Positions 1 to 64,000 of a stretch of DNA of 64,000 bases are shown here, piece by piece (position 1 is the stretch's first letter; each line of letters starts with the position of its first letter). Under the pieces are notes generated by a model. It was not told the DNA's origin and made no database searches. It saw only the letters and a program-made list of their open reading frames with translations. Origin of the DNA: Olsenella porci (GTDB lineage Bacteria; Actinomycetota; Coriobacteriia; Coriobacteriales; Atopobiaceae); NCBI RefSeq assembly GCF_009695875.1, contig NZ_VUNC01000002.1, positions 372,001 to 436,000 on the forward strand, written 5' to 3'. Both the position numbers and the translations under genes were made by a program.

Positions 1-490
1 AAACGATGGGGGTACCATCCGCAGGGCACGGCTCCTCCTGCTCGAACCGCTCGATGCCGAGGAGGATGTGGGCCATCCTGCCCTCGAGCTCGGGCTGGTA
101 GCTGAGCACGAACCGCTCCTGCAGGGCGGAATTCGCCACCACCAGGTTGGCGCTACGGAGCGCCGCCTTGTATCTGTTCACCCACCACTGCGAGTGGCCA
201 AGCGCGTTGATCTCGTTCTCGAAGGCCACGTACCCGTGGTTGAAGCACACGACGGGCTTCCCCATGAGGCGCAGCGCGTCCTGCGTGCAGATCATCGCGA
301 AGTTCAGTAGCGGCGACAAAACGACGTCGGCCTTCCGGCCCTTCGCCAGCCCCTCCCGGATGAAGCCCACCCTGTCCTGCGCGCGGACGAAGTCAACCTC
401 GTCCTGCCTGGGCCAATGCTTCAGGAGCTCCTTATGCACGTTTGAGGGTCCGCTGTTGCCCTGCGCGTCACCGAGTATGAGGACTCTCAT
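1..490 (-). CDS. Glycosyltransferase, GT4-like, partial (C-terminus outside window)
   Basis: The reading frame starts at the ATG at 490 and is still open at base 1, so about 163 residues are visible. The N-terminus MRVLILGDAQGN followed by GPSNVH resembles the first Rossmann strand and glycine loop of GT-B glycosyltransferases. Later stretches (VVCFNHGYVAFENE, LVVANSALQERF, ending near HILLGIERF) match the acceptor half of family-4 enzymes, where a 'name the emitter, then recover the fold' pattern is usual. The start overlaps the stop of the upstream gene by 4 bp (ATGA), so it is translationally coupled and the last visible gene of the polysaccharide operon. It probably adds a sugar to the lipid-linked repeat unit; donor and linkage cannot be read. 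The donor-binding half is missing, so the family call is moderate. Confidence 0.7.
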   Translation of the reverse strand, partial: MRVLILGDAQGNSGPSNVHKELLKHWPRQDEVDFVRAQDRVGFIREGLAKGRKADVVLSPLLNFAMICTQDALRLMGKPVVCFNHGYVAFENEINALGHSQWWVNRYKAALRSANLVVANSALQERFVLSYQPELEGRMAHILLGIERFEQEEPCPADGTPIV

Positions 491-1446
491 CGCTCGCCAC
501 CACCCAGAATCCGACCCAGATACGTCCCCCCACAGGACATGCCATCAAGCCCCTTATACGTCAGCTTGTGAACGGCGGTCTGCGAGCACACGGCATCGAA
601 GACATGCTGGTCGAAGGGGTCGCCCAACCTTAGCAACAGCGCGTGCGGCGTCGAGTTGGGGGCAGGCGGGACGCACCTCCACTCCTCGGGATACTCGTCT
701 ATGGCAATCTGCAGCATGTAATGCACCAGAAAGTAGTCGTCCATGGCGTCGTAGCGCTCCCAGTAGCGGTAGAGAAGGTTGCGCGCCAAAAGAAGAATCC
801 TGCTCGGCGCCTGTGCTGTCACGAGCCAGGAGGACATACACAGGCTCTTACCATCAAGCCCCGGCTTCATGCTCTGGAACATGAAGAGGTTAGAATCCGT
901 CACGTATGAAGCGGGCGTACCGGAAAGCCACACGGTAGCATCTGCCCACGTGCCGCCTCTGGTCGTGAGTAGCTCCAGACGCAGCAGGTCAGAGAAATGT
1001 GTACGAGTGATAGTGCCGGCTTTATATTTCTGCAGCACGTGCTCGGGCAAGGTCACGTCGTCAAGCATGGTTCCCTCGTCCAGCACTACAATCCGCTTAC
1101 CTGTCAGATGCTTCCGCATGCTGGCGAGACAGACCCGCACAATCTCTGGCGCCTCGTCCTCGCCCTGCAGCCAGAGCGTCCACACGATATCGTTGTGCAA
1201 CACGGTTGAGTCTGCGTATTCTCGCTCCACACGCTCCCTGAGCTCAGGCAGGTCACTCGCCATTTTCTGCCGGATGCGCCGATAGAGCTTGAGGCTCATG
1301 ACCTCGCGCACAATCTCGAGCCCCTTGCGGGATGTCCCGCAAGCGAGGGTCGCGAGCCCAGTAGAGATCACCATATGCTCACTGAACACCTGGTGCACCA
1401 CGTCGGCCCCGCCAACCTTATCCCATATAGCTCTGAAGTCGCTCAT
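487..1446 (-). CDS. Capsular polysaccharide synthesis glycosyltransferase (Caps_synth / GT32-like)
   Basis: A 319-residue protein without signal peptide or obvious membrane span. The central region carries features of the Caps_synth/GT32 group: IVRVCLASMRKHL, then IVVLDEGTM, then HFSDLLRLELLTTRGGTW followed by ADATVW. The DLLR...GG.W.D pattern places the acid pair that binds nucleotide-sugar and metal. Members transfer a hexose to capsular or O-antigen-type repeat units in the cytoplasm. It lies 6 bp downstream of rmlCD and overlaps the next glycosyltransferase by 4 bp, so it belongs to the same transcript. Sugar specificity is unknown. Family assignment is from motif reading only. Confidence 0.75.
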   Translation of the reverse strand: MSDFRAIWDKVGGADVVHQVFSEHMVISTGLATLACGTSRKGLEIVREVMSLKLYRRIRQKMASDLPELRERVEREYADSTVLHNDIVWTLWLQGEDEAPEIVRVCLASMRKHLTGKRIVVLDEGTMLDDVTLPEHVLQKYKAGTITRTHFSDLLRLELLTTRGGTWADATVWLSGTPASYVTDSNLFMFQSMKPGLDGKSLCMSSWLVTAQAPSRILLLARNLLYRYWERYDAMDDYFLVHYMLQIAIDEYPEEWRCVPPAPNSTPHALLLRLGDPFDQHVFDAVCSQTAVHKLTYKGLDGMSCGGTYLGRILGGGER

Positions 1447-1452
1447 TAGTCG

Positions 1453-2922
1453 CTAGCATCTCCCGGACATCAACTCGGAAAGATAGCTCGTAAGGCTCTG
1501 CTCCCAGTCGGGCATGTGGAAGCCCGTTGCCTCGAGCTTCGCGAGCGAGAGGGCGGAGTGCACCGGCCTGGGAGCTATGGGGCCCTTCGCAGATGCATAG
1601 TACTCCGCGGTGGAGACGGGGCGGACGGCGGCGCCGTTGCCGTTCCTCTGCTCGAAGACCGCACGTGCTACGTCGGCCCAGCTCCTGACCGCGCCCGAGC
1701 CGGTGCAGTCGTAGGTGCCGTATGCCGCATGCGTGTCCAGCAGGTGGAGAATCGCGCGGGCCATGTCCTCCGTGAAGGTGAGCCTCCCCAGCTGGTCGTC
1801 CACCACGGTGACATGGCCGAGGGCATCGCCCGGATCGGCGACCCTGTCCGAGAGCCCGACCATGGTCCTCACGAAGTTGCGCCCGTCGCCTATGACCCAG
1901 CTGGAGCGCAGGACGTAGTGCCTCGGGCATCCCGCCACGGCGAGGTCGCCCGCCGCCTTGGACTGCCCGTAGACGGAGAGGGGGCTGAGGGGCTCGTCCT
2001 CGTCGTGCACCTCCCTCGTGCCGTCGAAGACGTAGTCCGAGGAGACGTGGACGAGGCAGATGCCGTGCTCCGCGCACGTGCGTGCGAGCAGCGCCGGGCC
2101 CTGGGCGTTGGCCTTCCAGCAGGAGATGCGGCCCTCCGGCGTCTCGGCTTTGTCCACTGCCGTCCAGGCCCCGCAGTTGATCACGGTGCCGTAGAGGTCC
2201 CAGTCGTAGCGCGAGTAGGCCCCGGGGTCGGACATGTCGAAGGTGTCTATGTCGCAGAAGTCGAAGGAGGACGCGATGCCACGCTCCTCGGCGAGCGCCC
2301 TCACGGCGCGCCCGAGCTGCCCCCTGCATCCCGTGACGAGCGTCCTCCTCGGGGCCATGGGCACAACGTCCGCAAGCATCGGATGGTGCAGGTCCGCCTC
2401 GGAGAGCGTGGCCTCCGAGAGCGGGATCGGCCACTGGATGCCGAGCTCCGGGTCCGCCAGGCTCACGAAGGTGTAGGTGCGCTTGAGCTCCGCAGACCAG
2501 TGGGCGTCCACGAGGTAGGTGTAGGCGGTGCCGTCCTCCAGCGCCTGGAAGGAGTTGCCGACGCCCCGGGGGACATAGATGGCGCGGGAGGGGTCGAGGG
2601 TGGCCGTGAAGACCCTCCCGAAGGTCTCGCTCCCCTGCCTGAGGTCGACCCAGGCCCCGAAGACCGAGCCCGTGGCAATCGACACGAACTTGTCCCAGGG
2701 CTCCGCGTGGATGCCGCGCGTGACGCCCCTCTCCGCGTTGAAGGAGACGTTGTTCTGGACCACGCGCAGGTCGGGGATGCCGAGCGAGACCATCTTGGCC
2801 CGCTGCCAGTTCTCCTTGAACCATCCGCGGGAGTCCCCGTGGACGCTGAGCTCCACCACCTTGAGCCCCTCGATGCCGGTCTCCTCGACCCTGAGGTCCT
2901 TCTCGAACTCGATGTCGGACAC
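1453..2922 (-). CDS. rmlCD: Bifunctional dTDP-4-dehydrorhamnose 3,5-epimerase / reductase (RmlC-RmlD fusion)
   Basis: 489 residues, two enzymes in one chain. Residues about 1-190 are an RmlC cupin (GDSRGWFKENWQ, VQNNVSFNAERGVTRGIHAE, YVPRGVGNSFQ). Residues about 192-489 are an RmlD short-chain reductase (TLVTGCRGQLGRAV nucleotide loop, HVSSDYVFDG, YGQSKAAGD with the catalytic Tyr-x3-Lys, RSSWVIG). Together they do the last two steps from dTDP-4-keto-6-deoxyglucose to dTDP-L-rhamnose. The start is a GTG preceded by AGGAGG at good distance. The gene sits between rmlB and a glycosyltransferase, completing the rmlA-rmlB-rmlCD set. In many bacteria rmlC and rmlD are separate genes; the fusion is known in some actinobacteria. 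Confidence 0.95.
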   Translation of the reverse strand: MSDIEFEKDLRVEETGIEGLKVVELSVHGDSRGWFKENWQRAKMVSLGIPDLRVVQNNVSFNAERGVTRGIHAEPWDKFVSIATGSVFGAWVDLRQGSETFGRVFTATLDPSRAIYVPRGVGNSFQALEDGTAYTYLVDAHWSAELKRTYTFVSLADPELGIQWPIPLSEATLSEADLHHPMLADVVPMAPRRTLVTGCRGQLGRAVRALAEERGIASSFDFCDIDTFDMSDPGAYSRYDWDLYGTVINCGAWTAVDKAETPEGRISCWKANAQGPALLARTCAEHGICLVHVSSDYVFDGTREVHDEDEPLSPLSVYGQSKAAGDLAVAGCPRHYVLRSSWVIGDGRNFVRTMVGLSDRVADPGDALGHVTVVDDQLGRLTFTEDMARAILHLLDTHAAYGTYDCTGSGAVRSWADVARAVFEQRNGNGAAVRPVSTAEYYASAKGPIAPRPVHSALSLAKLEATGFHMPDWEQSLTSYLSELMSGRC

Positions 2923-2931
2923 GCTAACCTC

Positions 2932-4884
<1,953 letters not shown>

Positions 4885-4917
4885 TCAACACCCTCGGAGT
4901 TCTGCAATTGAAGAAGT

Positions 4918-6093
4918 TCATTCCTCGCCACTGATAGTGAGGAAGAGAGTCTCATAGAGATCAGTGATATATGGCCAAGAGTATTCTGTCTCGATGCGTC
5001 TGGTAGAGGCGGCATCTAGCTTCTCAATATCATCCTTTGATAGCCTGTCAGCGTGTGTAATCAGGCTTGACAGACTTCCTGATTCCTTCGTCCAGTAAAG
5101 AGCCGAATTTTCGGCAACCTCACGATTAAAGCCCACGTCAAGAAGCAAGTTTAGCCTCGTGGAAGCAAGAGCTTCCAAAAGACTCGGATTGGTGCCTCCA
5201 ACTTCATGGCCATGGAAGTATCCGAAGGCATTCTCACGTACCTTCTTTAATAGCTCTTGATCATAAATCGCCCCTACGAACTTAATTCGTGAATCCTCCT
5301 GGAAATGGGTCTTCTCCTCCAGTTCTTCCAAGAAGGCTTCGTTAACGTTCGTTACCAGAGCAAACTCACGTTTAGTATTAGACCGCATAAATTCGCGTAT
5401 CATTGTTTCGTAGTTATTTTCAGGTACGAAACGACCAACTACCAGATAATAATTAAAAGGACTGAGCCCATGCTCCTTCAGCCATTCCGTCCACTTCTGA
5501 TCGTGATCTGAAAGCGTGGAACGCTTAATGTCGGCTCCATAGGCGATGAATGTTGTCTGTGGTTTAAGGCTTGCGTACTCTTCGTGTATGTACTGCTCAA
5601 TGTTTCTGCTGTCGCATACCAACAAATCAGCATGCTTCACCATCCCGCACTCGGAAACCTTCCAATAATGTCGTACCGGAAGGCTCCATTTCGCACGCAT
5701 CCATTCATGTCCGTCCGGATTCACCATCAATATTCCGCCGAGAGAATGCAAGCGCTTTGCAAACCTGCCTACGAACGGTCCAATACGACAGGCAAGCACA
5801 TATACGATAGGATGTGAAATATTGTTCTCTTGAATATATTTCAGACAATATTTGAAAGCATCGATATCATATGTTATGGCTTGCGCAGAGCCAATAGGCT
5901 TTCTTAGCACTTTGAAGCACTGAGCTCCGTTGTACTCAAACTCCCCTACTTCAGAAGCCTTGTCTTCGGCGCATGCAATGTGATATTTTATGTCGTGAGA
6001 CTTTTGATTCTCGGTCAACTTTTCCAAAAATGTCTCATACCCACCGTAACAGGCAGGAATTCCCTTTGAACCAATAATAAAAACATGCTGCAT
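4918..6093 (-). CDS. DUF1972-type glycosyltransferase (probable rhamnosyltransferase)
   Basis: 391 residues. The N-terminus HVFIIGSKGIPACYGGYET followed by FLEKLT is the hallmark of the DUF1972/GT4 group, which includes Cps2T- and RgpA-like rhamnosyltransferases. NPDGHEWMRAKWS and the downstream GRFVPENNYETMIREFM plus GTNPSLLEALAS are the GT4 donor-site motifs. Next to a complete dTDP-rhamnose set, addition of L-rhamnose to the first lipid-linked sugar is the likely role; this is inference. The gene is clearly more AT-rich than its neighbours and uses A/T-ending codons (runs such as aaatgggtct, ataattaaaagg), suggesting relatively recent acquisition. A GAGGGGAT Shine-Dalgarno supports the ATG. 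Confidence 0.87.
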   Translation of the reverse strand: MQHVFIIGSKGIPACYGGYETFLEKLTENQKSHDIKYHIACAEDKASEVGEFEYNGAQCFKVLRKPIGSAQAITYDIDAFKYCLKYIQENNISHPIVYVLACRIGPFVGRFAKRLHSLGGILMVNPDGHEWMRAKWSLPVRHYWKVSECGMVKHADLLVCDSRNIEQYIHEEYASLKPQTTFIAYGADIKRSTLSDHDQKWTEWLKEHGLSPFNYYLVVGRFVPENNYETMIREFMRSNTKREFALVTNVNEAFLEELEEKTHFQEDSRIKFVGAIYDQELLKKVRENAFGYFHGHEVGGTNPSLLEALASTRLNLLLDVGFNREVAENSALYWTKESGSLSSLITHADRLSKDDIEKLDAASTRRIETEYSWPYITDLYETLFLTISGEE

Positions 6094-6129
6094 AGGGCTA
6101 TCCCCTCATTAAATACCGTATGAACCAGA

Positions 6130-6990
6130 CTAATTCCCCTGGGCAGTGAGCACCACACCGATGGTCTGGATGATGAGCTTGAAGTCGGCCCTAGCGCTGC
6201 ACTGCTTGATGTACAGAAGATCCAGGTCTACCCACTCGTCGAAGCTGATTGCATCGCGGTTGCGGCGCGTCTGCCAGTAGCAGGTGATGCCCGGCTTCAC
6301 CAGGAGTCGCTGCCTCTGACGCTCGTTGTAGAGCTTCGTCTCCCTTGGAATGGCCGGACGAGGACCGACGATGGACATGTCCCCCTTGATGACGTTGAAG
6401 AACTGAGGGAGCTCATCCAGGCTCGTCTTGCGGATGAAGTGACCGACCCTCGTGACGCGCGGATCGTCCTTGATCTTGAAGACGGGGCCATCCTTCTCGT
6501 TGAGGTCCTTGAGCTCAGCGAGGCGGTCCTCGGCATCGACGTACATGGAGCGGAACTTCCACATGTAGAAGTGCCTGCCATCCTTACCGACGCGCTCCTG
6601 CCTGAAGAACACAGGACCGTGGTCATCCACGAAAATGGCGATGGCAACGATGAGGTAGAGCCACCAGAAGAGCGCCAGCACGAGCAGGCTAAACGCGACA
6701 TCGAAGAGACGCTTGACAAAGCGGAACCCGTACCTGTGGGCAAGCCGCTCAGCCGCCTCGTAGGTTGCCTGATCGGGCGCATCACTATGCTCCGTCTCGC
6801 CCCCGTTGTTATGAAAGCTCGACTCGGGCATCACCACATGCGCGGATGCGGACTCCCAGGACTTGCTGTTTTGTAACCCCGATTCCGCCGCGTCACCCGT
6901 AGCTGTTGCTTGCTGCGTCACCATTCCCACGAACCCCCCCCCGGCATATTTTGGGGAGGCCTCTCTTCCCATGTCAGCAGCATGGACCAA
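6130..6990 (-). CDS. Undecaprenyl-phosphate sugar phosphotransferase (exopolysaccharide priming transferase)
   Basis: 286 residues. A polar N-terminal stretch of about 95 residues leads to RLFDVAFSLLVLALFWWLYL, a membrane helix that in this family forms a re-entrant hairpin. Then come FRQERVGKDGRHFYMWKFRSM, the KTSLDELPQFFNVIKGDMS block with the catalytic Asp-Glu, and VGPRPAIP. These are the monotopic polyprenyl-phosphate sugar-1-phosphate transferase motifs (WbaP/PglC superfamily). The enzyme puts the first sugar-phosphate on undecaprenyl phosphate at the inner membrane face. The start is uncertain: an ATG at residue 23 preceded by a G-rich run is an alternative. It sits where cpsE lies in many capsule operons. 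Confidence 0.92.
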   Translation of the reverse strand: MVHAADMGREASPKYAGGGFVGMVTQQATATGDAAESGLQNSKSWESASAHVVMPESSFHNNGGETEHSDAPDQATYEAAERLAHRYGFRFVKRLFDVAFSLLVLALFWWLYLIVAIAIFVDDHGPVFFRQERVGKDGRHFYMWKFRSMYVDAEDRLAELKDLNEKDGPVFKIKDDPRVTRVGHFIRKTSLDELPQFFNVIKGDMSIVGPRPAIPRETKLYNERQRQRLLVKPGITCYWQTRRNRDAISFDEWVDLDLLYIKQCSARADFKLIIQTIGVVLTAQGN

Positions 6991-7164
6991 TGCAGGCCCA
7001 CAATCCCACGGGATCGAACCTATAGATGCAAGTTGTTTGTTTGTGCTCTTCCCAGCACCCTGAAAAGTCTACTTTTTGACCCCGGGTATAACAACCGAAA
7101 GTCGCATCTTCTCCCGTTTCCCACACGACGGTATATTAAACGCTTTTACTTGCCGAATGGTAAC

Positions 7165-7806
7165 TTATCGCAGGTAAGAGCCATATTTATGTATGGCCTT
7201 CGCGAGAAGCCGGTAATGCTCCGGGCAGTGCGCATCGCTGGCGATATAGCTATACAGACCGCTTTTTAGCATCTTGATGGCAGGGCGCTTCTCGGCCCCC
7301 AGCCTGCCGCCGGCGATGAAGTCGGCGGACGCCTGGAGCTCGCAGCCCATGTCCACGAGCTCCTGCGCCAGCGACACGTCCCTCTGGATGGCCATGTAGC
7401 GCTCGGGGTGGGCGATGATCACCTGGTAGCCCATGCCCTGGAGCTCGAAGATGGTGCGCTCGTAGTCGCCGAAGCGGCTGGGGCTGGCGCCCACCGAAAG
7501 CTCGAGGAGGAAGGTCGGCTCGTTGTCGAACGCCAGGGACTGGGCCCACTGCATGCCCAGCTCCATAAGCTTCTCGTAGTTGACCTCAAAGCCCATCTTG
7601 ACGGGAAAGCCATCCGCCGCGTCCTCGAACTCGTAGAACGCGTACCACATGGCCTTGAAGTCGAAGTACGGCTTGCGGCAGTGCGGGGTGCACACCATGG
7701 ACGTGACGCCGGCTGCCTTTGCGGCCTGGAGCATGCGAAGCGACTCGTCCAGGTCTGCCGCCCCGTCGTCGACGCCGGGGAGGATGTGGCAGTGGAGGTC
7801 CCTCAT
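7165..7806 (-). CDS. CpsB/CapC-family tyrosine-protein phosphatase (PHP-type)
   Basis: 213 residues. MRDLHCHILPGVDDGAAD is the PHP metal-binding N-terminus, with TPHCRKPYF, the internal FEVNYEKLMELG, and IAHPERY and SDAHCPEHY supplying the remaining His/Asp ligands. Such Mn-dependent phosphatases dephosphorylate the cognate tyrosine kinase CpsD and so set polymer length. The gene begins 6 bp after the kinase stop with no strong Shine-Dalgarno, suggesting coupling. About 170 bp of moderately AT-rich DNA separate it from the sugar transferase; a minor internal promoter there is possible but not convincing. Confidence 0.93.
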   Translation of the reverse strand: MRDLHCHILPGVDDGAADLDESLRMLQAAKAAGVTSMVCTPHCRKPYFDFKAMWYAFYEFEDAADGFPVKMGFEVNYEKLMELGMQWAQSLAFDNEPTFLLELSVGASPSRFGDYERTIFELQGMGYQVIIAHPERYMAIQRDVSLAQELVDMGCELQASADFIAGGRLGAEKRPAIKMLKSGLYSYIASDAHCPEHYRLLAKAIHKYGSYLR

Positions 7807-7812
7807 GCTGAG

Positions 7813-8820
7813 CTACGCCTCGTCGTCGTAGGACTTGGGGATGTAGACGCCGCCCTGGGCTGCCTGCTTGGAGCCCCTCCTCCCCTGCTGGGCCTGCGCG
7901 ACGGCGGGACGGGCGGGCACGGCCTTGGCGACACGCCCCGCTGCCTCGCGGGACGCGCGCGCCATGTTGAGGAACGCGGAGGTGTCCTCGGGCTTCTGGG
8001 CCTTGGGCGCCGGCTTCTTCGGACGGGCGGGGCGCTCGGGCGGGTTGGGAGCATCAGCGGGCTGGGGACGGCGTGCCGGACGCTCGGGGCGAGCCGGGCG
8101 CTGCTCGGGAGCCGCAACCTGCAGCTTGGGACCCTCCGCCTTGTCCTCGTCCTTGTAGTAGCGGTAGTAGTAGTCGTTGTGCTTGGTCTCGCAGCAGTTC
8201 ATGATTACGCCGGCGAGGTTGCAGTTGGAGTGGCGGAGCTGCTCCGCCGCCGCCGCGACCTCCGCCTTGCGCACGAAGTGCTCGCGCACCACCATGTACA
8301 CGGCGTCGACCTGGGCGCCCAGCACGGCGGCGTCCACGAAGGTGCCAACGGGAGGGGTGTCGAACAGGACGTAGTCGTACGCCTCGCTCGCCTCGCGCAC
8401 GAAGTTGGCGAAGTGACGGGAGCCGAGGACGTCGGACGGGTTGGGGATGTGGGGCTCGGCGTCCAGGAAGAAGAAGCCGCGCACCTGCGTCTTTACCACG
8501 GCGTCCGCAAGGGGCACCTGGCCGGAGATGACGGAGTAGATGCCGTTGCGGCCATGCACGCCAAGAGAGTTGGCCATGGAGCGGCGGCGGAGGTCGCACT
8601 CCACGAGCAGCACGCTCTTGCCGGAGGTGGCGATTGCCATGGCCAGGTTGCGCGTGACGAAGGTCTTGCCCTCGTTGGGCACGGACGACGTGATGGCGAT
8701 GGTTCGGATGGGGTTGTCGACCCCCATGAAGCGGATGTTGGCGAGGAGGGTCTTTGCCGCGTTGCCGACCGAGCGCTGGGCGTCCTCGGCCTCGTTGCCC
8801 CTGTTGTTGAAGATTGCCAT
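7813..8820 (-). CDS. CpsD/CapB-family bacterial tyrosine kinase with proline-rich tail
   Basis: 335 residues. Walker A SSVPNEGKTFVTRN at 45-58, Walker A' LLVECDLRRR at 71-80 and Walker B YVLFDTPP at 150-157 define a BY-kinase. A tyrosine cluster NDYYYRYYKDED lies at 215-226, where the classic kinases end; trans-phosphorylation of this cluster controls ring assembly with the Wzz-like partner. Unusually, about 110 more residues follow: a Pro/Arg/Lys-rich stretch (PARPERPARRP, PKKPAPKAQ) and a short conserved-looking end GGVYIPKSYDDEA. It starts 3 bp after the upstream stop. The kinase, phosphatase and polymer-length protein form the usual regulatory trio. Confidence 0.93.
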   Translation of the reverse strand: MAIFNNRGNEAEDAQRSVGNAAKTLLANIRFMGVDNPIRTIAITSSVPNEGKTFVTRNLAMAIATSGKSVLLVECDLRRRSMANSLGVHGRNGIYSVISGQVPLADAVVKTQVRGFFFLDAEPHIPNPSDVLGSRHFANFVREASEAYDYVLFDTPPVGTFVDAAVLGAQVDAVYMVVREHFVRKAEVAAAAEQLRHSNCNLAGVIMNCCETKHNDYYYRYYKDEDKAEGPKLQVAAPEQRPARPERPARRPQPADAPNPPERPARPKKPAPKAQKPEDTSAFLNMARASREAAGRVAKAVPARPAVAQAQQGRRGSKQAAQGGVYIPKSYDDEA

Positions 8821-8823
8821 TGC

Positions 8824-9486
8824 CTACATCCTCTCCAGCTTGGGGAAGTGACCGACCACGGGGACGTTGAGCAGCTGCTCCACGTCCTCGGAGCTCTTGA
8901 CGCGGGTGTCCATCATGTCCTGGACCACCACGATCGCGATGGCGGCGAAGAGGCCCGCGAGCAGGCCGACCGCAATGTAGAGGGGGCGCTTGGGGCCGGA
9001 CGGGATCTCGGGGGTGGACGCCTGGTCGATCACGTTGACCGACTGGGTGCCGATGACGGACTGGGTGACGCTCTGGAGGTCGCTCGCGTATGCGTTCGCG
9101 ATGTCGGCCGCGCGCTTGGCGTCCTTGCCGGTGACGGAAATCGTGAGCACGCGCGTGGTGGTGGCGCTGGTGACATCGACGTCGTAGCCGGATAGGCTGC
9201 TGATGCCAAGCTGCTTGCTCACGTCCTGCTTGACTCGGTCGGACTCGGCGATGGTCGCCACGTCCTGGGTCATCATCTGGGCGGCGGAGAGGTCGCTGTA
9301 CTGGGAGCCCGAGCTGGTGCCCTCCGTTGTGTCGTTGCGCGACAGGACGTACATGGTGGTGGACGCCGTGTACTCGTTGGGCATGAGGAACGCCGCGATT
9401 GCAACGACCACTCCCATGACGATGGGGAGGAGCAGCACGAAGCGGAGGTGCTTCCTCAGCAGGCTGAACAGTTCGGCTAGGGTCAT
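8824..9486 (-). CDS. Wzz/CpsC-type polysaccharide chain-length and kinase-activator protein
   Basis: 220 residues with a membrane helix at about 17-36 (FVLLLPIVMGVVVAIAAFLM) and a second at about 172-192 (LYIAVGLLAGLFAAIAIVVV), flanking an extracellular alpha/beta domain. The segment PEIPSGPKRP before the second helix is the proline-rich motif of this family. The cytoplasmic tail (SSEDVEQLLNVPVVGHFPKLERM) is where Gram-positive CpsC/CapA proteins contact and activate the tyrosine kinase. It is the first gene of the polysaccharide operon, with 300 bp of noncoding DNA upstream where the operon promoter must lie. Confidence 0.92.
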   Translation of the reverse strand: MTLAELFSLLRKHLRFVLLLPIVMGVVVAIAAFLMPNEYTASTTMYVLSRNDTTEGTSSGSQYSDLSAAQMMTQDVATIAESDRVKQDVSKQLGISSLSGYDVDVTSATTTRVLTISVTGKDAKRAADIANAYASDLQSVTQSVIGTQSVNVIDQASTPEIPSGPKRPLYIAVGLLAGLFAAIAIVVVQDMMDTRVKSSEDVEQLLNVPVVGHFPKLERM

Positions 9487-9786
9487 CGGGCGAGCCCTTC
9501 CTATATGTTGTGTGCTTGTCCTGACTGTTGCCCCTTTGGGGCTGCGGCGCGCGGGCCATGGGCGAGCCGTCGCAATCGCACCTCAATATAGCCCAAAGTT
9601 GGCATCTACGTGCAATTGCCACAGCTTTGCGCGAGGGGGTACGACGGGTCGGGACGCTGGGATCGGGCGGAGCGGTCCCAAGGGCATGGGATGCGGGCGC
9701 GCGACGCGCCAGAGGTTTAGACATGGGACGGCCCCGCCGTCGGGATGACGACGGGGCCGCTTTCCGCGCCCTGCTGCGGAGTGGCG
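9487..9786. other. Intergenic region: promoter area of polysaccharide operon
   Basis: 300 bp between the first polysaccharide gene and the end of the second trkA-like gene, both on the minus strand. It contains the hairpin at 9729-9759 and a stretch at about 9590-9625 that is AT-richer than its surroundings (tcaatatagcccaaagttgg). At about 9615 there is ATTGCCACAGCT, identical to the first 12 bases of one family A inverted unit (61033), but the rest of the unit is not recognisable. No convincing -35/-10 pair could be chosen. Confidence 0.5.
9729..9759 (-). terminator. Stem-loop terminator after the trkA pair
   Basis: An inverted repeat CGGCCCCG / CGGGGCCG extended inwards by CGTC / GACG, giving about 12 pairs with one mismatch around a 5-base loop. 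It lies 28 bp beyond the stop of the minus-strand TrkA gene. No strong T run follows on the minus strand, so termination may be weak or factor-assisted. Confidence 0.6.
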
Positions 9787-10446
9787 CTACGCCAGCGCGC
9801 GGCGCAGCTCCTGCCGTGCGCCCTCGCTGGTGAAGGCGAGCACGTTGTCCCCCTCGCAGAGGCCGGTGTCGCCGTTGGGGACGATTATGTCGCCCGCGCG
9901 GTCGATGGCGATGATGACCGTCTGGTCGGGAAGCGAGAGGTCGCTCACGCGACGGCCCACGGCACCCGAGCCGGGACGCACCTCCACCTGCACCAGCGCG
10001 TGGTCGTCCTTTCCCAGCCGCATGATGGTGAAGACGTCCTCCATGTCGAGACCCTCCTGCACCGACCGCGCGATGAGGTCCGCCTGGTTGATTCCCACGT
10101 CCACGCCCATGGACTCGTTGAACATCCACGAGTTCCTGGGGTTGTTGACGCGTGCGACGACGCGCGGCACCTGGTACTCGACCTTGGCGAGGGTCGAGAC
10201 CACGAGGTTGACCTCGTCGCTTCCGGTGGCGGCGATCACGACGTCCGCGCCCATGACCCCGGCACGCTCGAGCACCTCGGGGCTGGTGCCGTTCCCCACG
10301 ATGACGCGCTGGTCGGGCAGGTTTGCCTGGAACTTCTCCGCGACCCTGCGGCGGTTCTCGACCACGACGACGGACGAGCCGTCGCCCTTGAGGATGGGGG
10401 CCAGGTACGACCCGGTCTTGCCGCCGCCCACGATGATGATCTGCAT
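9787..10446 (-). CDS. TrkA-type potassium uptake regulator (second copy)
   Basis: 219 residues. The N-terminal RCK-N Rossmann domain starts MQIIIVGGGKTGSYLAPIL, with VVVENRRRV and VIAATGSDEVNL. The C-terminal RCK-C domain starts at about 135 (VEVRPGSGAVGRRV, IIAIDRAGDIIVPNGDT). Such subunits bind NAD(H) and often a second ligand and gate a TrkH/KtrB-type K+ channel. It follows another single-unit TrkA by 9 bp, an arrangement like mycobacterial ceoBC. No channel subunit is in the window. A GGAGG precedes the ATG. Confidence 0.92.
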   Translation of the reverse strand: MQIIIVGGGKTGSYLAPILKGDGSSVVVVENRRRVAEKFQANLPDQRVIVGNGTSPEVLERAGVMGADVVIAATGSDEVNLVVSTLAKVEYQVPRVVARVNNPRNSWMFNESMGVDVGINQADLIARSVQEGLDMEDVFTIMRLGKDDHALVQVEVRPGSGAVGRRVSDLSLPDQTVIIAIDRAGDIIVPNGDTGLCEGDNVLAFTSEGARQELRRALA

Positions 10447-10455
10447 CTCTGCCTC

Positions 10456-11109
10456 CTACTCGCTCTTGCCGAGCATGCGGGCGAACTTCCCCGCGGCGCT
10501 CGACGCGACCGCGGCGTAGACCACGTCGCCGTGGCCGAGCACCGTGCCCTGGGTGGGGATGAACGTCTCGCTGTTGTGCGAGACCGCGACGACCTTGACC
10601 TCGCCCACGGCGGTGAGCTCCCTTACGGGATGGCCCTCGAGCAGCGCGGGCACGTCCGCCCGCACGATCTGGACCTCCCCCGTGCCCACCTGGAACACGC
10701 TCTCCTGCTGGTTGTAGGTGAGCAGTTCGCAGGCGCGGCGCACGCCCCAGTCGGTGGTCGAGATGGTCTGGATGCCCAGGCGTCGGTACGTCTCGGCCTT
10801 GGTGACGTCGTACATGCGCGCGATCACGCGCGGCACCCGGTACGCGTCGCGTGCGATGCGGGCGATGATGATGTTGGCTTCGTCTGACGTGGTGCACGAG
10901 ACGACCGCGCTTGCCCGGTCGATGCCCGCCTTGGCGAGCACGTCGCGGTCGAAGCCGACGCCGACCACCTTCCTGCCGGTGTAGCCCTCCCCCAGCTCCT
11001 CCAGGCGCTCGGGGTCCTGGTCCACGGCGCAGACGTTGTGGCCCTGGCGGTCGAGCTTCCTCGCCAGGCCCGTGCCCATGCGGCCGAGGCCGACGACGAT
11101 AACGTTCAT
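10456..11109 (-). CDS. TrkA-type potassium uptake regulator (first copy)
   Basis: 217 residues. MNVIVVGLGRMGTGLARKL is the Rossmann loop, followed by VCAVDQDPERLEEL (acidic end of strand 2, NAD-type) and VVSCTTSDEANI. The RCK-C part has VPALLEGHPVRELTAVGEVKV. It begins 6 bp after the P-type ATPase stop, with AGGTAGGA as ribosome site. The two TrkA proteins are not close copies and probably act together. The ATPase-trkA-trkA order suggests co-transcription and a shared role in monovalent cation balance. Confidence 0.92.
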   Translation of the reverse strand: MNVIVVGLGRMGTGLARKLDRQGHNVCAVDQDPERLEELGEGYTGRKVVGVGFDRDVLAKAGIDRASAVVSCTTSDEANIIIARIARDAYRVPRVIARMYDVTKAETYRRLGIQTISTTDWGVRRACELLTYNQQESVFQVGTGEVQIVRADVPALLEGHPVRELTAVGEVKVVAVSHNSETFIPTQGTVLGHGDVVYAAVASSAAGKFARMLGKSE

Positions 11110-11115
11110 GGCGTC

Positions 11116-13980
11116 CTACCTTTCACTTGCGGCGTCAGCCCTGACGCCATTGCGGTCGTAGTGCCCGTGCCTGCGCACGATTGCCTTGCGCCCCTCCTCC
11201 AGAAGGAGGACGGCGGGCGGGAGCAGCACCAGGAACAGGTAGTCCTGTGCGGTGAGCGGGCAGGTGTGGAACACGCCCTGGAGGGGCGGGAGCAGCGTGA
11301 TGAGCACGATGAGCGCCACCTCGAACAGTATCCCCTTGTCAACCTGCCTGTTGGAGAGCAGGCCCACGGAGAACACCGACGAGACCTCCGTGCGGCAGTT
11401 CATGACCTCGCCGATCTGCGAGAACACGATGGCAGCGAGCGCCATGGTGGTGGAGCGCACGTAGACGGGGTCCAGGTCGGCGCCCACGCCGAACATCCTG
11501 GCGCCGGGAACCCAGCCCGCCGCAGCCTGCGCGAAGAAGAACGCGCCGAGCGACGAGACCGCCCCGAGCAGGCCGTACCACAGGAAGGCCTTGCGCATCA
11601 CCCGCGCGTTGAGCAGGTGCTCGTTGGGGTCGCGCGGCGGGCGGCTCATGACGTCCGCCTCGGGCGGCTCGGATCCCAGGCCGAGGGCGGGCAGCATGTC
11701 GGTGCCCAGGTCGATGGTCAGGATCTGCATGGTGGTGAGGGGCAGAGGCACGGCGCCACCGGAGAGCAGGTACACCGCGGAGGGCACGGCCTCGGGCACG
11801 TTGGAGTTGAGGATGTAGAGCATGAACTTGCGGATGTTGGCGTAGACCGCACGCCCCTCCTCCACCGCGCTCACGATGGAGGCGAAGTTGTCGTCGGTGA
11901 GGATCATGTCCGCGGCCTCCTTGGCCACGTCGGTCCCCGTGATGCCCATGGCGACGCCGATGTCGGCCTTCTTGAGCGCGGGAGAGTCGTTGACGCCGTC
12001 GCCCGTTACGGCGACGACCTCCCCCATCGCCTGGAGGTTCTCGACCACGCGGAGCTTCTGCTCTGGCGCCATGCGAGCGAACACGACCTCGCCCCTGAGC
12101 GCGCGGCGCAGCTCCTCGTCGGAGGTCCGCTCGAGCTCCGGCCCGGAGAACACGCGCGGGTGGCTACCCCTCACGATGCCGATCTTGCGGGCGATGGAGA
12201 CGGCGGTCAGGCCGTAGTCGCCCGTGATCATGACCACGCGGATGCCGGCGCGGCGGCACTCCTCCACGGCAGCGGCGACCTCGGGCCTCGGGGGATCCTG
12301 CATGACCTCGAGCCCCACGAAGGTGAGGTCTCGCTCGATCGTCTGGGGGTCGTACTCGCTCACGGAGGCGGGCACGCCGCCCTCGTCGCGGTGGATCGGG
12401 CGGTAGGCGAGCGCGAGCACGCGCAGGCCGTCCTCGGCGTAGCCGTCGTTGGCGTTCATGATGCGGCTGCGGAGCGAGTCGCTCATGGGGACGACCTCGC
12501 CGTTCACGCGCACCTTGGTGGAGAGGCGCACGACCTCGTTGGGGGCACCCTTCACGAAGGCCACCCGGGTGGCGCCGTCGAGCGGGCGCTCGAGCTGGTG
12601 GATGGTGGACATGCGCTTGCGGCGGCTCTCGAAGGGCAGCTCGCGGACGCGCGGGATGCGGCGCTGCTCCTCCTGCAGGTCGAGGCCGCCCTTCTGGGCG
12701 GAGACCAGCAGGCAGGCCTCGGTGGGGTCACCCAGCACGGTGTAGCGGCCGCCCTCCTTCTCCGGCGCGATCAGGCGCGCGTTGGAGCACAGGGCGGAGC
12801 CCGTGAGGAGGATGCGGAGGTCATCGTCGTCGGCAGCCTGGTAGCTGCGCCCGTCGGCGCGGATCTCTCCCCTGGGGGCGTAGCCCACCCCCGTGACCTC
12901 GTACTCCCTTGCGGGGGTCCACAGATGGTTGACGGTCATCTCGTTCTGCGTGAGGGTGCCCGTCTTGTCGGTGCAGATGACGCTCGTGGAACCCAGCGCC
13001 TCCACCGACGAGAGCGACTTTACCAGTGCGTTGCGCTTGCTCATGCGCTGCACGGCCATGGCGAGCGACAGCGTGACGGTAGGCAGCAGCCCCTCGGGAA
13101 TGAATGCGACGACCATGCCGAGGGCGAAGATGAACGACGCTGCCAGGCCGTTGTGCACGAAGGCAACGTCCAGCGCGAAGAACGCGACGCCCATGCACAG
13201 CGCGAACACCGTGATCTGCTTGGTGAGGTGGTCGAGCTGCCTCTGGAGCGGGCTCTCCTTCTCCTCCATGTTCTGGGTCAGGCTGGCGATCTTGCCGAAC
13301 TCGGTGGACATGCCGATGTTGGTGACCACCACGCGGCCGTTGCCCTCGGACACCGAGGTGCCCTCGAACACCAGGTTGGGCGTCTCCGCGTGGGTCAGGC
13401 CCTCCTCCAGCACGGCGTCGGAGGTCTTGCGCACGGGGTTGGACTCGCCCGTGAGCGTGGACTGGTCAATCTGCAGGCCGTTGGCGCGGACCACGCGGCC
13501 GTCGGCCGAGACCTTGTCCCCCTCCTCGAGCAGCATCACGTCGCCGGGGACCAGGTCCTCGACCAGGATCTTCTGCTCGCTCCCGTCGCGGATGACGCTG
13601 ACGTACGAGGGGAGCATCTTCTTAAGCGCCTCGGTCGCCTTGTCGGCCTGGTGCTCCTGCCAGTAGCTGAAGCAGCCGTTGATGACGTTGACGAGCCACA
13701 CGGCCACACCCAGCTCGGGCATCCCCGCCGCGAAGGCGATGATGCCGGCGACCCACAGCAGGATCGCCATGAGGTGCGTGAAGTTCGACAGGAACACCAG
13801 CACTTGCGACTTCTTCTTCGCGGACTGGATGACGTTCTTTCCATAGCGCCCCTGGCGCGCGGACGCCTCGCCGGCGGTGAGACCCGCCCGTGCCGTCCCC
13901 ATCGCCGAGAAGACCTTATCGGGCGTCAGCCGGGCTATCCCCTCGATTGGCGAGGACGTCGCCCCTTCTGAGGCTTCCAA
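11116..13980 (-). CDS. P-type cation ATPase, type IIC-like (Na,K-ATPase-like signatures)
   Basis: 954 residues with the type II layout: actuator motif TGES at 177-180, IPEGLLPTVT in helix 4 (Glu296), phosphorylation motif DKTGTLT with Asp338, hinge TGDGVNDSPALKKADIGVAMG, and six C-terminal helices. Several stretches follow eukaryotic Na,K-ATPase rather than SERCA: GCFSYWQE, PEGLLPTV, EALGSTSVICTDKTG, SNVPEAVPS in helix 5, LTTMQILTIDLGTDM in helix 6 (both Asp present), then EADVMSRPPR. The helix-8 ligand is QIGEV, where Na,K-ATPase has Gln-x-x-Asp. The start is TTG with a strong GGAGG 8 nt upstream. It probably exports Na+ and/or imports K+; true specificity is unproven and Ca2+ remains possible. 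Confidence 0.88.
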   Translation of the reverse strand: MEASEGATSSPIEGIARLTPDKVFSAMGTARAGLTAGEASARQGRYGKNVIQSAKKKSQVLVFLSNFTHLMAILLWVAGIIAFAAGMPELGVAVWLVNVINGCFSYWQEHQADKATEALKKMLPSYVSVIRDGSEQKILVEDLVPGDVMLLEEGDKVSADGRVVRANGLQIDQSTLTGESNPVRKTSDAVLEEGLTHAETPNLVFEGTSVSEGNGRVVVTNIGMSTEFGKIASLTQNMEEKESPLQRQLDHLTKQITVFALCMGVAFFALDVAFVHNGLAASFIFALGMVVAFIPEGLLPTVTLSLAMAVQRMSKRNALVKSLSSVEALGSTSVICTDKTGTLTQNEMTVNHLWTPAREYEVTGVGYAPRGEIRADGRSYQAADDDDLRILLTGSALCSNARLIAPEKEGGRYTVLGDPTEACLLVSAQKGGLDLQEEQRRIPRVRELPFESRRKRMSTIHQLERPLDGATRVAFVKGAPNEVVRLSTKVRVNGEVVPMSDSLRSRIMNANDGYAEDGLRVLALAYRPIHRDEGGVPASVSEYDPQTIERDLTFVGLEVMQDPPRPEVAAAVEECRRAGIRVVMITGDYGLTAVSIARKIGIVRGSHPRVFSGPELERTSDEELRRALRGEVVFARMAPEQKLRVVENLQAMGEVVAVTGDGVNDSPALKKADIGVAMGITGTDVAKEAADMILTDDNFASIVSAVEEGRAVYANIRKFMLYILNSNVPEAVPSAVYLLSGGAVPLPLTTMQILTIDLGTDMLPALGLGSEPPEADVMSRPPRDPNEHLLNARVMRKAFLWYGLLGAVSSLGAFFFAQAAAGWVPGARMFGVGADLDPVYVRSTTMALAAIVFSQIGEVMNCRTEVSSVFSVGLLSNRQVDKGILFEVALIVLITLLPPLQGVFHTCPLTAQDYLFLVLLPPAVLLLEEGRKAIVRRHGHYDRNGVRADAASER

Positions 13981-14401
13981 CGAAGGCCCTCCTTTCGTCT
14001 ATCGCCGCCCCACCGTTGCGGTTAAGCGGTGCACACTGGCGGCAGCCGCCGCCTTTCGAAGGAAAGGCTATCCGCTTTCGAACCGTTAGAACGCGATGGC
14101 ACGGAGGTGGCGCGATTTGGCATACGCCCAGCATAAGGGGGTCATTAGCGCGGCATAAGGATGGTATAAAAGCCACAGGTGAGGGCGTTGGGTGACATTT
14201 GTGCGGTCCTTCGCCCAGCGCGCGTGGCACGCCGACGCCACCGCGATGGGGGCTGGCAAGGGGGAGGACGTTGGGCCGGAGCTTGCGCGCCGCCACGGCA
14301 GGGCCCCGGGCAGGGACACGCGGTCAGGCACGAGCCGCGCGACACGCCCACCTGAGGGCCGGCACGTTGGCACCCGGCGGGACGGGCGCGGGGGACGGGG
14401 G
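13981..14401. other. Intergenic region upstream of the P-type ATPase
   Basis: 421 bp between the response regulator and the ATPase, on the minus strand. It carries the ATPase ribosome site near 13985-13995, several G/C-rich short inverted stretches (for example ttcgaaaggaaag around 14055-14065), and a CTTTTATACC-like -10 candidate at about 14160-14170. The length would allow a structured leader, but I could not match it to the ydaO (c-di-AMP), yybP-ykoY or M-box consensus. Its two sides encode a KdpE-like regulator and its plausible target, so operator sites are likely here. Confidence 0.45.
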
Positions 14402-15226
14402 TCAGCCCCTCTCCCCCACCTCGAGCATGCGGTAGCCCACGCCCACGTGGGTCTGGATGTAGCGGGGGTGGGCGGTATCAGCCTCGATCTTCTTGCGGAG
14501 CGACCCCATGGTCACGCGGAGCGACGCGAGCTCGGCGCCGGACTGGTCGCCCCACACCTCGCGGAGGATCAGCTGGTGGGTGAGCACCTTGCCGACGTTG
14601 TGGGAGAGCAGGCACAGCAGGCGGTACTCCGTGGGGGTGAGGTGGACCTCGCTCCCAGAGAGCGTGACCACGCCCGCATCGTAGTCGATGCGCAGGTCGC
14701 CGTCCTCGAAGCGCGACTGCGCAGACGCCTGGCGAGGGGACGAGACCGCTTCGTCGAGGTAGCTCAGGTGGCGGAGCGTCGCCCTGACGCGCGCGAGGAG
14801 CTCGCCGACCGAGAAGGGCTTGGTGACGTAGTCGTCCGCGCCTGCGTCCAGCGCCGCGATCTTGTCCGAGTCCTCGGAGCGGGCGCTCACCACGATGATG
14901 GGGGTCTTGGACCAGCCACGTATGGCGCGGACGACCTCGACGCCGTCCATGTCGGGGAGGCCGAGGTCCAGGAGCACGACGTCCGGGGAGTTGGTTGCTG
15001 CGCTGGCGATGGCCTCGCGGCCGGTGGAGGCGCAGAGGTGCCGGTACCCGTTGGCATCGAGCGCGGTCGACACCAGGTTGCGGACCTCGGGGTCGTCCTC
15101 AACGACCAGCAGGGTGGGCGCGGCGGCAGGAGCGGGGGCGTCGGGTCGGCCGGTGCCGGCGGGACGGGCGGCAGGCGCGGCGGCGCCCCTCTCCCCCAGG
15201 CTATCCCCTTGGCTCATCGCCGTCAC
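14402..15226 (-). CDS. KdpE-like response regulator (OmpR family)
   Basis: 274 residues. After an unusual Ala/Pro/Gly-rich leader of about 37 residues, the receiver domain starts TLLVVEDDPEVRNLV, with the phosphorylated Asp at 87 in VVLLDLGLPDMDG, and VVSARSEDSDKIAALDAGADD then YVTKPF. A winged-helix domain follows (LTPTEYRLLCLLSHN, HQLILREVWG, RVTMGSLRKKIE). It overlaps the sensor kinase by 26 bp; an ATG three codons in would reduce this. The pairing with a KdpD-like kinase, and the KdpE-like DKIAALDAGADDYVTKPF block, suggest potassium or osmotic signalling. No kdpFABC is present, so the nearby ATPase/trkA genes are the natural candidate targets (inference). Confidence 0.88.
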   Translation of the reverse strand: MTAMSQGDSLGERGAAAPAARPAGTGRPDAPAPAAAPTLLVVEDDPEVRNLVSTALDANGYRHLCASTGREAIASAATNSPDVVLLDLGLPDMDGVEVVRAIRGWSKTPIIVVSARSEDSDKIAALDAGADDYVTKPFSVGELLARVRATLRHLSYLDEAVSSPRQASAQSRFEDGDLRIDYDAGVVTLSGSEVHLTPTEYRLLCLLSHNVGKVLTHQLILREVWGDQSGAELASLRVTMGSLRKKIEADTAHPRYIQTHVGVGYRMLEVGERG

Positions 15227-16985
15227 CTCCCGGAAGCTCGCACGCGGGGAGGCGGAACCAGAACGCGCTGCCGTGCGGCTGGCGCGCCCCGACGCCGATG
15301 GTCCCCCCGTGCGCCGTCACGATCGACCTGCAGAGCGAGAGCCCGAGGCCGAAGCCCCTCCCGGCGTCGGCGCGCTCGCGACCGACAGTATAGAACGAGT
15401 CGAACACGCGCTCGCGGTCGGCGGCGGGGATGCCGGGCCCGTCGTCGCACACGTTCGTGACCACGGAGTCCCCCTCGCGGCGCAGGGAGATGACAATCGA
15501 GGAGCCGTCGGGCGTGTGCTTGACGGCATTGTTCACCAGGTTGACCACCACCTGCACCATGAGGCTGGCATCCACCCTTACGAGGCACACCCCGCGGGAC
15601 GGCTCCACCGTGAGCCGGTGGCGGGCGACACGCGGGTCGATGTGACGCAGGGCCTCCTCCACGACGTCGTCCATGAGCTCGAGGTCGAGGTTGGGGCGGA
15701 TGCCGCCGCTCTGGAGCCGCGTGATGGCGAGGAGGTTCTGGACGGTCGCGACCAGCCACGTGGCGTCGTCGCGAATCCCCCTCAGCAGGCGGTCGCGCTC
15801 GCTGGGAGCGAGCCGGTCGCCACTCGAGAGGAGTACGTCGGCGCTGCCGCTGATCGAGGTGAGCGGGGTGCGGATGTCGTGCGAGATGCCTCGCAGGAGG
15901 TCCGCGCGCAGCTGCTCGTTGCGGGCGCGCAGCTCGGCGCGTTGACGCTCGCGGGTGGCCCGCTCGCGACCGAGCGCGAGGCCCGTCTCGCCTAGGACCG
16001 CCATGGCGACGTCGCGCTGGCCGGGGGTGAGGTCGTGGTCCCCCACGATGATCCCCATGACGCCGTCGGGGTGGTGGGGATCGCCGACGGGGGCGTACAG
16101 GCCGGAGGCGGCCGAGAAGCCGTCCGTGCCCCTGCCGGCGGGGACGCCGTTCTCCAGCGCGCGCATGGCGACGGGGAGCTCGAGGGGGACGTCCGGCGGG
16201 AGGCTCGCCTGGGTCGGGTGCGCTGGGGCAGGGACCGGAGCCCGTGGCGCGACCGCGGTGGGATGGGCACCTCCCGAACCCATGCGGTCCCCGCCACAGC
16301 CGGATGGTCCGGGCTTCTCCCCCACCGTCCCCTCGCCCGCGGCCGGGCTGAAAAAGCGAACCGGAGTTAGGCCCCCGTCGGTCGCCTCGTACCACACGAC
16401 ATCCCGGCGGAGCAGCGCCGCGAGCTGCCTGCCGGCGGCATCCACGATCTGGTCCGCGGAGGCGCAGTCCTGGAGCAGGTGGTCGGTCTGGAGAAGGAAC
16501 GCCATGAGGCGGGAGTTCTCCTGGGCCAGGTGCGCGTGGTGGCGCAGGCTCATGGCGAGGGTGCTCGAGAACAGGGCGACGATGCCCATGACCGCGAACG
16601 CGCCGGGGTACTGCGGGCCCCACGCGTGGAGGGAGAGGCGGGGGTCGATGAAGAGGTAGTTGAAGAGCAGGACCGAGGCAGCGGTCGCGATGACGCAGTG
16701 GAGGCGGCGCGTGGTGACCAAGGCGACCACCTGGACGGAGAGCACGTAGATGATAACGATGGGAGCCTCGCCCATGTCGAGGGAGTCGAACCAGAAGCCG
16801 AGGAGGGTCGCGGCGAGGAGCGAGGCGAGTGTGAGCGCAGCCTCGAGCGCGGTGCGGTGCGCGGTGGGGACCTCGGGCCAGGCGGCGAGGATGGAGAACG
16901 CGCGGGTGGAGAGCGAGGGGCGCTCGCCCCCGCTCGACGGAGGTGCGCCCGGTTTGCCGCGTTCCCCACTGACGTTGGCGTCCAT
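15201..16985 (-). CDS. KdpD-like sensor histidine kinase lacking the N-terminal KdpD/Usp region
   Basis: 594 residues. Four membrane helices at about 47-148 form a DUF4118 module, including LFNYLFIDPRLSLHAW, the typical KdpD loop. A GAF-like sensor at about 165-340 is interrupted by a Gly/Pro/Ala-rich insert at about 220-265. The kinase core has GISHDIRTPLTSI (His369), NLVNNAVKHTP, DDGPGIP and GFGLGLSLC. Canonical KdpD is about 900 residues and begins with a KdpD/Usp sensor that reads K+ and c-di-AMP; this part is absent. It is first in the minus-strand block kinase-regulator-ATPase-trkA-trkA. Confidence 0.88.
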   Translation of the reverse strand: MDANVSGERGKPGAPPSSGGERPSLSTRAFSILAAWPEVPTAHRTALEAALTLASLLAATLLGFWFDSLDMGEAPIVIIYVLSVQVVALVTTRRLHCVIATAASVLLFNYLFIDPRLSLHAWGPQYPGAFAVMGIVALFSSTLAMSLRHHAHLAQENSRLMAFLLQTDHLLQDCASADQIVDAAGRQLAALLRRDVVWYEATDGGLTPVRFFSPAAGEGTVGEKPGPSGCGGDRMGSGGAHPTAVAPRAPVPAPAHPTQASLPPDVPLELPVAMRALENGVPAGRGTDGFSAASGLYAPVGDPHHPDGVMGIIVGDHDLTPGQRDVAMAVLGETGLALGRERATRERQRAELRARNEQLRADLLRGISHDIRTPLTSISGSADVLLSSGDRLAPSERDRLLRGIRDDATWLVATVQNLLAITRLQSGGIRPNLDLELMDDVVEEALRHIDPRVARHRLTVEPSRGVCLVRVDASLMVQVVVNLVNNAVKHTPDGSSIVISLRREGDSVVTNVCDDGPGIPAADRERVFDSFYTVGRERADAGRGFGLGLSLCRSIVTAHGGTIGVGARQPHGSAFWFRLPACELPGGDGDEPRG

Positions 16986-17203
16986 GCCCCCACCCCATCG
17001 CAGACCTTGGCGCGGGCGGCGCGGCGGAGGAAGGACCGCCGGTCATGCCGTGCCTCGCGTCATGCCACATCGCGGCCGCGCTTTCAGTGGCACATGATAC
17101 TCCCGACCGCCTTGTGTGGGTGGGGGCGGGAGGGATGGCATGGCAAGGACGCGGGCATGGGGGCGCCTGGCGAGGACCGGATGCGGGGTGCGGCGACTTG
17201 GGT

Positions 17204-17363
17204 GCTGAGGAAAGTCGAGTTGTGGCAATCCGAGGGGCGCACCAGAAGCCCAACCGCCGGGAAATTGCGGCCTTTGGCAGGGAATGGGCGCCTCCGACCG
17301 CCAATACTCCCCTTTCCTCAGCGGATTTGGCTTTCAGATTGCCATGACTCGCAACTCCTCAGC
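17204..17363. repeat. Family A repeat cluster 1 (F, F-degenerate, R, R)
   Basis: Intergenic 26-bp units. A forward unit lies at 17204-17229 (begins GCTGAGGAAA, ends GTTGTGGCAAT). A decayed forward unit is possible at about 17260-17285. Inverted units lie at 17297-17322 and 17338-17363 with a 15-bp spacer (GGATTTGGCTTTCAG). The outer forward unit best matches the outermost inverted unit, so the cluster can fold as a nested hairpin. It fills the 456-bp gap between the sensor kinase start and the end of the NlpC/P60 gene; nothing else was recognised in that gap. Confidence 0.8.
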
Positions 17364-17441
17364 ACCCCGACCGCTTGGGAGCCTGATTCGACTCGCGTGC
17401 ACTGGGGAGCTGCAGCTCGGCGCCCCACGGGGCTTGGGACC

Positions 17442-19334
17442 CTACTCCCCCACGTAGCGGAGGATGTAGTTCCACGGGAAGTCGTAGACGGCCTGGGTCT
17501 CGATCTCGTGCCCGGTCTGGTCCCCCGACCTGCCAGTGATGCCACCGTTCTCGCTCTCGCGGGCGGCGACCATCATGCCCTCTCCGATGTAGATGCCGGT
17601 GTGGTGCGTTGAGTTGAGGAGGATGTCGCCCCTGAGCAGGCCAAGCTGGTCATGCGAGACCTTGACCACCTTGAAGCCGCTCAGGTTGCCCACCATGTTG
17701 CCCGTGTAGGTGGCGCCCCCCGTGGAGATGCCGGCGGCGCGCAGCGCCGAAATCACCAGGCTCGAGCAGTCGTAGTTGGGCCCCCAACGGTCGTACTGGT
17801 CGTAGCCGTGCCTGCCGTCGGCGGCGATGCCGAGCGCCCAGTTGACATAGGAGTCCACGCGGCGGGTGCGGGCGTTGGAGTACTCGGTGAGCCTGCCGTC
17901 GTTGTCGGCCTGGTACCAGCGGTTGTTGCAGTGGAGCTGGCGGTCGCGCGCGACGTAGCCCACGCCCAGGTAGGAGTAGTGCGCGTACCCATCAGCCGAG
18001 TAGCCCTCCCTGGCGTAGGAGTAGCCGGCGGGGTCGCGGTAGAGGTAGTAGCGCTGCAGGCCAGAGCCGTAGTCGTCGACAATCCAGCCCGAGCGCCTCT
18101 CGACCTCGCCGTTGGAGCGGGCGAGGGCGATCCTGCCGTCGCCCAGGTTGGTGACGGCATCGAGGACCGCCCCGCTTTGCGTGGCGTAGGCGTAGTAGCC
18201 GGCGCCCTCGTCGGGCGTGACCATGCGGGACTTGGCGATGGTCGCGTTGGACCCCACCCAGTAGCGGTTGAGTGAGCCCCACGAGCGGCAGACCAGCCAG
18301 AAGCCCTGGATGGCGTTGGCGGAGCGGGTGCTGGCGTACCAGCCGATGCCCTCGGACCTCCAGCCGGCGCGGGCGAGCGCCTGGTCCTCGTAGCCGTTCT
18401 GGGTGAAGTTGTGGGCGCCGGACTTGGCGTTGGGGTTGTACTGGCGGTAGACGGGCAGGGCGTCGTTGGCGTCCGAGTACCAGCCGATGCCCTCGTACCT
18501 CCAGCCAGCCTTGACCAGCGAGTCCTTCTCCGCGGCGCTGGTGGTGTAGTGGTGGTCCCCCGCGTTGGGGTTGTAGAGCCGGTAGACGGGGGTGCCGGAG
18601 CTTGCGGGCGCGACCCAGCCGATGCCCTCCCAGCGCCAGCCGGCCTCGGCGATGTGCTTGGCCTCGCCGAGGCTTGCGGTGTAGAAGTGCTCGCCCGTGT
18701 TGGGGTTGTAGAGGCGATACATGTTCTGGACCGCGGGGGCGGGGGTGGTGGCTGCGGCGGGATCGGGGTCGGCAGCGCGGGGCGCGGGGTCCGCGGCGGG
18801 CGCGTCGGTGGCAGCGGGGTCCGCGGCGGGCGCGGGGTTCGTGGCGTCCGCGGCTGGGTCGGAGGGAGCGACGGTGGACGAGGGGTCGGTCGGGGCGGCG
18901 GGCGTCGTTGAGTTGGAGCCGGCGCTGGGGGCCGTGGGTGTCGCCGGGTCGGAGGTCGACGGGGTGGCGGGCTCGGTGGAGCTCGCGGCGAGATCCGTGG
19001 GGGCCACCGGGTCCGGGTCGGATGGCGTCGCGTCCGGACTCGTGGAGCTGACATCACCCGCGGGGGCCGCCGGGGCGTCGACGGCGGGGACCGGGAACTG
19101 GTCGGAGCCAGCGGATGGGGTTTTGGCGTTGGTGGCGGCGTCCCTCTCCCCCGCCGCTGACGCGGGCTGGTCGGGGGCTGCAGCCTGGGCGGCCGTCGCG
19201 TCCTGCGCTGGGGCAGCGATCGTTGCCTTGGGGGCGTCCTCCGCGAGCGCTAGCTGCGGGGTCGCAACCGCCATCAGTGAGAATGCGAGTCCGGCGCTGA
19301 TTGCGGCGCACCTGTGGTCGAACTTTCCCGACAT
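17442..19334 (-). CDS. Secreted NlpC/P60-type peptidoglycan hydrolase with DUF5648-like repeats
   Basis: 630 residues from the ATG at 19334, chosen over an upstream GTG-type start because AGGAGG lies 7 nt before it. Signal peptide at 1-32 ending LALAED. Residues about 33-203 are a Pro/Ala/Thr/Ser-rich wall-spanning stretch. Three repeats of about 45 residues follow (MYRLYNPNTGEHFYT, VYRLYNPNAGDHHYTT, VYRQYNPNAKSGAHNFT), a DUF5648-like module thought to bind surface ligands. A middle domain comes next, then a C-terminal cysteine hydrolase with YDCSSLVISALR and STHHTGIYIGEG (Cys/His pair). It likely cuts cell-wall peptides outside the cell. Confidence 0.87.
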   Translation of the reverse strand: MSGKFDHRCAAISAGLAFSLMAVATPQLALAEDAPKATIAAPAQDATAAQAAAPDQPASAAGERDAATNAKTPSAGSDQFPVPAVDAPAAPAGDVSSTSPDATPSDPDPVAPTDLAASSTEPATPSTSDPATPTAPSAGSNSTTPAAPTDPSSTVAPSDPAADATNPAPAADPAATDAPAADPAPRAADPDPAAATTPAPAVQNMYRLYNPNTGEHFYTASLGEAKHIAEAGWRWEGIGWVAPASSGTPVYRLYNPNAGDHHYTTSAAEKDSLVKAGWRYEGIGWYSDANDALPVYRQYNPNAKSGAHNFTQNGYEDQALARAGWRSEGIGWYASTRSANAIQGFWLVCRSWGSLNRYWVGSNATIAKSRMVTPDEGAGYYAYATQSGAVLDAVTNLGDGRIALARSNGEVERRSGWIVDDYGSGLQRYYLYRDPAGYSYAREGYSADGYAHYSYLGVGYVARDRQLHCNNRWYQADNDGRLTEYSNARTRRVDSYVNWALGIAADGRHGYDQYDRWGPNYDCSSLVISALRAAGISTGGATYTGNMVGNLSGFKVVKVSHDQLGLLRGDILLNSTHHTGIYIGEGMMVAARESENGGITGRSGDQTGHEIETQAVYDFPWNYILRYVGE

Positions 19335-19566
19335 GTGACTACCCTCCTGAATGCGAACCAAGAAACGCTCTAATGATACGGGTTGGCTCGCAAATACAGC
19401 CGTAACATGCCAGGTTTTGGCACGAGTTGTTCACAGGGTGTCCCGCGGGGGTCGTCGGGTGACCGAACGGAGGCCAGGGGCTCGCGAGGCTATGAGCGCG
19501 GACGGGCGTTGCGCGGCAGGGACGCCCACGCTACGCTCGACGAGGTTTTCGAGCGAGGGGGAGCGC

Positions 19567-20271
19567 ATGGGTCGGGATGCTGGGAACGTCGGGGCCAACG
19601 GGAAGGGTCGCTGGCGAGGGGAGGCGCTTCTCGCCCTGTTCGACTTTGACGGGACCCTGTGTGACACGGAGATCCTGGGGATTGGGCTGGATCGGCCGGT
19701 GTACGCGTCGTTTGGCATCAACCCCACGGAGGAGGAGATGCGCTCGCTGTGCGGGACGGATGGCGAGGAGTCGATCCCGGCTCTGTTCGCGCGGTACGGG
19801 ATGGATGTGTCGGCGGACGAGTTCTATGCGCGTCGGGAGCCCAGCGACGTGATCTACGAGCGGATGCCTCTGGTGCCGATGACCGGGGCGCGGGAGCTGC
19901 TGGGTCGGCTTGCGACGCACGGCGTTGTGTGCGGCGTGGTGTCGACGACCCGGCACGACCTGGTAGAGACGGCGCTGCGGAGGATCGGCCTTGCGGGGAG
20001 CTTTGCCTTTGTGGTTGGGGGCGACGACGTGAGCGCGCACAAGCCCAACCCCATGCCGTACCTGCGGGGCATCGAGCTTGGTGCCCGCGAGCTGGGGGTT
20101 GGCACGGACGGGCTGGCGGCGCGGACCGTGGTGGTGGAGGACTCCCCGTCCGGTGTGGCCTCAGGGCTTGCGGCGGGATGCTACGTGTATGGGTTCACCG
20201 GGAACTCGACGCCGCAAGACGTTGGGGCGGCGGACGAGGTGGTTTCGTCGCTGGAGCTGGTACTGGCGTAG
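19567..20271 (+). CDS. HAD-superfamily phosphatase, beta-phosphoglucomutase-like
   Basis: 234 residues from the ATG at 19567, preceded by GGGGAG; the longer open frame upstream has no good ribosome site. HAD motif I is LFDFDGTLCDTE, motif II is VVSTTRHD, motif III is the Lys in SAHKPNPMPYL and motif IV is VVEDSPSGVASG. The cap sits between motifs I and II, as in subclass I phosphatases such as PgmB and phosphoglycolate phosphatase. Substrate unknown. It stands alone on the plus strand, divergent from the hydrolase gene, 245 bp before tRNA-Val. Confidence 0.85.
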   Translation: MGRDAGNVGANGKGRWRGEALLALFDFDGTLCDTEILGIGLDRPVYASFGINPTEEEMRSLCGTDGEESIPALFARYGMDVSADEFYARREPSDVIYERMPLVPMTGARELLGRLATHGVVCGVVSTTRHDLVETALRRIGLAGSFAFVVGGDDVSAHKPNPMPYLRGIELGARELGVGTDGLAARTVVVEDSPSGVASGLAAGCYVYGFTGNSTPQDVGAADEVVSSLELVLA

Positions 20272-20445
20272 GGGTTCGCGGGCGCAGGGCGGGCCAGGGG
20301 CGGGCACCCCGAGAGGCTCCGCCCCCGGCATCGAACGGGGACAGACAGTCGATGCACCGCCCCGCGCGCCATCTCGTGAAACCGGGATTCCATGGGGACT
20401 GGCACGGACTGATCATGCTCGCCAGAAAAATCCCCCATTTTCCAG

Positions 20446-20474
20446 TTGCGCGGAGCGGTTCCTTCCTTTATAGT
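20446..20474 (+). promoter_or_regulatory. Sigma70-type promoter of tRNA-Val
   Basis: TTGCGC (20446-20451) and TATAGT (20469-20474) are separated by 17 bp and lie 42 bp before the mature tRNA 5' end, an ideal position for a stable-RNA promoter. Confidence 0.75.
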
Positions 20475-20516
20475 AGCTACCGCGCTGTGCGACCCCACGC
20501 ACCGCGTTTCACATTC

Positions 20517-20591
20517 GGGCGTTTAGCTCAGGGGGAGAGCGCTTCCCTGACACGGAAGAGGTCAGAAGTTCAAATCTTCTAACGCCCACCA
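20517..20591 (+). tRNA. tRNA-Val(GAC)
   Basis: 75 nt. The acceptor stem GGGCGTT pairs with AACGCCC, followed by discriminator A and an encoded CCA (20589-20591). D-loop TAGCTCAGGGGGAGAGC; anticodon stem CTTCC/GGAAG around loop CTGACAC, giving anticodon GAC (valine); T arm AGAAGTTCAAATCTTCT. A promoter and a terminator flank it, so it is a single-gene transcript. Confidence 0.96.
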
Positions 20592-20598
20592 TAAACTC

Positions 20599-20635
20599 GC
20601 AGCTCAGAGACCATGTCTCTGAGCTGCTTTCTTTT
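20599..20635 (+). terminator. Rho-independent terminator of tRNA-Val
   Basis: A 13-bp perfect stem, GCAGCTCAGAGAC / GTCTCTGAGCTGC, with a 3-base loop, followed by TTTCTTTT. Starts 8 bp after the tRNA CCA end. Confidence 0.93.
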
Positions 20636-21099
20636 GGTCCACGTTTGGTCCACGCCTTTGGCCCACATTGTTCTGGTCTTACGGATTGGATATTACTTCG
20701 GTCGGCGGATCTTCTCCCGTACGTCACCGGGAAGCCGCCGTTTCACGGAGCCCGCTTCACGCCAACCTTGTGGGCTTCTACCTGGTCGATCGCTCGACGC
20801 TGGCGGTGATGGGCGAGCACAGGACCACCTGGCGACAGGTCGCTGAGACGCGGGTCACCAGGTGCGGAGGGGGTGGCATCCTCTTACCAGGCAAGAAAAG
20901 TCGCAATTCCTCAGCACGAGCGGGGTTCCGCAGCCGCAAGCCCCGGGCTTTCACGCGGCAGCGCCCTCCCAGCGCCTCGACCGGCGCGCCCTGCCGGGAC
21001 TCCCCCACCAAACGGAAGAGGGGTCCAGGCCGAGGGTGACTCGGCCAGTCGACCAAGGGGCGCCGCAGACATGCGGCGCCCGGCCGTCCGACCCAAACG
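20636..21099. other. Intergenic region with short direct repeat and a solitary family A unit
   Basis: 464 bp between the tRNA terminator and the DUF1805 gene. The left end has a direct repeat of TTTGGTCCACG (about 20635-20656). A single degraded inverted family A unit lies at 20890-20915 (ends CGCAATTCCTCAGC). No gene could be supported; short open frames here show no conserved motif. Its position after a tRNA would suit an old integration scar, but no integrase or second copy of the tRNA 3' end is seen. Confidence 0.5.
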
Positions 21100-21402
21100 C
21101 TAGCGGTTGAGGACCTCGGCCGCTTGGGCACCGGTCATGTCGGGCGTGACGCCCAGCTCCGCCGCCTTGGGACTGACGCCCGTGACCTTGTTGGCCAGGA
21201 CCTCCTCAAAGCTGCCGCCCGCAACGCGCACCGCGGCGTCGCCCAGCTGCTCCGCCTTCTCCAAGCTGAGGTACCCGCACATCAGGAACCCCTTGGCGCA
21301 GCGAATCACGATCAGGGATGCGTGACCCTCGCCCGCGAGCTGGGGCACCATGAGCCCCTCCGCCTTGGTCGAGCCTATCGTGAGCGTGTCGGAAACCACC
21401 AT
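21100..21402 (-). CDS. DUF1805 (YunC-like) protein
   Basis: 100 residues from the ATG at 21402 (GGGAG 6 nt upstream), the normal size of this family; the longer frame has no ribosome site. Visible motifs are GLMVPQLAGEGHASLIVIRC followed by AKGFLMCGYLS, typical of DUF1805, then a helical end GVTPDMTGAQAAEVL. The family is small, cytosolic and uncharacterised. It lies 132 bp from nrdB on the same strand and may be in the ribonucleotide reductase transcript, though a functional link is not established. Confidence 0.75.
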   Translation of the reverse strand: MVVSDTLTIGSTKAEGLMVPQLAGEGHASLIVIRCAKGFLMCGYLSLEKAEQLGDAAVRVAGGSFEEVLANKVTGVSPKAAELGVTPDMTGAQAAEVLNR

Positions 21403-21534
21403 CGCTGCTCCCATCGTCGAAGAAAGGTCTGCCTCACAGGGGAGGTTCCCGCCCATTCTTGCCATCGCCGGCGGGCGTGTCAAATCCTCGTTGGGAGAGG
21501 TGCAGAGGTCGCGCGGTGGACCGCCCCTCTCCCC

Positions 21535-22593
21535 CTACAGGTCGTCCACGAGGGCGGTCGACTTGGCATACGCCGTTGAGCGCGCCTCGAAGAAGTCGGT
21601 CTTCACCATGTTGGCGTCGCTGTACTGGGCCACCCAGGCCATGTCCGGTGGCTCCTCCGCGTGGTCAGGGTACAGCTGCCCAAAGCCGAGCGAGGCCCAG
21701 CGAAGGTTCCCCAGGTAGTGGATGTAGTCGCTCACCTGCTGGCTCGTGAGCCCGGGGATGTCGTCCCCAATGACGTAGCGGCCCCACGCGACCTCCTGCC
21801 GGACCCCCTCCCGGAGCATCTCCCTCAGCTCGTCCACCGCCTGGGGGGAGAACAGCTGGGGCTCCTCGCGCTGCAGCTCAAGGATCATGTTGCGGAACAG
21901 CCACAGGTGCGTGTTCTCGTCCCGGTTGATGTAGCGGATCTCCTGCGCGCTGCCGGGCATCTTGCCGTTGCGCGCCAGGTTATAGAAGAACATGAAGCCG
22001 GAGTAGAAGTACACCCCCTCCAGGATGAAGTTGGCCATCATCACGCGAAGGAGCGCGGGGGCGTCCTGGCGCTCCTGGAACTCGTTGTAGAGGTTGCCGA
22101 TGAACGTGTTGCGGGCAAGCAGCCGCTCGTCGGTCCTCCACTGGTACAGGATGTCGTTGCGCTGTTCGGGGCTGCAGATGGTGTCGAGCATGTACGAGTA
22201 GCTCTGCGAGTGCACGCACTCCTGAAAGGTCTGGATGTGCAGGCAGAGGTTGACCTCGTTGGCGGTGATGTACTCCCCCACGTTGGGAAGGTTCGCGGTC
22301 TGGAGCGAGTCCAGGAACACCAGGAACGAGAGGATCTTGTCGTAGGCGGTACGCTCCGCAGGCAGCAGGCGCGGGTAGTCCTTCACGTCCTGCGAGAGAC
22401 TGATCTCCTCCGGGATCCAGAAGTTGTTCATGGCCTGGCGGTACCAGTCCGATACCCAGGCGTACTTGAGGTTGTTGAAGTCGTTGAGGTTGGTGGTGTC
22501 TCCCCCGATCAGGCGCCGCCGGCGAACGTCGGTCTCGCCATCTGGGTTAAAGAGCGCCTTGGGCGAGAGACGCCCCTCGGTCCGTGCTTGCAT
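21535..22593 (-). CDS. nrdB: Ribonucleoside-diphosphate reductase, class Ia beta subunit
   Basis: 352 residues from the ATG at 22593; the open frame continues 46 codons upstream without a ribosome site. Iron ligands and the radical Tyr are recognisable: Asp95 in FLDSLQ, Glu125/His128 in QECVHSQSY and Tyr132 four residues after the His as in E. coli Tyr122; then the downstream RDENTHLWLFRNM. The C-terminus DALVDDL contacts the alpha subunit. It supplies the tyrosyl radical used to reduce ribonucleotides. It follows nrdA by 103 bp, under the same NrdR control. Confidence 0.94.
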   Translation of the reverse strand: MQARTEGRLSPKALFNPDGETDVRRRRLIGGDTTNLNDFNNLKYAWVSDWYRQAMNNFWIPEEISLSQDVKDYPRLLPAERTAYDKILSFLVFLDSLQTANLPNVGEYITANEVNLCLHIQTFQECVHSQSYSYMLDTICSPEQRNDILYQWRTDERLLARNTFIGNLYNEFQERQDAPALLRVMMANFILEGVYFYSGFMFFYNLARNGKMPGSAQEIRYINRDENTHLWLFRNMILELQREEPQLFSPQAVDELREMLREGVRQEVAWGRYVIGDDIPGLTSQQVSDYIHYLGNLRWASLGFGQLYPDHAEEPPDMAWVAQYSDANMVKTDFFEARSTAYAKSTALVDDL

Positions 22594-22696
22594 GGTCTTC
22601 CCTTCGATTGGTTGGCGGACGAAGCCGCCCGAGCGGTCACGTCCGCAGACGGTTGCCCCACGGCGGGCGATGCGCCACCGCGGTTGGCGGCTGGCG

Positions 22697-25426
22697 CTAG
22701 CTCGCGCAGCTCTCGCACTCCTCCACCTCAAGCGACTTGCTGCGCACGTAGTAGACGGTCTTGACGCCGTCGCGCCACGCCTCGAGGTAGAGGTCGAGCA
22801 CCTGCCGCATGGTGTACTCGTTGGTGATGTAGAGGTTCACAGACTGCGCCTGGTCTATGTGCCGCTGGCGCACGCCCGCGGCCCTCATGCTCCAGGTCTG
22901 GTCGACGAGGTGGGCGGGCTTGTAGTACCACCAGGTTTTGGGCGAGAGCTCCGGCGCCACCCTCGGAAGCATGGAGCCCTTCTTCTCCTCCAGGAAGAAC
23001 CTGCGCATGACCGGGTCAAGGCCAGCCGTGGTGCCGGCGATAATCGAGGTGGAGCTGGTGGGGGCAATGGCGAGAAGGTACGCGTTGCGCATGCCCTGGC
23101 TCGCCACGCGGGCGGCCAGCTCCCGCCACTCCGGCGAGACGTACCCGCGCTTCTCGAAATAGGCGCCCGTCTGCCAGTCCGAGCCCTCGAACCTCTCGTA
23201 TGCCCCGCGCTCGCGGGCGAGGTCGCACGACGCCTCGATGGCGTGGCGGTTGATGCGCTCGAACACGTCGTCGGCAAAGCGCAGGTGCTCCTCCCCCTCC
23301 CACCTGATTCCGCGCTTGGCAAGCATGTGGTGGTACCCCGAGACGCCCAGCCCGATGGAGCGGTAGCGCCGGTTGGTGACCTTGGCGTAGGGCAGCGCGT
23401 AGAAGTTGAGGTCGATCACGTTGTCCAGCGCGCGCACGGCCGTCCTCACGGTGCGGGCGAGACGCGCGTCGTCCTCCACGGGCAGGTGTCCCAGCGAGAG
23501 GCTGGCGAGGTTGCACACCACGAAGTCGCCCGGCCTCGTGGTGGTGACCACCACCGTGTCCCCGTCCCTGGTCACGACCTCCTGCGAGACGCTCGTGACC
23601 TCACTGGTGTTCTGGGCGATCTCGGTGCAGAGGTTTGAGCAGTAGATCACCCCGGCGTGGGGGTTGGGGTTGGCGCGGTTGACGGTGTCCCGCATGAACG
23701 CGAAGGGCGTGCCCGTCTCCACCGCGCTGCGCAGCACCAGGCGCACAACGTCCTTTACGGTGACGGTGCGCTTGGGGATGCGGGGGTCGGCGACGCACTC
23801 GCGGTAGCGCCTCTCCCACTCGTCGCCAAAGTAGTCCTCCAGCGAGTAGCCCCTCACCGTGAGGATGTCGTGCGGGCACATGAGGTGCCACGGCTGGTTT
23901 AGGTCCTCCTCTGCCATGCGCCAGAAGAGGTCCGGGTAGCACACCGCCGGGAAGACGTCGTGCGCCTTCATGCGGTCGTCCCCGTTGTTGGTGCGGAGCT
24001 GCAGAAACTCGGGCAGGTCGCGATGCCAGGCGTCGAGGTAGACGGCAACTGCACCCGCGCGGACCCCCAGCTGGTCCACGGCGACGGCGGTGTCGTTTAT
24101 CACGCGGATCCAGCGGACCACGCCGCCCGCTGCCCCCTCAAAGCCGCGGATGCTCCCTCCCTTGGCGCGAACCTTGCCCAGGTACATGCCCATGCCGCCG
24201 CCAAACTTGGACACCATCGCAAAGTTGTCGACGCTGCGATAGATGCCCTCGAGGCTGTCGGGCACGGTGTCGATGAAGCAGCTGGAGAGCTGGTGGTGCG
24301 GCTTGCGCGCGTTGGAGAGCGTGGGGGTGGCCATGGTGACCTCGAGCCTGCTGAGCATGTCATAGAAGCTCCGCACCCAGCCCATGCGCGACTCGCGCCT
24401 CTCCCTCAGGGCAAGGTGCAGCGCGATGCCCATGAACATCTCCTGCGGGGACTCCAGGGGGATGTGGTCGTGGCTGCACACCACGTAGCGCTTGAGGAGA
24501 AGGTCGAGCCCCGGGTAGTCCAGGAGGTCGTCGCGGCGGGGGTCAATCCATGCGGCTGCCTGGTCGATCTCTTGCCGCGTGTAGCCCTCGAGAATGTAGG
24601 CACCGTACAGGCCCTGGTCGGTGAGGTAGCGCAGCTTGTCGTAGAAGCCACCGATGCCGCGGGCACGCTCCTGGCGCGAGAGCCTGAGCCCCGCCACGAG
24701 CGAGAGGAGGCGACCAGCCACGCGCTCCCAGTCCGGCGCCTCGGGCGTGGTCAGCTCGACGGCGGCGCGCACCAGGGCGTCCGCCCGCTCATCCGCCGGC
24801 ATCGAGGGCTTCGCGAACCCCTGGAACTTTGCGGCGAGCGCGGCAAGCGGATAGGTCTCCTGTGAGAAGTCGCGCGTGATGCGCAGCAGCTCCTCGTCCA
24901 GGCGGCGGGCGGCCTCCGGGCCCTCCGTTGCCGCGGTGGCGCGCTCGGGCGAGAGGGGCGTGGCGTGCGCGGTGGCACCGTCTCCGCCGGAGGAGAGGGG
25001 ACTCTCGGCCGTGTGCCCAGAGATCGATGCCGCGGGCGACGGGGTCGCGGGCGCCTCCCCCAGGGACGCGCGCGCTTCACCCGTGGGGATGTGGCTCTCC
25101 CCCAGGGGCGCCCCGGTAACCAGGGCGCAGATGGAGCGGCGGGCCAGGCGCAGCTCGGCGCGACGGTGGCGATACAGGATGTAGGCCTTTGCCGCGTCAA
25201 AGTGGCCCGCCTGCATGAGCGTGCGCTCAACCAGGTCCTGGATCTGCTCGACCTCGGTTGCCCCGACCTGGCGGCGGGCGTCCTCCACCTGGGCGAGAAG
25301 CGCCCGAAGGGCTGCATCATCCTGACCCGCGGGGTCGCCGACCTCATCGAGCGCCCGACCCATGGCTCGGACGATCTTGTTGCCGTCGTAGTCCTCGGCG
25401 TGGCCGTCTCGCTTGATTACCTGCAT
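22697..25426 (-). CDS. nrdA: Ribonucleoside-diphosphate reductase, class Ia alpha subunit
   Basis: 909 residues. An ATP-cone lies at about 1-90 (MQVIKRDGHAEDYDGNKIVR) and gives dATP-dependent on/off control. A low-complexity Ala/Ser/Pro/Gly insert at about 97-190 separates it from the catalytic barrel; this insert is unusual for NrdA. The barrel has ATPTLSNARKPHHQLSSCF, KFGGGMGMYLGKVRA, NLCTEI and APTSSTSIIAGTTAGLDP. The end SLEVEECESCAS holds the redox Cys pair that accepts electrons from thioredoxin. The ATP-cone and the paired NrdB indicate class Ia. It is the first gene of the operon. Confidence 0.95.
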   Translation of the reverse strand: MQVIKRDGHAEDYDGNKIVRAMGRALDEVGDPAGQDDAALRALLAQVEDARRQVGATEVEQIQDLVERTLMQAGHFDAAKAYILYRHRRAELRLARRSICALVTGAPLGESHIPTGEARASLGEAPATPSPAASISGHTAESPLSSGGDGATAHATPLSPERATAATEGPEAARRLDEELLRITRDFSQETYPLAALAAKFQGFAKPSMPADERADALVRAAVELTTPEAPDWERVAGRLLSLVAGLRLSRQERARGIGGFYDKLRYLTDQGLYGAYILEGYTRQEIDQAAAWIDPRRDDLLDYPGLDLLLKRYVVCSHDHIPLESPQEMFMGIALHLALRERRESRMGWVRSFYDMLSRLEVTMATPTLSNARKPHHQLSSCFIDTVPDSLEGIYRSVDNFAMVSKFGGGMGMYLGKVRAKGGSIRGFEGAAGGVVRWIRVINDTAVAVDQLGVRAGAVAVYLDAWHRDLPEFLQLRTNNGDDRMKAHDVFPAVCYPDLFWRMAEEDLNQPWHLMCPHDILTVRGYSLEDYFGDEWERRYRECVADPRIPKRTVTVKDVVRLVLRSAVETGTPFAFMRDTVNRANPNPHAGVIYCSNLCTEIAQNTSEVTSVSQEVVTRDGDTVVVTTTRPGDFVVCNLASLSLGHLPVEDDARLARTVRTAVRALDNVIDLNFYALPYAKVTNRRYRSIGLGVSGYHHMLAKRGIRWEGEEHLRFADDVFERINRHAIEASCDLARERGAYERFEGSDWQTGAYFEKRGYVSPEWRELAARVASQGMRNAYLLAIAPTSSTSIIAGTTAGLDPVMRRFFLEEKKGSMLPRVAPELSPKTWWYYKPAHLVDQTWSMRAAGVRQRHIDQAQSVNLYITNEYTMRQVLDLYLEAWRDGVKTVYYVRSKSLEVEECESCAS

Positions 25427-25535
25427 GTGGTCCCCGTTCTGGTAGGTGACGCCGCTAGTGCGCGCGGCGGATGGCTTCGTGGTGCGGACCGTAGGTCCTG
25501 CTTGGGTTGATATGCTATCAGATTAGTAGCATTGG

Positions 25536-25582
25536 TGTCCACTTGTTGTGTCTACTGAAGAGCCACATACAGCATATTGTGT
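25536..25582 (-). promoter_or_regulatory. Tandem NrdR boxes upstream of nrdAB
   Basis: Read on the minus strand, box 1 (25567-25582) is ACACAATATGCTGTAT and box 2 (25536-25551) is ACACAACAAGTGGACA. The first fits the NrdR consensus ACACWATATMTWGTGT well; the second keeps the ACACAA half. They are separated by exactly 15 bp, giving the 31-bp centre spacing typical of paired NrdR boxes. They lie 110-156 bp before the nrdA start. NrdR, a zinc/ATP-cone repressor, is not encoded in this window. Confidence 0.82.
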
Positions 25583-25645
25583 ATTTTGGGGAGAGGAGCG
25601 TGCCGTTCCTGTCGCACGTCTGACGGAACGCAGTCACAACATGTG

Positions 25646-25677
25646 GAGCCCGCCGGGTCAGCGTCCCCGACGGGCCC
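25646..25677 (-). terminator. Stem-loop after the tRNA-binding protein gene
   Basis: GCCCGCCGGG pairs with CCCGACGGGC (one mismatch), 70 bp beyond the minus-strand stop at 25748 and just before the nrdA control region. There is no T run on the minus strand; on the plus strand CCCTTCTTCG follows, so direction is uncertain. Confidence 0.5.
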
Positions 25678-25747
25678 CTTCTTCGTTCACATGGAAGAAC
25701 GGGTCGGGAGGCCGGCACCTGCGTCGCAGCCACCCGACCCCACGCCA

Positions 25748-26215
25748 CTAGTACAGCTTGGCGCCCGCGGGAATGGCGTCGTCCAGCATCACCAGGTGCA
25801 GGCGCTCCTCACCGGCGACCTCGTACACCGCCGAGAGCAGCATGCCGCACGAGTCGATGCCCATCATCTTGCGCGGCGGGATGTTCACGATCGCCAGCAC
25901 GGTCTTGCCCACCAGCTCCTCGGGCTCGTAGTACATGTGGATGCCCGAGAGGATGGTCCGGTTGGTGCCCGAGCCGTCGTCCAGCGTGAACTGCAGCAGC
26001 TTCTTGCTCTTCTTGACCGCGGAGCACTCCAGGATCTTGCACACGCGCATGTCCGACTTCGAGAACGTGTCGAAGTCGATCTGATCGGCAACGGGCTCGA
26101 TCGTGGGGGCGCTGGGGTCCACCTGGGGGGCCTCCTCCGACACTCCCCCGGCCGCAGCCGCCTCGGGAGCCGCCTCGGTGTCCGCCGCCTGCGCTGCCAT
26201 CTGTTCGTCTGCCAT
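25748..26215 (-). CDS. tRNA-binding OB-fold protein (MetG C-terminal / Trbp111-like)
   Basis: About 155 residues. An acidic Ala/Glu-rich leader of about 45 residues is followed by the EMAP/Trbp111 fold: IDFDTFSKSDMRVCKILE, SKKLLQFTLDDGSG, RTILSGIHMYYEPEELVGK, VLAIVNIPPRKMMGIDSCGM. This domain is the C-terminal dimerising tRNA-binding module of many bacterial methionyl-tRNA synthetases; here it stands alone, so it may act in trans on MetRS or as a tRNA chaperone. ATG at 26215 is used; a GTG at 26224 directly after AGAGAGG is an alternative. Confidence 0.88.
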   Translation of the reverse strand: MADEQMAAQAADTEAAPEAAAAGGVSEEAPQVDPSAPTIEPVADQIDFDTFSKSDMRVCKILECSAVKKSKKLLQFTLDDGSGTNRTILSGIHMYYEPEELVGKTVLAIVNIPPRKMMGIDSCGMLLSAVYEVAGEERLHLVMLDDAIPAGAKLY

Positions 26216-26419
26216 GGGAGACACGCATCCTCTCTGGTATGGGTCGTTTCCTCGGGGCAATTCTACCGTTGCGGCGTGATGCCATGGACGAGAGGGACGC
26301 CGAGCCCCGCGCTGGCGCCACTCCTGCGGCGTGTGCGCCCCACCCAATGGGAAGGCGTCACGAGCCGGACGGGCGCCCCTCTCCCCCACGCCGGCGCAAG
26401 CCGCACGCGACCCAAGGGG

Positions 26420-27709
26420 CTACAGCGTCGCCAGCGCCTGGTCGAGGTCGGCGATGATGTCGTCCGCGTCCTCCAGGCCGCAGGACAGGCGGACCATCGA
26501 GGGGCTGATGCCCGCCGCAACGAGCTCGTCGTCGGTCATCTGGCGGTGCGTGGAGCTTGCGGGATGCAGGCAGCAGGTGTGCGAGTCTGCCACGTGCGTC
26601 TCGATGTTGCAGATCCTGAGCGCCGACATGAACCTCTCTGCCGCGGCACGTCCGCCCGCCACGTCAAAGCTCACCACGCCGCAGCTCCCGTTGGGCAGGT
26701 ACTTCTCCGCCAGCTCGTGGTAGGGGTCCCCGGGGAGGCCGGGGTACCGCACGCCCGCGACCTTGGGGTGCCCGCTCAGGAACTCCGCCGCCGCCTGGCC
26801 GTTGGAGCAGTGGCGCGGCATGCGCACGTGCAGGCTCTCGAGCCCCATGTTGAGGTAGAACGCGTTCTGCGGGCTCTGGATGGAGCCAAAGTCGCGCATG
26901 AGCTGGCTCGTGGCCTTGGTGATGAACGCGCCGGCGTTGCCAAACTTCTGTGCGTACACGATGCCGTGGTACGACTCATCGGGCGTCGTGAGGCCGGGGA
27001 ACTTATCCGCGTGCGCCATCCAGTCGAAGTTGCCCGAGTCCACGATCGCGCCGCCCACGTGCACCGCGTGGCCGTCCATGTACTTGGTGGTGGAGTGGGT
27101 GACGATGTCTGCGCCCCACTCGATGGGACGGCAGTTCACGGGCGTGGGGAACGTGTTGTCCACAATCAGCGGGACGCCATGCGCGTGCGCCGCCCGCGCG
27201 AAGCGCTCGATGTCGAGGACCGCGAGCGCCGGGTTGGCGATCGTCTCGCCAAAGACCGCCTTGGTGTTGGGGCGAAATGCCGCCTCGAGCTCCTCGTCCG
27301 AGCACAGCGGCGAAACGAAGGTGGTCTGGACCCCCATCTTGGCCATGGTGTGCGCGAGCAGGTTGAACGTGCCACCGTAGATGGCAGAGCTTGCGACGAT
27401 GTGACTGCCCGCCTCGGCAATGTTGAAGCACGCGAAGAAGTTGGCAGCCTGTCCCGAGCTGGTGAGCATGCCCGCAGTGCCGCCCTCGAGCTGCGCGATC
27501 TTTGCCGCGACGGCGTCGTTGGTGGGATTCTGCAGACGGGTGTAGAAGTAGCCGGTGTCCTCCAGGTCGAAGAGGCGTCCCATCGCGTTTGAGGTGTCGT
27601 ACTTGAACGTGGTGGATTGCACGATGGGCACCTGCCGCGGGTCGCCGTTGCCGGGGACGTAGCCGCCCTGCACGCAGGTGGTGCCGATGCCATTCTCGTC
27701 GTGTGCCAT
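26420..27709 (-). CDS. O-acetylhomoserine sulfhydrylase-type PLP enzyme (Cys/Met metabolism family)
   Basis: 429 residues. Features: IVQSTTFKYDT, Tyr/Arg of FYTRLQNPT, PLP-stacking YGGTFNLL, Asp-binding LIVDNTFPTP, and the PLP lysine at 209 in HSTTKYMDGH. The long insert YHGIVYAQKFGNAGAFITKAT and the length fit O-acetylhomoserine aminocarboxypropyltransferase (MetY), which makes homocysteine from O-acetylhomoserine and sulfide, rather than MetB/MetC (about 380 residues). AGGAG precedes the ATG. No SAM or T-box leader was seen upstream. Confidence 0.88.
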   Translation of the reverse strand: MAHDENGIGTTCVQGGYVPGNGDPRQVPIVQSTTFKYDTSNAMGRLFDLEDTGYFYTRLQNPTNDAVAAKIAQLEGGTAGMLTSSGQAANFFACFNIAEAGSHIVASSAIYGGTFNLLAHTMAKMGVQTTFVSPLCSDEELEAAFRPNTKAVFGETIANPALAVLDIERFARAAHAHGVPLIVDNTFPTPVNCRPIEWGADIVTHSTTKYMDGHAVHVGGAIVDSGNFDWMAHADKFPGLTTPDESYHGIVYAQKFGNAGAFITKATSQLMRDFGSIQSPQNAFYLNMGLESLHVRMPRHCSNGQAAAEFLSGHPKVAGVRYPGLPGDPYHELAEKYLPNGSCGVVSFDVAGGRAAAERFMSALRICNIETHVADSHTCCLHPASSTHRQMTDDELVAAGISPSMVRLSCGLEDADDIIADLDQALATL

Positions 27710-27854
27710 GGAGACTCCTTCTCCTTTGATCGGGGCTGACTCACCAACGGTAGCACCTAGCTATCGGTTTCGTCGGTATCTGGGAAGGGAATGGCCCGCA
27801 ATCGGGCGCCGGGGGTGCACCGGGGAGTTCCGTAGGCATCCCGACGGCAGGGGT

Positions 27855-28026
27855 GCTGAGGAAATGCGAGTTGTGGCAATCGGGGCGTTCTAATGCACGC
27901 TAAGTGACGGGCTTGGGCGGGGTTGTGGAACCGGAACGGGGCCCTGGGACGGACCCTGGGCCGCCAATGCTCCGCTTTCCTCGGCGGAATCGGCCTTCAG
28001 ATTGCCACAACTCGAGATTTCTCAGC
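27855..28026. repeat. Family A repeat cluster 2 (F, R, R)
   Basis: A forward unit is at 27855-27880, and inverted units are at 27960-27985 and 28001-28026 with a 15-bp spacer (GGAATCGGCCTTCAG) nearly identical to the spacer of cluster 1. Forward and outer inverted units share the CACAACTCG core. The second forward position is not recognisable. The cluster occupies the 592-bp gap between the MetY-type gene and hypA; apart from the hypA hairpin nothing else was recognised there. Confidence 0.82.
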
Positions 28027-28263
28027 AGGGGTGGCCCTTCCCCATCCCTCAACCCCACGTCTCCCCCGTCGATAGCAAATCAAACCTGCAACCATAGCGG
28101 CGATACGACCGCGGGGTGCTCGCGCGGAGCCTTCGCCGCCATGATTCGGGTCTTGACGCGCCGCCGCCCGCGAAAGGGGATTCCTAAGAGGGGCAGGACG
28201 GCGCCATCGGAGTCATTTCGCCCCCACTCGCATGATCGTCCGAAGTCTCCCGCACGCGCCAGC

Positions 28264-28300
28264 GGAGAGGGGCGCGACCCGGAAGTCAGCGCCCCTCTCC
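28264..28300 (-). terminator. Stem-loop immediately after hypA
   Basis: GGAGAGGGGCGC (28264-28275) and GCGCCCCTCTCC (28289-28300) form a perfect 12-bp stem with a 13-base loop, 1 bp beyond the hypA stop codon. No U run follows, so it may act with Rho or protect the mRNA 3' end. Confidence 0.6.
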
Positions 28301-28301
28301 C

Positions 28302-28646
28302 CTAAACCACGCGGATGTCCCTCACGGTCACGTCCCGCCCGGTCACCAGGTACGTGTTGTATCCTCCACAGTACGGGCACGACTTGCCGTACTCGGTGGT
28401 GCGGTAGGTCCTCTTGCAGTCGCGGCAGTACGACGTCCCCTGCACCACGACCAGGTTGAGCTCGCACTCCCGCATGTAGTCCGTGCGCTTGATCGCCCAC
28501 TCGAAGCAGTCGCGAAAGTAGTCGGGGACTACGGTGCTGACCTCGCCGACCTCCAGGTCGAGCCCCACGACCTTGCTGACTCCGTTCTCTCGCGCGGCCT
28601 GCTCAACCATGTCAATCACGCGCACGACGATGCCAAGCTCATGCAT
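28302..28646 (-). CDS. hypA: Hydrogenase/nickel-enzyme maturation protein HypA
   Basis: 114 residues from MHELGI; the N-terminal Met-His-Glu is the nickel site of HypA. Zinc cysteines are CRDC (74, 77) and CPYC (90, 93). HypA delivers Ni2+ with HypB to nickel enzymes. It overlaps the upstream flavoprotein gene by 8 bp, the last gene of hypB-flavoprotein-hypA. No hydrogenase or urease structural gene is in the window, so the client enzyme is unknown. Confidence 0.93.
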   Translation of the reverse strand: MHELGIVVRVIDMVEQAARENGVSKVVGLDLEVGEVSTVVPDYFRDCFEWAIKRTDYMRECELNLVVVQGTSYCRDCKRTYRTTEYGKSCPYCGGYNTYLVTGRDVTVRDIRVV

Positions 28647-31527
28647 CTTCCGAGTTCCCCATGTTGGGATGCGTGCGGTTGAACTCCTTGTGATCGCGCT
28701 CGTACTCGCGGCGCTTCTCGCGCATTGCCTTGGCCTCCGGCGAGCCCGCGTTCGCCACGATCTTGAGCGCACGCTTGGCCTGGTAGGCGACGAGACCGCC
28801 CACCTTGTCCTCGGCGGCTCGCATGTTGGTCATCTCGGGGTGGTCGCGGTACAGGTGGATGGCGTCGAACTTGCAGCGCGTGGTGCAGATGCCGCAGCCA
28901 ATGCACTTGTTGGGGTCCACCACTGACGCGCCGCAGCTGAGGCAGCGGGAGGTCTCCACGCGCACCTGGTCCTCGGTGAGGGTGCGGTGCACGTCGCGGA
29001 AGCGGTCGCTGCCCTCCGGGTCGCTCCCCTCCTCCTGGCGGCCGGCCGTGTCGTACGAGCCGATGGTCAGGTCGTCCTTGTCAAACTCCCGGTAGTCGTG
29101 CCGGTCGCGACCAATGGTCATCGATGCGTTCTCGTGCACAAAGCGGTGCAGCGACTCCGCCGCGTAGTGGCCGGCGGCGATGGCATCGATCACAAAGCGC
29201 GGGCCCGTGAGCACGTCGCCACCCACAAAGACCTCCGGGTCGTCCGTCTGGTACGTGAGCGCGTCGGCCTTGGGGTAGGTGCCGTGATGGAACTCGACGG
29301 AGCGCCCGTCCAGCAGGCCGCCCCACTCGATCGCCTGGCCAATGGCGAACACGATGCGGTCGCACTCGACCGTGCGGGTCTCGCCCTCGTCGTACAGGGG
29401 AGAGAAGCGCCCGGTCTTGGGGTCGGTGACCTGCGTGCAGCGCTTGAGGACAATGCCGCGCACCCGGCCGTCGGGGGTGGTGAGGACCTCCTTGGGACCC
29501 CAGCCGTTCTCGACCGCGACGCCGTCTGCCAGCGTCTCGGCAACCTCGGCGTTGGTCGCGGGCATCTCGTCGCGACCCTCGAGCGAGACCATCGTCACCT
29601 GCTTGGCACCGCGCCTTGCCGCGTTGCGCGCGCAGTCAACGGCGACGTTTCCGCCGCCCACCACGACCACGCTCCCGCCAATCGGGGGGTTGCCCCTCTC
29701 CATGGAATCCTGCAGGTAGTGGACCGCCACGTCGGTGCCCTCCACATCGTCCCCCGGCACGCCCGGGCGACGTCCGCCCTGGCAGCCGATGGCAACGTAG
29801 AACGCCTGGTAGCCCTGTTCCCTCAGCTGGCCCAGCGTCACATCGCGCCCCACCTCGACGCCGCACCGAATCTGTACGCCCAGCTCGCGGATCACGTCTA
29901 TCTCGGCCTGCAGCACGTCCTTCTCGAGCTTGTAGGTGGGGATGCCGTACATCATCATGCCGCCAGGCTGCTCGTGCTTCTCGAACACCGTGGGGGCGTA
30001 GCCCAGAAGCGCCAGGTAGTAGGCGCACGAGAGGCCCGCGGGACCGGCGCCGATGATCGCGATCTTCTCGTCGAACTTACCATGAACCGACGGGACGGCC
30101 GGCGTGGGAACGTAGTGCGAGCCAGACGCCAGGTCCAGGTCGGCCACGAACTTCTTCACGGCGTCGATGCTCACGGGTTGGTCCACGGTGCCGCGCGTGC
30201 AGGCGTCCTCGCAGCGCTTGTTGCACACGCGTCCGCACACCGCCGGGAACGGGTTCATGGTCTTGATCAGCGCCAGGGCGCCCCGGTAGTCGCCCTCGCG
30301 CGCCTTCTTAAGGTACGCCTGCACCGGCACGTGCGCGGGGCATGCCGCCTTGCAGGGGGCAGAGCCCGTTGGCCAGGTGTTGTGCATGCGGGCGGTGTCG
30401 CGGTAGTTCTCGTCCCACGCGTACTTGCCCCAGCGGATGGCGTCGGGGAGAATCGCGCGCGGGTAGTTGGGTTGCGACCCGTCGGCACGGCAGAGCTTCT
30501 GCCCCAGCTTGACCGCGCCGGCCGGGCAGGACTCCACGCACAGCCCGCAGGCCACGCACTTCTCCGGCGTGACCTTGGCCGTGTACGAGCTGCGCGAGAG
30601 GTTGGGCGTGTTGAACAGCAGGCTCGTGCGGAGTGCGTTGCAGATCTTCACGTCACAGTTGCAGATGTCGAAGATCTTGTCCTGACCGTCTATGTTGGTG
30701 ATCTGGTGCACAAAGCCGTTGTCCTCGGCGCGCTTGATGATGTCGAGCGCCTCCTCCGAGGTGATGTAGTGGGCACGGTGCGTCTCAACGGTGTAATCGG
30801 CCATGTCACCCACCTGGATGCACCAGTCGTCGGGGTCGTCCGCGCAGCCCTCGCCCAGCTTGGTGCGAGAGTAGCGGCACGAGCACATGCCAGCCGAGAT
30901 GTGACCCTCGTACTTCTTGAGCCAGTACGAGATGCGCTCCAGGTCAACGGCCTCGTTCTGGAAGTCGACGGCCTTCTCCACGGGAATCACGTGCATGCCG
31001 ATGCCGTCGCCTCCGGGCGGGACCATCTGCGTGATGCCGGCGAGGGGGACAAAGGTCATGCGCTCGAAGAACGACGCCACGGCGGGGTTGCGGTCGATTC
31101 GGTCCTTGGTGGAGTTGAACAGCTCCGCCGAGCCGGGGACGAAGAACGGCAGGCGCCACCGCTTGGTGCGCGGTCGGTCCTTGAGCTCGCCGTCGTGGTC
31201 GTAGTTGTCGCCGTAGTCGTACTCCAGGATGCCAATCACGCTCATCTGGTCAAGGAGCTCCTGCAGGTGGGCGGGCTCGATCTGCGGCGCGAGGGAGATC
31301 ATCTGCTCAAGGGTGTAGAACTTGCGCAGCTTCATGCGGTTGGCGAGGTCCACCATCTCGTCGGTGAGGACCTCCTTGAGGCCCCAGTACTCCGGGTCGT
31401 CCGTCCTGATGCCGCGGATCTTGTGCGGTACCGCGTCGGTGATCTTGCGCGCGAGCTTTGCCACGGCGGCGTTGCGCTCGGCCTCGTTCTGGTAGATGGA
31501 GCGAGGCTCCCCAAACTGCTCTGACAT
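28639..31527 (-). CDS. Multi-domain FeS flavoprotein: N-terminal FeS domains fused to a GltD-like NAD(P)H oxidoreductase
   Basis: 962 residues. Residues about 1-300: a domain with CSCRYSRTK, GCADDPDDWC and ICNCDVKIC cysteine sets, as in 4Fe-4S double-cluster proteins. About 310-340: ferredoxin motif CVACGLCVESCP. About 385-470: GltD-type FeS domain (CKAACPAHVPVQAYL, CGRVCNKRCEDAC). About 485-830: FAD and NAD(P) domains (IAIIGAGPAGLSCAYYLAL, VVVGGGNVAVDCARNA). C-terminus: a second ferredoxin module (CIGCGICTTRCKFDAIH). It moves electrons between NAD(P)H and an FeS partner. It lies between hypB and hypA with 3-bp and 8-bp junctions, an arrangement suggesting a link to a nickel enzyme. Partner unknown. 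Confidence 0.88.
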   Translation of the reverse strand: MSEQFGEPRSIYQNEAERNAAVAKLARKITDAVPHKIRGIRTDDPEYWGLKEVLTDEMVDLANRMKLRKFYTLEQMISLAPQIEPAHLQELLDQMSVIGILEYDYGDNYDHDGELKDRPRTKRWRLPFFVPGSAELFNSTKDRIDRNPAVASFFERMTFVPLAGITQMVPPGGDGIGMHVIPVEKAVDFQNEAVDLERISYWLKKYEGHISAGMCSCRYSRTKLGEGCADDPDDWCIQVGDMADYTVETHRAHYITSEEALDIIKRAEDNGFVHQITNIDGQDKIFDICNCDVKICNALRTSLLFNTPNLSRSSYTAKVTPEKCVACGLCVESCPAGAVKLGQKLCRADGSQPNYPRAILPDAIRWGKYAWDENYRDTARMHNTWPTGSAPCKAACPAHVPVQAYLKKAREGDYRGALALIKTMNPFPAVCGRVCNKRCEDACTRGTVDQPVSIDAVKKFVADLDLASGSHYVPTPAVPSVHGKFDEKIAIIGAGPAGLSCAYYLALLGYAPTVFEKHEQPGGMMMYGIPTYKLEKDVLQAEIDVIRELGVQIRCGVEVGRDVTLGQLREQGYQAFYVAIGCQGGRRPGVPGDDVEGTDVAVHYLQDSMERGNPPIGGSVVVVGGGNVAVDCARNAARRGAKQVTMVSLEGRDEMPATNAEVAETLADGVAVENGWGPKEVLTTPDGRVRGIVLKRCTQVTDPKTGRFSPLYDEGETRTVECDRIVFAIGQAIEWGGLLDGRSVEFHHGTYPKADALTYQTDDPEVFVGGDVLTGPRFVIDAIAAGHYAAESLHRFVHENASMTIGRDRHDYREFDKDDLTIGSYDTAGRQEEGSDPEGSDRFRDVHRTLTEDQVRVETSRCLSCGASVVDPNKCIGCGICTTRCKFDAIHLYRDHPEMTNMRAAEDKVGGLVAYQAKRALKIVANAGSPEAKAMREKRREYERDHKEFNRTHPNMGNSEDA

Positions 31528-31530
31528 GCT

Positions 31531-32202
31531 CTATCCCCTCCAAGCCTCGACGCGGCGGCGCACCCAGTTGGCAAGCACGTCGATGCCCTCGCCCGTCTTT
31601 GCGGAGACCTTCACCACGTCGCAGGAGGCGTTGCGCCGGCGCAGGTACGTCTCGAACTTGTCTTCGTCAAAGTCGAAGTACGGCAGGACGTCGATCTTGT
31701 TGAGGATCACCACGTCCGCCTTCTCAAACATGAGCGGATACTTCAGCGGCTTGTCGTCGCCCTCGGGGACCGAGAGGATCACCGCATTTGCGCTGGCGCC
31801 GGTGTCAAACTCCGCCGGGCACACCAGGTTGCCCACGTTCTCCAAGAACAGCAGGTCGAGGCCCTGGGTCTCGAGCGACTCCAGCCCCGTCCTCGTCATC
31901 CCCGCGTCCAGGTGGCACATGCCTCCCGTGTGCAGCTGAATGGCCCGAGCCCCCGTGGAGCGGATTATCTCGTCGGTGTCCACGGCGCCATCGATGTCGG
32001 CCTCCATCACGCCGATCCGGTACTCTCCCTTAAGCGCGTTGATCAGCCCGGTCAGGGTCGTAGTCTTGCCCGACCCGGGCGAGCTCATCACGTTGAGGAG
32101 GAACTGTCCGCGGGCGCGCATCTCTGCCCTGACCCTGTCCGCCTCTGCGTCGTTGTCGGCGAAGACGCTCTCCTTGAGCTCGATCACCCTTACCTGGTCC
32201 AT
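31531..32202 (-). CDS. hypB: Hydrogenase nickel incorporation GTPase HypB
   Basis: 223 residues from the ATG at 32202 with GGGTGAG upstream; a GTG at 32217, directly after the preceding stop codon, is an alternative. P-loop SSPGSGKTTTL, switch EADIDGAVDTDEI, the metal-binding GGMCHLDA (Cys96-His97) at the dimer interface, LLFLENVGNLVCPAEFD and the guanine motif NKID. It lacks the N-terminal CXXCGC or His-rich nickel store found in some HypB. It hydrolyses GTP to release nickel to the target enzyme with HypA. Confidence 0.95.
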   Translation of the reverse strand: MDQVRVIELKESVFADNDAEADRVRAEMRARGQFLLNVMSSPGSGKTTTLTGLINALKGEYRIGVMEADIDGAVDTDEIIRSTGARAIQLHTGGMCHLDAGMTRTGLESLETQGLDLLFLENVGNLVCPAEFDTGASANAVILSVPEGDDKPLKYPLMFEKADVVILNKIDVLPYFDFDEDKFETYLRRRNASCDVVKVSAKTGEGIDVLANWVRRRVEAWRG

Positions 32203-32217
32203 GCCCGTCTCACCCAC

Positions 32218-32325
32218 CTAGTCCTGGAAGAATCGCCGCACGAGGTCCTTGCTGTACTCCACGGTCTCCTCCATGTCGCCAAACGACATGACCTCTCCTG
32301 CGTAGTACGTTCCGTGCTGGTGCAC
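32218..32325 (-). CDS. Small ORF or gene remnant upstream of hypB
   Basis: An open frame runs from the stop at 32218 back to 32415 (65 codons). It reads naturally as protein, with WEVHQHGTYYAGEVMSFGDM then EETVEYSKDLVRRFFQD. GTG at 32325 (35 residues) or ATG at 32289 (23 residues, GGAGAGG close by) could start it. The stop codon abuts a possible hypB GTG start, so it may be coupled to hypB. It resembles the C-terminal end of a longer protein whose front is lost to the repeat-rich DNA upstream. Function not recognised. Confidence 0.35.
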   Translation of the reverse strand: MHQHGTYYAGEVMSFGDMEETVEYSKDLVRRFFQD

Positions 32326-32614
32326 CTCCCACGATGCAGATGCGCGGCCCTCTCCACGCAGCCCCTCTTCGTGCTTGAAGACGTTCGCACGTCGCTCTAA
32401 ACGTTCAAAATTCCCCTACACGATTTTGCCACATTTGGAAGCACACGAGAACTACGGCAGCATTCGTTGCATGGGGAGGAGGCGACAGCGGGCGAAGGGC
32501 CGAGCGACCTGGGGCGGAGACGCGGGGAACCACCTGCAGCCGCGACGGAGGACGGGCGTTGCCGGCGTGCGACCTGCCGCCGGGAGGGAGGGCGCTTCGT
32601 CGGCGCGCGGTGCT

Positions 32615-32827
32615 GCTGAGGAAATGCGACCTGTGGCAATCGTAGCCCGCCGGCTGCTGAGGAAATGCGCCCTGTGGCAATGGGAGGGGGGCCTCCGCCC
32701 GCCAACACCCGACATTCCTCGGTGGAAACCGCCCTCCGATTGCCAGCACCCCACCTTCCTCGGCGCCCATCCGCCCGGGACGGCGTCCAGACGGCACCCG
32801 CGCTGCCACAACTCGCTTTTCCTCAGC
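32615..32827. repeat. Family A repeat cluster 3 (F, F, R, R, R)
   Basis: Forward units are at 32615-32640 and 32656-32681 (15-bp spacer). Inverted units are at 32698-32723 (16 bp after the second forward unit), 32739-32764 (15-bp spacer) and 32802-32827 (37-bp spacer). The two forward units differ by one base (GACCTGTGG / GCCCTGTGG). This is one of the fullest copies of the array. It lies in the 546-bp gap between the small ORF upstream of hypB and the marR operator region; only repeats and the marR promoter were recognised there. Confidence 0.87.
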
Positions 32828-32880
32828 ACCCCGTCGCGGCACTCCCCCGCCGACGCCCCACGTGTGCGTCCCAAATTTCA

Positions 32881-32950
32881 TTGACATATCAACCTTGACA
32901 CGTCAACCGATTGGCGTAGTCTAGCCACCGACAAACGGTTGACATATCAA
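32881..32950 (+). promoter_or_regulatory. marR promoter with three TTGACA-nn-TCAA operators
   Basis: TTGACATATCAA occurs at 32881-32892 and again at 32939-32950; TTGACACGTCAA (a perfect palindrome) lies at 32895-32906. The middle copy supplies the -35 box TTGACA, followed after 16 bp by TAGTCT (32917-32922). The third copy overlaps the ribosome site AAGGAGATGAG just before marR. Three matching palindromes on the core promoter and leader are typical of autorepression by the MarR protein encoded next. Confidence 0.88.
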
Positions 32951-32961
32951 GGAGATGAGCT

Positions 32962-33447
32962 ATGCAAAACCCGGACAGCGCGCCAGCGGAGGGACGCTCC
33001 CTCAGCGACACGCACATGATGCTCTACCGTGCGCTCCACGCGCAGACCAACTACCTCCGGCCGCGCATGGCCAAGATCGGCCTGGGGCCAGGCCAGCCCA
33101 AGATCCTGGGCTACCTCTGGGTCAACGGCCCCTGCAGCCAGCGCACGCTGGCCGAGTACTTCGAGCTCGACCCCGCCGCCGTCAGCCGCATGCTGGCATC
33201 GCTCAGCTCCAGCGGCTTCGTGCGCATGGCGCGGGGAGAGGACCGTCGCACCAGGCTCGCGGAGCTCACACCCGCCGGCAGGGAGGCCCTCGCCGCCTGG
33301 GACCGCTGCTGCGACGAGGAGAGCGCCATCATGCTTGCGGGCTTCTCCCCCGACGAGGTCGCCCGCCTGCAGGACTACCTCACCCGCATCCACGCAAACC
33401 TGCGACGCGCCAACACCGGCACCGCGCCCGACAGGGAGGCGCTGTGA
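32962..33447 (+). CDS. MarR-family transcriptional regulator
   Basis: 161 residues, winged-helix. The recognition region is SQRTLAEYFELDPAAVSRML and the wing MARGEDRRTRLAELTPAGREAL, both typical of MarR. Helices at each end (LYRALHAQTNYLRP; the tail DYLTRIHANLRRA) form the dimer. It probably represses itself and the two exporter genes that follow; its stop codon overlaps the first exporter ATG (TGATG). The inducing ligand is probably an exporter substrate. Confidence 0.93.
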   Translation: MQNPDSAPAEGRSLSDTHMMLYRALHAQTNYLRPRMAKIGLGPGQPKILGYLWVNGPCSQRTLAEYFELDPAAVSRMLASLSSSGFVRMARGEDRRTRLAELTPAGREALAAWDRCCDEESAIMLAGFSPDEVARLQDYLTRIHANLRRANTGTAPDREAL

Positions 33448-35189
33448 TGGACGACCTTCGCTACGTGTCGCGCTACCTGCGCGGATACCGCCTGCACCTG
33501 CTGGTGGCGGCGCTTCTCATCTTCGTGGAGACCATCGCCGAGCTGGTGATCCCCTTCCTCATGGCACGCATCGTGGACGTGGGCATCACCTCGGGAGACC
33601 TCTCGCTGGTGCTCGCGACGGGCCGCCAGATGGTGGCGGTCGCCGTGCTTGCGGGCGTCTGCGGCTTTGCCTACTCGCGCTTCTCGGCCGCCGCCGCCAT
33701 GGGCTTTGGCGCCAACCTGCGCGAGGCCGAGTACGCCCACCTGCAGGACTACTCGTTCTCCAACCTGGACGAGTTTGACTCGTCCTCTCTGGTCACGCGC
33801 CTCACCACCGACATCACGGTGATCCAGAACGCCTTCGTTATGGGCATCCGACCGCTCCTGCGCAGCCCGGTCATGCTGGTGGCGGGCCTGGTCCTGGCCT
33901 GCACCATGAGCGCCAGGCTGGCCCTGGTGTTCTTCGCGGTCCTACCGTTCCTGGCGGTGGCGCTGGCCCTGATCGTGCGCCACGTGGCGCCGCTCTACGC
34001 GGTGCTGCAGGGCGTGATGGACCGCCTTAACGAGACCCTCCAGGAGGACCTCGTGGCAATCCGCGCCATCAAGGCGTACGTGCGCGAGGGCCACGTGGCC
34101 GATCGCTTCGAGCAGGTCAACGCGGCGCTGGCGGACACGGCGACCCACACCTTTGGCGGGGCCGTCCTCAACATGCCCGTGTTCCAGACCGCCATGGCCA
34201 TTGCCAACGTCGGCCTCCTCTGGTTTGGCGGCCAGATGGTTGCATCAGGCGAGATAGGCGTGGGCACGCTGACCGGCTTCATGAGCTACGTGCTGCTTAT
34301 CATGAACTCGCTCAACATGATCTCGAGCGTGTTCCTGCTGCTCGCGCGCGCCATCACAAGCGTCGGGCGCGTGTGCGAGGTGCTGTGCGAGGAGCCTGGC
34401 ATGGACCCCAACCCGTCGGGCGCCAAGGAGCTGGCGGACGGCTCCGTGGAGTTTCGCGACGTCTCGTTCAAGTACAACCCCGCGGCGGAGAGGAACGTCC
34501 TGGAGCACGTGACTCTTCGCTTTGCCCCCGGCTCCACCGTGGGCATCCTGGGCGGTACGGGCTCGGGCAAGTCGTCGCTCGTGCAGCTGGTTCCGCGCCT
34601 GTACGACGCCACCGAGGGCACCGTAATGGTGGGCGGGCGAGACGTGCGCGACTACGACGTCCACGCCCTGCGCGCCGGCGTGGGCATGGTGCTCCAGAAG
34701 AACGTGCTGTTCTCCGGCACCGTGCGCGACAACCTGCGCTGGGGCAACCCGGACGCCACGGACGAAGAGATCCTGCGCGCCTGCCGGCTGGCGTGCGTGG
34801 ACGAGTTCCTCGACCGCATCGGCGGGCTCGACGCGGACCTGGGCCACGGAGGCGGCAACGTCTCGGGCGGGCAGAAGCAGCGCCTGTGCATCGCGCGCAC
34901 GCTCCTCTCGCACCCCAAGGTCATGGTGTTCGACGACTCCACGAGCGCCGTCGACACCGCCACCGACGCCCGCATCCGCGCCGGGCTGGCGCAGGTGCGC
35001 GACATGACCAAGGTGATCATCGCGCAGCGCGTGAGCTCGGTGCGCGACAGCGACCAGATCGTGATCCTGGACGACGGGCACGTGCACGCCACGGGCACGC
35101 ACGAGGAGCTTCTCGCCAGCGACCCCATCTACCAGGAGCTCTACTACTCCCAGACCGCAACCCAGGAGGACACCCATGGCGCAGAGTAA
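33447..35189 (+). CDS. Heterodimeric ABC exporter, subunit with degenerate ATP site
   Basis: 580 residues: six membrane helices at about 15-305, then an ATPase domain. Walker A is GGTGSGKSS (369-377), Q-loop VLQKNVLFSG, signature NVSGGQKQRL. The catalytic Glu after Walker B is Asp (VMVFDDSTSAVD, Asp497) and the H-loop His is Gln (VIIAQRVSSV). This is the pattern of the non-hydrolysing site in BmrC/TM287-type heterodimers. The start at 33447 overlaps the marR stop. With the next gene it forms a drug, lipid or peptide exporter; substrate unknown. Confidence 0.93.
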   Translation: MDDLRYVSRYLRGYRLHLLVAALLIFVETIAELVIPFLMARIVDVGITSGDLSLVLATGRQMVAVAVLAGVCGFAYSRFSAAAAMGFGANLREAEYAHLQDYSFSNLDEFDSSSLVTRLTTDITVIQNAFVMGIRPLLRSPVMLVAGLVLACTMSARLALVFFAVLPFLAVALALIVRHVAPLYAVLQGVMDRLNETLQEDLVAIRAIKAYVREGHVADRFEQVNAALADTATHTFGGAVLNMPVFQTAMAIANVGLLWFGGQMVASGEIGVGTLTGFMSYVLLIMNSLNMISSVFLLLARAITSVGRVCEVLCEEPGMDPNPSGAKELADGSVEFRDVSFKYNPAAERNVLEHVTLRFAPGSTVGILGGTGSGKSSLVQLVPRLYDATEGTVMVGGRDVRDYDVHALRAGVGMVLQKNVLFSGTVRDNLRWGNPDATDEEILRACRLACVDEFLDRIGGLDADLGHGGGNVSGGQKQRLCIARTLLSHPKVMVFDDSTSAVDTATDARIRAGLAQVRDMTKVIIAQRVSSVRDSDQIVILDDGHVHATGTHEELLASDPIYQELYYSQTATQEDTHGAE

Positions 35190-37029
35190 GGCATCGGGCG
35201 GGGCGCGCCCGCAGAACATGCGCCACACCCTGAGGAGGTTCGTCTCCTACATGGGTCATGCCAAGTTCCACATGCTCGCAGTCGCCGTGTTGGTGACGCT
35301 TGCGGGCGTGGGCAACCTGGCCGGCACGTACATGATCAAGCCGGTGGTCAACCGCATCGCCGCGGGGGACATGGCGGGCTTCTCCGCCGACGTGGCGATC
35401 ACCGCCGCGATCTACGGGGTCGCGGTCCTCTCCGCTCTCGCGTACACGCAGGTGATGGTGCACGCCGCGCAGCACATAGTATTCGACATCCGCCGCGACC
35501 TGTTTGGCCACATCATGCGGCTGCCGCTCTCGTACTTTGACCGCACGCGCAACGGCGACGTCATGAGCTACTTCACCAACGACGTCGACACCATAAGCGA
35601 GGCGCTCAACAACAGCTTTGCCAACATGATGCAGGCGGCGATCCAGACCGTGGGGACGCTCGCGCTGCTGCTGGTGCTCAACTGGCGCCTGACCCTGGTG
35701 ACGCTGGCCTGCGACGCCATCGTCGTGCTGTACACGCGCTTCTCGGGCACGCGCTCCAAGCGCTACTTCGCCGCGCAGCAGACAACCCTGGGCGCGTTGG
35801 ACGGCTACGTGGAGGAGATGATCTCGGGCCAAAAGGTCGTGAAGGTCTTCAACCACGAGGGGCAGAACCTCGCGGGCTTCCGCCGCCTCAACGAGGACCT
35901 CCGCCGCACGGGGACGAGCGCCCAGGCCTACGCGCTCACCATGGTCCCCAGCACCGTCGTGATCGGCTACGTCAACTACGCGGCGGTTGCCGTGCTGGGG
36001 GCGGTCATGGCGATCAATGGGCAGACCGACGTGGGGAGCCTTGCCTCATACCTGGTCTTTGTGCGACAGGCGGCCATGCCCATCAACCAACTCACGCAGC
36101 TGGGCAACTTCGTGCTCACGGCGCTTGCCGGGGCAGAGCGCGTGTTCCGCATGATGGAGCTGCCACCCGAGGTGGACCAGGGCAAGGCCATCGTGCAGCG
36201 CATGGACGAGGCGGACGAGAGGGACGGGGCACGGCGCATGGCGGCCGGTGCCGCCGGCTGGCGGTGGCTCCTGCCCGGAGGGGGCACCGTCCCTCTCGCC
36301 GGAGACGTGCGCCTGAACGACGTGACCTTTGGCTACGAGGAGGGGCAGACGGTGCTCGCAAACCTCTCGCTCTACGCGAAGCCGGGGCAGAAGATTGCCT
36401 TCGTGGGCTCCACGGGCGCAGGCAAGACCACCATAACCAACCTCATCAACCGCTTCTACGACGTGCGGTCGGGGTCCATCACCTACGACGGAATCGACGT
36501 GCGCGACATCCGCAAGGCCGACCTGCGCTCCACGCTGGGAATCGTGCTGCAGGACACGCACCTGTTCAGCGGCACCGTGGCGGACAACATCCGCTTTGGC
36601 AAGCTGGACGCCACGGACGAGGAGGTGCGGCACGCCGCCCGCATCGCCAATGCCGACTCGTTCATCCAGAGGCTCCCGCACGGCTACGACACGCAGATCA
36701 CGTCGGATGGGGCCAACCTCTCGCAGGGGCAGCGCCAGCTCATCGCGATCGCACGTGCCGCGGTGTCGGACCCGCCCGTCCTCATCCTGGACGAGGCGAC
36801 GTCGTCCATCGACACGCGCACCGAGGCGCTCATCGAGCGCGGGATGGACGCGCTCATGCGCGGGCGGACGGTGTTCGTGATCGCACACCGGCTCTCGACC
36901 GTGCGCAACGCCAACGCCATCATGGTGCTGGAGCACGGGCGCATCGTCGAGCGTGGCACGCACGAGGAGCTCCTCGCCCAGCACGGGGAGTACTGGCAGC
37001 TGTACACGGGCAAGCGGGAACTGGACTAG
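35176..37029 (+). CDS. Heterodimeric ABC exporter, subunit with catalytic Walker B
   Basis: 617 residues: six membrane helices at about 20-330 and an ATPase domain. An extra linker (about 345-375, rich in Arg/Gly/Ala) precedes the ATPase. Walker A is GSTGAGKTT, Walker B with catalytic Glu VLILDEATSSID, H-loop VIAHRLSTV. The signature is altered to LSQGQRQL. The altered signature here and the altered Walker B of the partner fall in the same composite site, as expected for one degenerate and one active site. It overlaps its partner by 14 bp. Confidence 0.93.
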   Translation: MAQSKASGGARPQNMRHTLRRFVSYMGHAKFHMLAVAVLVTLAGVGNLAGTYMIKPVVNRIAAGDMAGFSADVAITAAIYGVAVLSALAYTQVMVHAAQHIVFDIRRDLFGHIMRLPLSYFDRTRNGDVMSYFTNDVDTISEALNNSFANMMQAAIQTVGTLALLLVLNWRLTLVTLACDAIVVLYTRFSGTRSKRYFAAQQTTLGALDGYVEEMISGQKVVKVFNHEGQNLAGFRRLNEDLRRTGTSAQAYALTMVPSTVVIGYVNYAAVAVLGAVMAINGQTDVGSLASYLVFVRQAAMPINQLTQLGNFVLTALAGAERVFRMMELPPEVDQGKAIVQRMDEADERDGARRMAAGAAGWRWLLPGGGTVPLAGDVRLNDVTFGYEEGQTVLANLSLYAKPGQKIAFVGSTGAGKTTITNLINRFYDVRSGSITYDGIDVRDIRKADLRSTLGIVLQDTHLFSGTVADNIRFGKLDATDEEVRHAARIANADSFIQRLPHGYDTQITSDGANLSQGQRQLIAIARAAVSDPPVLILDEATSSIDTRTEALIERGMDALMRGRTVFVIAHRLSTVRNANAIMVLEHGRIVERGTHEELLAQHGEYWQLYTGKRELD

Positions 37030-37060
37030 GGCGCGGTGCAGGGTCGGTTGCAGTCAGCGA

Positions 37061-37085
37061 GGTGAGGGCGGCCCCGGGCCTCACC
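37061..37085 (+). terminator. Weak stem-loop after the ABC exporter
   Basis: GGTGAGG / CCTCACC, 7 bp with an 11-base GC-rich loop, 32 bp after the exporter stop. No U run. The following 150 bp up to the NADH oxidase gene include an AT-rich patch at 37165-37195 that probably holds the nox promoter. Confidence 0.4.
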
Positions 37086-37238
37086 GCCCCTGCCGGTCCC
37101 CCGGGTTGTGGCCCCCCCACCGACTCTGCCACCCATCCACCAGAATCCCCTGGCGTTTCCTCCCCTTTAATGTTATTCATTTAGTGTCATATTAGGTCGC
37201 ACCACGTCGCACGGTCGGCGTGCCATGAGGGGAGTACC

Positions 37239-38591
37239 ATGAGCAGGATCGTCATCGTCGGGGCAAACCATGCGGGCACCGCCGCCGCAAACGCAATTCT
37301 GGACAACTACCCCCAGCACCAGGTCACCATCTTCGACCAGAACAGCAACATCAGCTTCCTGGGCTGCGGAATGGCACTGTGGATCGGTGGCCAGATCTCC
37401 AAGCCCGACGGGCTCTTCTACCAAACCAAGGAGCAGTTCGAGGCAAAGGGAGCCACGGTACACATGCAGACCACCGTGGAGTCCATCGACTATCCCAAGC
37501 ACATGGTCCACGCCGTCTCTGACGGCGGAACGCGCATCGACCAGCCCTACGACAAGCTGATCCTCGCCACGGGCTCCGAGCCCATCATCCCACCCGTTCC
37601 GGGCATGGACCTGCAGAACGTCCAGCACGTCAAGCTGTACCAGGACGCTCGGGCGGTAGTGGACAAGCTTCACGACCCCTCGATCAGGCGCGTGGTGGTG
37701 ATGGGCGCGGGCTACATCGGCGTCGAGCTGGCGGAGGCCTTCAAGCGCAACGGCCGAGAGGTCACGCTGGTGGACATGGCACCCACCTGCCTCGCGGGCA
37801 ACTTCGACCCCGAGTTCTGTGCCCTCATGGAGAGGAACCTGGCAGACCACGGCATCACCCTTGCCTTTGGCGAGAGGGTCCTGCGCCTTGAGGGAGAGGG
37901 CGGCAAGGTGGCGAGCGTGGTCACCGACAGGGGCTCCCATGAGGCCGACATGGTCTGCGTGTGCGTTGGCTTCAGGCCCAACACGCAGATGTTCCGCCAT
38001 GTGGGCTTTGACATGCTGCCCAACGGCGCCCTGCTCGTGGACCACCACCAGGAGACGTCCAAGAAGGGCGTGTACGCCGCAGGGGACTGCTCCAACACCT
38101 TCAACAACGCGCTGGGCGGGAACCCCGCCTACATCGCGCTTGCCACCAACGCCGTACGCTCCGGTATCGTCGCCGGGCATAACGCCGCCGGAACGCCCCT
38201 GGAGAGCATCGGCGTGCAGGGGTCCTCGGGCATATGCATCTTCGACCTCAAGATGGTTCAGACGGGCCTCACCCGCGTGAAGGCGGAGGCTGCCGGCCAC
38301 GAGGTCAGGGTGAGCGACTTCAAGCAGGTGCAGAAGGCCACCTTCATCGAGGAGCCCAACCCCGAGGTCAAGATTCGCGTCGTCTACGACGCCCATTCCC
38401 GCGTGGTGCTGGGCGCCCAGATGGCTTCGACCTACGACATGAGCGCCGGGATCCACATGTTCTCGCTGGCGATACAGGAGGGAATCACCATCGACCGGCT
38501 TGCGCTGCTCGACGTGTTCTTCCTCCCCCATTTCAACCAGCCGTACAACTACTACACCATGGCCGCCTACAACGCCGTCCTGGGAAAGTAG
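37239..38591 (+). CDS. NADH oxidase / CoA-disulfide reductase family flavoprotein
   Basis: 450 residues. FAD loop IVIVGANHAGTAAANAIL, redox-active Cys43 in SFLGCGMALW, NAD loop VVVMGAGYIGVELAEAF, FAD-binding VYAAGDC, and a C-terminal dimer domain. The single active Cys and the length match water-forming NADH oxidases (Nox-2) that remove O2 in anaerobes and lactic bacteria; CoA-disulfide reductases share the fold. It sits alone, plus strand, following the exporter by 209 bp. A role in oxygen defence and NAD+ recycling is probable. Confidence 0.9.
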   Translation: MSRIVIVGANHAGTAAANAILDNYPQHQVTIFDQNSNISFLGCGMALWIGGQISKPDGLFYQTKEQFEAKGATVHMQTTVESIDYPKHMVHAVSDGGTRIDQPYDKLILATGSEPIIPPVPGMDLQNVQHVKLYQDARAVVDKLHDPSIRRVVVMGAGYIGVELAEAFKRNGREVTLVDMAPTCLAGNFDPEFCALMERNLADHGITLAFGERVLRLEGEGGKVASVVTDRGSHEADMVCVCVGFRPNTQMFRHVGFDMLPNGALLVDHHQETSKKGVYAAGDCSNTFNNALGGNPAYIALATNAVRSGIVAGHNAAGTPLESIGVQGSSGICIFDLKMVQTGLTRVKAEAAGHEVRVSDFKQVQKATFIEEPNPEVKIRVVYDAHSRVVLGAQMASTYDMSAGIHMFSLAIQEGITIDRLALLDVFFLPHFNQPYNYYTMAAYNAVLGK

Positions 38592-38605
38592 CGCCCTCCA
38601 CGCCC

Positions 38606-38706
38606 CTACGCGCCCGGGAGCTCGCCCGCCGCGTCGTCCACCGGCACCACGTCTGCGGCGTCCATCACGACGTCCGAGCCGACGCCGCCTATCGAGACCC
38701 GGCAAG
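38606..38706 (-). pseudogene. Possible fragment of a P-type (P1B-like) ATPase
   Basis: A short minus-strand frame ending at a TAG (38606-38608) encodes SIGGVGSDVVMDAADVV followed by PVDDAAGELPGA. The GGxGSDxxxxAADVV block resembles the segment after the hinge of heavy-metal P1B ATPases. No other part of such a gene is seen, and the frame has no start. It lies between the convergent nox and LRR genes, in a 360-bp stretch otherwise empty except for the terminator at 38881. It may be a relic; chance resemblance cannot be excluded. Confidence 0.3.
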
Positions 38707-38880
38707 GTATCTGCCCTGATGGGCGAGGCTACAGAGCTCGTCGGCTCGGGCGGCTACTTTCCCGAGGACGCACGCGACGTGAGGGCGATCAATCCAAAAG
38801 GTGCTGGGTCAAAAGACATCAAAGGTGATATCAAAACGGGCGTTACATCAATTGAGAAGAATCCCAAACCCCACAAAGAA

Positions 38881-38914
38881 GGAGCCCCGCCGGCCGTCTG
38901 GCCTGCGGGGCTCC
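38881..38914 (-). terminator. Terminator of the LRR-protein gene
   Basis: GGAGCCCCGC and GCGGGGCTCC form a 10-bp stem, extended by GGCC pairing around a short loop. On the minus strand it is followed by TTCTTTGTGGGG. It lies 38 bp beyond the stop at 38952 and could also end the convergent nox transcript. Confidence 0.82.
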
Positions 38915-38951
38915 CCCTCGATTGGGTTCGTTGTCTGCTCAGCGATCCTCG

Positions 38952-40307
38952 CTACTGCTTCACGCCGTACCAGGCGATGCCCTCCTGCCTCCAGCCGGAG
39001 TTGGCGAGCATCTGATCCTCAGCCTTGCTCGTCGTGAAGTTGTGGGCACCCGCCTTGGCGTTGGGGTTGTACTCGCGGTAAACGGGCACGGTCTTGGCGT
39101 CATCCGAGTACCAGCCGATGCCCTCGTAGTTCCAGCCGGCCCTCCTCAGCATGTCCCTCTCGGCCGCGCTGGTGGTGTAGTGGTGGTCGCCCGCGTTGGG
39201 GTTGTACAGGCGGTAGACCGGGGTCTTGGACGTCTTGGGGGCGGTCCAGCCGGTACCCTCGTACCTCCAGCCCACGCTCACCAGGTGGTCCCTCTCAGCC
39301 GCGCTGCCGGTGTAGAAGTGCTCGCCGGAGTTGGGGTTGTACAGGCGGTACATCGTCACGAACGAGCTTCCCGGATGACGCACCACAATCCGGGTGGCAT
39401 TGGGATCATAGATGTAGCCATCCAGCTCTTTGTCAATGGCGTTCTTGACAGTATCGTTCTGCACATAGATGGTGCTGCCGCTCGCGATGGGGTTGAAAAC
39501 GAAGTTGTCATAAGCCACGAAGTTCGACGCAAGCATCTCGACGGTCTTGAGGCTCGTGCAGCCTGAAAACGCATATCCATCAAAATGAGAGGTCGCCGAC
39601 GGAAGGGTGATTGACCTGAGGTTCGAGCAATTTGCAAAGGCTTCCCACCCAATCGTCGTCACCCTGCTGGGGATTGTGATGCTTGAGAGCGCGGTGCAAT
39701 TTTTAAAGGTGTCTCTGGGAATGACCGACGCGCTGCTGGGCAATGTGACGGTTGTCAGAGCACTGCAGCCTGAAAATTCCGCATTCCCCAGTGACGTATC
39801 TGAGCCTTGGAAGGAAACCGTCCTCAAAGAGGTGCAGTTCCAGAACGCTGCACCACCCACGCTCACAACACTGCTTGGAATCGTGATGCTCGTAAGCCGA
39901 GATTCCTGGAATGCATCGTTCCCAATAGACGTCACCGAGCTAGGGATGTTGATGGTCGTGATCTGCATTCCAGAAAACGCATAATCACCTATTTTTTTCA
40001 CGGTATTTGGGATTGTGACAGTGCTCGCTTGCTTTGCATAGCCCCAATCGTTGATCTTTTTAATTACCGTGACGGGCTTTCCCGACACATAACTGGAGAT
40101 TGCATACGTGTCACGTGGCTCATATTCTCCAACTACCTCTGCATGATCTCCGTAGATGGAATATACGAGTCCATCTTGCTCTACCGTCGTGTTCGATGAC
40201 CGCGCACCCTCACTCTCGGCCAAGGCAGTCGTCGGCACTATGCATGGCAACATCAGCAGAGAAATGAGCAGTGCGAGAGAGAGAGCAAACGCCTTTCTTG
40301 CTTTCAT
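38952..40307 (-). CDS. Secreted leucine-rich-repeat (BspA-like) protein with DUF5648-like repeats
   Basis: 451 residues. Signal peptide 1-30 (FALSLALLISLLMLPC, ending ALAES). About 75-290 holds seven or more LRR_5/BspA repeats of about 23 residues, with the pattern ITIPSSVTSIGNDAF and LRSITLPS. The last about 135 residues are three YRLYNPN repeats nearly identical in order to those of the NlpC/P60 protein at 17442-19334. The LRR part is AT-richer than the repeats, suggesting a mosaic gene. There is no sorting signal or membrane anchor, so attachment may be through the repeats. BspA-like proteins bind host matrix or other bacteria. Confidence 0.88.
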   Translation of the reverse strand: MKARKAFALSLALLISLLMLPCIVPTTALAESEGARSSNTTVEQDGLVYSIYGDHAEVVGEYEPRDTYAISSYVSGKPVTVIKKINDWGYAKQASTVTIPNTVKKIGDYAFSGMQITTINIPSSVTSIGNDAFQESRLTSITIPSSVVSVGGAAFWNCTSLRTVSFQGSDTSLGNAEFSGCSALTTVTLPSSASVIPRDTFKNCTALSSITIPSRVTTIGWEAFANCSNLRSITLPSATSHFDGYAFSGCTSLKTVEMLASNFVAYDNFVFNPIASGSTIYVQNDTVKNAIDKELDGYIYDPNATRIVVRHPGSSFVTMYRLYNPNSGEHFYTGSAAERDHLVSVGWRYEGTGWTAPKTSKTPVYRLYNPNAGDHHYTTSAAERDMLRRAGWNYEGIGWYSDDAKTVPVYREYNPNAKAGAHNFTTSKAEDQMLANSGWRQEGIAWYGVKQ

Positions 40308-41315
40308 GTCTGTGACATCTCCTTAATCCACTTGCCACTGCTTTCAACCTTTCGGACATTTTAGGCCATTTTTCGGCACCTGATATGGAATTGAAGATTG
40401 CTCGAAGGGGAAGGGGCGAGGCCTCGAATTCAGACTTCACCCGACAGGCAGCCTGGCATTCCTCCACCAACGCGGGGCGAAGACCATCGATGGGCAAGGG
40501 AGGGACGCCCTCAACGACCACGCCCTCCCCTCCCCGAGTCCTTCGGGACAATCCGCCCCTGGCGGCAAAGTCCCGATGTGAGCGGTCTGGGAAGGCAGAT
40601 GCCGGTGGGCCCCGGGATGCCCGCACGTTTGCCCAGGTAGGATAATCGTCCGACCGAGGATGTCCCCTCCAGTGGCAGCAAACTCCTGATGTGAGCGCTC
40701 ACTTCAGGAGTTCTTTGCCATCCCGACCTCTTCTCTGGCCCAAATGGCAGGAGAATCCCGATATGAGTACTCACGTCGGGAGTTTGCTGCCATCGCTGGG
40801 GCCGTTTCAGTCAAGCAGCCGGTGAAATGCCAGGTCATCGGCGGGATTAGGGGCTTGGGAGTACACACTTCGGGAATTCGCTGCCATGGTTCGATTGCTG
40901 ATGCATCATCGCTGCTGGGGTGGGCTGGCGGACGAGCGTGACGGACGTCGTACGCGGCACGGGATCTCCCGAGCGTCTGTCCCCCTACCAGCCCACCCTC
41001 CTTCTTTGACCTCGGCTGGCAGAGGGGCCTCACGGGAGTGATTTTGGGAGCCAGCCACACGAGCCAATCAAGAGCGTTGCTGAGTTTGCGTAAGCGAAGG
41101 GGATGGTGGACAGCTCCCTCCCCAGGCCGTGGCAGCAGGCACCACGCGTGAGCACTCGCGCGTGCGCTCCCCCGCCGACCCATCCCCCTCTTTGACCTCG
41201 ACCGGCAGGAAAGGTCCCGCGGGGAGTGCGGTTTTGTGACCGAACCATCCGAAAAGCCGCCCATCCACGACCCCGGGGACGCGGACGGGCGGCTCGTGCG
41301 AGCTTGGCAACCTCG
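40308..41315. other. 1-kb noncoding region with family B element and flanking duplicated segments
   Basis: No gene could be supported in this kilobase. Apart from the family B element (40560-40888), its right part (about 40920-41030) is similar to the DNA after the second element (about 47735-47840), including a shared CGGCACGGGATC and CTTTGACCTCGGCTGGC. A further CTCTTTGACCTCG copy followed by GGCAG occurs at about 41191, so about 70 bp is also tandemly duplicated (41003-41060 versus 41191-41250). A degraded palindrome TGGCAGCAGGCACC...GTGAGCACTC lies near 41130. Confidence 0.6.
40560..40888. repeat. Family B MITE-like element, copy 1
   Basis: Left end unit at 40560-40588 (TGGCGGCAAAGTCCCGATG then TGAGCGG) and right end unit at about 40860-40888 (CTTCGGGAATTCGCTGCCA) are inverted to each other. 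Inside are two full 48-bp palindromes at 40674-40721 and 40745-40792, each with arms like TGGCAGCAAACTCC and centre TGAGCGCTCA or TGAGTACTCA, 23 bp apart. Length 329 bp. No open frame with protein character; no target duplication could be fixed. Confidence 0.82.
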
Positions 41316-42410
41316 CTACTGCACCGACACGCTCGCCTCGGCGGCCTTCTTGGACACGCGCGCCGTGACCTCCGCGTAGTAGGCCGCATCGGCCGCGGAG
41401 AGGGATCCGTCGTCCAGGTTGGACACCTTCGTCACCCAGTCCGCCTCCTTGGCCAGCAGGCTGGTATAGTCGGCGGCCATCGACGCCTGGTCGGCGGCGC
41501 TGGCGGAGTTGTACTTCGCGACGAAGTCGATGTACTCGTTCATGAACGCCTCGTAGGCGTCCATCGTCTCCTTGAAGCTGGCGGTCACGGCGGAGGAGTC
41601 CGCGCTCGACGTGGTCGAGGCGTTCGAGGAGCCACCCGCCGAGCTGTCGGTGGCAGCGGCGTCATCCGGCATCGATGCCGTCACGTTCATGAGCTCGTTG
41701 CCCGCGTACTCGGCCCTGACCTTCACTCCAGAAGAGTTCTTCCCCGTAAACACCGCGTCGGACTTGGAGTAGTCCACGGTGAACCCGGCGGAGACGAGCG
41801 ACTCCACGTACGCCGCGTAGTCGTCCTTTGAGGTGTCGCCCACCGTCGCCGTGAAGTACGTGGACGAGTCGTTCTGGATCTTCCCCTTGGTGGACTTGGG
41901 CGCCGGCACCTGCGAGCCCGCTCCCGACTTGGGCCAGGTCAGCGTCCCAAGCTCCTCGGGCGCCTCGAGGGTCAGCGACAGCTCCTCCTTGCTAGAGAAG
42001 TGCGAGAGCCGCAGGTGGTACCCGTCGCCGTCATACGCCTCGAACGACGTGCTGTCCTTCTTCTCGTCGACCGTGAAGCCCTTGTCCTGGCACGCCTTGA
42101 CGTAGCTGTCGTACTTGCCATCGTCGTACCCCGCGAGCGTCGCATCGAGCGTCTTGTCATCGTCCGTGGTGACCTCGCCCTTGTTGGTGTCGGGACCGGG
42201 CAGCCGGGTGGCGAGCCCAGAGGTCGGCCAGTCCAGGCTCTTGGACGACGCGTCGTTGGACGGCCGGGTGCACCTCATGACGGCGAACACCGCCACCAGC
42301 GCCACTACCACGATGAGCACGACCCTGCCCTTCCCACCCTTGTGGGGCTTGGGCACCCCGCCGTCGGAAGTCCCCTGCTCCCCCGGCCTTCCAGCTACCT
42401 CCCAGTCCAT
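41316..42410 (-). CDS. Membrane-anchored protein with two tandem extracellular domains (DUF6591-like)
   Basis: 364 residues from the ATG at 42410 with AGGAG upstream. A short cytosolic N-terminus and one membrane helix at about 27-45 (VVLIVVVALVAVFAVMRC) precede two related domains of about 85 residues. The first begins LDWPTSGLATRLPGP and the second LTWPKSGAGSQVPAP; both contain a (D/Y)xSYVKxCxxxGFTVD-like helix. A Ser/Thr/Ala-rich linker leads to a C-terminal helical segment (FMNEYIDFVAKYN). The domain pair resembles DUF6591 proteins of unknown function. It is divergent from the PH-like/SPFH genes, sharing a control region. Confidence 0.72.
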   Translation of the reverse strand: MDWEVAGRPGEQGTSDGGVPKPHKGGKGRVVLIVVVALVAVFAVMRCTRPSNDASSKSLDWPTSGLATRLPGPDTNKGEVTTDDDKTLDATLAGYDDGKYDSYVKACQDKGFTVDEKKDSTSFEAYDGDGYHLRLSHFSSKEELSLTLEAPEELGTLTWPKSGAGSQVPAPKSTKGKIQNDSSTYFTATVGDTSKDDYAAYVESLVSAGFTVDYSKSDAVFTGKNSSGVKVRAEYAGNELMNVTASMPDDAAATDSSAGGSSNASTTSSADSSAVTASFKETMDAYEAFMNEYIDFVAKYNSASAADQASMAADYTSLLAKEADWVTKVSNLDDGSLSAADAAYYAEVTARVSKKAAEASVSVQ

Positions 42411-42478
42411 GTGGGCTCCTTTCCGCAGCTTATGCCTGTTGACGAGACACATTCTGAAAAGGGGGTGAAGCCGATTCC

Positions 42479-42522
42479 TCAGCTGGCAACTGAATTCGGC
42501 GGGCGTCTCAGCTGGCAACTGA
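42479..42522. promoter_or_regulatory. Pair of TCAGCTGGCAACTGA sites in a divergent promoter region
   Basis: TCAGCTGGCAACTGA occurs at 42479-42493 and 42508-42522, identical and in the same orientation, 29 bp apart centre to centre. The site is near-palindromic and extends to TTCCTCAG on the left of the first copy and CTGAGGAA on the right of the second. A close variant lies upstream of the Ser/Thr kinase gene (46621). The pair sits between two divergent genes, a likely operator. Confidence 0.7.
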
Positions 42523-42580
42523 GGAAATCGCCGTCGTCCCAGCTAGCATGGCCCTTGGACCAAGCATGGGAGGCACGCCA

Positions 42581-43168
42581 GTGGACGCATACAACCTGAC
42601 GCCGGACGAGTTCGTGATCATGGGGACCAACCGCGCGAGCCTGCTGAGCGGCAGCGGAACGGACGACCTGCGCGAGGTCGTCCTCACCAACAAGAACCTG
42701 ATCCTGGTGGCCGAGGTGGACCAGGGCCTGTTCCACGGCAAGCGCCGGATGGTCAAGCGCTGCCCCCTCGACCAGCTGCCGGACGATAACGGAGTGCCGC
42801 AGGTGATCGTATCCAAGTCGGGAAGCGACTTCCTCCTCAACGCGATGTTCGGCAGCGAGCCGGTCCGCCTGGTCATGCGCGGCGTCCCCCGCGTGAAGGC
42901 CCAGCGCTGGGCGGACGCCATCTCCATGGCGGCGACGGGCGACCTCGCGGGCATCGACACCAACGCGGTGGGCCGGGAGTCAGCCGTCGGCATGATCGAC
43001 CAGGCGAGAGAGGCGCTGGGCATCCGCCCCAAGCGCGACAGGGCGAAGGCGGAGCCAACGCGCCCGCAGATGGTCACGACCCGCTGCAGGGGCTGCCACG
43101 CCCCACTCACGGGCCGCGCGGGCCAGGTGGTCACGTGCCCGTACTGCGACACCAAACAGACGCTCTAG
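42581..43168 (+). CDS. PH-like domain protein with C-terminal zinc ribbon
   Basis: 195 residues from a GTG at 42581, supported by GGGAGG 7 nt upstream; an ATG at 42548 in the same frame lacks a ribosome site. The N-terminal about 110 residues look like a bacterial PH-type domain (LTPDEFVIMGTNRASLL, VVLTNKNLILVAEV, RVKAQRWADAI). The C-terminus holds CRGC and CPYC, a zinc ribbon. It is followed by the SPFH gene 15 bp later, so they form an operon. A membrane-surface adaptor role is plausible but unproven. Confidence 0.75.
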   Translation: MDAYNLTPDEFVIMGTNRASLLSGSGTDDLREVVLTNKNLILVAEVDQGLFHGKRRMVKRCPLDQLPDDNGVPQVIVSKSGSDFLLNAMFGSEPVRLVMRGVPRVKAQRWADAISMAATGDLAGIDTNAVGRESAVGMIDQAREALGIRPKRDRAKAEPTRPQMVTTRCRGCHAPLTGRAGQVVTCPYCDTKQTL

Positions 43169-43183
43169 GCGAGAGGAACTGCC

Positions 43184-44530
43184 ATGGGAATCATCGATGC
43201 CGCGTTTGACTCGCTGGGCGGCGTGCTGTCCGACCAGTGGAAGGACGTCATCACCGCCGGCCACTTCGACGAGCACACGGTGGTCGCCCCAGCCGTGAGG
43301 CGCGCCTCCCAGAACGGCAGGGGCGCAAACCGGGGGGCCGAGGACATTCTCACCAACGGCTCCGTGATCTACGTGCCCGAGGGCACGGCGGCGTTCGTGT
43401 TCAGCCAGTCGGGCATCGAGCGGGTCATCTCCCAGCCGGGCGGCTACGAGTACCGCGACGGCGAGGCGACCGTCTTCGACGCCAAGGACCGCGCGGAGAG
43501 GGGCCTGGGCAAGATCATCCTGGACCAGGCCGCCGAGCGCGTGGGCTTCTCGGGCATGTCGCCCCAGAGCAAGCGCGTCGCCTTCGTCAACCTTCGCGAG
43601 ATTCGCGGCATCAAGTTCGGGACCCACGGGCCCCTGGCCTACAACGACGCCTTCTACGGCTGCGACCTGGAGGTCTACGCCTACGGCACGTTCAGCGTGC
43701 AGGTGGTGGACCCCGAGCGGCTCGTGCGGTCGTTCGTGCCCGCCAACGCCACGTCGTATAGCCTGGACAACCCCAAGGCCCGCGGGCAGCTGACCAGCGA
43801 GTTCCTGCAGTCGTTTCTCGCCGCGATCAACAGGCTCTCGGCGTCCGTGCGCATCTCGCAGCTGCCGGGCGAGTCCACGCGCATAGCGGACCAGGTGGTG
43901 GCGGACGACAGGAACGCGGGCACCTGGGAGGGGCGCTTTGGCCTCAGGCTGGTGTCGGTGGGCATCGAGGACGTGGAGTTCACCGACGAGTCGCGCGAGC
44001 TGGTGCGCGGCTTCTCCGAGCGCAAGATGGGCGTCCGCGCCTACGAGGGCGTGTCGCGGCAGGCGGCCGACATCTCCGCCCAGCAGCTCATCGCCGAGGG
44101 CGTGCGCGAGAACGGCCTGGGAGACGCGGGCGGCATGCTGTTTGGCATGAACCTGGCGTCGGGGCTTGACCCGCGCACGGCAGGGGTCCCGACGGGCGGC
44201 CAGGCGGCACCGGTTCCGTCTGCAGGCAGCGCGCAGGCGGCAGGCGAGACGCCCGTGGGCAGCGTGCCGGCAGCGGGCAACGTTCAGGGCGCAGGCGGAG
44301 GGCCGGCAGCGGGCGACCAGCGGGCAGCGGACGTGGCACCGACGGCGGGCGACCAGCGGGCAGCGGACCCGGCACCGGCGTCGGAGTCGGCCGCCTCACC
44401 CTCGGCCGCGGACGGGCCCTCCTTCGACCAGCGCGTGGAGATGGTCAAGAAGCTCAAGGAGCTGCTGGACGCCGGGATCCTGACGCAGGACGAGTTCGAC
44501 GCCAAGAAGCGAGACGTCCTGGGCCTGTAG
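43184..44530 (+). CDS. SPFH/Band 7-type protein with C-terminal SHOCT motif (YdjI-like)
   Basis: 448 residues, cytosolic, no membrane helix. The first about 320 residues are an SPFH-type region (YVPEGTAAFVFSQSGIERVI, GMSPQSKRVAFVNLREIRG, FGLRLVSVGIEDVEFTDES). A Gly/Ala/Pro-rich linker (about 325-415) is followed by a SHOCT end (VEMVKKLKELLDAGILTQDE then FDAKKRDVLGL). YdjI-type proteins are recruited to membranes in envelope-stress systems, often with a zinc-ribbon protein. Here the partner is the PH-like/zinc-ribbon gene just upstream. Confidence 0.88.
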   Translation: MGIIDAAFDSLGGVLSDQWKDVITAGHFDEHTVVAPAVRRASQNGRGANRGAEDILTNGSVIYVPEGTAAFVFSQSGIERVISQPGGYEYRDGEATVFDAKDRAERGLGKIILDQAAERVGFSGMSPQSKRVAFVNLREIRGIKFGTHGPLAYNDAFYGCDLEVYAYGTFSVQVVDPERLVRSFVPANATSYSLDNPKARGQLTSEFLQSFLAAINRLSASVRISQLPGESTRIADQVVADDRNAGTWEGRFGLRLVSVGIEDVEFTDESRELVRGFSERKMGVRAYEGVSRQAADISAQQLIAEGVRENGLGDAGGMLFGMNLASGLDPRTAGVPTGGQAAPVPSAGSAQAAGETPVGSVPAAGNVQGAGGGPAAGDQRAADVAPTAGDQRAADPAPASESAASPSAADGPSFDQRVEMVKKLKELLDAGILTQDEFDAKKRDVLGL

Positions 44531-44747
44531 GGCCGTGGCACGTCTCCCCCGCGCGCGACGCCCGTACCCACGTGTCTCCCCATAGGAGCAAGCTGAGCCG
44601 AACGCTCCCCGAGCGGGCCGCGCCAACCAACCATGGCTCTCGCGCCGCCCACGCGCGACGCCACGCGGCTGTTGGCTACGCGCGAACTCTCACCCCAAGC
44701 GAACAGCCCGCGCCCACCGGGGACGCCCCGGCTCAAGCCCTGCACTC

Positions 44748-46508
44748 CTACCAGGGGTACGCCTGCACGTCCACCGATGCGTGCGCGGGCACCCCGTAGT
44801 CCTCGATCTGGAAGCGCGCGGGGTCGGATGCCGTGGGCATGTCCACGAAGACCACGTCGCCGCCCACGATTGAGCCGTCCGCGGCACGATAGACCGCGCA
44901 CACCGCCGAGCCCTGGGCCGCCTCGTCCGTCCCCTGGCTGTCCAGGGTCACCGTGCCGGTCACGATGGTGGCACCCGAGGAGTCCGAGCGCTCGCGCACG
45001 TCCGCGGTGGCGTACCGCGACGGGACGAGGCTGGAGACGCTGGCACCCATGCCCTGGGCGTCGGCCGCAAACTCCACCGAGGCGATGCTCCCCGCCTCGT
45101 CCGTGCCGTCCACGAAGGTCGCGAAGTACAGCGTCTGGCCCGGTGCCACGGCCATGAGCGCCGTCTGCGTCGTCGCGATCGCCTTGCCATCCGCATCCAG
45201 GCAGGTGACGCTGACCGAGGGGTACAGGATGGTCTTGGACCCCGCGTTGTGGACCCCATAGGCCACGTTGACCACGTTGCCGTCCGCCAGGTACCAGCCG
45301 GCCTCGGTCACCTGGACGTCGCCGTCAGACTTGAGGATGCTCTTGCCCGTCGTCGGCCTCGTGGAGGACGAGCCAGCACTCGTCGCCGTCCCGGACGCCG
45401 AGTCGGCCCCGCCTGCGGAGGGCGAGGCGGAGGCATCAGACCCCGACGCGGACGTGCCGGACGAGGAGACGGACGACGCAGACCCCGAGGCGCCGCCACC
45501 TGACGTCCGGGGCGAGAGGACCGCGTACGCCGTCACTGCGGCAGCCGCCACCACGACCGCGGCCACGACCACCACGATGCGCCGGCGGTGGGGGCTCGGG
45601 GCAACGGAGCCTCCGTCCCTCTCCCCTGCACCAGGCGGCACGGGGGCACCTGACGCCGCGTCGGATTCCGCCACCTCAGCCTCGGGCGAGAGGCTCGCGT
45701 CCACCCGCCCCGGGCGCTCCCCGCCGGCAGCCTGGGCCACGTCCTCCCCGCGCAGGAGTGCCCGCAACGCCCCCGAGAGCTCGCCCGCCGTCTGGTAGCG
45801 CGCGCTCGGCTCGAACGCACAGGCATGCGAGACGGCCGCGCGCACGTTGGCCGGGATCCTCTCCCCGTCGGCAAGCGCCGCCTCGTAGTCGTCCGACCCC
45901 GGCGTGAGACCCGTGACCATGTAGCCCAGGAGCCGTCCGATGGAGTACACGTCGGATCGGGCGTCCGTCTGCGCAAAGCCGTACTGCTCGGGAGAGGCGA
46001 ACCCCCAGGTCCCCAGGGCAGTCGTGTCGTGGCTGGCGCCCTCCACCACAAGGCGGGCGATGCCCAGGTCGATGAGGTGCGCCCCGTCGGCCGCCACGAT
46101 CACGTTGCCCGGCGAGATGTCACGGTGGACGATGCCGTGGGCGTGCAGCTCTCCGGCGGCCTCGCACACGTCGAGCGCGACCTCGCACGCGCGGTGCGGG
46201 CCGAGTGGGCCAGACGAGCCCACCAGCTGCTCCAGAGTGGGGCCGGGAACGTAGTCGCACACCACCACGAAGGTGTCGGGCAGCTCGTAGGTCGCCTGCA
46301 CGCGCGGGAGCCGGGGGCTGTCACAGCTGCCCAGGCGCGCCCACACGTCGCGACGTGCGATCTTGAGCGGGATGCGGCGGCGCACGAACGGGCCGGCGCC
46401 GTCCAGGGTCACAAGCTCCGTGACGCCCGAGGGGTGGTCGGCAAGCACGCGCTCCACGCGATAGCTGTCGTCCAAGCCCATTGCATGAAGCACCTGCTCG
46501 TCGTCCAA
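44748..46508 (-). CDS. Membrane-bound Ser/Thr protein kinase with extracellular FxLYD-like domain
   Basis: 586 residues from a TTG at 46508 with GAGGACAGG upstream. Kinase domain about 1-260: RRRIPLKIARRD (Lys of strand 3), catalytic loop HRDISPGNVIV, LIDLGIARLV where DFG is DLG, and GTWGFASPEQYG. A Pro/Ser-rich linker and membrane helix (about 308-330, VVVVAAVVVAAAAVTAYAVL) lead to a Ser/Gly-rich stem and an extracellular FxLYD-like domain (WYLADGNVVNVAYGVHNAGS). It is a surface-sensing Hanks-type kinase. A TCAGTTGGCGGCTGA site lies upstream. Confidence 0.88.
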   Translation of the reverse strand: MDDEQVLHAMGLDDSYRVERVLADHPSGVTELVTLDGAGPFVRRRIPLKIARRDVWARLGSCDSPRLPRVQATYELPDTFVVVCDYVPGPTLEQLVGSSGPLGPHRACEVALDVCEAAGELHAHGIVHRDISPGNVIVAADGAHLIDLGIARLVVEGASHDTTALGTWGFASPEQYGFAQTDARSDVYSIGRLLGYMVTGLTPGSDDYEAALADGERIPANVRAAVSHACAFEPSARYQTAGELSGALRALLRGEDVAQAAGGERPGRVDASLSPEAEVAESDAASGAPVPPGAGERDGGSVAPSPHRRRIVVVVAAVVVAAAAVTAYAVLSPRTSGGGASGSASSVSSSGTSASGSDASASPSAGGADSASGTATSAGSSSTRPTTGKSILKSDGDVQVTEAGWYLADGNVVNVAYGVHNAGSKTILYPSVSVTCLDADGKAIATTQTALMAVAPGQTLYFATFVDGTDEAGSIASVEFAADAQGMGASVSSLVPSRYATADVRERSDSSGATIVTGTVTLDSQGTDEAAQGSAVCAVYRAADGSIVGGDVVFVDMPTASDPARFQIEDYGVPAHASVDVQAYPW

Positions 46509-46620
46509 CGCCTGTCCTCGGGTCCAAGAGTTCCGCCTGCGCGGGGGTTAAGAAGGGGCCACGGTCCCGCCGGGGACGCGCGCCCAGTGCCAGATGATAC
46601 TAGCAGCGGGTCCCCGTTCC

Positions 46621-46635
46621 TCAGTTGGCGGCTGA
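46621..46635. promoter_or_regulatory. TCAGYTGGCRRCTGA-type site upstream of the kinase gene
   Basis: TCAGTTGGCGGCTGA, flanked by TTCC on the left and GTC on the right, in the 137-bp gap between the HTH gene stop (46646) and the kinase start (46508). It matches the two sites at 42479 and 42508 at 12 of 15 positions, all differences being transitions, and CTCAG/CTGAG arms make it palindromic. Confidence 0.6.
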
Positions 46636-46645
46636 GTCGGCGGCG

Positions 46646-47119
46646 CTATCGGGCGCGGAGCGGTCCCGTGCCCAGCAGGGTCCGCTCGCCGAAGCGCCAC
46701 AGCTCGTCGTCTGCCTGCACGCGCGAAAGGCCGTGCTCCACGCACCAGATGAGAATCGCGTCCCTGCGGACCTTGCACCACAGCTCCGAAACGCCGGCAA
46801 GGCGCAGCAGACGCTGGGTCTCGCGCAGGTCGCAGCCCAGGCCGAGCGCAAGCATGATGGCATGGTCGCGGCCGGGCCGGCTCTTGCCGGAGAACACGTC
46901 GTACACCACCGTGGCATTGATGCCCGAGGCGCGGGCGACCTGCGCGCGCGTGAGCCCGTGGCTCGCCAGCAGCTGCGAGAGGTACGACACGAGGGTGCGG
47001 TCCACGACGCCGGGCCCATCCAGGTACGACTCGATGCTCGTGCTGGAGAGCAGCCTCTCGAGCAGCTCCTCGGTCAGGCGCTCGGGTTCCAGCTCCGTCG
47101 TGGCGTTCTCCTTCGGCAT
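46646..47119 (-). CDS. HTH (Cro/C1-like) protein
   Basis: 157 residues from the ATG at 47119 (GGGGGAGGG upstream). A helix-turn-helix is visible at about 48-75 (SHGLTRAQVARASGINATVV then YDVFSGKSRPGRDHAI). The remaining C-terminal part is helical (LGCDLRETQRLLRLAGV) with a VRRDAILIWCVEHGLSRVQA segment, as in proteins paired with Hanks-type kinases. It lies 137 bp upstream of the kinase, same strand, probably co-transcribed or coregulated. It is a candidate reader of the TCAGYTGGC sites (inference). Confidence 0.78.
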   Translation of the reverse strand: MPKENATTELEPERLTEELLERLLSSTSIESYLDGPGVVDRTLVSYLSQLLASHGLTRAQVARASGINATVVYDVFSGKSRPGRDHAIMLALGLGCDLRETQRLLRLAGVSELWCKVRRDAILIWCVEHGLSRVQADDELWRFGERTLLGTGPLRAR

Positions 47120-47374
47120 GGCCCTCCCCCTCACTTCGCCGGTCACGTTGGGCGTCACTAAGTATAGGCGTGGCACCGTTTGCGAGGCCGGCCGGGCAAG
47201 ACGGACGGGAGACTTGCCCAAAGCCATTCGGGAGATGGGCTCATAGAGAGGTGACAGCGACAGTCCCCGGGACGCAATCGCCGACATGGAGCAGGCGCTC
47301 CAAAGTCAGGGAAGGAGAACGGGGGCGCCCTCGGTGGCAAGCCCCCCTCTCGCGACCCTTCGAACCCTCCCGGG

Positions 47375-47706
47375 ATGGCGGCGAACTCCCGATGTGAGCG
47401 GTCTCGAGTGGCCGGCAGCCGGCGTGCTTCCAGGGTATCCGAACGTTTGCCCTGATAGGTCAGTCGCCCGTCCACGGCTGACCCCTCCGGTGGCAACGGG
47501 AGCCTGATATGAGCACTCATGTCGGGAGTTTGCTGCCATCCCAACCCCATCTCTAGCCCAAATGGCAAGGGGTTCCCGATATGAGCACTCACTTCGGGAG
47601 CTTGCTGCCAGAATCACCGCCTTGACAGCCGAACAACTGGGAAAACTCCAGGCAGCCGGCCAGGGTCCGTGAACGCAGGCCGCTCACATCAGGAGTTCGC
47701 TGCCAT
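47375..47706. repeat. Family B MITE-like element, copy 2
   Basis: The left end (47375-47401) and the reverse complement of the right end (47680-47706) agree at 25 of 27 positions (both ATGGC, then GCGAACTCC, then GATGTGAGCGG). Two internal 48-bp palindromes lie at 47491-47538 and 47563-47610, 24 bp apart, with TGAGCACTCA centres. Length 332 bp, within 3 bp of copy 1, and the same internal order. Confidence 0.85.
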
Positions 47707-47914
47707 GGCCAGCTGCGGACGACGACCATCGCCGCCGGGCTGGGCCGGAGGACGAACGCGACAACCACCGAACGCGGCACGGGATCGCCCGGGCATGTGT
47801 CCCTACCAGCCCGCCTCTTCTTTGACCTCGGCTGGCGGCGGTCGCCCAGCCGGAGTCCCGCTGAGGCATTACAGGCAGCGACAACCTCGAACGGGACCCC
47901 GGAGGGCAATGGCT

Positions 47915-48074
47915 GCTGCGGAATCTCGAGTTGTGGCAATCATCGTCAGGATTCCCGCCATTTCCGCTGAGAAAAACGGAGTTGTGGCAGCGATTCGGGG
48001 TCGCATCCACGGCCAAAGCCCGACTTTCACCAGCCAAACCGCCTTCGGGTTGCCACAGGTCGCAATTCCTCAGC
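47915..48074. repeat. Family A repeat cluster 4 (F, F, R, R)
   Basis: Forward units are at 47915-47940 and 47966-47991 (25-bp spacer, 10 bp longer than the usual 15). Inverted units are at 48009-48034 and 48049-48074 (14-bp spacer). The first inverted unit is the most decayed (ends CGACTTTCACCAGC). It lies just upstream of the pilin terminator, in the sense of the plus strand. Confidence 0.8.
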
Positions 48075-48109
48075 GGCCCCACCCCGGAGATGTCACTGGC
48101 CCACGCAAA

Positions 48110-48144
48110 AGGAGGGGATCCCGGGAACCCCGGAACCCCCTCCT
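48110..48144 (-). terminator. Terminator of the pilus operon
   Basis: AGGAGGGG / CCCCTCCT arms with additional CCGGG/CCCGG pairing inside; on the minus strand the stem is followed by TTTT. It is 43 bp past the stop of the major pilin gene. Confidence 0.8.
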
Positions 48145-48186
48145 CGTGTCATCCGCTCGCGCCAGCTGGGCGAGAGGAGCAATCGC

Positions 48187-49875
48187 CTACTCCTCGGAGC
48201 CGCCCTCCCTGCGGGAACGGACGAGGTGGGTCACGCCGATGGCGAGGACGATGCCGCCAGCAATCCAGGTGGCGGTCACGCCCGCCTGGCCGGTGAGGGG
48301 CAGGCCCATGCCCGCCTTGTCCTTCACCGTGACGGTAACCAACCCGGTTTTATCGGTCGACGCATCAGCGGCATTGCCGTTGCTGGAGCTCGCCTCAACC
48401 TTGGTGATCGTGCCAGTGTTGTCGTACGTGGCCCTGATCTCGAAGTCGAACTTCGCCACCGTGTTGTAGCCACTCGGCGCCTGGGTCTCGACCACCGTGT
48501 ACTTGCCCACGTCAAGGCCAGACACGTAGATGGAGGCGTACCCATTGGCATCGGTCGTCGTCGTGAACTCATAGGGATCCGAGCCCAGCGTACCGTCCTT
48601 CTGGACGTACTGCGTGCCGGCACCCTCATCGGCAACCTCATCGGCACCCGTTGCCTGGATGGTGAACTTGGCTCCCTTGAGGGTCTTCGACCCATCGGAG
48701 CTGTCGACCTTGTCCATCTTGAGCTTGAAGGTGTAGTCGCCCACGGTCGAGGGCGTGGAGTCGCCCTTGCTGTCAGTGCCCGGGTTGTTGGAGTAGGTGA
48801 GCTTGACGGAGTTGTCGTTACGCTCGCTCGCGACCTTGTACGCCTTGCTTGTGTCGAGCTTTGCGTTATAGGTCACATACACCTTCGAAGATCCGTTGAC
48901 CGGAATCGTGGCCGTGGGATCCTTGGAATCCTTGATGGTCTTAAGGTCGTTGAACTCCACCCCGAGCGTGCTCGTATTGTCGGAGTTGGTCACAAGCGTG
49001 GTGGAATACGAATCCGATGCGACCGTGTAGGTGGTGCCGTTCGTCACGACCGTCACGGCGACGCTCGACTTGTCGGCGGTGAGGCCGGCAGAGAGGGTAT
49101 CGGTGAACTTGTAGTAGTAGGTGTCGTAGCTGGGGATGGCATCGGCCACGGTGCCGGTCAGACGGTACTGCAGGTCCTGGCCCACCTGGGAGTCGGCTAC
49201 CTTGCCCCAATCGGAGCCGACGGCGTCGTTCTTCACCTCCTTGTTGACCGTGGGAAGGGTGGACTTGGGCGAGACCGTCAGGTCTCCGTCGCCAACCACG
49301 GCGTAGATGGGAGCGGAGCCCACCTGGTCCACCTTGGACTCCGAATCCGTGTTGGCGGTCGACGTCGCGTCGGTCAGGAAGAGCCAGTAGCCGGCGGAGA
49401 GGCTGCTTGCCGTCCCGGCGGCCAGCTTGGTCGGAGTAAGTTTCGTGTCGGCACGCAGCGCGTTGGCGATGTTGGAGTAGAGCTTGTTGCTCTCGATGAT
49501 CGTGCTGGTGCCGGAGCTGCCCTCTGCCGGCAGGTGCGTGCTCAGGTAATCAGCCGCATCCTGCGCCGAAGTGCCTTTATACGAGCCGTCAAGCGCCGTG
49601 ATCTGGGTGACGACCACGCTCTCGACCTCGTCGCTCGCCCACTTGATGTTTGAGACGGTCTTGGACGTCCCGCTGTCCACCACGTCACCCGTGAAGATCT
49701 GGTAGCCCAGCGTGGTGGTTTCGTCCGCGTTGTTGTTGGCATTCTTCTGGATGGTCACGTTGCCGGTGGTCGCCGCGAACGCAGCCGTTGCCGGAAGCGC
49801 CACGCCCCCCAGTGTCATCGCCATCGTAAGCCCCGCCGTGACGGCGATCCTTGCCAGGTTCTTCCCCTTCTTCAT
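48187..49875 (-). CDS. LPXTG-anchored major pilin (isopeptide-forming, SpaA/SpaH-type)
   Basis: 562 residues from the ATG at 49875. Signal peptide 1-34 (VALPATAAFAA). Lysines such as in LPTVNKEVKND are candidates for the pilin-linking residue. Ig-like CnaA/CnaB domains are indicated by VYVTYNAKL and the E-box KYTVVETQAPSGYN near the C-terminus. Wall signal LPLTG, then a helix (ATWIAGGIVLAIGVTHLV) and RSRRE. The transpeptidase that links pilins (sortase C) is not next to it. It is the last gene of a three-gene minus-strand pilus locus. Confidence 0.9.
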   Translation of the reverse strand: MKKGKNLARIAVTAGLTMAMTLGGVALPATAAFAATTGNVTIQKNANNNADETTTLGYQIFTGDVVDSGTSKTVSNIKWASDEVESVVVTQITALDGSYKGTSAQDAADYLSTHLPAEGSSGTSTIIESNKLYSNIANALRADTKLTPTKLAAGTASSLSAGYWLFLTDATSTANTDSESKVDQVGSAPIYAVVGDGDLTVSPKSTLPTVNKEVKNDAVGSDWGKVADSQVGQDLQYRLTGTVADAIPSYDTYYYKFTDTLSAGLTADKSSVAVTVVTNGTTYTVASDSYSTTLVTNSDNTSTLGVEFNDLKTIKDSKDPTATIPVNGSSKVYVTYNAKLDTSKAYKVASERNDNSVKLTYSNNPGTDSKGDSTPSTVGDYTFKLKMDKVDSSDGSKTLKGAKFTIQATGADEVADEGAGTQYVQKDGTLGSDPYEFTTTTDANGYASIYVSGLDVGKYTVVETQAPSGYNTVAKFDFEIRATYDNTGTITKVEASSSNGNAADASTDKTGLVTVTVKDKAGMGLPLTGQAGVTATWIAGGIVLAIGVTHLVRSRREGGSEE

Positions 49876-50045
49876 GTGCTCTGTCCCTTCTCCTGTGCTT
49901 GGCATCTCTGATTGCGTCAGTGCTGATCGGCCCATCGGCCGCTGGTTCCCATCTCGTCCGAGCTAGGGCTCTGGTCCCGGCGACCACGAGTCGCCGCACG
50001 CAGGCCCCGAGGGTGCACCGGGCGGACCAAGGGGGTACGTTCCTC

Positions 50046-51749
50046 TCACCTGCCGTCACCCCTCCCCCTGAGCCTGCGAGACGCGAGAATCGTGGCAACG
50101 CCTGCGACCACGAGGATCGCCACGGGAATGAACGACGTGGGGTCCCCCGTCTTGGGGAGCATCGACGAGACGGCCTTGGCAATCCCCTTCGCGGCCTTCC
50201 CCGCCGGTGTCTTGGGCGTGGTGTCGTCGAGGGCGGATACCTGTGCAGTGCCGGCGTACGCGTCGAAGGAGTCAACGCGCAGCGGCGACACCGCCTCGAG
50301 GCCCGCCTTGTTCGCCGCCTTGTCCTTGCCGCTCACGATCTGGTCGGGGTCGAGCGTGACGGACAGCGTGATCCGCCTGGACCCGGCAAAGGCGTCGTAG
50401 CCCTGGGGCGCAGAGACCTCCTCCACGTCAAAGGTGCCGGAGTCCACGCCGCTTACGGTGACCAGCCCGTTGGCATCGGTGGTGACGGTGGCGTCCTCGG
50501 TGGTCCAGCTGGCGCTCTGCGTCAGGTGGCGCCCACGGTCGTCCGTGATGCGCAGCACCGCCCCTGCCAGCTTGGCGTCACTGGACGAGTCGCGCTTGGT
50601 GAGCGACAGGTCCCAGGTGTACGCGACGGCCGTGCTCTCCTCGGTCTCGGAATACGTGTCAGAGTACGGCGAGCGCGGGTAGCGCAGCGTCACGGTGTTG
50701 ACGTTGGGTGCGTCGAAGCCGTGGCCCGCCTCCGACGAGAGCGGCGCGTCGTAGATGACCACCACGCGGAGACCGGACGAGAATTCCATGCCATGGGTGG
50801 CGGCACTCTTGACGAGGTCGGTCACCGTCACGTCGAGGGTGGACCCCGAGGACTGCGCCTCGCTGCTCACGGTGTACTCGGAGGGGTCCAGCTCGGTCCA
50901 GCCGTCGGGTGCCGAGGCGGCCTTCTCCCACTCGTCACCCGCGGTCCCCGCAGCCACGTACACGCGGACGTCAGAGGGGGCGGAGAGGCGCGCAGTCAGC
51001 GTGTCGTGGAACGTGATCCCGTAGGTGGTGTATCCCTTGATCCCGGCGGGGATAGTCGCCTGGAGCTTCCAGTACAGACTATCTCCCACGGTGGCATCAG
51101 CCTGCTTCTGCCAGGCGTCGGTGGAGTCCTCAAGCACGGTCTTCTCCACGGTGGGGACGGACGACTTGGTGCTCGCGGTCACGGGCAGGCCGCCCACCAC
51201 CACGAGGATGGGCGAGGTGCCCGACTGGCCGGTGCCCACGGCCGTGTCGTCGCTCACCAGGAGCCAGTAGCCCTCGGCAAGCTCGGTCCTGTCCCCCGCA
51301 GTCACGCTCGTGGGGGTGACCCTAGAGGTCATCATCGCCTTCGCGATGGCCAGGACCACCGGGCTGGACGAGGCGGACGAAGAGTCGCTCGGCACGTTCT
51401 TGTCCAGCCACTCGGCGCACTCCTGCGCGGTGGTACCGGTGAACGTGGGGTCGCTGGCCTTGATCTGCGCCGTCACGACCGCCTGGGCGGAACTGCTCGC
51501 CCAGGTGATGTTTGACACGACCTTGTTGGTTCCGTCGTCGTCGGCGACGTCAGCCGAGAACAGCTGGTAGGCCTTGAGCTGGGAGGACGACCCGCTGCCC
51601 TCGGCCACGTTGACCGTGAGGGAGCCGGTCTTTGCCCGTGCCCACGAGGCGGAGGGCACGAGGACCAGGGCGAGGAGCGCCACGACCAGCGTCGCGAGCA
51701 GGGAGGGGCGACGCCCCAGGCGAGAGGAGAGGCGCTTAGTCACGACCAT
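50046..51749 (-). CDS. LPXTG-anchored fimbrial protein (isopeptide-forming)
   Basis: About 568 residues from the ATG at 51749; a GTG two codons later is better spaced from GGGAGG. Signal peptide (LLATLVVALLALVLVPSASWA). Domains in order: an N-terminal fimbrial region, central isopeptide-type domains (VPTVEKTVLEDSTDAW, VVVIYDAPLSS), then a CnaB-like domain with E-box FDVEEVSAPQGYDAF. Wall signal LPKTGDP, helix and RRLRGRG. Start overlaps the upstream tip gene by 14 bp, indicating coupling. Probably a minor or basal pilin. Confidence 0.88.
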   Translation of the reverse strand: MVVTKRLSSRLGRRPSLLATLVVALLALVLVPSASWARAKTGSLTVNVAEGSGSSSQLKAYQLFSADVADDDGTNKVVSNITWASSSAQAVVTAQIKASDPTFTGTTAQECAEWLDKNVPSDSSSASSSPVVLAIAKAMMTSRVTPTSVTAGDRTELAEGYWLLVSDDTAVGTGQSGTSPILVVVGGLPVTASTKSSVPTVEKTVLEDSTDAWQKQADATVGDSLYWKLQATIPAGIKGYTTYGITFHDTLTARLSAPSDVRVYVAAGTAGDEWEKAASAPDGWTELDPSEYTVSSEAQSSGSTLDVTVTDLVKSAATHGMEFSSGLRVVVIYDAPLSSEAGHGFDAPNVNTVTLRYPRSPYSDTYSETEESTAVAYTWDLSLTKRDSSSDAKLAGAVLRITDDRGRHLTQSASWTTEDATVTTDANGLVTVSGVDSGTFDVEEVSAPQGYDAFAGSRRITLSVTLDPDQIVSGKDKAANKAGLEAVSPLRVDSFDAYAGTAQVSALDDTTPKTPAGKAAKGIAKAVSSMLPKTGDPTSFIPVAILVVAGVATILASRRLRGRGDGR

Positions 51750-54420
51750 CGCCTCCCTTCCCGGCGGCAGTGCGGCGTGCGTGCATCCAGAGTGCCGCGA
51801 GCGCGAGGACGGCGATGCCCGCGACGTAGGTGGCACCGATGCCCGTGCTGCCAGAGAGCGGGAGCGTCAGGCCATGCCGGGTGTTGGTGAACGCGGCCTT
51901 GGAGGTCTCGCCCTTCTTGATCTCGCCGGTCGCACCCTCGGAGGAGGATGAGTAGTTGATGTTTGTCCCCTCCTCGACGGTGTAGGTGGCTCCCTCGGGC
52001 AGGTTGGTCGCGGTCTTCGAGTCGCCGTCCCCCAGCTCGAAGGTTGCCGTGCCGTCCTTGAACTCCATGTCGCCATAGGTTCCGGTGAGTCCCTTGCCGG
52101 TCCCGTCGAGCGTCACCGTGAACTCGAACTGCGTCTTGGAGCCGGACTCGCCCTCCACGTGCTTGGAAACCTCAAGGCTGCCGGTGCGGATGGTGTTGGT
52201 GACGTCCACGGTCGCGTCGTCCGAGAGGGTTCCCGTGGGAGCCGAGTCCTGCGAGGCGGCACCATTGGCGGCGTAGGTCACGTCGTAGTGGTCGTGCTTG
52301 CCGTCCGCCTCGGTCACCGTATAGGTGGTGCCGGAGGGAATGCCCTGGATCGTAATCTGCTGGCCGTGGGACAGGCTGACCGTCGCCGTGCCGTTCTTCG
52401 TGAACGTGAGCGAACCGTTTGCGGGGGCGGTGACCCCATCGACGCCGCTCACAGTACCCCCGGTGTAGCTGAACTCGCCGGAGATGGGACTGCCGTCGGA
52501 GTTGGAGAGCGTGATGGTGATCGGGAACGACTGCGTCTTGCTCGCGGCGCTACCCGAGACTTGCTTGCTCACGGTGAGCTTGTACAGGCGCTCGTTGGTG
52601 AAGGCGGCAGTGGAGGTCGTCTCGTCCGCAATCTCGCCCCCGGCGCCTTGGGAGGTCGACGCGTAGTCGTCGTTCTTGGTCTCGACCACGGTGTAGGTCG
52701 TCCCCGCGGGCAGGTGCTCGGCGGTCGCGCTCTCCCCCGACTTCAGCGAGACGGTCGCCACGCCGCTGGTGAAGGTCATGCCGCCGTAGGTGCCGTTTAT
52801 GCTCGTGTCTCCCAGCGTCACCGTGAACTTGAAGCTCGTGGAGGAGGGGTCCTCGCCCGTCACCGTCTTGGAGACCGTGAGGTTGCCGTCCTTGGCGGGA
52901 GACAGGGGGAGCGTGGCCTCCACCGTCTTCTGCTTGATGACTGCACCGATCATGTGCTGGAAGTTCTTGCCGTCGGAGGCGGTAACGCCCTCGGGGCTGG
53001 GCGAGTACTGGCGGTACTCCTGCAGCCAGGTGAGCGTGTCACTCACCTTGATCTCCATATCGGTCGCCGTCGGCTTCGTCGTCGAGACGAGGTAGAAGCT
53101 CGTGCCGGCGGACACCTTCGAGACCGGGGTGCCGTCGAGCTTGTGGGCCGACACGCCCGAGGGGAGCGTGAGCGTGTACGTGCCATGGTAGTTCTTGCCT
53201 TCGGTCACCGAGAGCATGCCCGTCTTCCACACCCCGTACTCGGGGTCGTAGGCGAACTGGCTGCCGCCGGTGATCTTCACGTTGCCCGCATCGGGTTCGG
53301 CGCGCAGGACCTTGTCGGCGGTCGCATAGTTGAGCAGCTTGACGGCGAGCGCCTTCTGCGTGACCTCGCCGCTCTTCGAGTTGAGCGTGTTGTTCTCGAT
53401 GCCGTAGTCGCCGAGCACTGCCCAGATAGCGTACTGGGTAGCGTTGTAGGCCTCGGACTCGGTCACCGTATCGGCGCCGGAGTGGTTCAGGTCCCACACC
53501 TTGAGCGGCGTTTCGTTGTTGGTGGCATAGGCCATGGCGGTTGCCGCCTGGTAGAATGGCGTGGCGCGAATATCGGCCGACGTGTGGCCGGAGGGCGTCG
53601 TGGCACCGGTGAAATAGTACTTGGTGAGCTCATCCATCACGAACTGGTTGAGCTTGGCGAGGTTGGCAGTGTTATCCGGATAATCGCTGTAGGAGAACAC
53701 CGTGTCGCCGATGGAGTCGGGGAAGTCTGACCTGATCCAGCTTGGCGGGTTGAGCAGGGCGTTGAAGGCATCCGCGGAGATGCCCTGCGTCGAGTCGACG
53801 ACGGTGTACATGTTCATGCCGTTGTAGGAGTAGCCCGCGTAGAGGATGGCGAGGAGCTTGTTCATGCAGGCATCGTAGTCGTCCTGGGACTTGAACTTTT
53901 CCGGCGTCAGATAGCCTTCGATGTAGGAAGGCACGTTGGAGATGCTCGGCGTGGTATGCGGCCAGTGCGACTGGTTGTTCATGCAGTAGAGGATGATGCG
54001 GCCGCTGGCGCTTTCGGGGTCGAGCACATAGTGGATGTCGGTGTCCTCGTCGTACTGGATCTGCACGGTGCTGGTCCCCGATCTGGCAGCAAGCACGGTC
54101 GCGAGGGACGCCGACGAGTCCGTGGCATCGGCGGACGGCGCGGAGGTCGCGGACGTTCCAGCCGCATCGGTCGCGGAGGGCGCCGTCGCGCCTGCGGCAG
54201 CGGACGAGTCGGCGCCATCGGGGGAGGCTGCCGCGACGGCGGAGTCGCCCGTCTCGCCTGACTGCTCGGCAGCGGCAAGGGCGCCACGGGGAGCGAAGGC
54301 GAGGACGGTCACCACGACCGCGATCGCGAGGGTTACGACGATCCGCAGGATGCCGCCACGGGGGTGCGACTGGTTCCCCTTGGAAGATCTCATAGGCATA
54401 GGCGTGTCCTTCTTGCTCAT
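51736..54420 (-). CDS. Thioester-domain tip adhesin with DUF7601-like repeats and LPLSG signal
   Basis: 894 residues from the ATG at 54420; ATGs at 54399 and 54393, after AAGAAGGA, are good alternatives. Signal peptide to about 50. Thioester domain: Cys146 in ILYCMNNQ and Gln329 in NATQYAIWAVLG, the pair that forms an internal thioester able to bond covalently to host amines. Then three about 100-residue stalk repeats (NLTVSKTVTGE, LTVSKQVSGS, LEVSKHVEGE; each ends AAFTN or VDVTN). The end LTLPLSGSTG replaces the usual LPXTG. As in other pili, it is the tip and is encoded first. Confidence 0.9.
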   Translation of the reverse strand: MSKKDTPMPMRSSKGNQSHPRGGILRIVVTLAIAVVVTVLAFAPRGALAAAEQSGETGDSAVAAASPDGADSSAAAGATAPSATDAAGTSATSAPSADATDSSASLATVLAARSGTSTVQIQYDEDTDIHYVLDPESASGRIILYCMNNQSHWPHTTPSISNVPSYIEGYLTPEKFKSQDDYDACMNKLLAILYAGYSYNGMNMYTVVDSTQGISADAFNALLNPPSWIRSDFPDSIGDTVFSYSDYPDNTANLAKLNQFVMDELTKYYFTGATTPSGHTSADIRATPFYQAATAMAYATNNETPLKVWDLNHSGADTVTESEAYNATQYAIWAVLGDYGIENNTLNSKSGEVTQKALAVKLLNYATADKVLRAEPDAGNVKITGGSQFAYDPEYGVWKTGMLSVTEGKNYHGTYTLTLPSGVSAHKLDGTPVSKVSAGTSFYLVSTTKPTATDMEIKVSDTLTWLQEYRQYSPSPEGVTASDGKNFQHMIGAVIKQKTVEATLPLSPAKDGNLTVSKTVTGEDPSSTSFKFTVTLGDTSINGTYGGMTFTSGVATVSLKSGESATAEHLPAGTTYTVVETKNDDYASTSQGAGGEIADETTSTAAFTNERLYKLTVSKQVSGSAASKTQSFPITITLSNSDGSPISGEFSYTGGTVSGVDGVTAPANGSLTFTKNGTATVSLSHGQQITIQGIPSGTTYTVTEADGKHDHYDVTYAANGAASQDSAPTGTLSDDATVDVTNTIRTGSLEVSKHVEGESGSKTQFEFTVTLDGTGKGLTGTYGDMEFKDGTATFELGDGDSKTATNLPEGATYTVEEGTNINYSSSSEGATGEIKKGETSKAAFTNTRHGLTLPLSGSTGIGATYVAGIAVLALAALWMHARRTAAGKGGDGRD

Positions 54421-54681
54421 GGCGCGGCTTCCCACAAGTCGCGCAGCGAGACACCCCATCCCCTCCGAGTGGAGCAATATGAGATGCCTGCACCCTCATT
54501 CAAGATAGCATGCAGGAGGATGCATCGAGCCACAAAAACGGTCCCAAGTGACCTTTTAAACCCAACTTTTTCTGCAATGTCCTGAATGCTGCATGAGTGG
54601 TCTTGCCCCAGGGAGACCAGTGCGCACCCTTCGTCCTCGGCCAAGCTGCACACGCGGCCAAGCCGTGCAATCGCCCCCAGG

Positions 54682-55413
54682 CTACCATTGGCGGTACGAG
54701 CCAAACGCCGTGCCCGAGGTCCCGGGCAAGAACCCGTGGTCCGCGGACTTCTCCCCGTCTCGCAGGCAGCGCGCGTTGATCATGGGCTCCATCCACGGGT
54801 GCGGCAGCGTGCCCACCGGCTCCACGTCCAGGTAGTGCTTGCCAAACGCGTTCACCGCGCGGGTGCCGCAGCCAAACTCGTGCTCGCGCTCCATGCCGGC
54901 CCCGTACGAGAGGTGAACGTGCCCGTACACCATGAGGGCTGGCTTCCAGCGCTCGACCAGCTCGCCCAGGCACTCGAAGCCTCGGTGCACGTGGTCGGGC
55001 AGGTCTCCCACGCCCGCTGCCGGGCTGTGGGTCAGAAGCACGTCGAACCCTCCCGCCCGCCGGATCCTGGGCGTCAGGCGCCGGATGCGCCGACGCATCT
55101 CTCGCTCGGTGTACTCAAAGGGCGCGTCCTTGTAGCGCATGGAGCCGCCCAGCCCCAGAATTCGCAGGCCGCGGTACACGTACAGGCCGCCGTCCACGTC
55201 GATGCAGCCCCCGGGCGGGCTCTGCCGATACGCGGTGTCATGGTTGCCATGCACGTAGAACAGCGGCTTGTTGGTCATGGTGACGAGGAACTCCAGGTAG
55301 TCCGCGTCCAGGTCCCCCGCCGAGAGGATCAGGTCAACGTCCTTCACGCGCCCCGGGGTGTAGTAGTCCCACAGGGCCTTGTCCTCCACGTCCGAGACGA
55401 CAAGCGCCCTCAT
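54682..55413 (-). CDS. Calcineurin-like metallophosphoesterase
   Basis: 243 residues from the ATG at 55413, which overlaps the stop of the upstream gene by 4 bp (ATGA). Metal motifs in order: VVSDVEDKALWDYY, ILSAGDLDADY, YVHGNHDTAY, VLLTHSPAAG and YGHVHLSYG. This is the class III phosphoesterase set. The first motif is DVED where DxHG is usual, so one ligand position differs. Substrate unknown. Tight coupling to the ParB/BMP protein suggests a joint job, perhaps with a nucleotide or nucleoside. Confidence 0.85.
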   Translation of the reverse strand: MRALVVSDVEDKALWDYYTPGRVKDVDLILSAGDLDADYLEFLVTMTNKPLFYVHGNHDTAYRQSPPGGCIDVDGGLYVYRGLRILGLGGSMRYKDAPFEYTEREMRRRIRRLTPRIRRAGGFDVLLTHSPAAGVGDLPDHVHRGFECLGELVERWKPALMVYGHVHLSYGAGMEREHEFGCGTRAVNAFGKHYLDVEPVGTLPHPWMEPMINARCLRDGEKSADHGFLPGTSGTAFGSYRQW

Positions 55414-57476
55414 TGGCCGATGACCCCGCTCACCCGCACGGCCTCGCGCGCGGAGGGGGTGAGCTCGTCCGCCCGGGGCAGCGAGCCCACGACATTGTCG
55501 TTGAGCCAATCCATCTGCACGATCTCCTCGCTCGACAGGCAGGGGCTGCCGGGTCCCTTGATGACCTCGCCCCCCTGGCGGCGCATCTCGCCGTAGAACG
55601 GTCCGCTGGTCCCGGTGACGATGCCGTTCCTCAGGACCTCGACCATCTTACGCGAGTAGTACGGCATATCGGGGGAGATCGCAACGTCGATGACCCCGGC
55701 GGACATTCCGTACCAGTAACTGACCGCCTGGACCTCGCTCGTCTTGGGGACGTCCTCCCAGGTGCCCTGGAGCAGGCTCTGCACGATTAGCTCGTAGTAG
55801 CGCCCCCAGTTCATGATGGGCAGCGCCAGGTTCTGCGCAACGCCGTCGCACATGCGGTACAGGCCGTACTTGTTGTCGTCCGAGAGCGGCCGGGCGTAGT
55901 CGGCCCCCGAGAGCACGGTCACGCCCTCGTCCGCCAGCTCGCGCCGCCAGTCGCTCCCCTCCCGCGTGGCCCACTTAAGGTGCACCTCAGCCTTGGGGTC
56001 CACCAGCGCGACGCCGATGGCGAAGGCATTGATGTCTGCGATGGAGCCATAGATGGGGTAGGCGGCGCGGTAGCCCACCTTGTGGTTGTCCGCAACAGAG
56101 GCGGCAAGTGCGCCGAGCAGGAATTTTGCCTCGTACGTGCGGGCGCGGTACGAGCGCACGCTCTGGTGCGGCAGGTTGAGCGAGCAGTTGAGAAAGCACA
56201 CCTCCGGGTGCTCGAGCGATGCCTTCAGGGTCGCGTCCATCTGCGTGGGCGACGTGGTGAAGACGACCCTGGCGCCGGCGGAGACGGCGTCGGCGATGGC
56301 GGAGAGGACCCTCTCGTCCGTGTCGCAGCCCTCGTACTTGCTGGTGGCGACGTAGGGGGCGTAGTCGCGCTGCAGCTCCTGGCGGCCAACCTCGTGCGCC
56401 ACGGCCCATCTGGACGACGCCAGGGTACCGCGATAGAGAAAGGCGACCCTGAGCGGCCCCTCGCCCGCGCGCGGGCGGCGCGGGAACAGTGCGAGCGGCC
56501 CAATGGTCACCCGCGGGGCCTGGTCCTGGGCCTGTGGGTCGGGGGCGCCCCCGCCGCCGGAGGGACGGGCCGCGGGCGGCGTGGCCTCTGCCCTCTCCTC
56601 CGCGGTACCTGCCGCCCTGGCGTCGGCGGGCGTGGGCTCGTCGACCACGGCGACCTTGTCGTCCTCTGTGGACAGCACCAGCTCGGACCAGATCTTGCCG
56701 ATGCGCTGCGACAGCAGCTGGGCCGGCGTGCTGATGAGCGGCTCCTCTCCGTAGATGGAAAGATACACCAGCAGCGCGTCGGCGGGCGTTATGTCCAGGT
56801 GGCTGCCGCCCTGCTGCCGGTACACGGTGGTGAAGTACTGGCAGTCGGCGCGCAGGCGGTCGACGGCGGCCTCGTCCCAGGGCTGCGAGAGGTCGCGGCC
56901 GTAGTAGGCGGCGAGCCGGCGGTACGAGCCCTCGCGCGTGAAGTCCACGTCGTAGACGGGAACGGCGCGCCAGAACTCCAGGAACTCGCCGTACAGGCGC
57001 GACTCGCTGCCGTCCCAGTGGCTGGGGAGCAGGCGGATCACGTCGGCCTGGATCGTGGGCGAGTCCACGTACTTGAGCACCGAGACGCGCTTGTTCCCCT
57101 CCTGCACGTAGAAGCGGTGCATGAACTCAAAGACCTTGACCGGGTCGCGAAAGCCCTCGCTCACCTGGATGGAGTACAGCCGCGACCACTTGGAGGCGAA
57201 CTCGGTGTTGTCGTCCAGGAGCGGCATGAAGTTGCGCGAGAAGGCGTTGCGGCGGGCGTTTGTCTTGGTGCCGACCACCAGGTCGAGAGGGACCTCCATG
57301 ATGCCCAGGGCCTCTCGCCCCGAGACGTCGGAGGCCGAGATCATCTCGTCCAGCGCGTGCAGGTACGGCGAGTGGCTTGCCGCCACCGCCTCGTGACGGT
57401 CCCTCTCGCCCAACCGATGGGCCCTGCGATAGGCTTCGCTCATGGCTGCCCGCCTCCCGTCGTCTTGTTCAGACAA
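55410..57476 (-). CDS. Fusion of ParB-like N-terminal domain and BMP-family nucleoside-binding domain
   Basis: 688 residues, no signal peptide. About 60-160 holds a ParB/Sulfiredoxin-like segment (VPLDLVVGTKTNARR, FMHRFYVQEGNKRVSVLKYV). A helical middle and a Pro/Ala/Gly-rich linker (about 290-335) are followed by a BMP (Med/PnrA-like) domain: RVAFLYRGTLASSRWAVAHE, VVFTTSPTQMDATLKA, LGALAASVADNHKVGY. BMP proteins normally sit outside the membrane and bring purine nucleosides to an ABC importer; this one should stay in the cytosol. The architecture suggests an intracellular ligand sensor. No permease nearby. Confidence 0.82.
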   Translation of the reverse strand: MSEQDDGRRAAMSEAYRRAHRLGERDRHEAVAASHSPYLHALDEMISASDVSGREALGIMEVPLDLVVGTKTNARRNAFSRNFMPLLDDNTEFASKWSRLYSIQVSEGFRDPVKVFEFMHRFYVQEGNKRVSVLKYVDSPTIQADVIRLLPSHWDGSESRLYGEFLEFWRAVPVYDVDFTREGSYRRLAAYYGRDLSQPWDEAAVDRLRADCQYFTTVYRQQGGSHLDITPADALLVYLSIYGEEPLISTPAQLLSQRIGKIWSELVLSTEDDKVAVVDEPTPADARAAGTAEERAEATPPAARPSGGGGAPDPQAQDQAPRVTIGPLALFPRRPRAGEGPLRVAFLYRGTLASSRWAVAHEVGRQELQRDYAPYVATSKYEGCDTDERVLSAIADAVSAGARVVFTTSPTQMDATLKASLEHPEVCFLNCSLNLPHQSVRSYRARTYEAKFLLGALAASVADNHKVGYRAAYPIYGSIADINAFAIGVALVDPKAEVHLKWATREGSDWRRELADEGVTVLSGADYARPLSDDNKYGLYRMCDGVAQNLALPIMNWGRYYELIVQSLLQGTWEDVPKTSEVQAVSYWYGMSAGVIDVAISPDMPYYSRKMVEVLRNGIVTGTSGPFYGEMRRQGGEVIKGPGSPCLSSEEIVQMDWLNDNVVGSLPRADELTPSAREAVRVSGVIGQ

Positions 57477-57688
57477 CTATAGGATACGGCAAACGACCTG
57501 CGGGCATGGGGGAGAAACGCGCGGGGCGTGGGGTTGGGGCGTGCCGACGTTCGGGGCGGAGACGGCCACACGGCCCGTACGTGACGGCTTCCGTGCCCGG
57601 GGTCCGTCCCCTCTCCCCTACCGGCGAAGCTACAGCATGCGGGCGAAGGCGCGGGCGGCAAACGACCGACCCAAGGTGCGGAGACGGG

Positions 57689-58156
57689 CTAGAGCACGGT
57701 CTCCATGCAGGTCTTGAGGGGATGCATGCCCATGCGCTCGTAGAACGCACGGGCGCCGGGGTTGAGCTCCCACACGTTGAGCGTGACGTCGTGGCAGCCG
57801 CTCTGGCGGGCGTAGGCGACGACGTGGTCAAACAGCGCGCGACCGATGCCCATGCCGCGGGTGGACTCGTCCACGCAGAGGTCGTCGATGTAGAGCGTCT
57901 TGACGTCGGTGCGGATGGGGTCGCCCACAATCTGCTGGTGCGCGCAGAAGGCGTAGCCCAGGACCTCTCCCGCGTCGCCCGTGGCGACGAAGATGGGGCG
58001 CGAGTCGTCGCCCACCATCGCGGCAAGCTGGTCGTCCGTGTACTTGCGACCCAGGTCAAACAGGTCGGGGCGGCCGTCGTGGTGGATTTTGTTGACCTCG
58101 GTGAGCAGCTTGTCGATCCCGGGGATGTCACCCCTCTGGGCGCGGCGGATCTGCAT
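57689..58156 (-). CDS. GNAT-family N-acetyltransferase
   Basis: 155 residues from MQIRRAQRGDIPGI at 58156 (GGAG five nt upstream); the longer frame is not needed. Acetyl-CoA loop DESTRGMGIGRALFDHVV, then LNVWELNPGARAFYERMGM at the C-terminus, the normal GNAT order. Acceptor unknown; the pattern resembles small-molecule or ribosomal-protein acetylases. It is monocistronic, with family A cluster 5 upstream. The 212-bp gap to the gene on its 3' side holds a GGGGAGAGGGGAC stretch and no gene. Confidence 0.88.
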   Translation of the reverse strand: MQIRRAQRGDIPGIDKLLTEVNKIHHDGRPDLFDLGRKYTDDQLAAMVGDDSRPIFVATGDAGEVLGYAFCAHQQIVGDPIRTDVKTLYIDDLCVDESTRGMGIGRALFDHVVAYARQSGCHDVTLNVWELNPGARAFYERMGMHPLKTCMETVL

Positions 58157-58420
58157 GGCGTCTCCTCTCATGAAAAAGGCGCCCGGCACCCCGAGGGGAC
58201 ACCGAGCGCACTCGACATCTTATCCGGCCATTGCCGGCTACGGCCGGCGGCCTCCGATGAACGTGGAACCTATGCTGTTGGTGCTCGGCAAGTGCTTTGC
58301 CAGGGCAGGACTACCGTAGCAGCGACACCGATGGGGGTCAACCGTCGGAGCGTGGCGCGAGGACGCCGGGCGGGCGGCTTGCTGTCGGGCGGGCCAAGTG
58401 GCGCGGGGACCCCGAGGGTG

Positions 58421-58632
58421 CTGAAGAAAGTTGAGTTGTGGCAATCCGCGAGTCCTTACCGCTGGGCAATGTCGAGTATTGGCAGCCGTGAGTGCCCTTC
58501 CATTGCCAGAGGTCGACTTTCCTCAGCAGAAATCCGCCCCCGATTGCCAATACTCGATATTCCTCAGCAGGTGACTGGCGCTCACCGCTCCCGTGCCCCC
58601 ATCGGACTGCCACGAGTCGCGCTTCCTCAGCA
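58421..58632. repeat. Family A repeat cluster 5 (F, F, R, R, R)
   Basis: Forward units are at 58421-58446 and 58462-58487 (15 bp apart). Inverted units are at 58503-58528 (15 bp after the second forward unit), 58544-58569 (15 bp) and 58607-58632 (37 bp). Spacings equal those of cluster 3 almost exactly. The second forward unit and the second inverted unit share the variant core CGAGTATTGGCA / TGCCAATACTCG, suggesting pairing. In the 614-bp divergent gap between the GNAT and LytTR genes nothing else was recognised. Confidence 0.88.
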
Positions 58633-58770
58633 GGTTGCCGCGGCAGCGGCCCCGGAGGCGGCCCAGTGCCACATGCAACTCGGGCCTGACCTTTCGCAAC
58701 TCGGTGGGTTGCCGGTCTCCCCCGCCCGTGCCTCGTGTACCTTCGAACCAGCAAAGGGAGGGAGCTCCAG

Positions 58771-59226
58771 ATGATGGTGAGGCTCATTCAGCGCGAAGGT
58801 CAGCGCGGCATCGAGGTGACGGTGCTGAGCGCCCCCGGCGACCAGCGGGCGGAGCGCCTCGCCGACAGGTTGAGGACCGCCAGCGGCAAGATCACCGCGT
58901 ACACCAGTCAGACGGGCACCGAGCGACGCGTGGTCCCTCTCGCCAGCGTCGCGAGCATACGGTCCGACGGCGACCATGCGCTCGTCCGTCTGGTCGACGG
59001 GGAGACCCTGCACAGCCCATCGAGGCTGTTCGAGCTCGAGGCGGCGCTGCAGCAGACTGAGTTCGTGCGCACCTCGCGGCAGGAGGTCGTGAACCTGGAC
59101 AACGTCCAGACCATCAGGCCGGAGTTTGGCAGCAGGCTGGTGCTTGGGCTTAGGGGCGGGGGCGAGGCGGTCGTCTCGCGCAGTTACGCGCCGCAGGTGA
59201 AGTCGAGGATCGGGATCGTTGGGTAG
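58771..59226 (+). CDS. LytTR DNA-binding regulator
   Basis: 151 residues from the first of two adjacent ATGs, with GGGAGGGAG six nt upstream. The N-terminal about 50 residues are an unassigned short domain. The LytTR part follows: KITAYTSQTG, the strand VRLVDGETLHSPSRLFELEAAL, EFVRTSRQEVVNLDNVQTI and VVSRSYAPQVKSRIGI. Such single-domain LytTR proteins without a receiver are usually encoded with a DUF3021 membrane protein that controls them, as here. Confidence 0.92.
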   Translation: MMVRLIQREGQRGIEVTVLSAPGDQRAERLADRLRTASGKITAYTSQTGTERRVVPLASVASIRSDGDHALVRLVDGETLHSPSRLFELEAALQQTEFVRTSRQEVVNLDNVQTIRPEFGSRLVLGLRGGGEAVVSRSYAPQVKSRIGIVG

Positions 59227-59253
59227 GGAAGCAGGCGGACGAGGGGAGACACG

Positions 59254-59745
59254 ATGGACAGCCTGAAAAGGGACCTTGCGTACGGTGTCTTTGACGGGGA
59301 CGAGCACGAGAGCGCGGGGCGCGCGGTGACCATGGGCTTGTTCGTGGGGAGCTCCTGGGCGGTGGTGGCGATTCTCGCGTGGGTCGTGTCGGAGGCGGTC
59401 GCGTCCGGCGGGCTGGACGAGTCAACTCGCGGCGCGTCCAGCTGGGTCCTCGCCTGCCTGGCGGGGGGCGTGCTGCAGCAGCTCTGGTTCAACTTCAGGC
59501 TCACGTCACGCCTGGGATACGGGGGGCGCGTCGCCGGGTTTGGCATCACGTACTTCGTCGCACTGGCGGGATGCGCGGTGCTGGGGCAGTGGCTGCCGGC
59601 GGGAAAGCTGCTTGCCTGGGCGGGGTTCGCGGGCCTCTACCTCGTGATCCTCGCGGTTCTCACGCTGGCGTTTACGATGGCGTTTCGCAGGAGGCGCGCG
59701 GAGTACCAGGACGTGCTCGACCGCTTTCACCGCGACCGCGGGTAG
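59254..59745 (+). CDS. DUF3021 four-helix membrane protein
   Basis: 163 residues with four membrane helices: about 26-48 (VTMGLFVGSSWAVVAILAWV), 64-80, 95-114 (GFGITYFVALAGCAVLG) and 120-142 (WAGFAGLYLVILAVLTLAF). An RRRRAEYQ tail follows. The topology and its place 27 bp after the LytTR gene match LytTR/DUF3021 pairs, in which the membrane protein is thought to restrain the regulator. Ligand unknown. Confidence 0.87.
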   Translation: MDSLKRDLAYGVFDGDEHESAGRAVTMGLFVGSSWAVVAILAWVVSEAVASGGLDESTRGASSWVLACLAGGVLQQLWFNFRLTSRLGYGGRVAGFGITYFVALAGCAVLGQWLPAGKLLAWAGFAGLYLVILAVLTLAFTMAFRRRRAEYQDVLDRFHRDRG

Positions 59746-59832
59746 CGCGGCCGGGTGGGGCGAGGTGCACGTGTGGTCAGAGAGTCAGAGAGCCCCTAAC
59801 CTGCAGTGTTTCCTCGTTCGGCCGAATCTAAG

Positions 59833-59870
59833 GAACCGCCCCTCCCGCCAGGTCGTGGGAGGGGCGGTTC
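59833..59870. terminator. Bidirectional-type stem-loop between convergent genes
   Basis: GAACCGCCCCTCCC and GGGAGGGGCGGTTC form a perfect 14-bp stem with a 10-base loop, placed between the DUF3021 stop (59745) and the flavoprotein stop (59914), where it can end both transcripts. No long U run on either side. Confidence 0.8.
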
Positions 59871-59913
59871 TGCCATGGGGACAGTTCTGTCGGGTTCATT
59901 CCTCGCGCTGCCG

Positions 59914-60456
59914 CTACACAGCCCTTCCGAGCTTCGCGCATTCCTCGAGCTCGGGACGTCCCTCTATGCTCCCGTCCGTGGTGGTCCCGCCGATGAGGAG
60001 CGAACCAGCGAGTCTCGCCTGCTCAAAGCACGATATCCACCCGCGCAAGACGTTGATGGCATTGTCCGCCGCATCGGGCTTCTCCGACTCCGCCGTGGTG
60101 AGCAGGTACACGTCGCGAAAGCGGTTGTCTGGCGCGAAGTAGAGCGCGTTCGCCCTGTCGAGGAGGACCTTCATCTGGCCGCACATCTCGTAGTAGTAGA
60201 TGGGCGTGGCAAACGCGACGACGTCCGAATGACGTATGCGCTGAACGATTTCGTCCGCGTCATCGTGAATCACGCAGCGGTGGGAGTCCTTGCAACCCCA
60301 GCAGCCCGTGCAGAACGAAACCTTCCTCCCCGCCAGTGAGATGACATCGACGTCGTTGCCCGCCTCGCGGGCACCGCGGGCGAACTCCTCTGCCATGCGG
60401 TTGGAGTTTCCCCTCACGCGGGGGCTCGTCTCCACCACCAGGACCCTCTTGGCCAT
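59914..60456 (-). CDS. NAD(P)H-dependent FMN-binding oxidoreductase (flavodoxin-fold)
   Basis: 180 residues from the ATG at 60456 (the longer frame lacks a ribosome site). FMN loop VVETSPRVRGNSNRMAEEF, then KVSFCTGCWGCKDSHRCVIH with a CxxC pair, FATPIYYYEMCGQMKVLLDR, and a C-terminal helical end. This matches small NADPH-dependent FMN reductases and iron-sulfur-flavoprotein-like enzymes. It probably reduces quinones, metals or azo compounds. It has no operon partner. Confidence 0.87.
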   Translation of the reverse strand: MAKRVLVVETSPRVRGNSNRMAEEFARGAREAGNDVDVISLAGRKVSFCTGCWGCKDSHRCVIHDDADEIVQRIRHSDVVAFATPIYYYEMCGQMKVLLDRANALYFAPDNRFRDVYLLTTAESEKPDAADNAINVLRGWISCFEQARLAGSLLIGGTTTDGSIEGRPELEECAKLGRAV

Positions 60457-60823
60457 AATCCCCTCCCATCTGCCTCCCCCCGGAGGCATCGCTGCGGGAA
60501 TGGTATCAACCTCGCAAGGGTGGACGCGAGACCTTTCGGGGAGCGTGGAGGAGGACGTAAGGCAATCGACAAGCCAGGTCAAGGTCACCTCTGGCGCGAC
60601 CTCTTGCGCGGATGGGCATTCGCGCGCCGAGCCATCGACCGAGGTGCAGACGCGCCGATCACGCAGGCGTTGCCGTGCATAAGTTGGGTCGCGGGGATAG
60701 GGGCCCGAGATCCCGAGAGCGCTCAGACACCCCGTTCAGGGCAACCGGGGGTGAATCCGGAGAGCGGAGGCATCAGGAAATCGTGCGTTACGACAGGTCC
60801 CGGAGGCCTTGCGCCCCGAGGTT

Positions 60824-61058
60824 GCTGAGAAAAGTCGAGTATTGGCAATTTGGGGGGGCGTTGGGTGCTGAGGAATCGCGAGCTGTGGCAGGCGAGGCGG
60901 CACCGAACGGCCCATCCGTTGCGAATACTCGGCTTTCCTCAGCAGAAATGGGGCCCGGGATTGCCAATACTCGACTTTCCTGAGCAGATGGTCGCCGGGA
61001 TCGCCCGCGGCGGCTCCCAAAGCACATCTCCGATTGCCACAGCTCCGTTTTCCTCAGC
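60824..61058. repeat. Family A repeat cluster 6 (F, F, R, R, R)
   Basis: Forward units are at 60824-60849 and 60866-60891 (16-bp spacer). Inverted units are at 60918-60943, 60960-60985 (16 bp) and 61033-61058 (47 bp, ten more than in clusters 3 and 5). The first forward unit and the second inverted unit are complementary at 24 of 26 positions; the second forward unit and the third inverted one share the CTGTGGC/GCCACAG variant. It fills the 737-bp divergent gap before yaaA; the remaining DNA shows no gene. Confidence 0.9.
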
Positions 61059-61193
61059 AGCCTCCCGGCCCCCGTGCCATCTGGGGCGACCGTCACCTCC
61101 GATTCCCCGCTCCGCCACCGCCGCCTCGCCCTCCCTCACCTACCATGGTGCCGTGGGGGCGAGGTCCCGACCGTGGAAGGGAGACAAAAAGGC

Positions 61194-61979
61194 ATGCCGC
61201 TGCTGTTCATCATCTCGCCGGCAAAGCGGATGGACGTGGTCGAGGGGCCTCCCTCGGCGTGCTCGCGGCCGGAGTTCCTGGAATCCGCAACGCAGCTGGC
61301 GCACGGCCTGCTCGCGCTCGGCTACGATGGCGCCCGCCAGATCTGGCGCTGCAGCGAGGCGATCGCGCACCGAAGCTGGGCCCAGCTCCAGACGATGCCC
61401 GACGGCATGCTCGCCGACCCGGCGCTCCTCTCCCCCGCCGTCACCTCCTACGTGGGCATCCAGTACCAGCACCTCGCCCCGCAGGTCATGAGCGAGCCAC
61501 AAATCGACTGGCTGCGCACCCACCTGCGAATCCTCTCCGGAATGTACGGCGTGCTCCGCCCGCTCGACGGCGTAGTCCCCTACCGGCTCGAGATGCAGGC
61601 CCGCCTCCCCATGGGCCGTAGCCACGACCTCTACGGGTTCTGGGGCGAGAGGATCCACGACGCGCTCGCACGGGACGCCGCCGGCATGTCCATCGTGAAC
61701 GTCGCGTCGCACGAGTACGCCAAGGCGGTCACTCCGTTCGCGCGTGCGGCGAAAACGCCCATCCTCACCTGCGAGTTCCTGAGCCTGCGCAAGTCGGACG
61801 GAAGGCTGGTGCAAGCTGCGACCGAGGCAAAGGCGGCGCGCGGCACCTTCGTGCGCTGGTGCGCCGAGCAGGGGGTGGAGGAGACGGGCGAACTCGCCGA
61901 CTTCAGTGAGCGTGGCTACCGGCTGGATCGCTCGCGCTCGAACGAGGGGACGCTCACGTTCGTCCGCGACGAGCCCTAG
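61194..61979 (+). CDS. yaaA: YaaA-family peroxide stress protein
   Basis: 261 residues from MPLLFIISPAKRMDVVEGP; an in-frame earlier ATG (61074) lacks a ribosome site, while AAAAAGG is next to this one. Further YaaA features: ISPAK N-terminus, GMYGVLRPLDGVVPYRLEMQARL, FWGERI, VNVASHEYAKAV, and the tail EEKRARGTF-like AKAARGTFVRW. YaaA limits free iron and DNA damage during hydrogen peroxide stress. Single gene, family A cluster 6 upstream. Confidence 0.94.
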   Translation: MPLLFIISPAKRMDVVEGPPSACSRPEFLESATQLAHGLLALGYDGARQIWRCSEAIAHRSWAQLQTMPDGMLADPALLSPAVTSYVGIQYQHLAPQVMSEPQIDWLRTHLRILSGMYGVLRPLDGVVPYRLEMQARLPMGRSHDLYGFWGERIHDALARDAAGMSIVNVASHEYAKAVTPFARAAKTPILTCEFLSLRKSDGRLVQAATEAKAARGTFVRWCAEQGVEETGELADFSERGYRLDRSRSNEGTLTFVRDEP

Positions 61980-62025
61980 CGGGTTCGAGGACACGCGGGG
62001 AGGCACCTCTCCCCTGCCCATGCCC

Positions 62026-62337
62026 CTACCCCAAGCGCGCCTTCTCCCGCAGCGTGCGGGCCAGGCGGATTGTCGCCTCCTTGTTGCGCAACGACACGCC
62101 CTCCGCCCCGGGGATGACCCAGGGGACGCTCATGCAATAAATGCCCTGCTCCGTCACAACGCGCACCACGGGGTTCTCTGCCTCGGACTTCATCAGCTCC
62201 ACCGACGAGACGCGCCCCAGCGGCACCGTCTTGTGGACGCCGATCATCTGGAACTCCCCGTCTCGTTCTACGAGGTTGGCCTCCTTGGTGGGGCCACTCT
62301 TCTCTCCCCTGACCTCGGTGTAGTACAGAATGCGCAT
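62026..62337 (-). CDS. Small uncharacterised protein
   Basis: 103 residues from MRILYYTEVRGEKSG at 62337 (AGGAG 5 nt upstream). A probable beta-rich fold: FQMIGVHKTVPLGRVSSVEL, VVRVVTEQGIYCMSV, then an amphipathic C-terminal helix (NKEATIRLARTLREKARLG). No motif for binding or catalysis was recognised and there is no signal or membrane segment. Codon use matches neighbours and the ribosome site is clean, so it is a real gene of unknown role. Confidence 0.7.
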   Translation of the reverse strand: MRILYYTEVRGEKSGPTKEANLVERDGEFQMIGVHKTVPLGRVSSVELMKSEAENPVVRVVTEQGIYCMSVPWVIPGAEGVSLRNKEATIRLARTLREKARLG

Positions 62338-62371
62338 CGCTTCTCCTAGACATGGCTCGCCGTGTACAGGA

Positions 62372-62400
62372 ATGCTAGATAAATTGCCCTTGTTATCCAA
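62372..62400 (-). promoter_or_regulatory. Possible promoter of the small minus-strand gene
   Basis: On the minus strand TTGGAT (62395-62400), 17 bp, then TAGCAT (62372-62377), 35 bp before the ATG at 62337. Confidence 0.45.
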
Positions 62401-62581
62401 TACCCATTAGGTGAGTGGGCACTCGTGACCCGCAGGGGACAACCCCCGCTGCCAGCCCCAGGCGGCAAGCCATGGGCGCATCTTGGCAAAAACACGAGTA
62501 CCCTGAAAGCATGGCGCGACCCCTCCTATGGGAGCGCGCGGAACGTCCCGGCGAAACAGCGAGGCGAGAGGAGCGGCCGCA

Positions 62582-63817
62582 ATGGCAAGGGTCAGGAACA
62601 TTCTGGTGGGACAGTCCGGCGGCCCGACCGCCGCGATCAACGCGAGTCTCGCGGGAGTCATGGACGCCTCGCGCGAGCTAGGACTTCGCCCCATAGGCAT
62701 GCGCTACGGCATCAAGGGGCTGCTGGACGGCCGCACCGTGGACCTCTCGTCCAACCTCCCCGGCAAGCTCGAGCTTGAGCTGCTGCGCCACACCCCCGCC
62801 AGCTACCTAGGATCCTGCCGCTACAAGCTGCCCGACCCGGAGAAGGACGACCGCCCGTACCGCCAGCTGTTCGACGAGTTCAACCGCCTGGGCGTTGGCT
62901 ACGTGCTTTACATCGGCGGAAACGACTCCATGGACACCATCGCGCGCCTCTCGTCCTACGGCGAGTCGCAGGGCAGCGACGTCCGCTTTGTGGGCGTCCC
63001 CAAGACGATAGACAACGACCTCCTGGGCTGCGACCACACGCCCGGCTACGGCAGCGCCGCCAAGTTCGTGGCGACAGCGACCGCCGAGATCCAGCGCGAC
63101 TCCGACGTGTACGACCTCAGCAGCGTCACGTTCGTCGAGATCATGGGCCGCGATGCCGGTTGGCTTGCCGCCGCCTCCACCCTTGCAGGGTCAGCCGGTG
63201 GCCCCTCTCCCGACGTCGTCCTCCTCCCGGAGGTCAGCTTTGACGAGAGAAAGTTGCTCGATCGCATCTCCAACCTGCTGGAACGCCAGAACACCGTGAT
63301 CGTCGCCGTGAGCGAGGGGCTTCGCGCCCCAGACGGCAAGCTGCTGTGCGAGCGCGCCTCCTCCGGGGTGGGGACCGACGAGTTTGGCCACCTTGCGCAG
63401 CTCTCGGGAACCGGCAGGTACCTGGCCGCGCTCACCCGCGAGCGCATCGGCTGCAAGACGCGCTGTGTGGAGCTCTCGACCCTGCAGCGCTGCGCCTCGA
63501 CCACGGCGAGCGCGGTCGACCTGTCGGAGTCCCGCTCGCTGGGTGCCGCCGGCGTGCTTGCCGCGACCGACAGCCAGTCCGGCGTGATGGTTGCGCTCGA
63601 GCGCACGTCCACGACCCCCTACCAGACCCGCCTGGTGAGCGTGGACGTCACCAAGGTCGCCGACAAGGTGCGCCGCGTGCCGCGCCACTGGATCACCCCC
63701 GACGGGATGGGGCTCACGCGTGACTTCGAGCTGTACGCACGCCCGCTGGTCCGTGGCGAGGACCGCCCGGCGATGGTGGACGGCGTCCCGCAGTTCATCG
63801 CCCCGCTGCGGGGGTAG
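62582..63817 (+). CDS. 6-phosphofructokinase, pyrophosphate-type sequence
   Basis: 411 residues from the ATG at 62582, preceded by GCGAGAGGAGCGG. N-terminus VRNILVGQSGGPTAAINASL. Two residues suggest PPi rather than ATP as donor: GGNDSMD (the Asp of GGDGS in ATP enzymes is replaced by the PPi-type GGNDS) and Lys141 in VPKTIDNDL, where ATP enzymes have PGTIDND. MGRDAGWLAA is also typical of PPi-type. It converts fructose-6-phosphate to the 1,6-bisphosphate, probably reversibly. Monocistronic, ending in a hairpin. Confidence 0.93.
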   Translation: MARVRNILVGQSGGPTAAINASLAGVMDASRELGLRPIGMRYGIKGLLDGRTVDLSSNLPGKLELELLRHTPASYLGSCRYKLPDPEKDDRPYRQLFDEFNRLGVGYVLYIGGNDSMDTIARLSSYGESQGSDVRFVGVPKTIDNDLLGCDHTPGYGSAAKFVATATAEIQRDSDVYDLSSVTFVEIMGRDAGWLAAASTLAGSAGGPSPDVVLLPEVSFDERKLLDRISNLLERQNTVIVAVSEGLRAPDGKLLCERASSGVGTDEFGHLAQLSGTGRYLAALTRERIGCKTRCVELSTLQRCASTTASAVDLSESRSLGAAGVLAATDSQSGVMVALERTSTTPYQTRLVSVDVTKVADKVRRVPRHWITPDGMGLTRDFELYARPLVRGEDRPAMVDGVPQFIAPLRG

Positions 63818-63836
63818 GTGCCAAGACAGGGCAAGC

Positions 63837-63875
63837 ATGGCGGCGAGACTTCCCAACGGTCTGCCTCGCCGCCAT
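63837..63875 (+). terminator. Stem-loop after phosphofructokinase
   Basis: ATGGCGGCGAG and CTCGCCGCCAT form an 11-bp perfect stem, with possible inner pairing GAC/GTC, 20 bp past the stop codon. CTTCATG follows, with no clear U run. Confidence 0.7.
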
Positions 63876-63950
63876 CTTCATGCCGTTCGCCTACGATGGA
63901 GCCCGAGCCAACGCCACGGGCACGGAGCCCGCCATCGGGAGGGGAACACC

Positions 63951-64000
63951 ATGGGAAGCATCCGCATCAGCGACACCACGCGCGAGGAGAGGATCCGCAT
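63951..64000 (+). CDS. Start of an unidentified gene (partial)
   Basis: An ATG at 63951 with GGGAGGGG 8 nt upstream opens a frame running off the window end. Visible residues: MGSIRISDTTREERIR. Too short to assign; it lies downstream of the phosphofructokinase hairpin in the same direction. Confidence 0.6.
   Translation, partial: MGSIRISDTTREERIR

Follow-up and report, generated by a model that had tools for sequence, protein, structure and literature searches.

The repeat clusters described here are probably (we put this at roughly 60%) old, host-kept chromosomal scaffolds that would offer several sites to a putative protein, being phased on the DNA helix and laid out with dyad symmetry, a reading that is drawn from sequence comparison. 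They were identified in a window of 64,000 nucleotides (contig C8:372001-436000) of the Olsenella porci genome (G000, 2.36 Mb), and the direct evidence consists of their motif, the order of their units, helical phasing, intergenic placement, spread to relatives, long persistence at orthologous loci and intolerance of insertions and deletions (indels). Among the features that weigh against this reading are that the neighbouring genes share no function and that near-duplicate arrays occur in opposite orientation, which points to past dispersal.

Repeat arrays and their genomic context

A position matrix trained on the O. porci genome defined an asymmetric unit of 28 bp with the consensus CTGCTGAGGAAAnnCGAGTTGTGGCAAT, and the search with this matrix returned 142 units in 35 clusters, six of which lie inside the window. 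The census was based on pattern and profile searches together with the stretches around the clusters, and an independent profile search returned 99 half-element matches in the same genome. Chance was ruled out as the origin of the repeats, the window holding 24 core matches as against 1.7 expected. Most clusters carry three to seven copies of the unit, and forward (F) units precede inverted (R) units in 34/34 clusters with both orientations, while the 35th cluster is a single F unit. Inner and outer units differ in consensus, as the outer units end TTGTGGCAATC and the inner ones favour TATTGGCAG.

Cluster 6 of the window (c9; 60823-61059) comprises two forward and three inverted units, i.e. 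F1 (60823..60850, + strand, 28 bp, TATTGG sub-type), F2 (60866..60893, + strand, CTGTGG sub-type), R1 (60917..60944, - strand, TATTCG), R2 (60959..60986, - strand, TATTGG) and R3 (61032..61059, - strand, CTGTGG). It is neighboured by a divergent gene for an NADPH-dependent FMN reductase/flavodoxin-like protein (59914..60456, - strand; Pfam PF03358) and by the gene for peroxide stress protein YaaA (61194..61979, + strand; Pfam PF03883). The window also holds cluster 1 (c4, 17203..17364, FFRR, offsets 0, 52, 120 and 161), cluster 2 (c5, 27854..28027, FRR, offsets 0, 132 and 173), cluster 3 (c6, 32614..32828, FFRRR, offsets 0, 41, 110, 151 and 214), cluster 4 (c7, 47914..48075, FFRR, offsets 0, 51, 121 and 161) and cluster 5 (c8, 58419..58632, FFRRR, offsets 0, 41, 109, 150 and 213).

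According to the simple gene calls of this analysis all 35 clusters of the genome are intergenic, two of them with edge overlaps of 6 bp. Operators confined to promoters were ruled out, because the clusters occupy convergent (13), tandem (17) and divergent (5) gaps alike. A common regulon was likewise rejected, as 30 neighbouring genes were of mixed function, some being redox or metal genes, with no shared theme. Enrichment at the terminus (Ter) was discounted since element positions relative to dnaA in a relative, G118, show only a gap of approximately 180 kb around the origin; in G118 (C3) and in O. porci (C1) no strong element match falls within approximately 180 kb of dnaA, a weak hint that elements are depleted around the origin.

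Several loci of the O. porci genome deserve individual mention. Clusters c11 and c12, of near-identical layout, are separated by approximately 1.4 kb without a called gene (L041:3163-4540), and a P-type ATPase gene (L046:3038-6190) stands between two clusters that share 92% identity across approximately 170 bp, an arrangement that resembles a segmental duplication. Cluster 21 adjoins a gene for a JetD-like (Wadjet) protein (L050:3314-4915). Cluster 33 (L063:2918-3226) has partial copies in two other uncultured Coriobacteriales genomes (L097 and L098), accompanied by MerR-like and iron alcohol dehydrogenase-like genes, the homology ending inside the array; the iron alcohol dehydrogenase gene upstream of cluster 33 was named from its translation rather than by family search.

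Helical phasing of the units

The strongest feature of the arrays, which formed no part of the first-pass annotation of this DNA, is their helical phasing. Unit spacings in the O. porci genome are multiples of 10.4-10.5 bp. Adjacent units on the same strand follow one another at approximately 41, 52, 62, 73, 93 or 104 bp, and the starts of inner F and R units are mostly separated by 68 or 78-79 bp. The best period was 10.45-10.5 bp, the Rayleigh R being 0.92 among adjacent same-strand pairs (n=73) and 0.94 among adjacent F-R pairs (n=34), and a period of 10.4 bp fits all 144 F-R pairs. Direct and inverted units alike thus display the integral-turn spacing of phased protein-binding arrays. Furthermore, a single same-face point at unit position ~14-15 fits F and R units jointly in O. 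porci, in G003 and in G118, G125 and G140 (mean cosine 0.90, 0.93 and 0.99, respectively, random spacings giving no more than 0.21); the point is approximate, since a shift of some 5 bp in either direction is helically equivalent and yields a fit of about the same quality.

Distribution and constraint in related genomes

Exact patterns matched only the O. porci genome and one cluster each in two other uncultured Coriobacteriales genomes (the partial copies of cluster 33 mentioned above), which suggested a lineage-specific repeat. This was ruled out by the half-element profile, which recovered more diverged homologues within the same family, chiefly in genus g4, and the full-element profile matched 37 of 140 family genomes. 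The layout in G118, G125 and G140 is fixed as F0 F41 R100 R162 R203 or its mirror image, and 16 g4 elements align with one single-base gap despite a mean identity of 62%. G003 displays a third layout, of tandem units of 41 bp. The sampled elements of relatives lie between called genes, barring edge overlaps of 7 bp at L124 and L153.

An element is present at the matching G125 locus for 17 of the 18 G118 elements, while the remaining locus matches nothing among the G125 loci examined. Across 23 orthologous pairs, the divergence of the elements equals that of four-fold synonymous sites (0.121 vs 0.108; 0.179 vs 0.168). Length changes in the same pairs amount to two losses, each of exactly 41 bp (one unit), and the flanking intergenic DNA carries 11-13 gap events per kb, a count that includes the inverted locus L160/L189. 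At that locus two g4 species carry a stretch of approximately 500 bp (in G118), comprising the element and a tRNA-Asn gene, in opposite orientations (L160:1448-1967 and L189:1505-2287); indels in this element pair were accordingly ruled out in favour of a local inversion. Among orthologues, motif-core positions 2, 5, 17 and 22-24 change at 0.00-0.03, compared with 0.18 in the spacers; positions 22-24 show zero changes, and the rates at positions 6-13 and 18-20 are 0.16-0.32. Since substitutions are free and indels nearly absent, we infer selection on the geometry and on a small motif core, with drift in the remainder.

Other conserved features were noted around the g4 elements. The spacer between R1 and R2 contains a conserved GGGCGAGAAGAACGCCC stretch (A4 columns 104-125), and a similar GCGAGAAGAACG occurs outside the elements (L189 near 1515); the conserved spacer stretch is not explained by a simple binding-site reading and counts against it. 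A tRNA gene is situated no more than 300 bp from several of the g4 elements (L156, L158, L160, L185, L208 and L121), and from none of those in O. porci; tRNA density near g4 elements is approximately eight times that of farther flanks, a figure that includes orthologues repeatedly and concerns genes that are intergenic anyway. Additionally, a further repeat around GAGCATGC and GTGCACGG is present in several copies upstream of the element at L189:1441-1770, and these g4 genomes have Y1 transposases.

Proposed base pairing between forward and inverted units

The first-pass annotation had proposed that forward and inverted units are matched in pairs, by selection for pairing between chosen partners (nested or crossing hairpins) or by gene conversion between arms. 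As an account of the clusters, base-paired elements of this kind, whether hairpins in RNA or cruciforms in DNA, are unlikely, although part of the proposal found support. The two sub-types on which it drew, TTGTGGC and TATTGGC, are both present among the units, and units F2 (58460) and R2 (58569) of cluster 5 do both carry TATTGG. The outer F and R units of cluster 2 are indeed both of the TTGTGG type, whereas in cluster 1, for which the same had been claimed, the outer R unit (17364) reads TCATGG. In cluster 6, F1 and R2, located 163 bp apart, are identical at 25/27 positions (24/26 in the annotation), a level equalled or exceeded by 4.7% of cross-cluster and 10.4% of within-cluster F/R pairs; cluster 6 alone therefore proves little, and pairwise similarity inside one cluster was rejected as proof of pairing. 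The alleged match of F2 with R3 did not hold up, as unrelated F/R pairs average 19.7 identical positions and this pair, at 21/27, is little above that. The element of cluster 6 folds better than shuffled sequence (z of about -4, as RNA or as DNA), but a good fold is automatic for any inverted repeats.

Real F/R partners in the O. porci genome were compared with partners shuffled within distance classes (~13 classes). Pairs 161-163 bp apart showed an identity of 0.863 vs 0.821 when shuffled (p=0.0006); once one of each near-duplicate was dropped, the p value was 0.0106, which is not significant after correction for ~13 classes. All other F/R distance classes of this genome were without partner excess in the same test, and inner F/R pairs, crossing pairs, spacers, inner slots and non-core outermost pairs showed zero covariation excess. 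The matching of partners is thus modest in O. porci and limited to these outer pairs. Because inner and outer units differ in consensus, agreement of inner with inner and of outer with outer units is expected without pairing; part of the sub-type matching, and much of the inner/outer agreement, is positional.

The comparison of partner with non-partner units that the annotation had suggested was extended across genomes, where it was positive for one pair. In genus g4 the closest inverted pair, F2:R1, has a Watson-Crick fraction of 0.772 vs 0.700 when shuffled (z=4.5, p<=5e-5, the resolution limit), a signal that recurs in G118 alone (z=3.7). Compensatory pair types are present at unit positions 18-20, and paired double changes between orthologues number 15 for F2:R1 as against 4-7 for each of the other five combinations. 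A consistent partner of the R2 unit was looked for by covariation in the g4 set and in G118 alone, and none was found. True pairing therefore exists in the element family and is confined to F2:R1 in genus g4, where the matching may reflect selection for pairing or, alternatively, correction by template switching between inverted repeats that lie close together. It does not account for the arrays as a whole, since direct and inverted units alike are set on whole helical turns and pairing does not need so strict a phasing of direct repeats. In addition, Rfam searches returned tRNAs only and no known RNA family for the repeats.

Mobile elements and known repeat classes

Quite unlikely, too, is the possibility that the clusters are non-autonomous, MITE-like transposons with multi-site ends, moved by a transposase acting in trans. 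The clusters do resemble MITEs in having terminal inverted repeats, formed by the outermost F unit and the outermost R unit, and the 2+3 site asymmetry of the g4 element may recall transposon ends. The O. porci genome also contains near-duplicate arrays in opposite orientation (c5/c31, the former being cluster 2 of the window, and c13/c23) in which homology spans the array and many matches stop near the outermost units. These copies indicate that arrays were copied at some past time. However, flanking direct repeats are no commoner than in shuffled sequence, giving no signal of target-site duplication; zero clusters span a gene; array size varies by single 41-bp units; and the sharing of 17/18 G118 loci with G125 suggests that these elements are not moving. 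Searches for a Mu/Tn7-type transposase returned zero PF09299 matches, the control genomes likewise being without a match, and the searches made for a viral or plasmid origin gave zero matches.

That the clusters are extragenic palindromes of the REP/BIME/REPIN class, with gyrase or known nucleoid factors as their binding partners, is very improbable: they share with that class the intergenic, dispersed, multi-unit and inverted arrangement, and BIMEs bind IHF and gyrase (PMC2817692), but the 28-bp unit is asymmetric, where REP units are imperfect palindromes, and without a GTAG/CGTC head, its orientation does not alternate (F units always precede R units in mixed clusters), and a search for a RAYT-type (Y1) transposase (PF01797) gave no match in O. 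porci and G003, both of which are element-rich, while other g4 genomes have Y1 genes.

Proposed function and comparison with known systems

Under the favoured scaffold reading, a dedicated sequence-specific protein, as yet putative, would fill the 28-bp sites side by side, and the bound proteins would join into one rigid, roughly symmetric complex. Such a complex could shape the local DNA, as a component of chromosome architecture or as insulation between genes. Any displacement of a site from the common face of the helix would be expected to disrupt the complex, so that the only indels to survive would be those of whole turns or whole units. In the g4 relatives, the close inverted pair may be under an additional need to match, perhaps as a cruciform or hairpin, or may be subject to template-switch correction.

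The usual explanations of intergenic repeats are mobile junk and hairpins. The combination seen here of substitution at the synonymous rate, near-absent indels and helix-bound spacing in three separately diverged unit types is the trace expected of a geometry-dependent protein scaffold, and this interpretation predicts a DNA-binding protein in these bacteria. Tens of natural sites are, moreover, on offer for studying helical phasing outside promoters in bacteria. We tentatively suggest, at somewhat below even odds, that the arrays may constitute a new class of element that structures the chromosome in a single bacterial family (relatives of uncultured Coriobacteriales/Olsenella), with tens of dyad-symmetric, one-faced arrays of 28-bp sites per genome that are long kept at the same loci, selected for geometry and largely not for sequence, and served by a putative dedicated architectural protein.

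In plasmid iteron arrays and other phased operators, as in the present arrays, the sites are asymmetric and recur on the same face of the DNA at intervals of whole helical turns. Iterons and operators are situated at one origin or promoter, whereas the arrays described here have a dyad-symmetric layout and tens of chromosomal, intergenic copies. The element family is absent from the literature found (open-licence papers), which describes REP/BIME, MITE and similar repeats. With BIME, REP and REPIN elements and their RAYTs (PMC2817692, PMC3116915) it has in common dispersed, intergenic, multi-unit and inverted copies and proposed roles in chromosome organisation; it differs in its asymmetric 28-bp unit, F..F R..R order, helical phasing and fixed geometry, and in that no RAYT was found in O. 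porci or G003. Correia elements and bacterial MITEs (PMC2229807, PMC10969869) are similar in length (~150-200 bp) and in their inverted terminal repeats of ~28 bp, and are unlike the present elements, which have apparently static loci and internal phased units, and neither a target duplication signal nor an identified related transposase. STAR, BOX and RUP (PMC3532100, PMC3049150) are likewise modular intergenic repeats, from which, by their description, the arrays reported here are set apart in that geometry is kept while sequence drifts.
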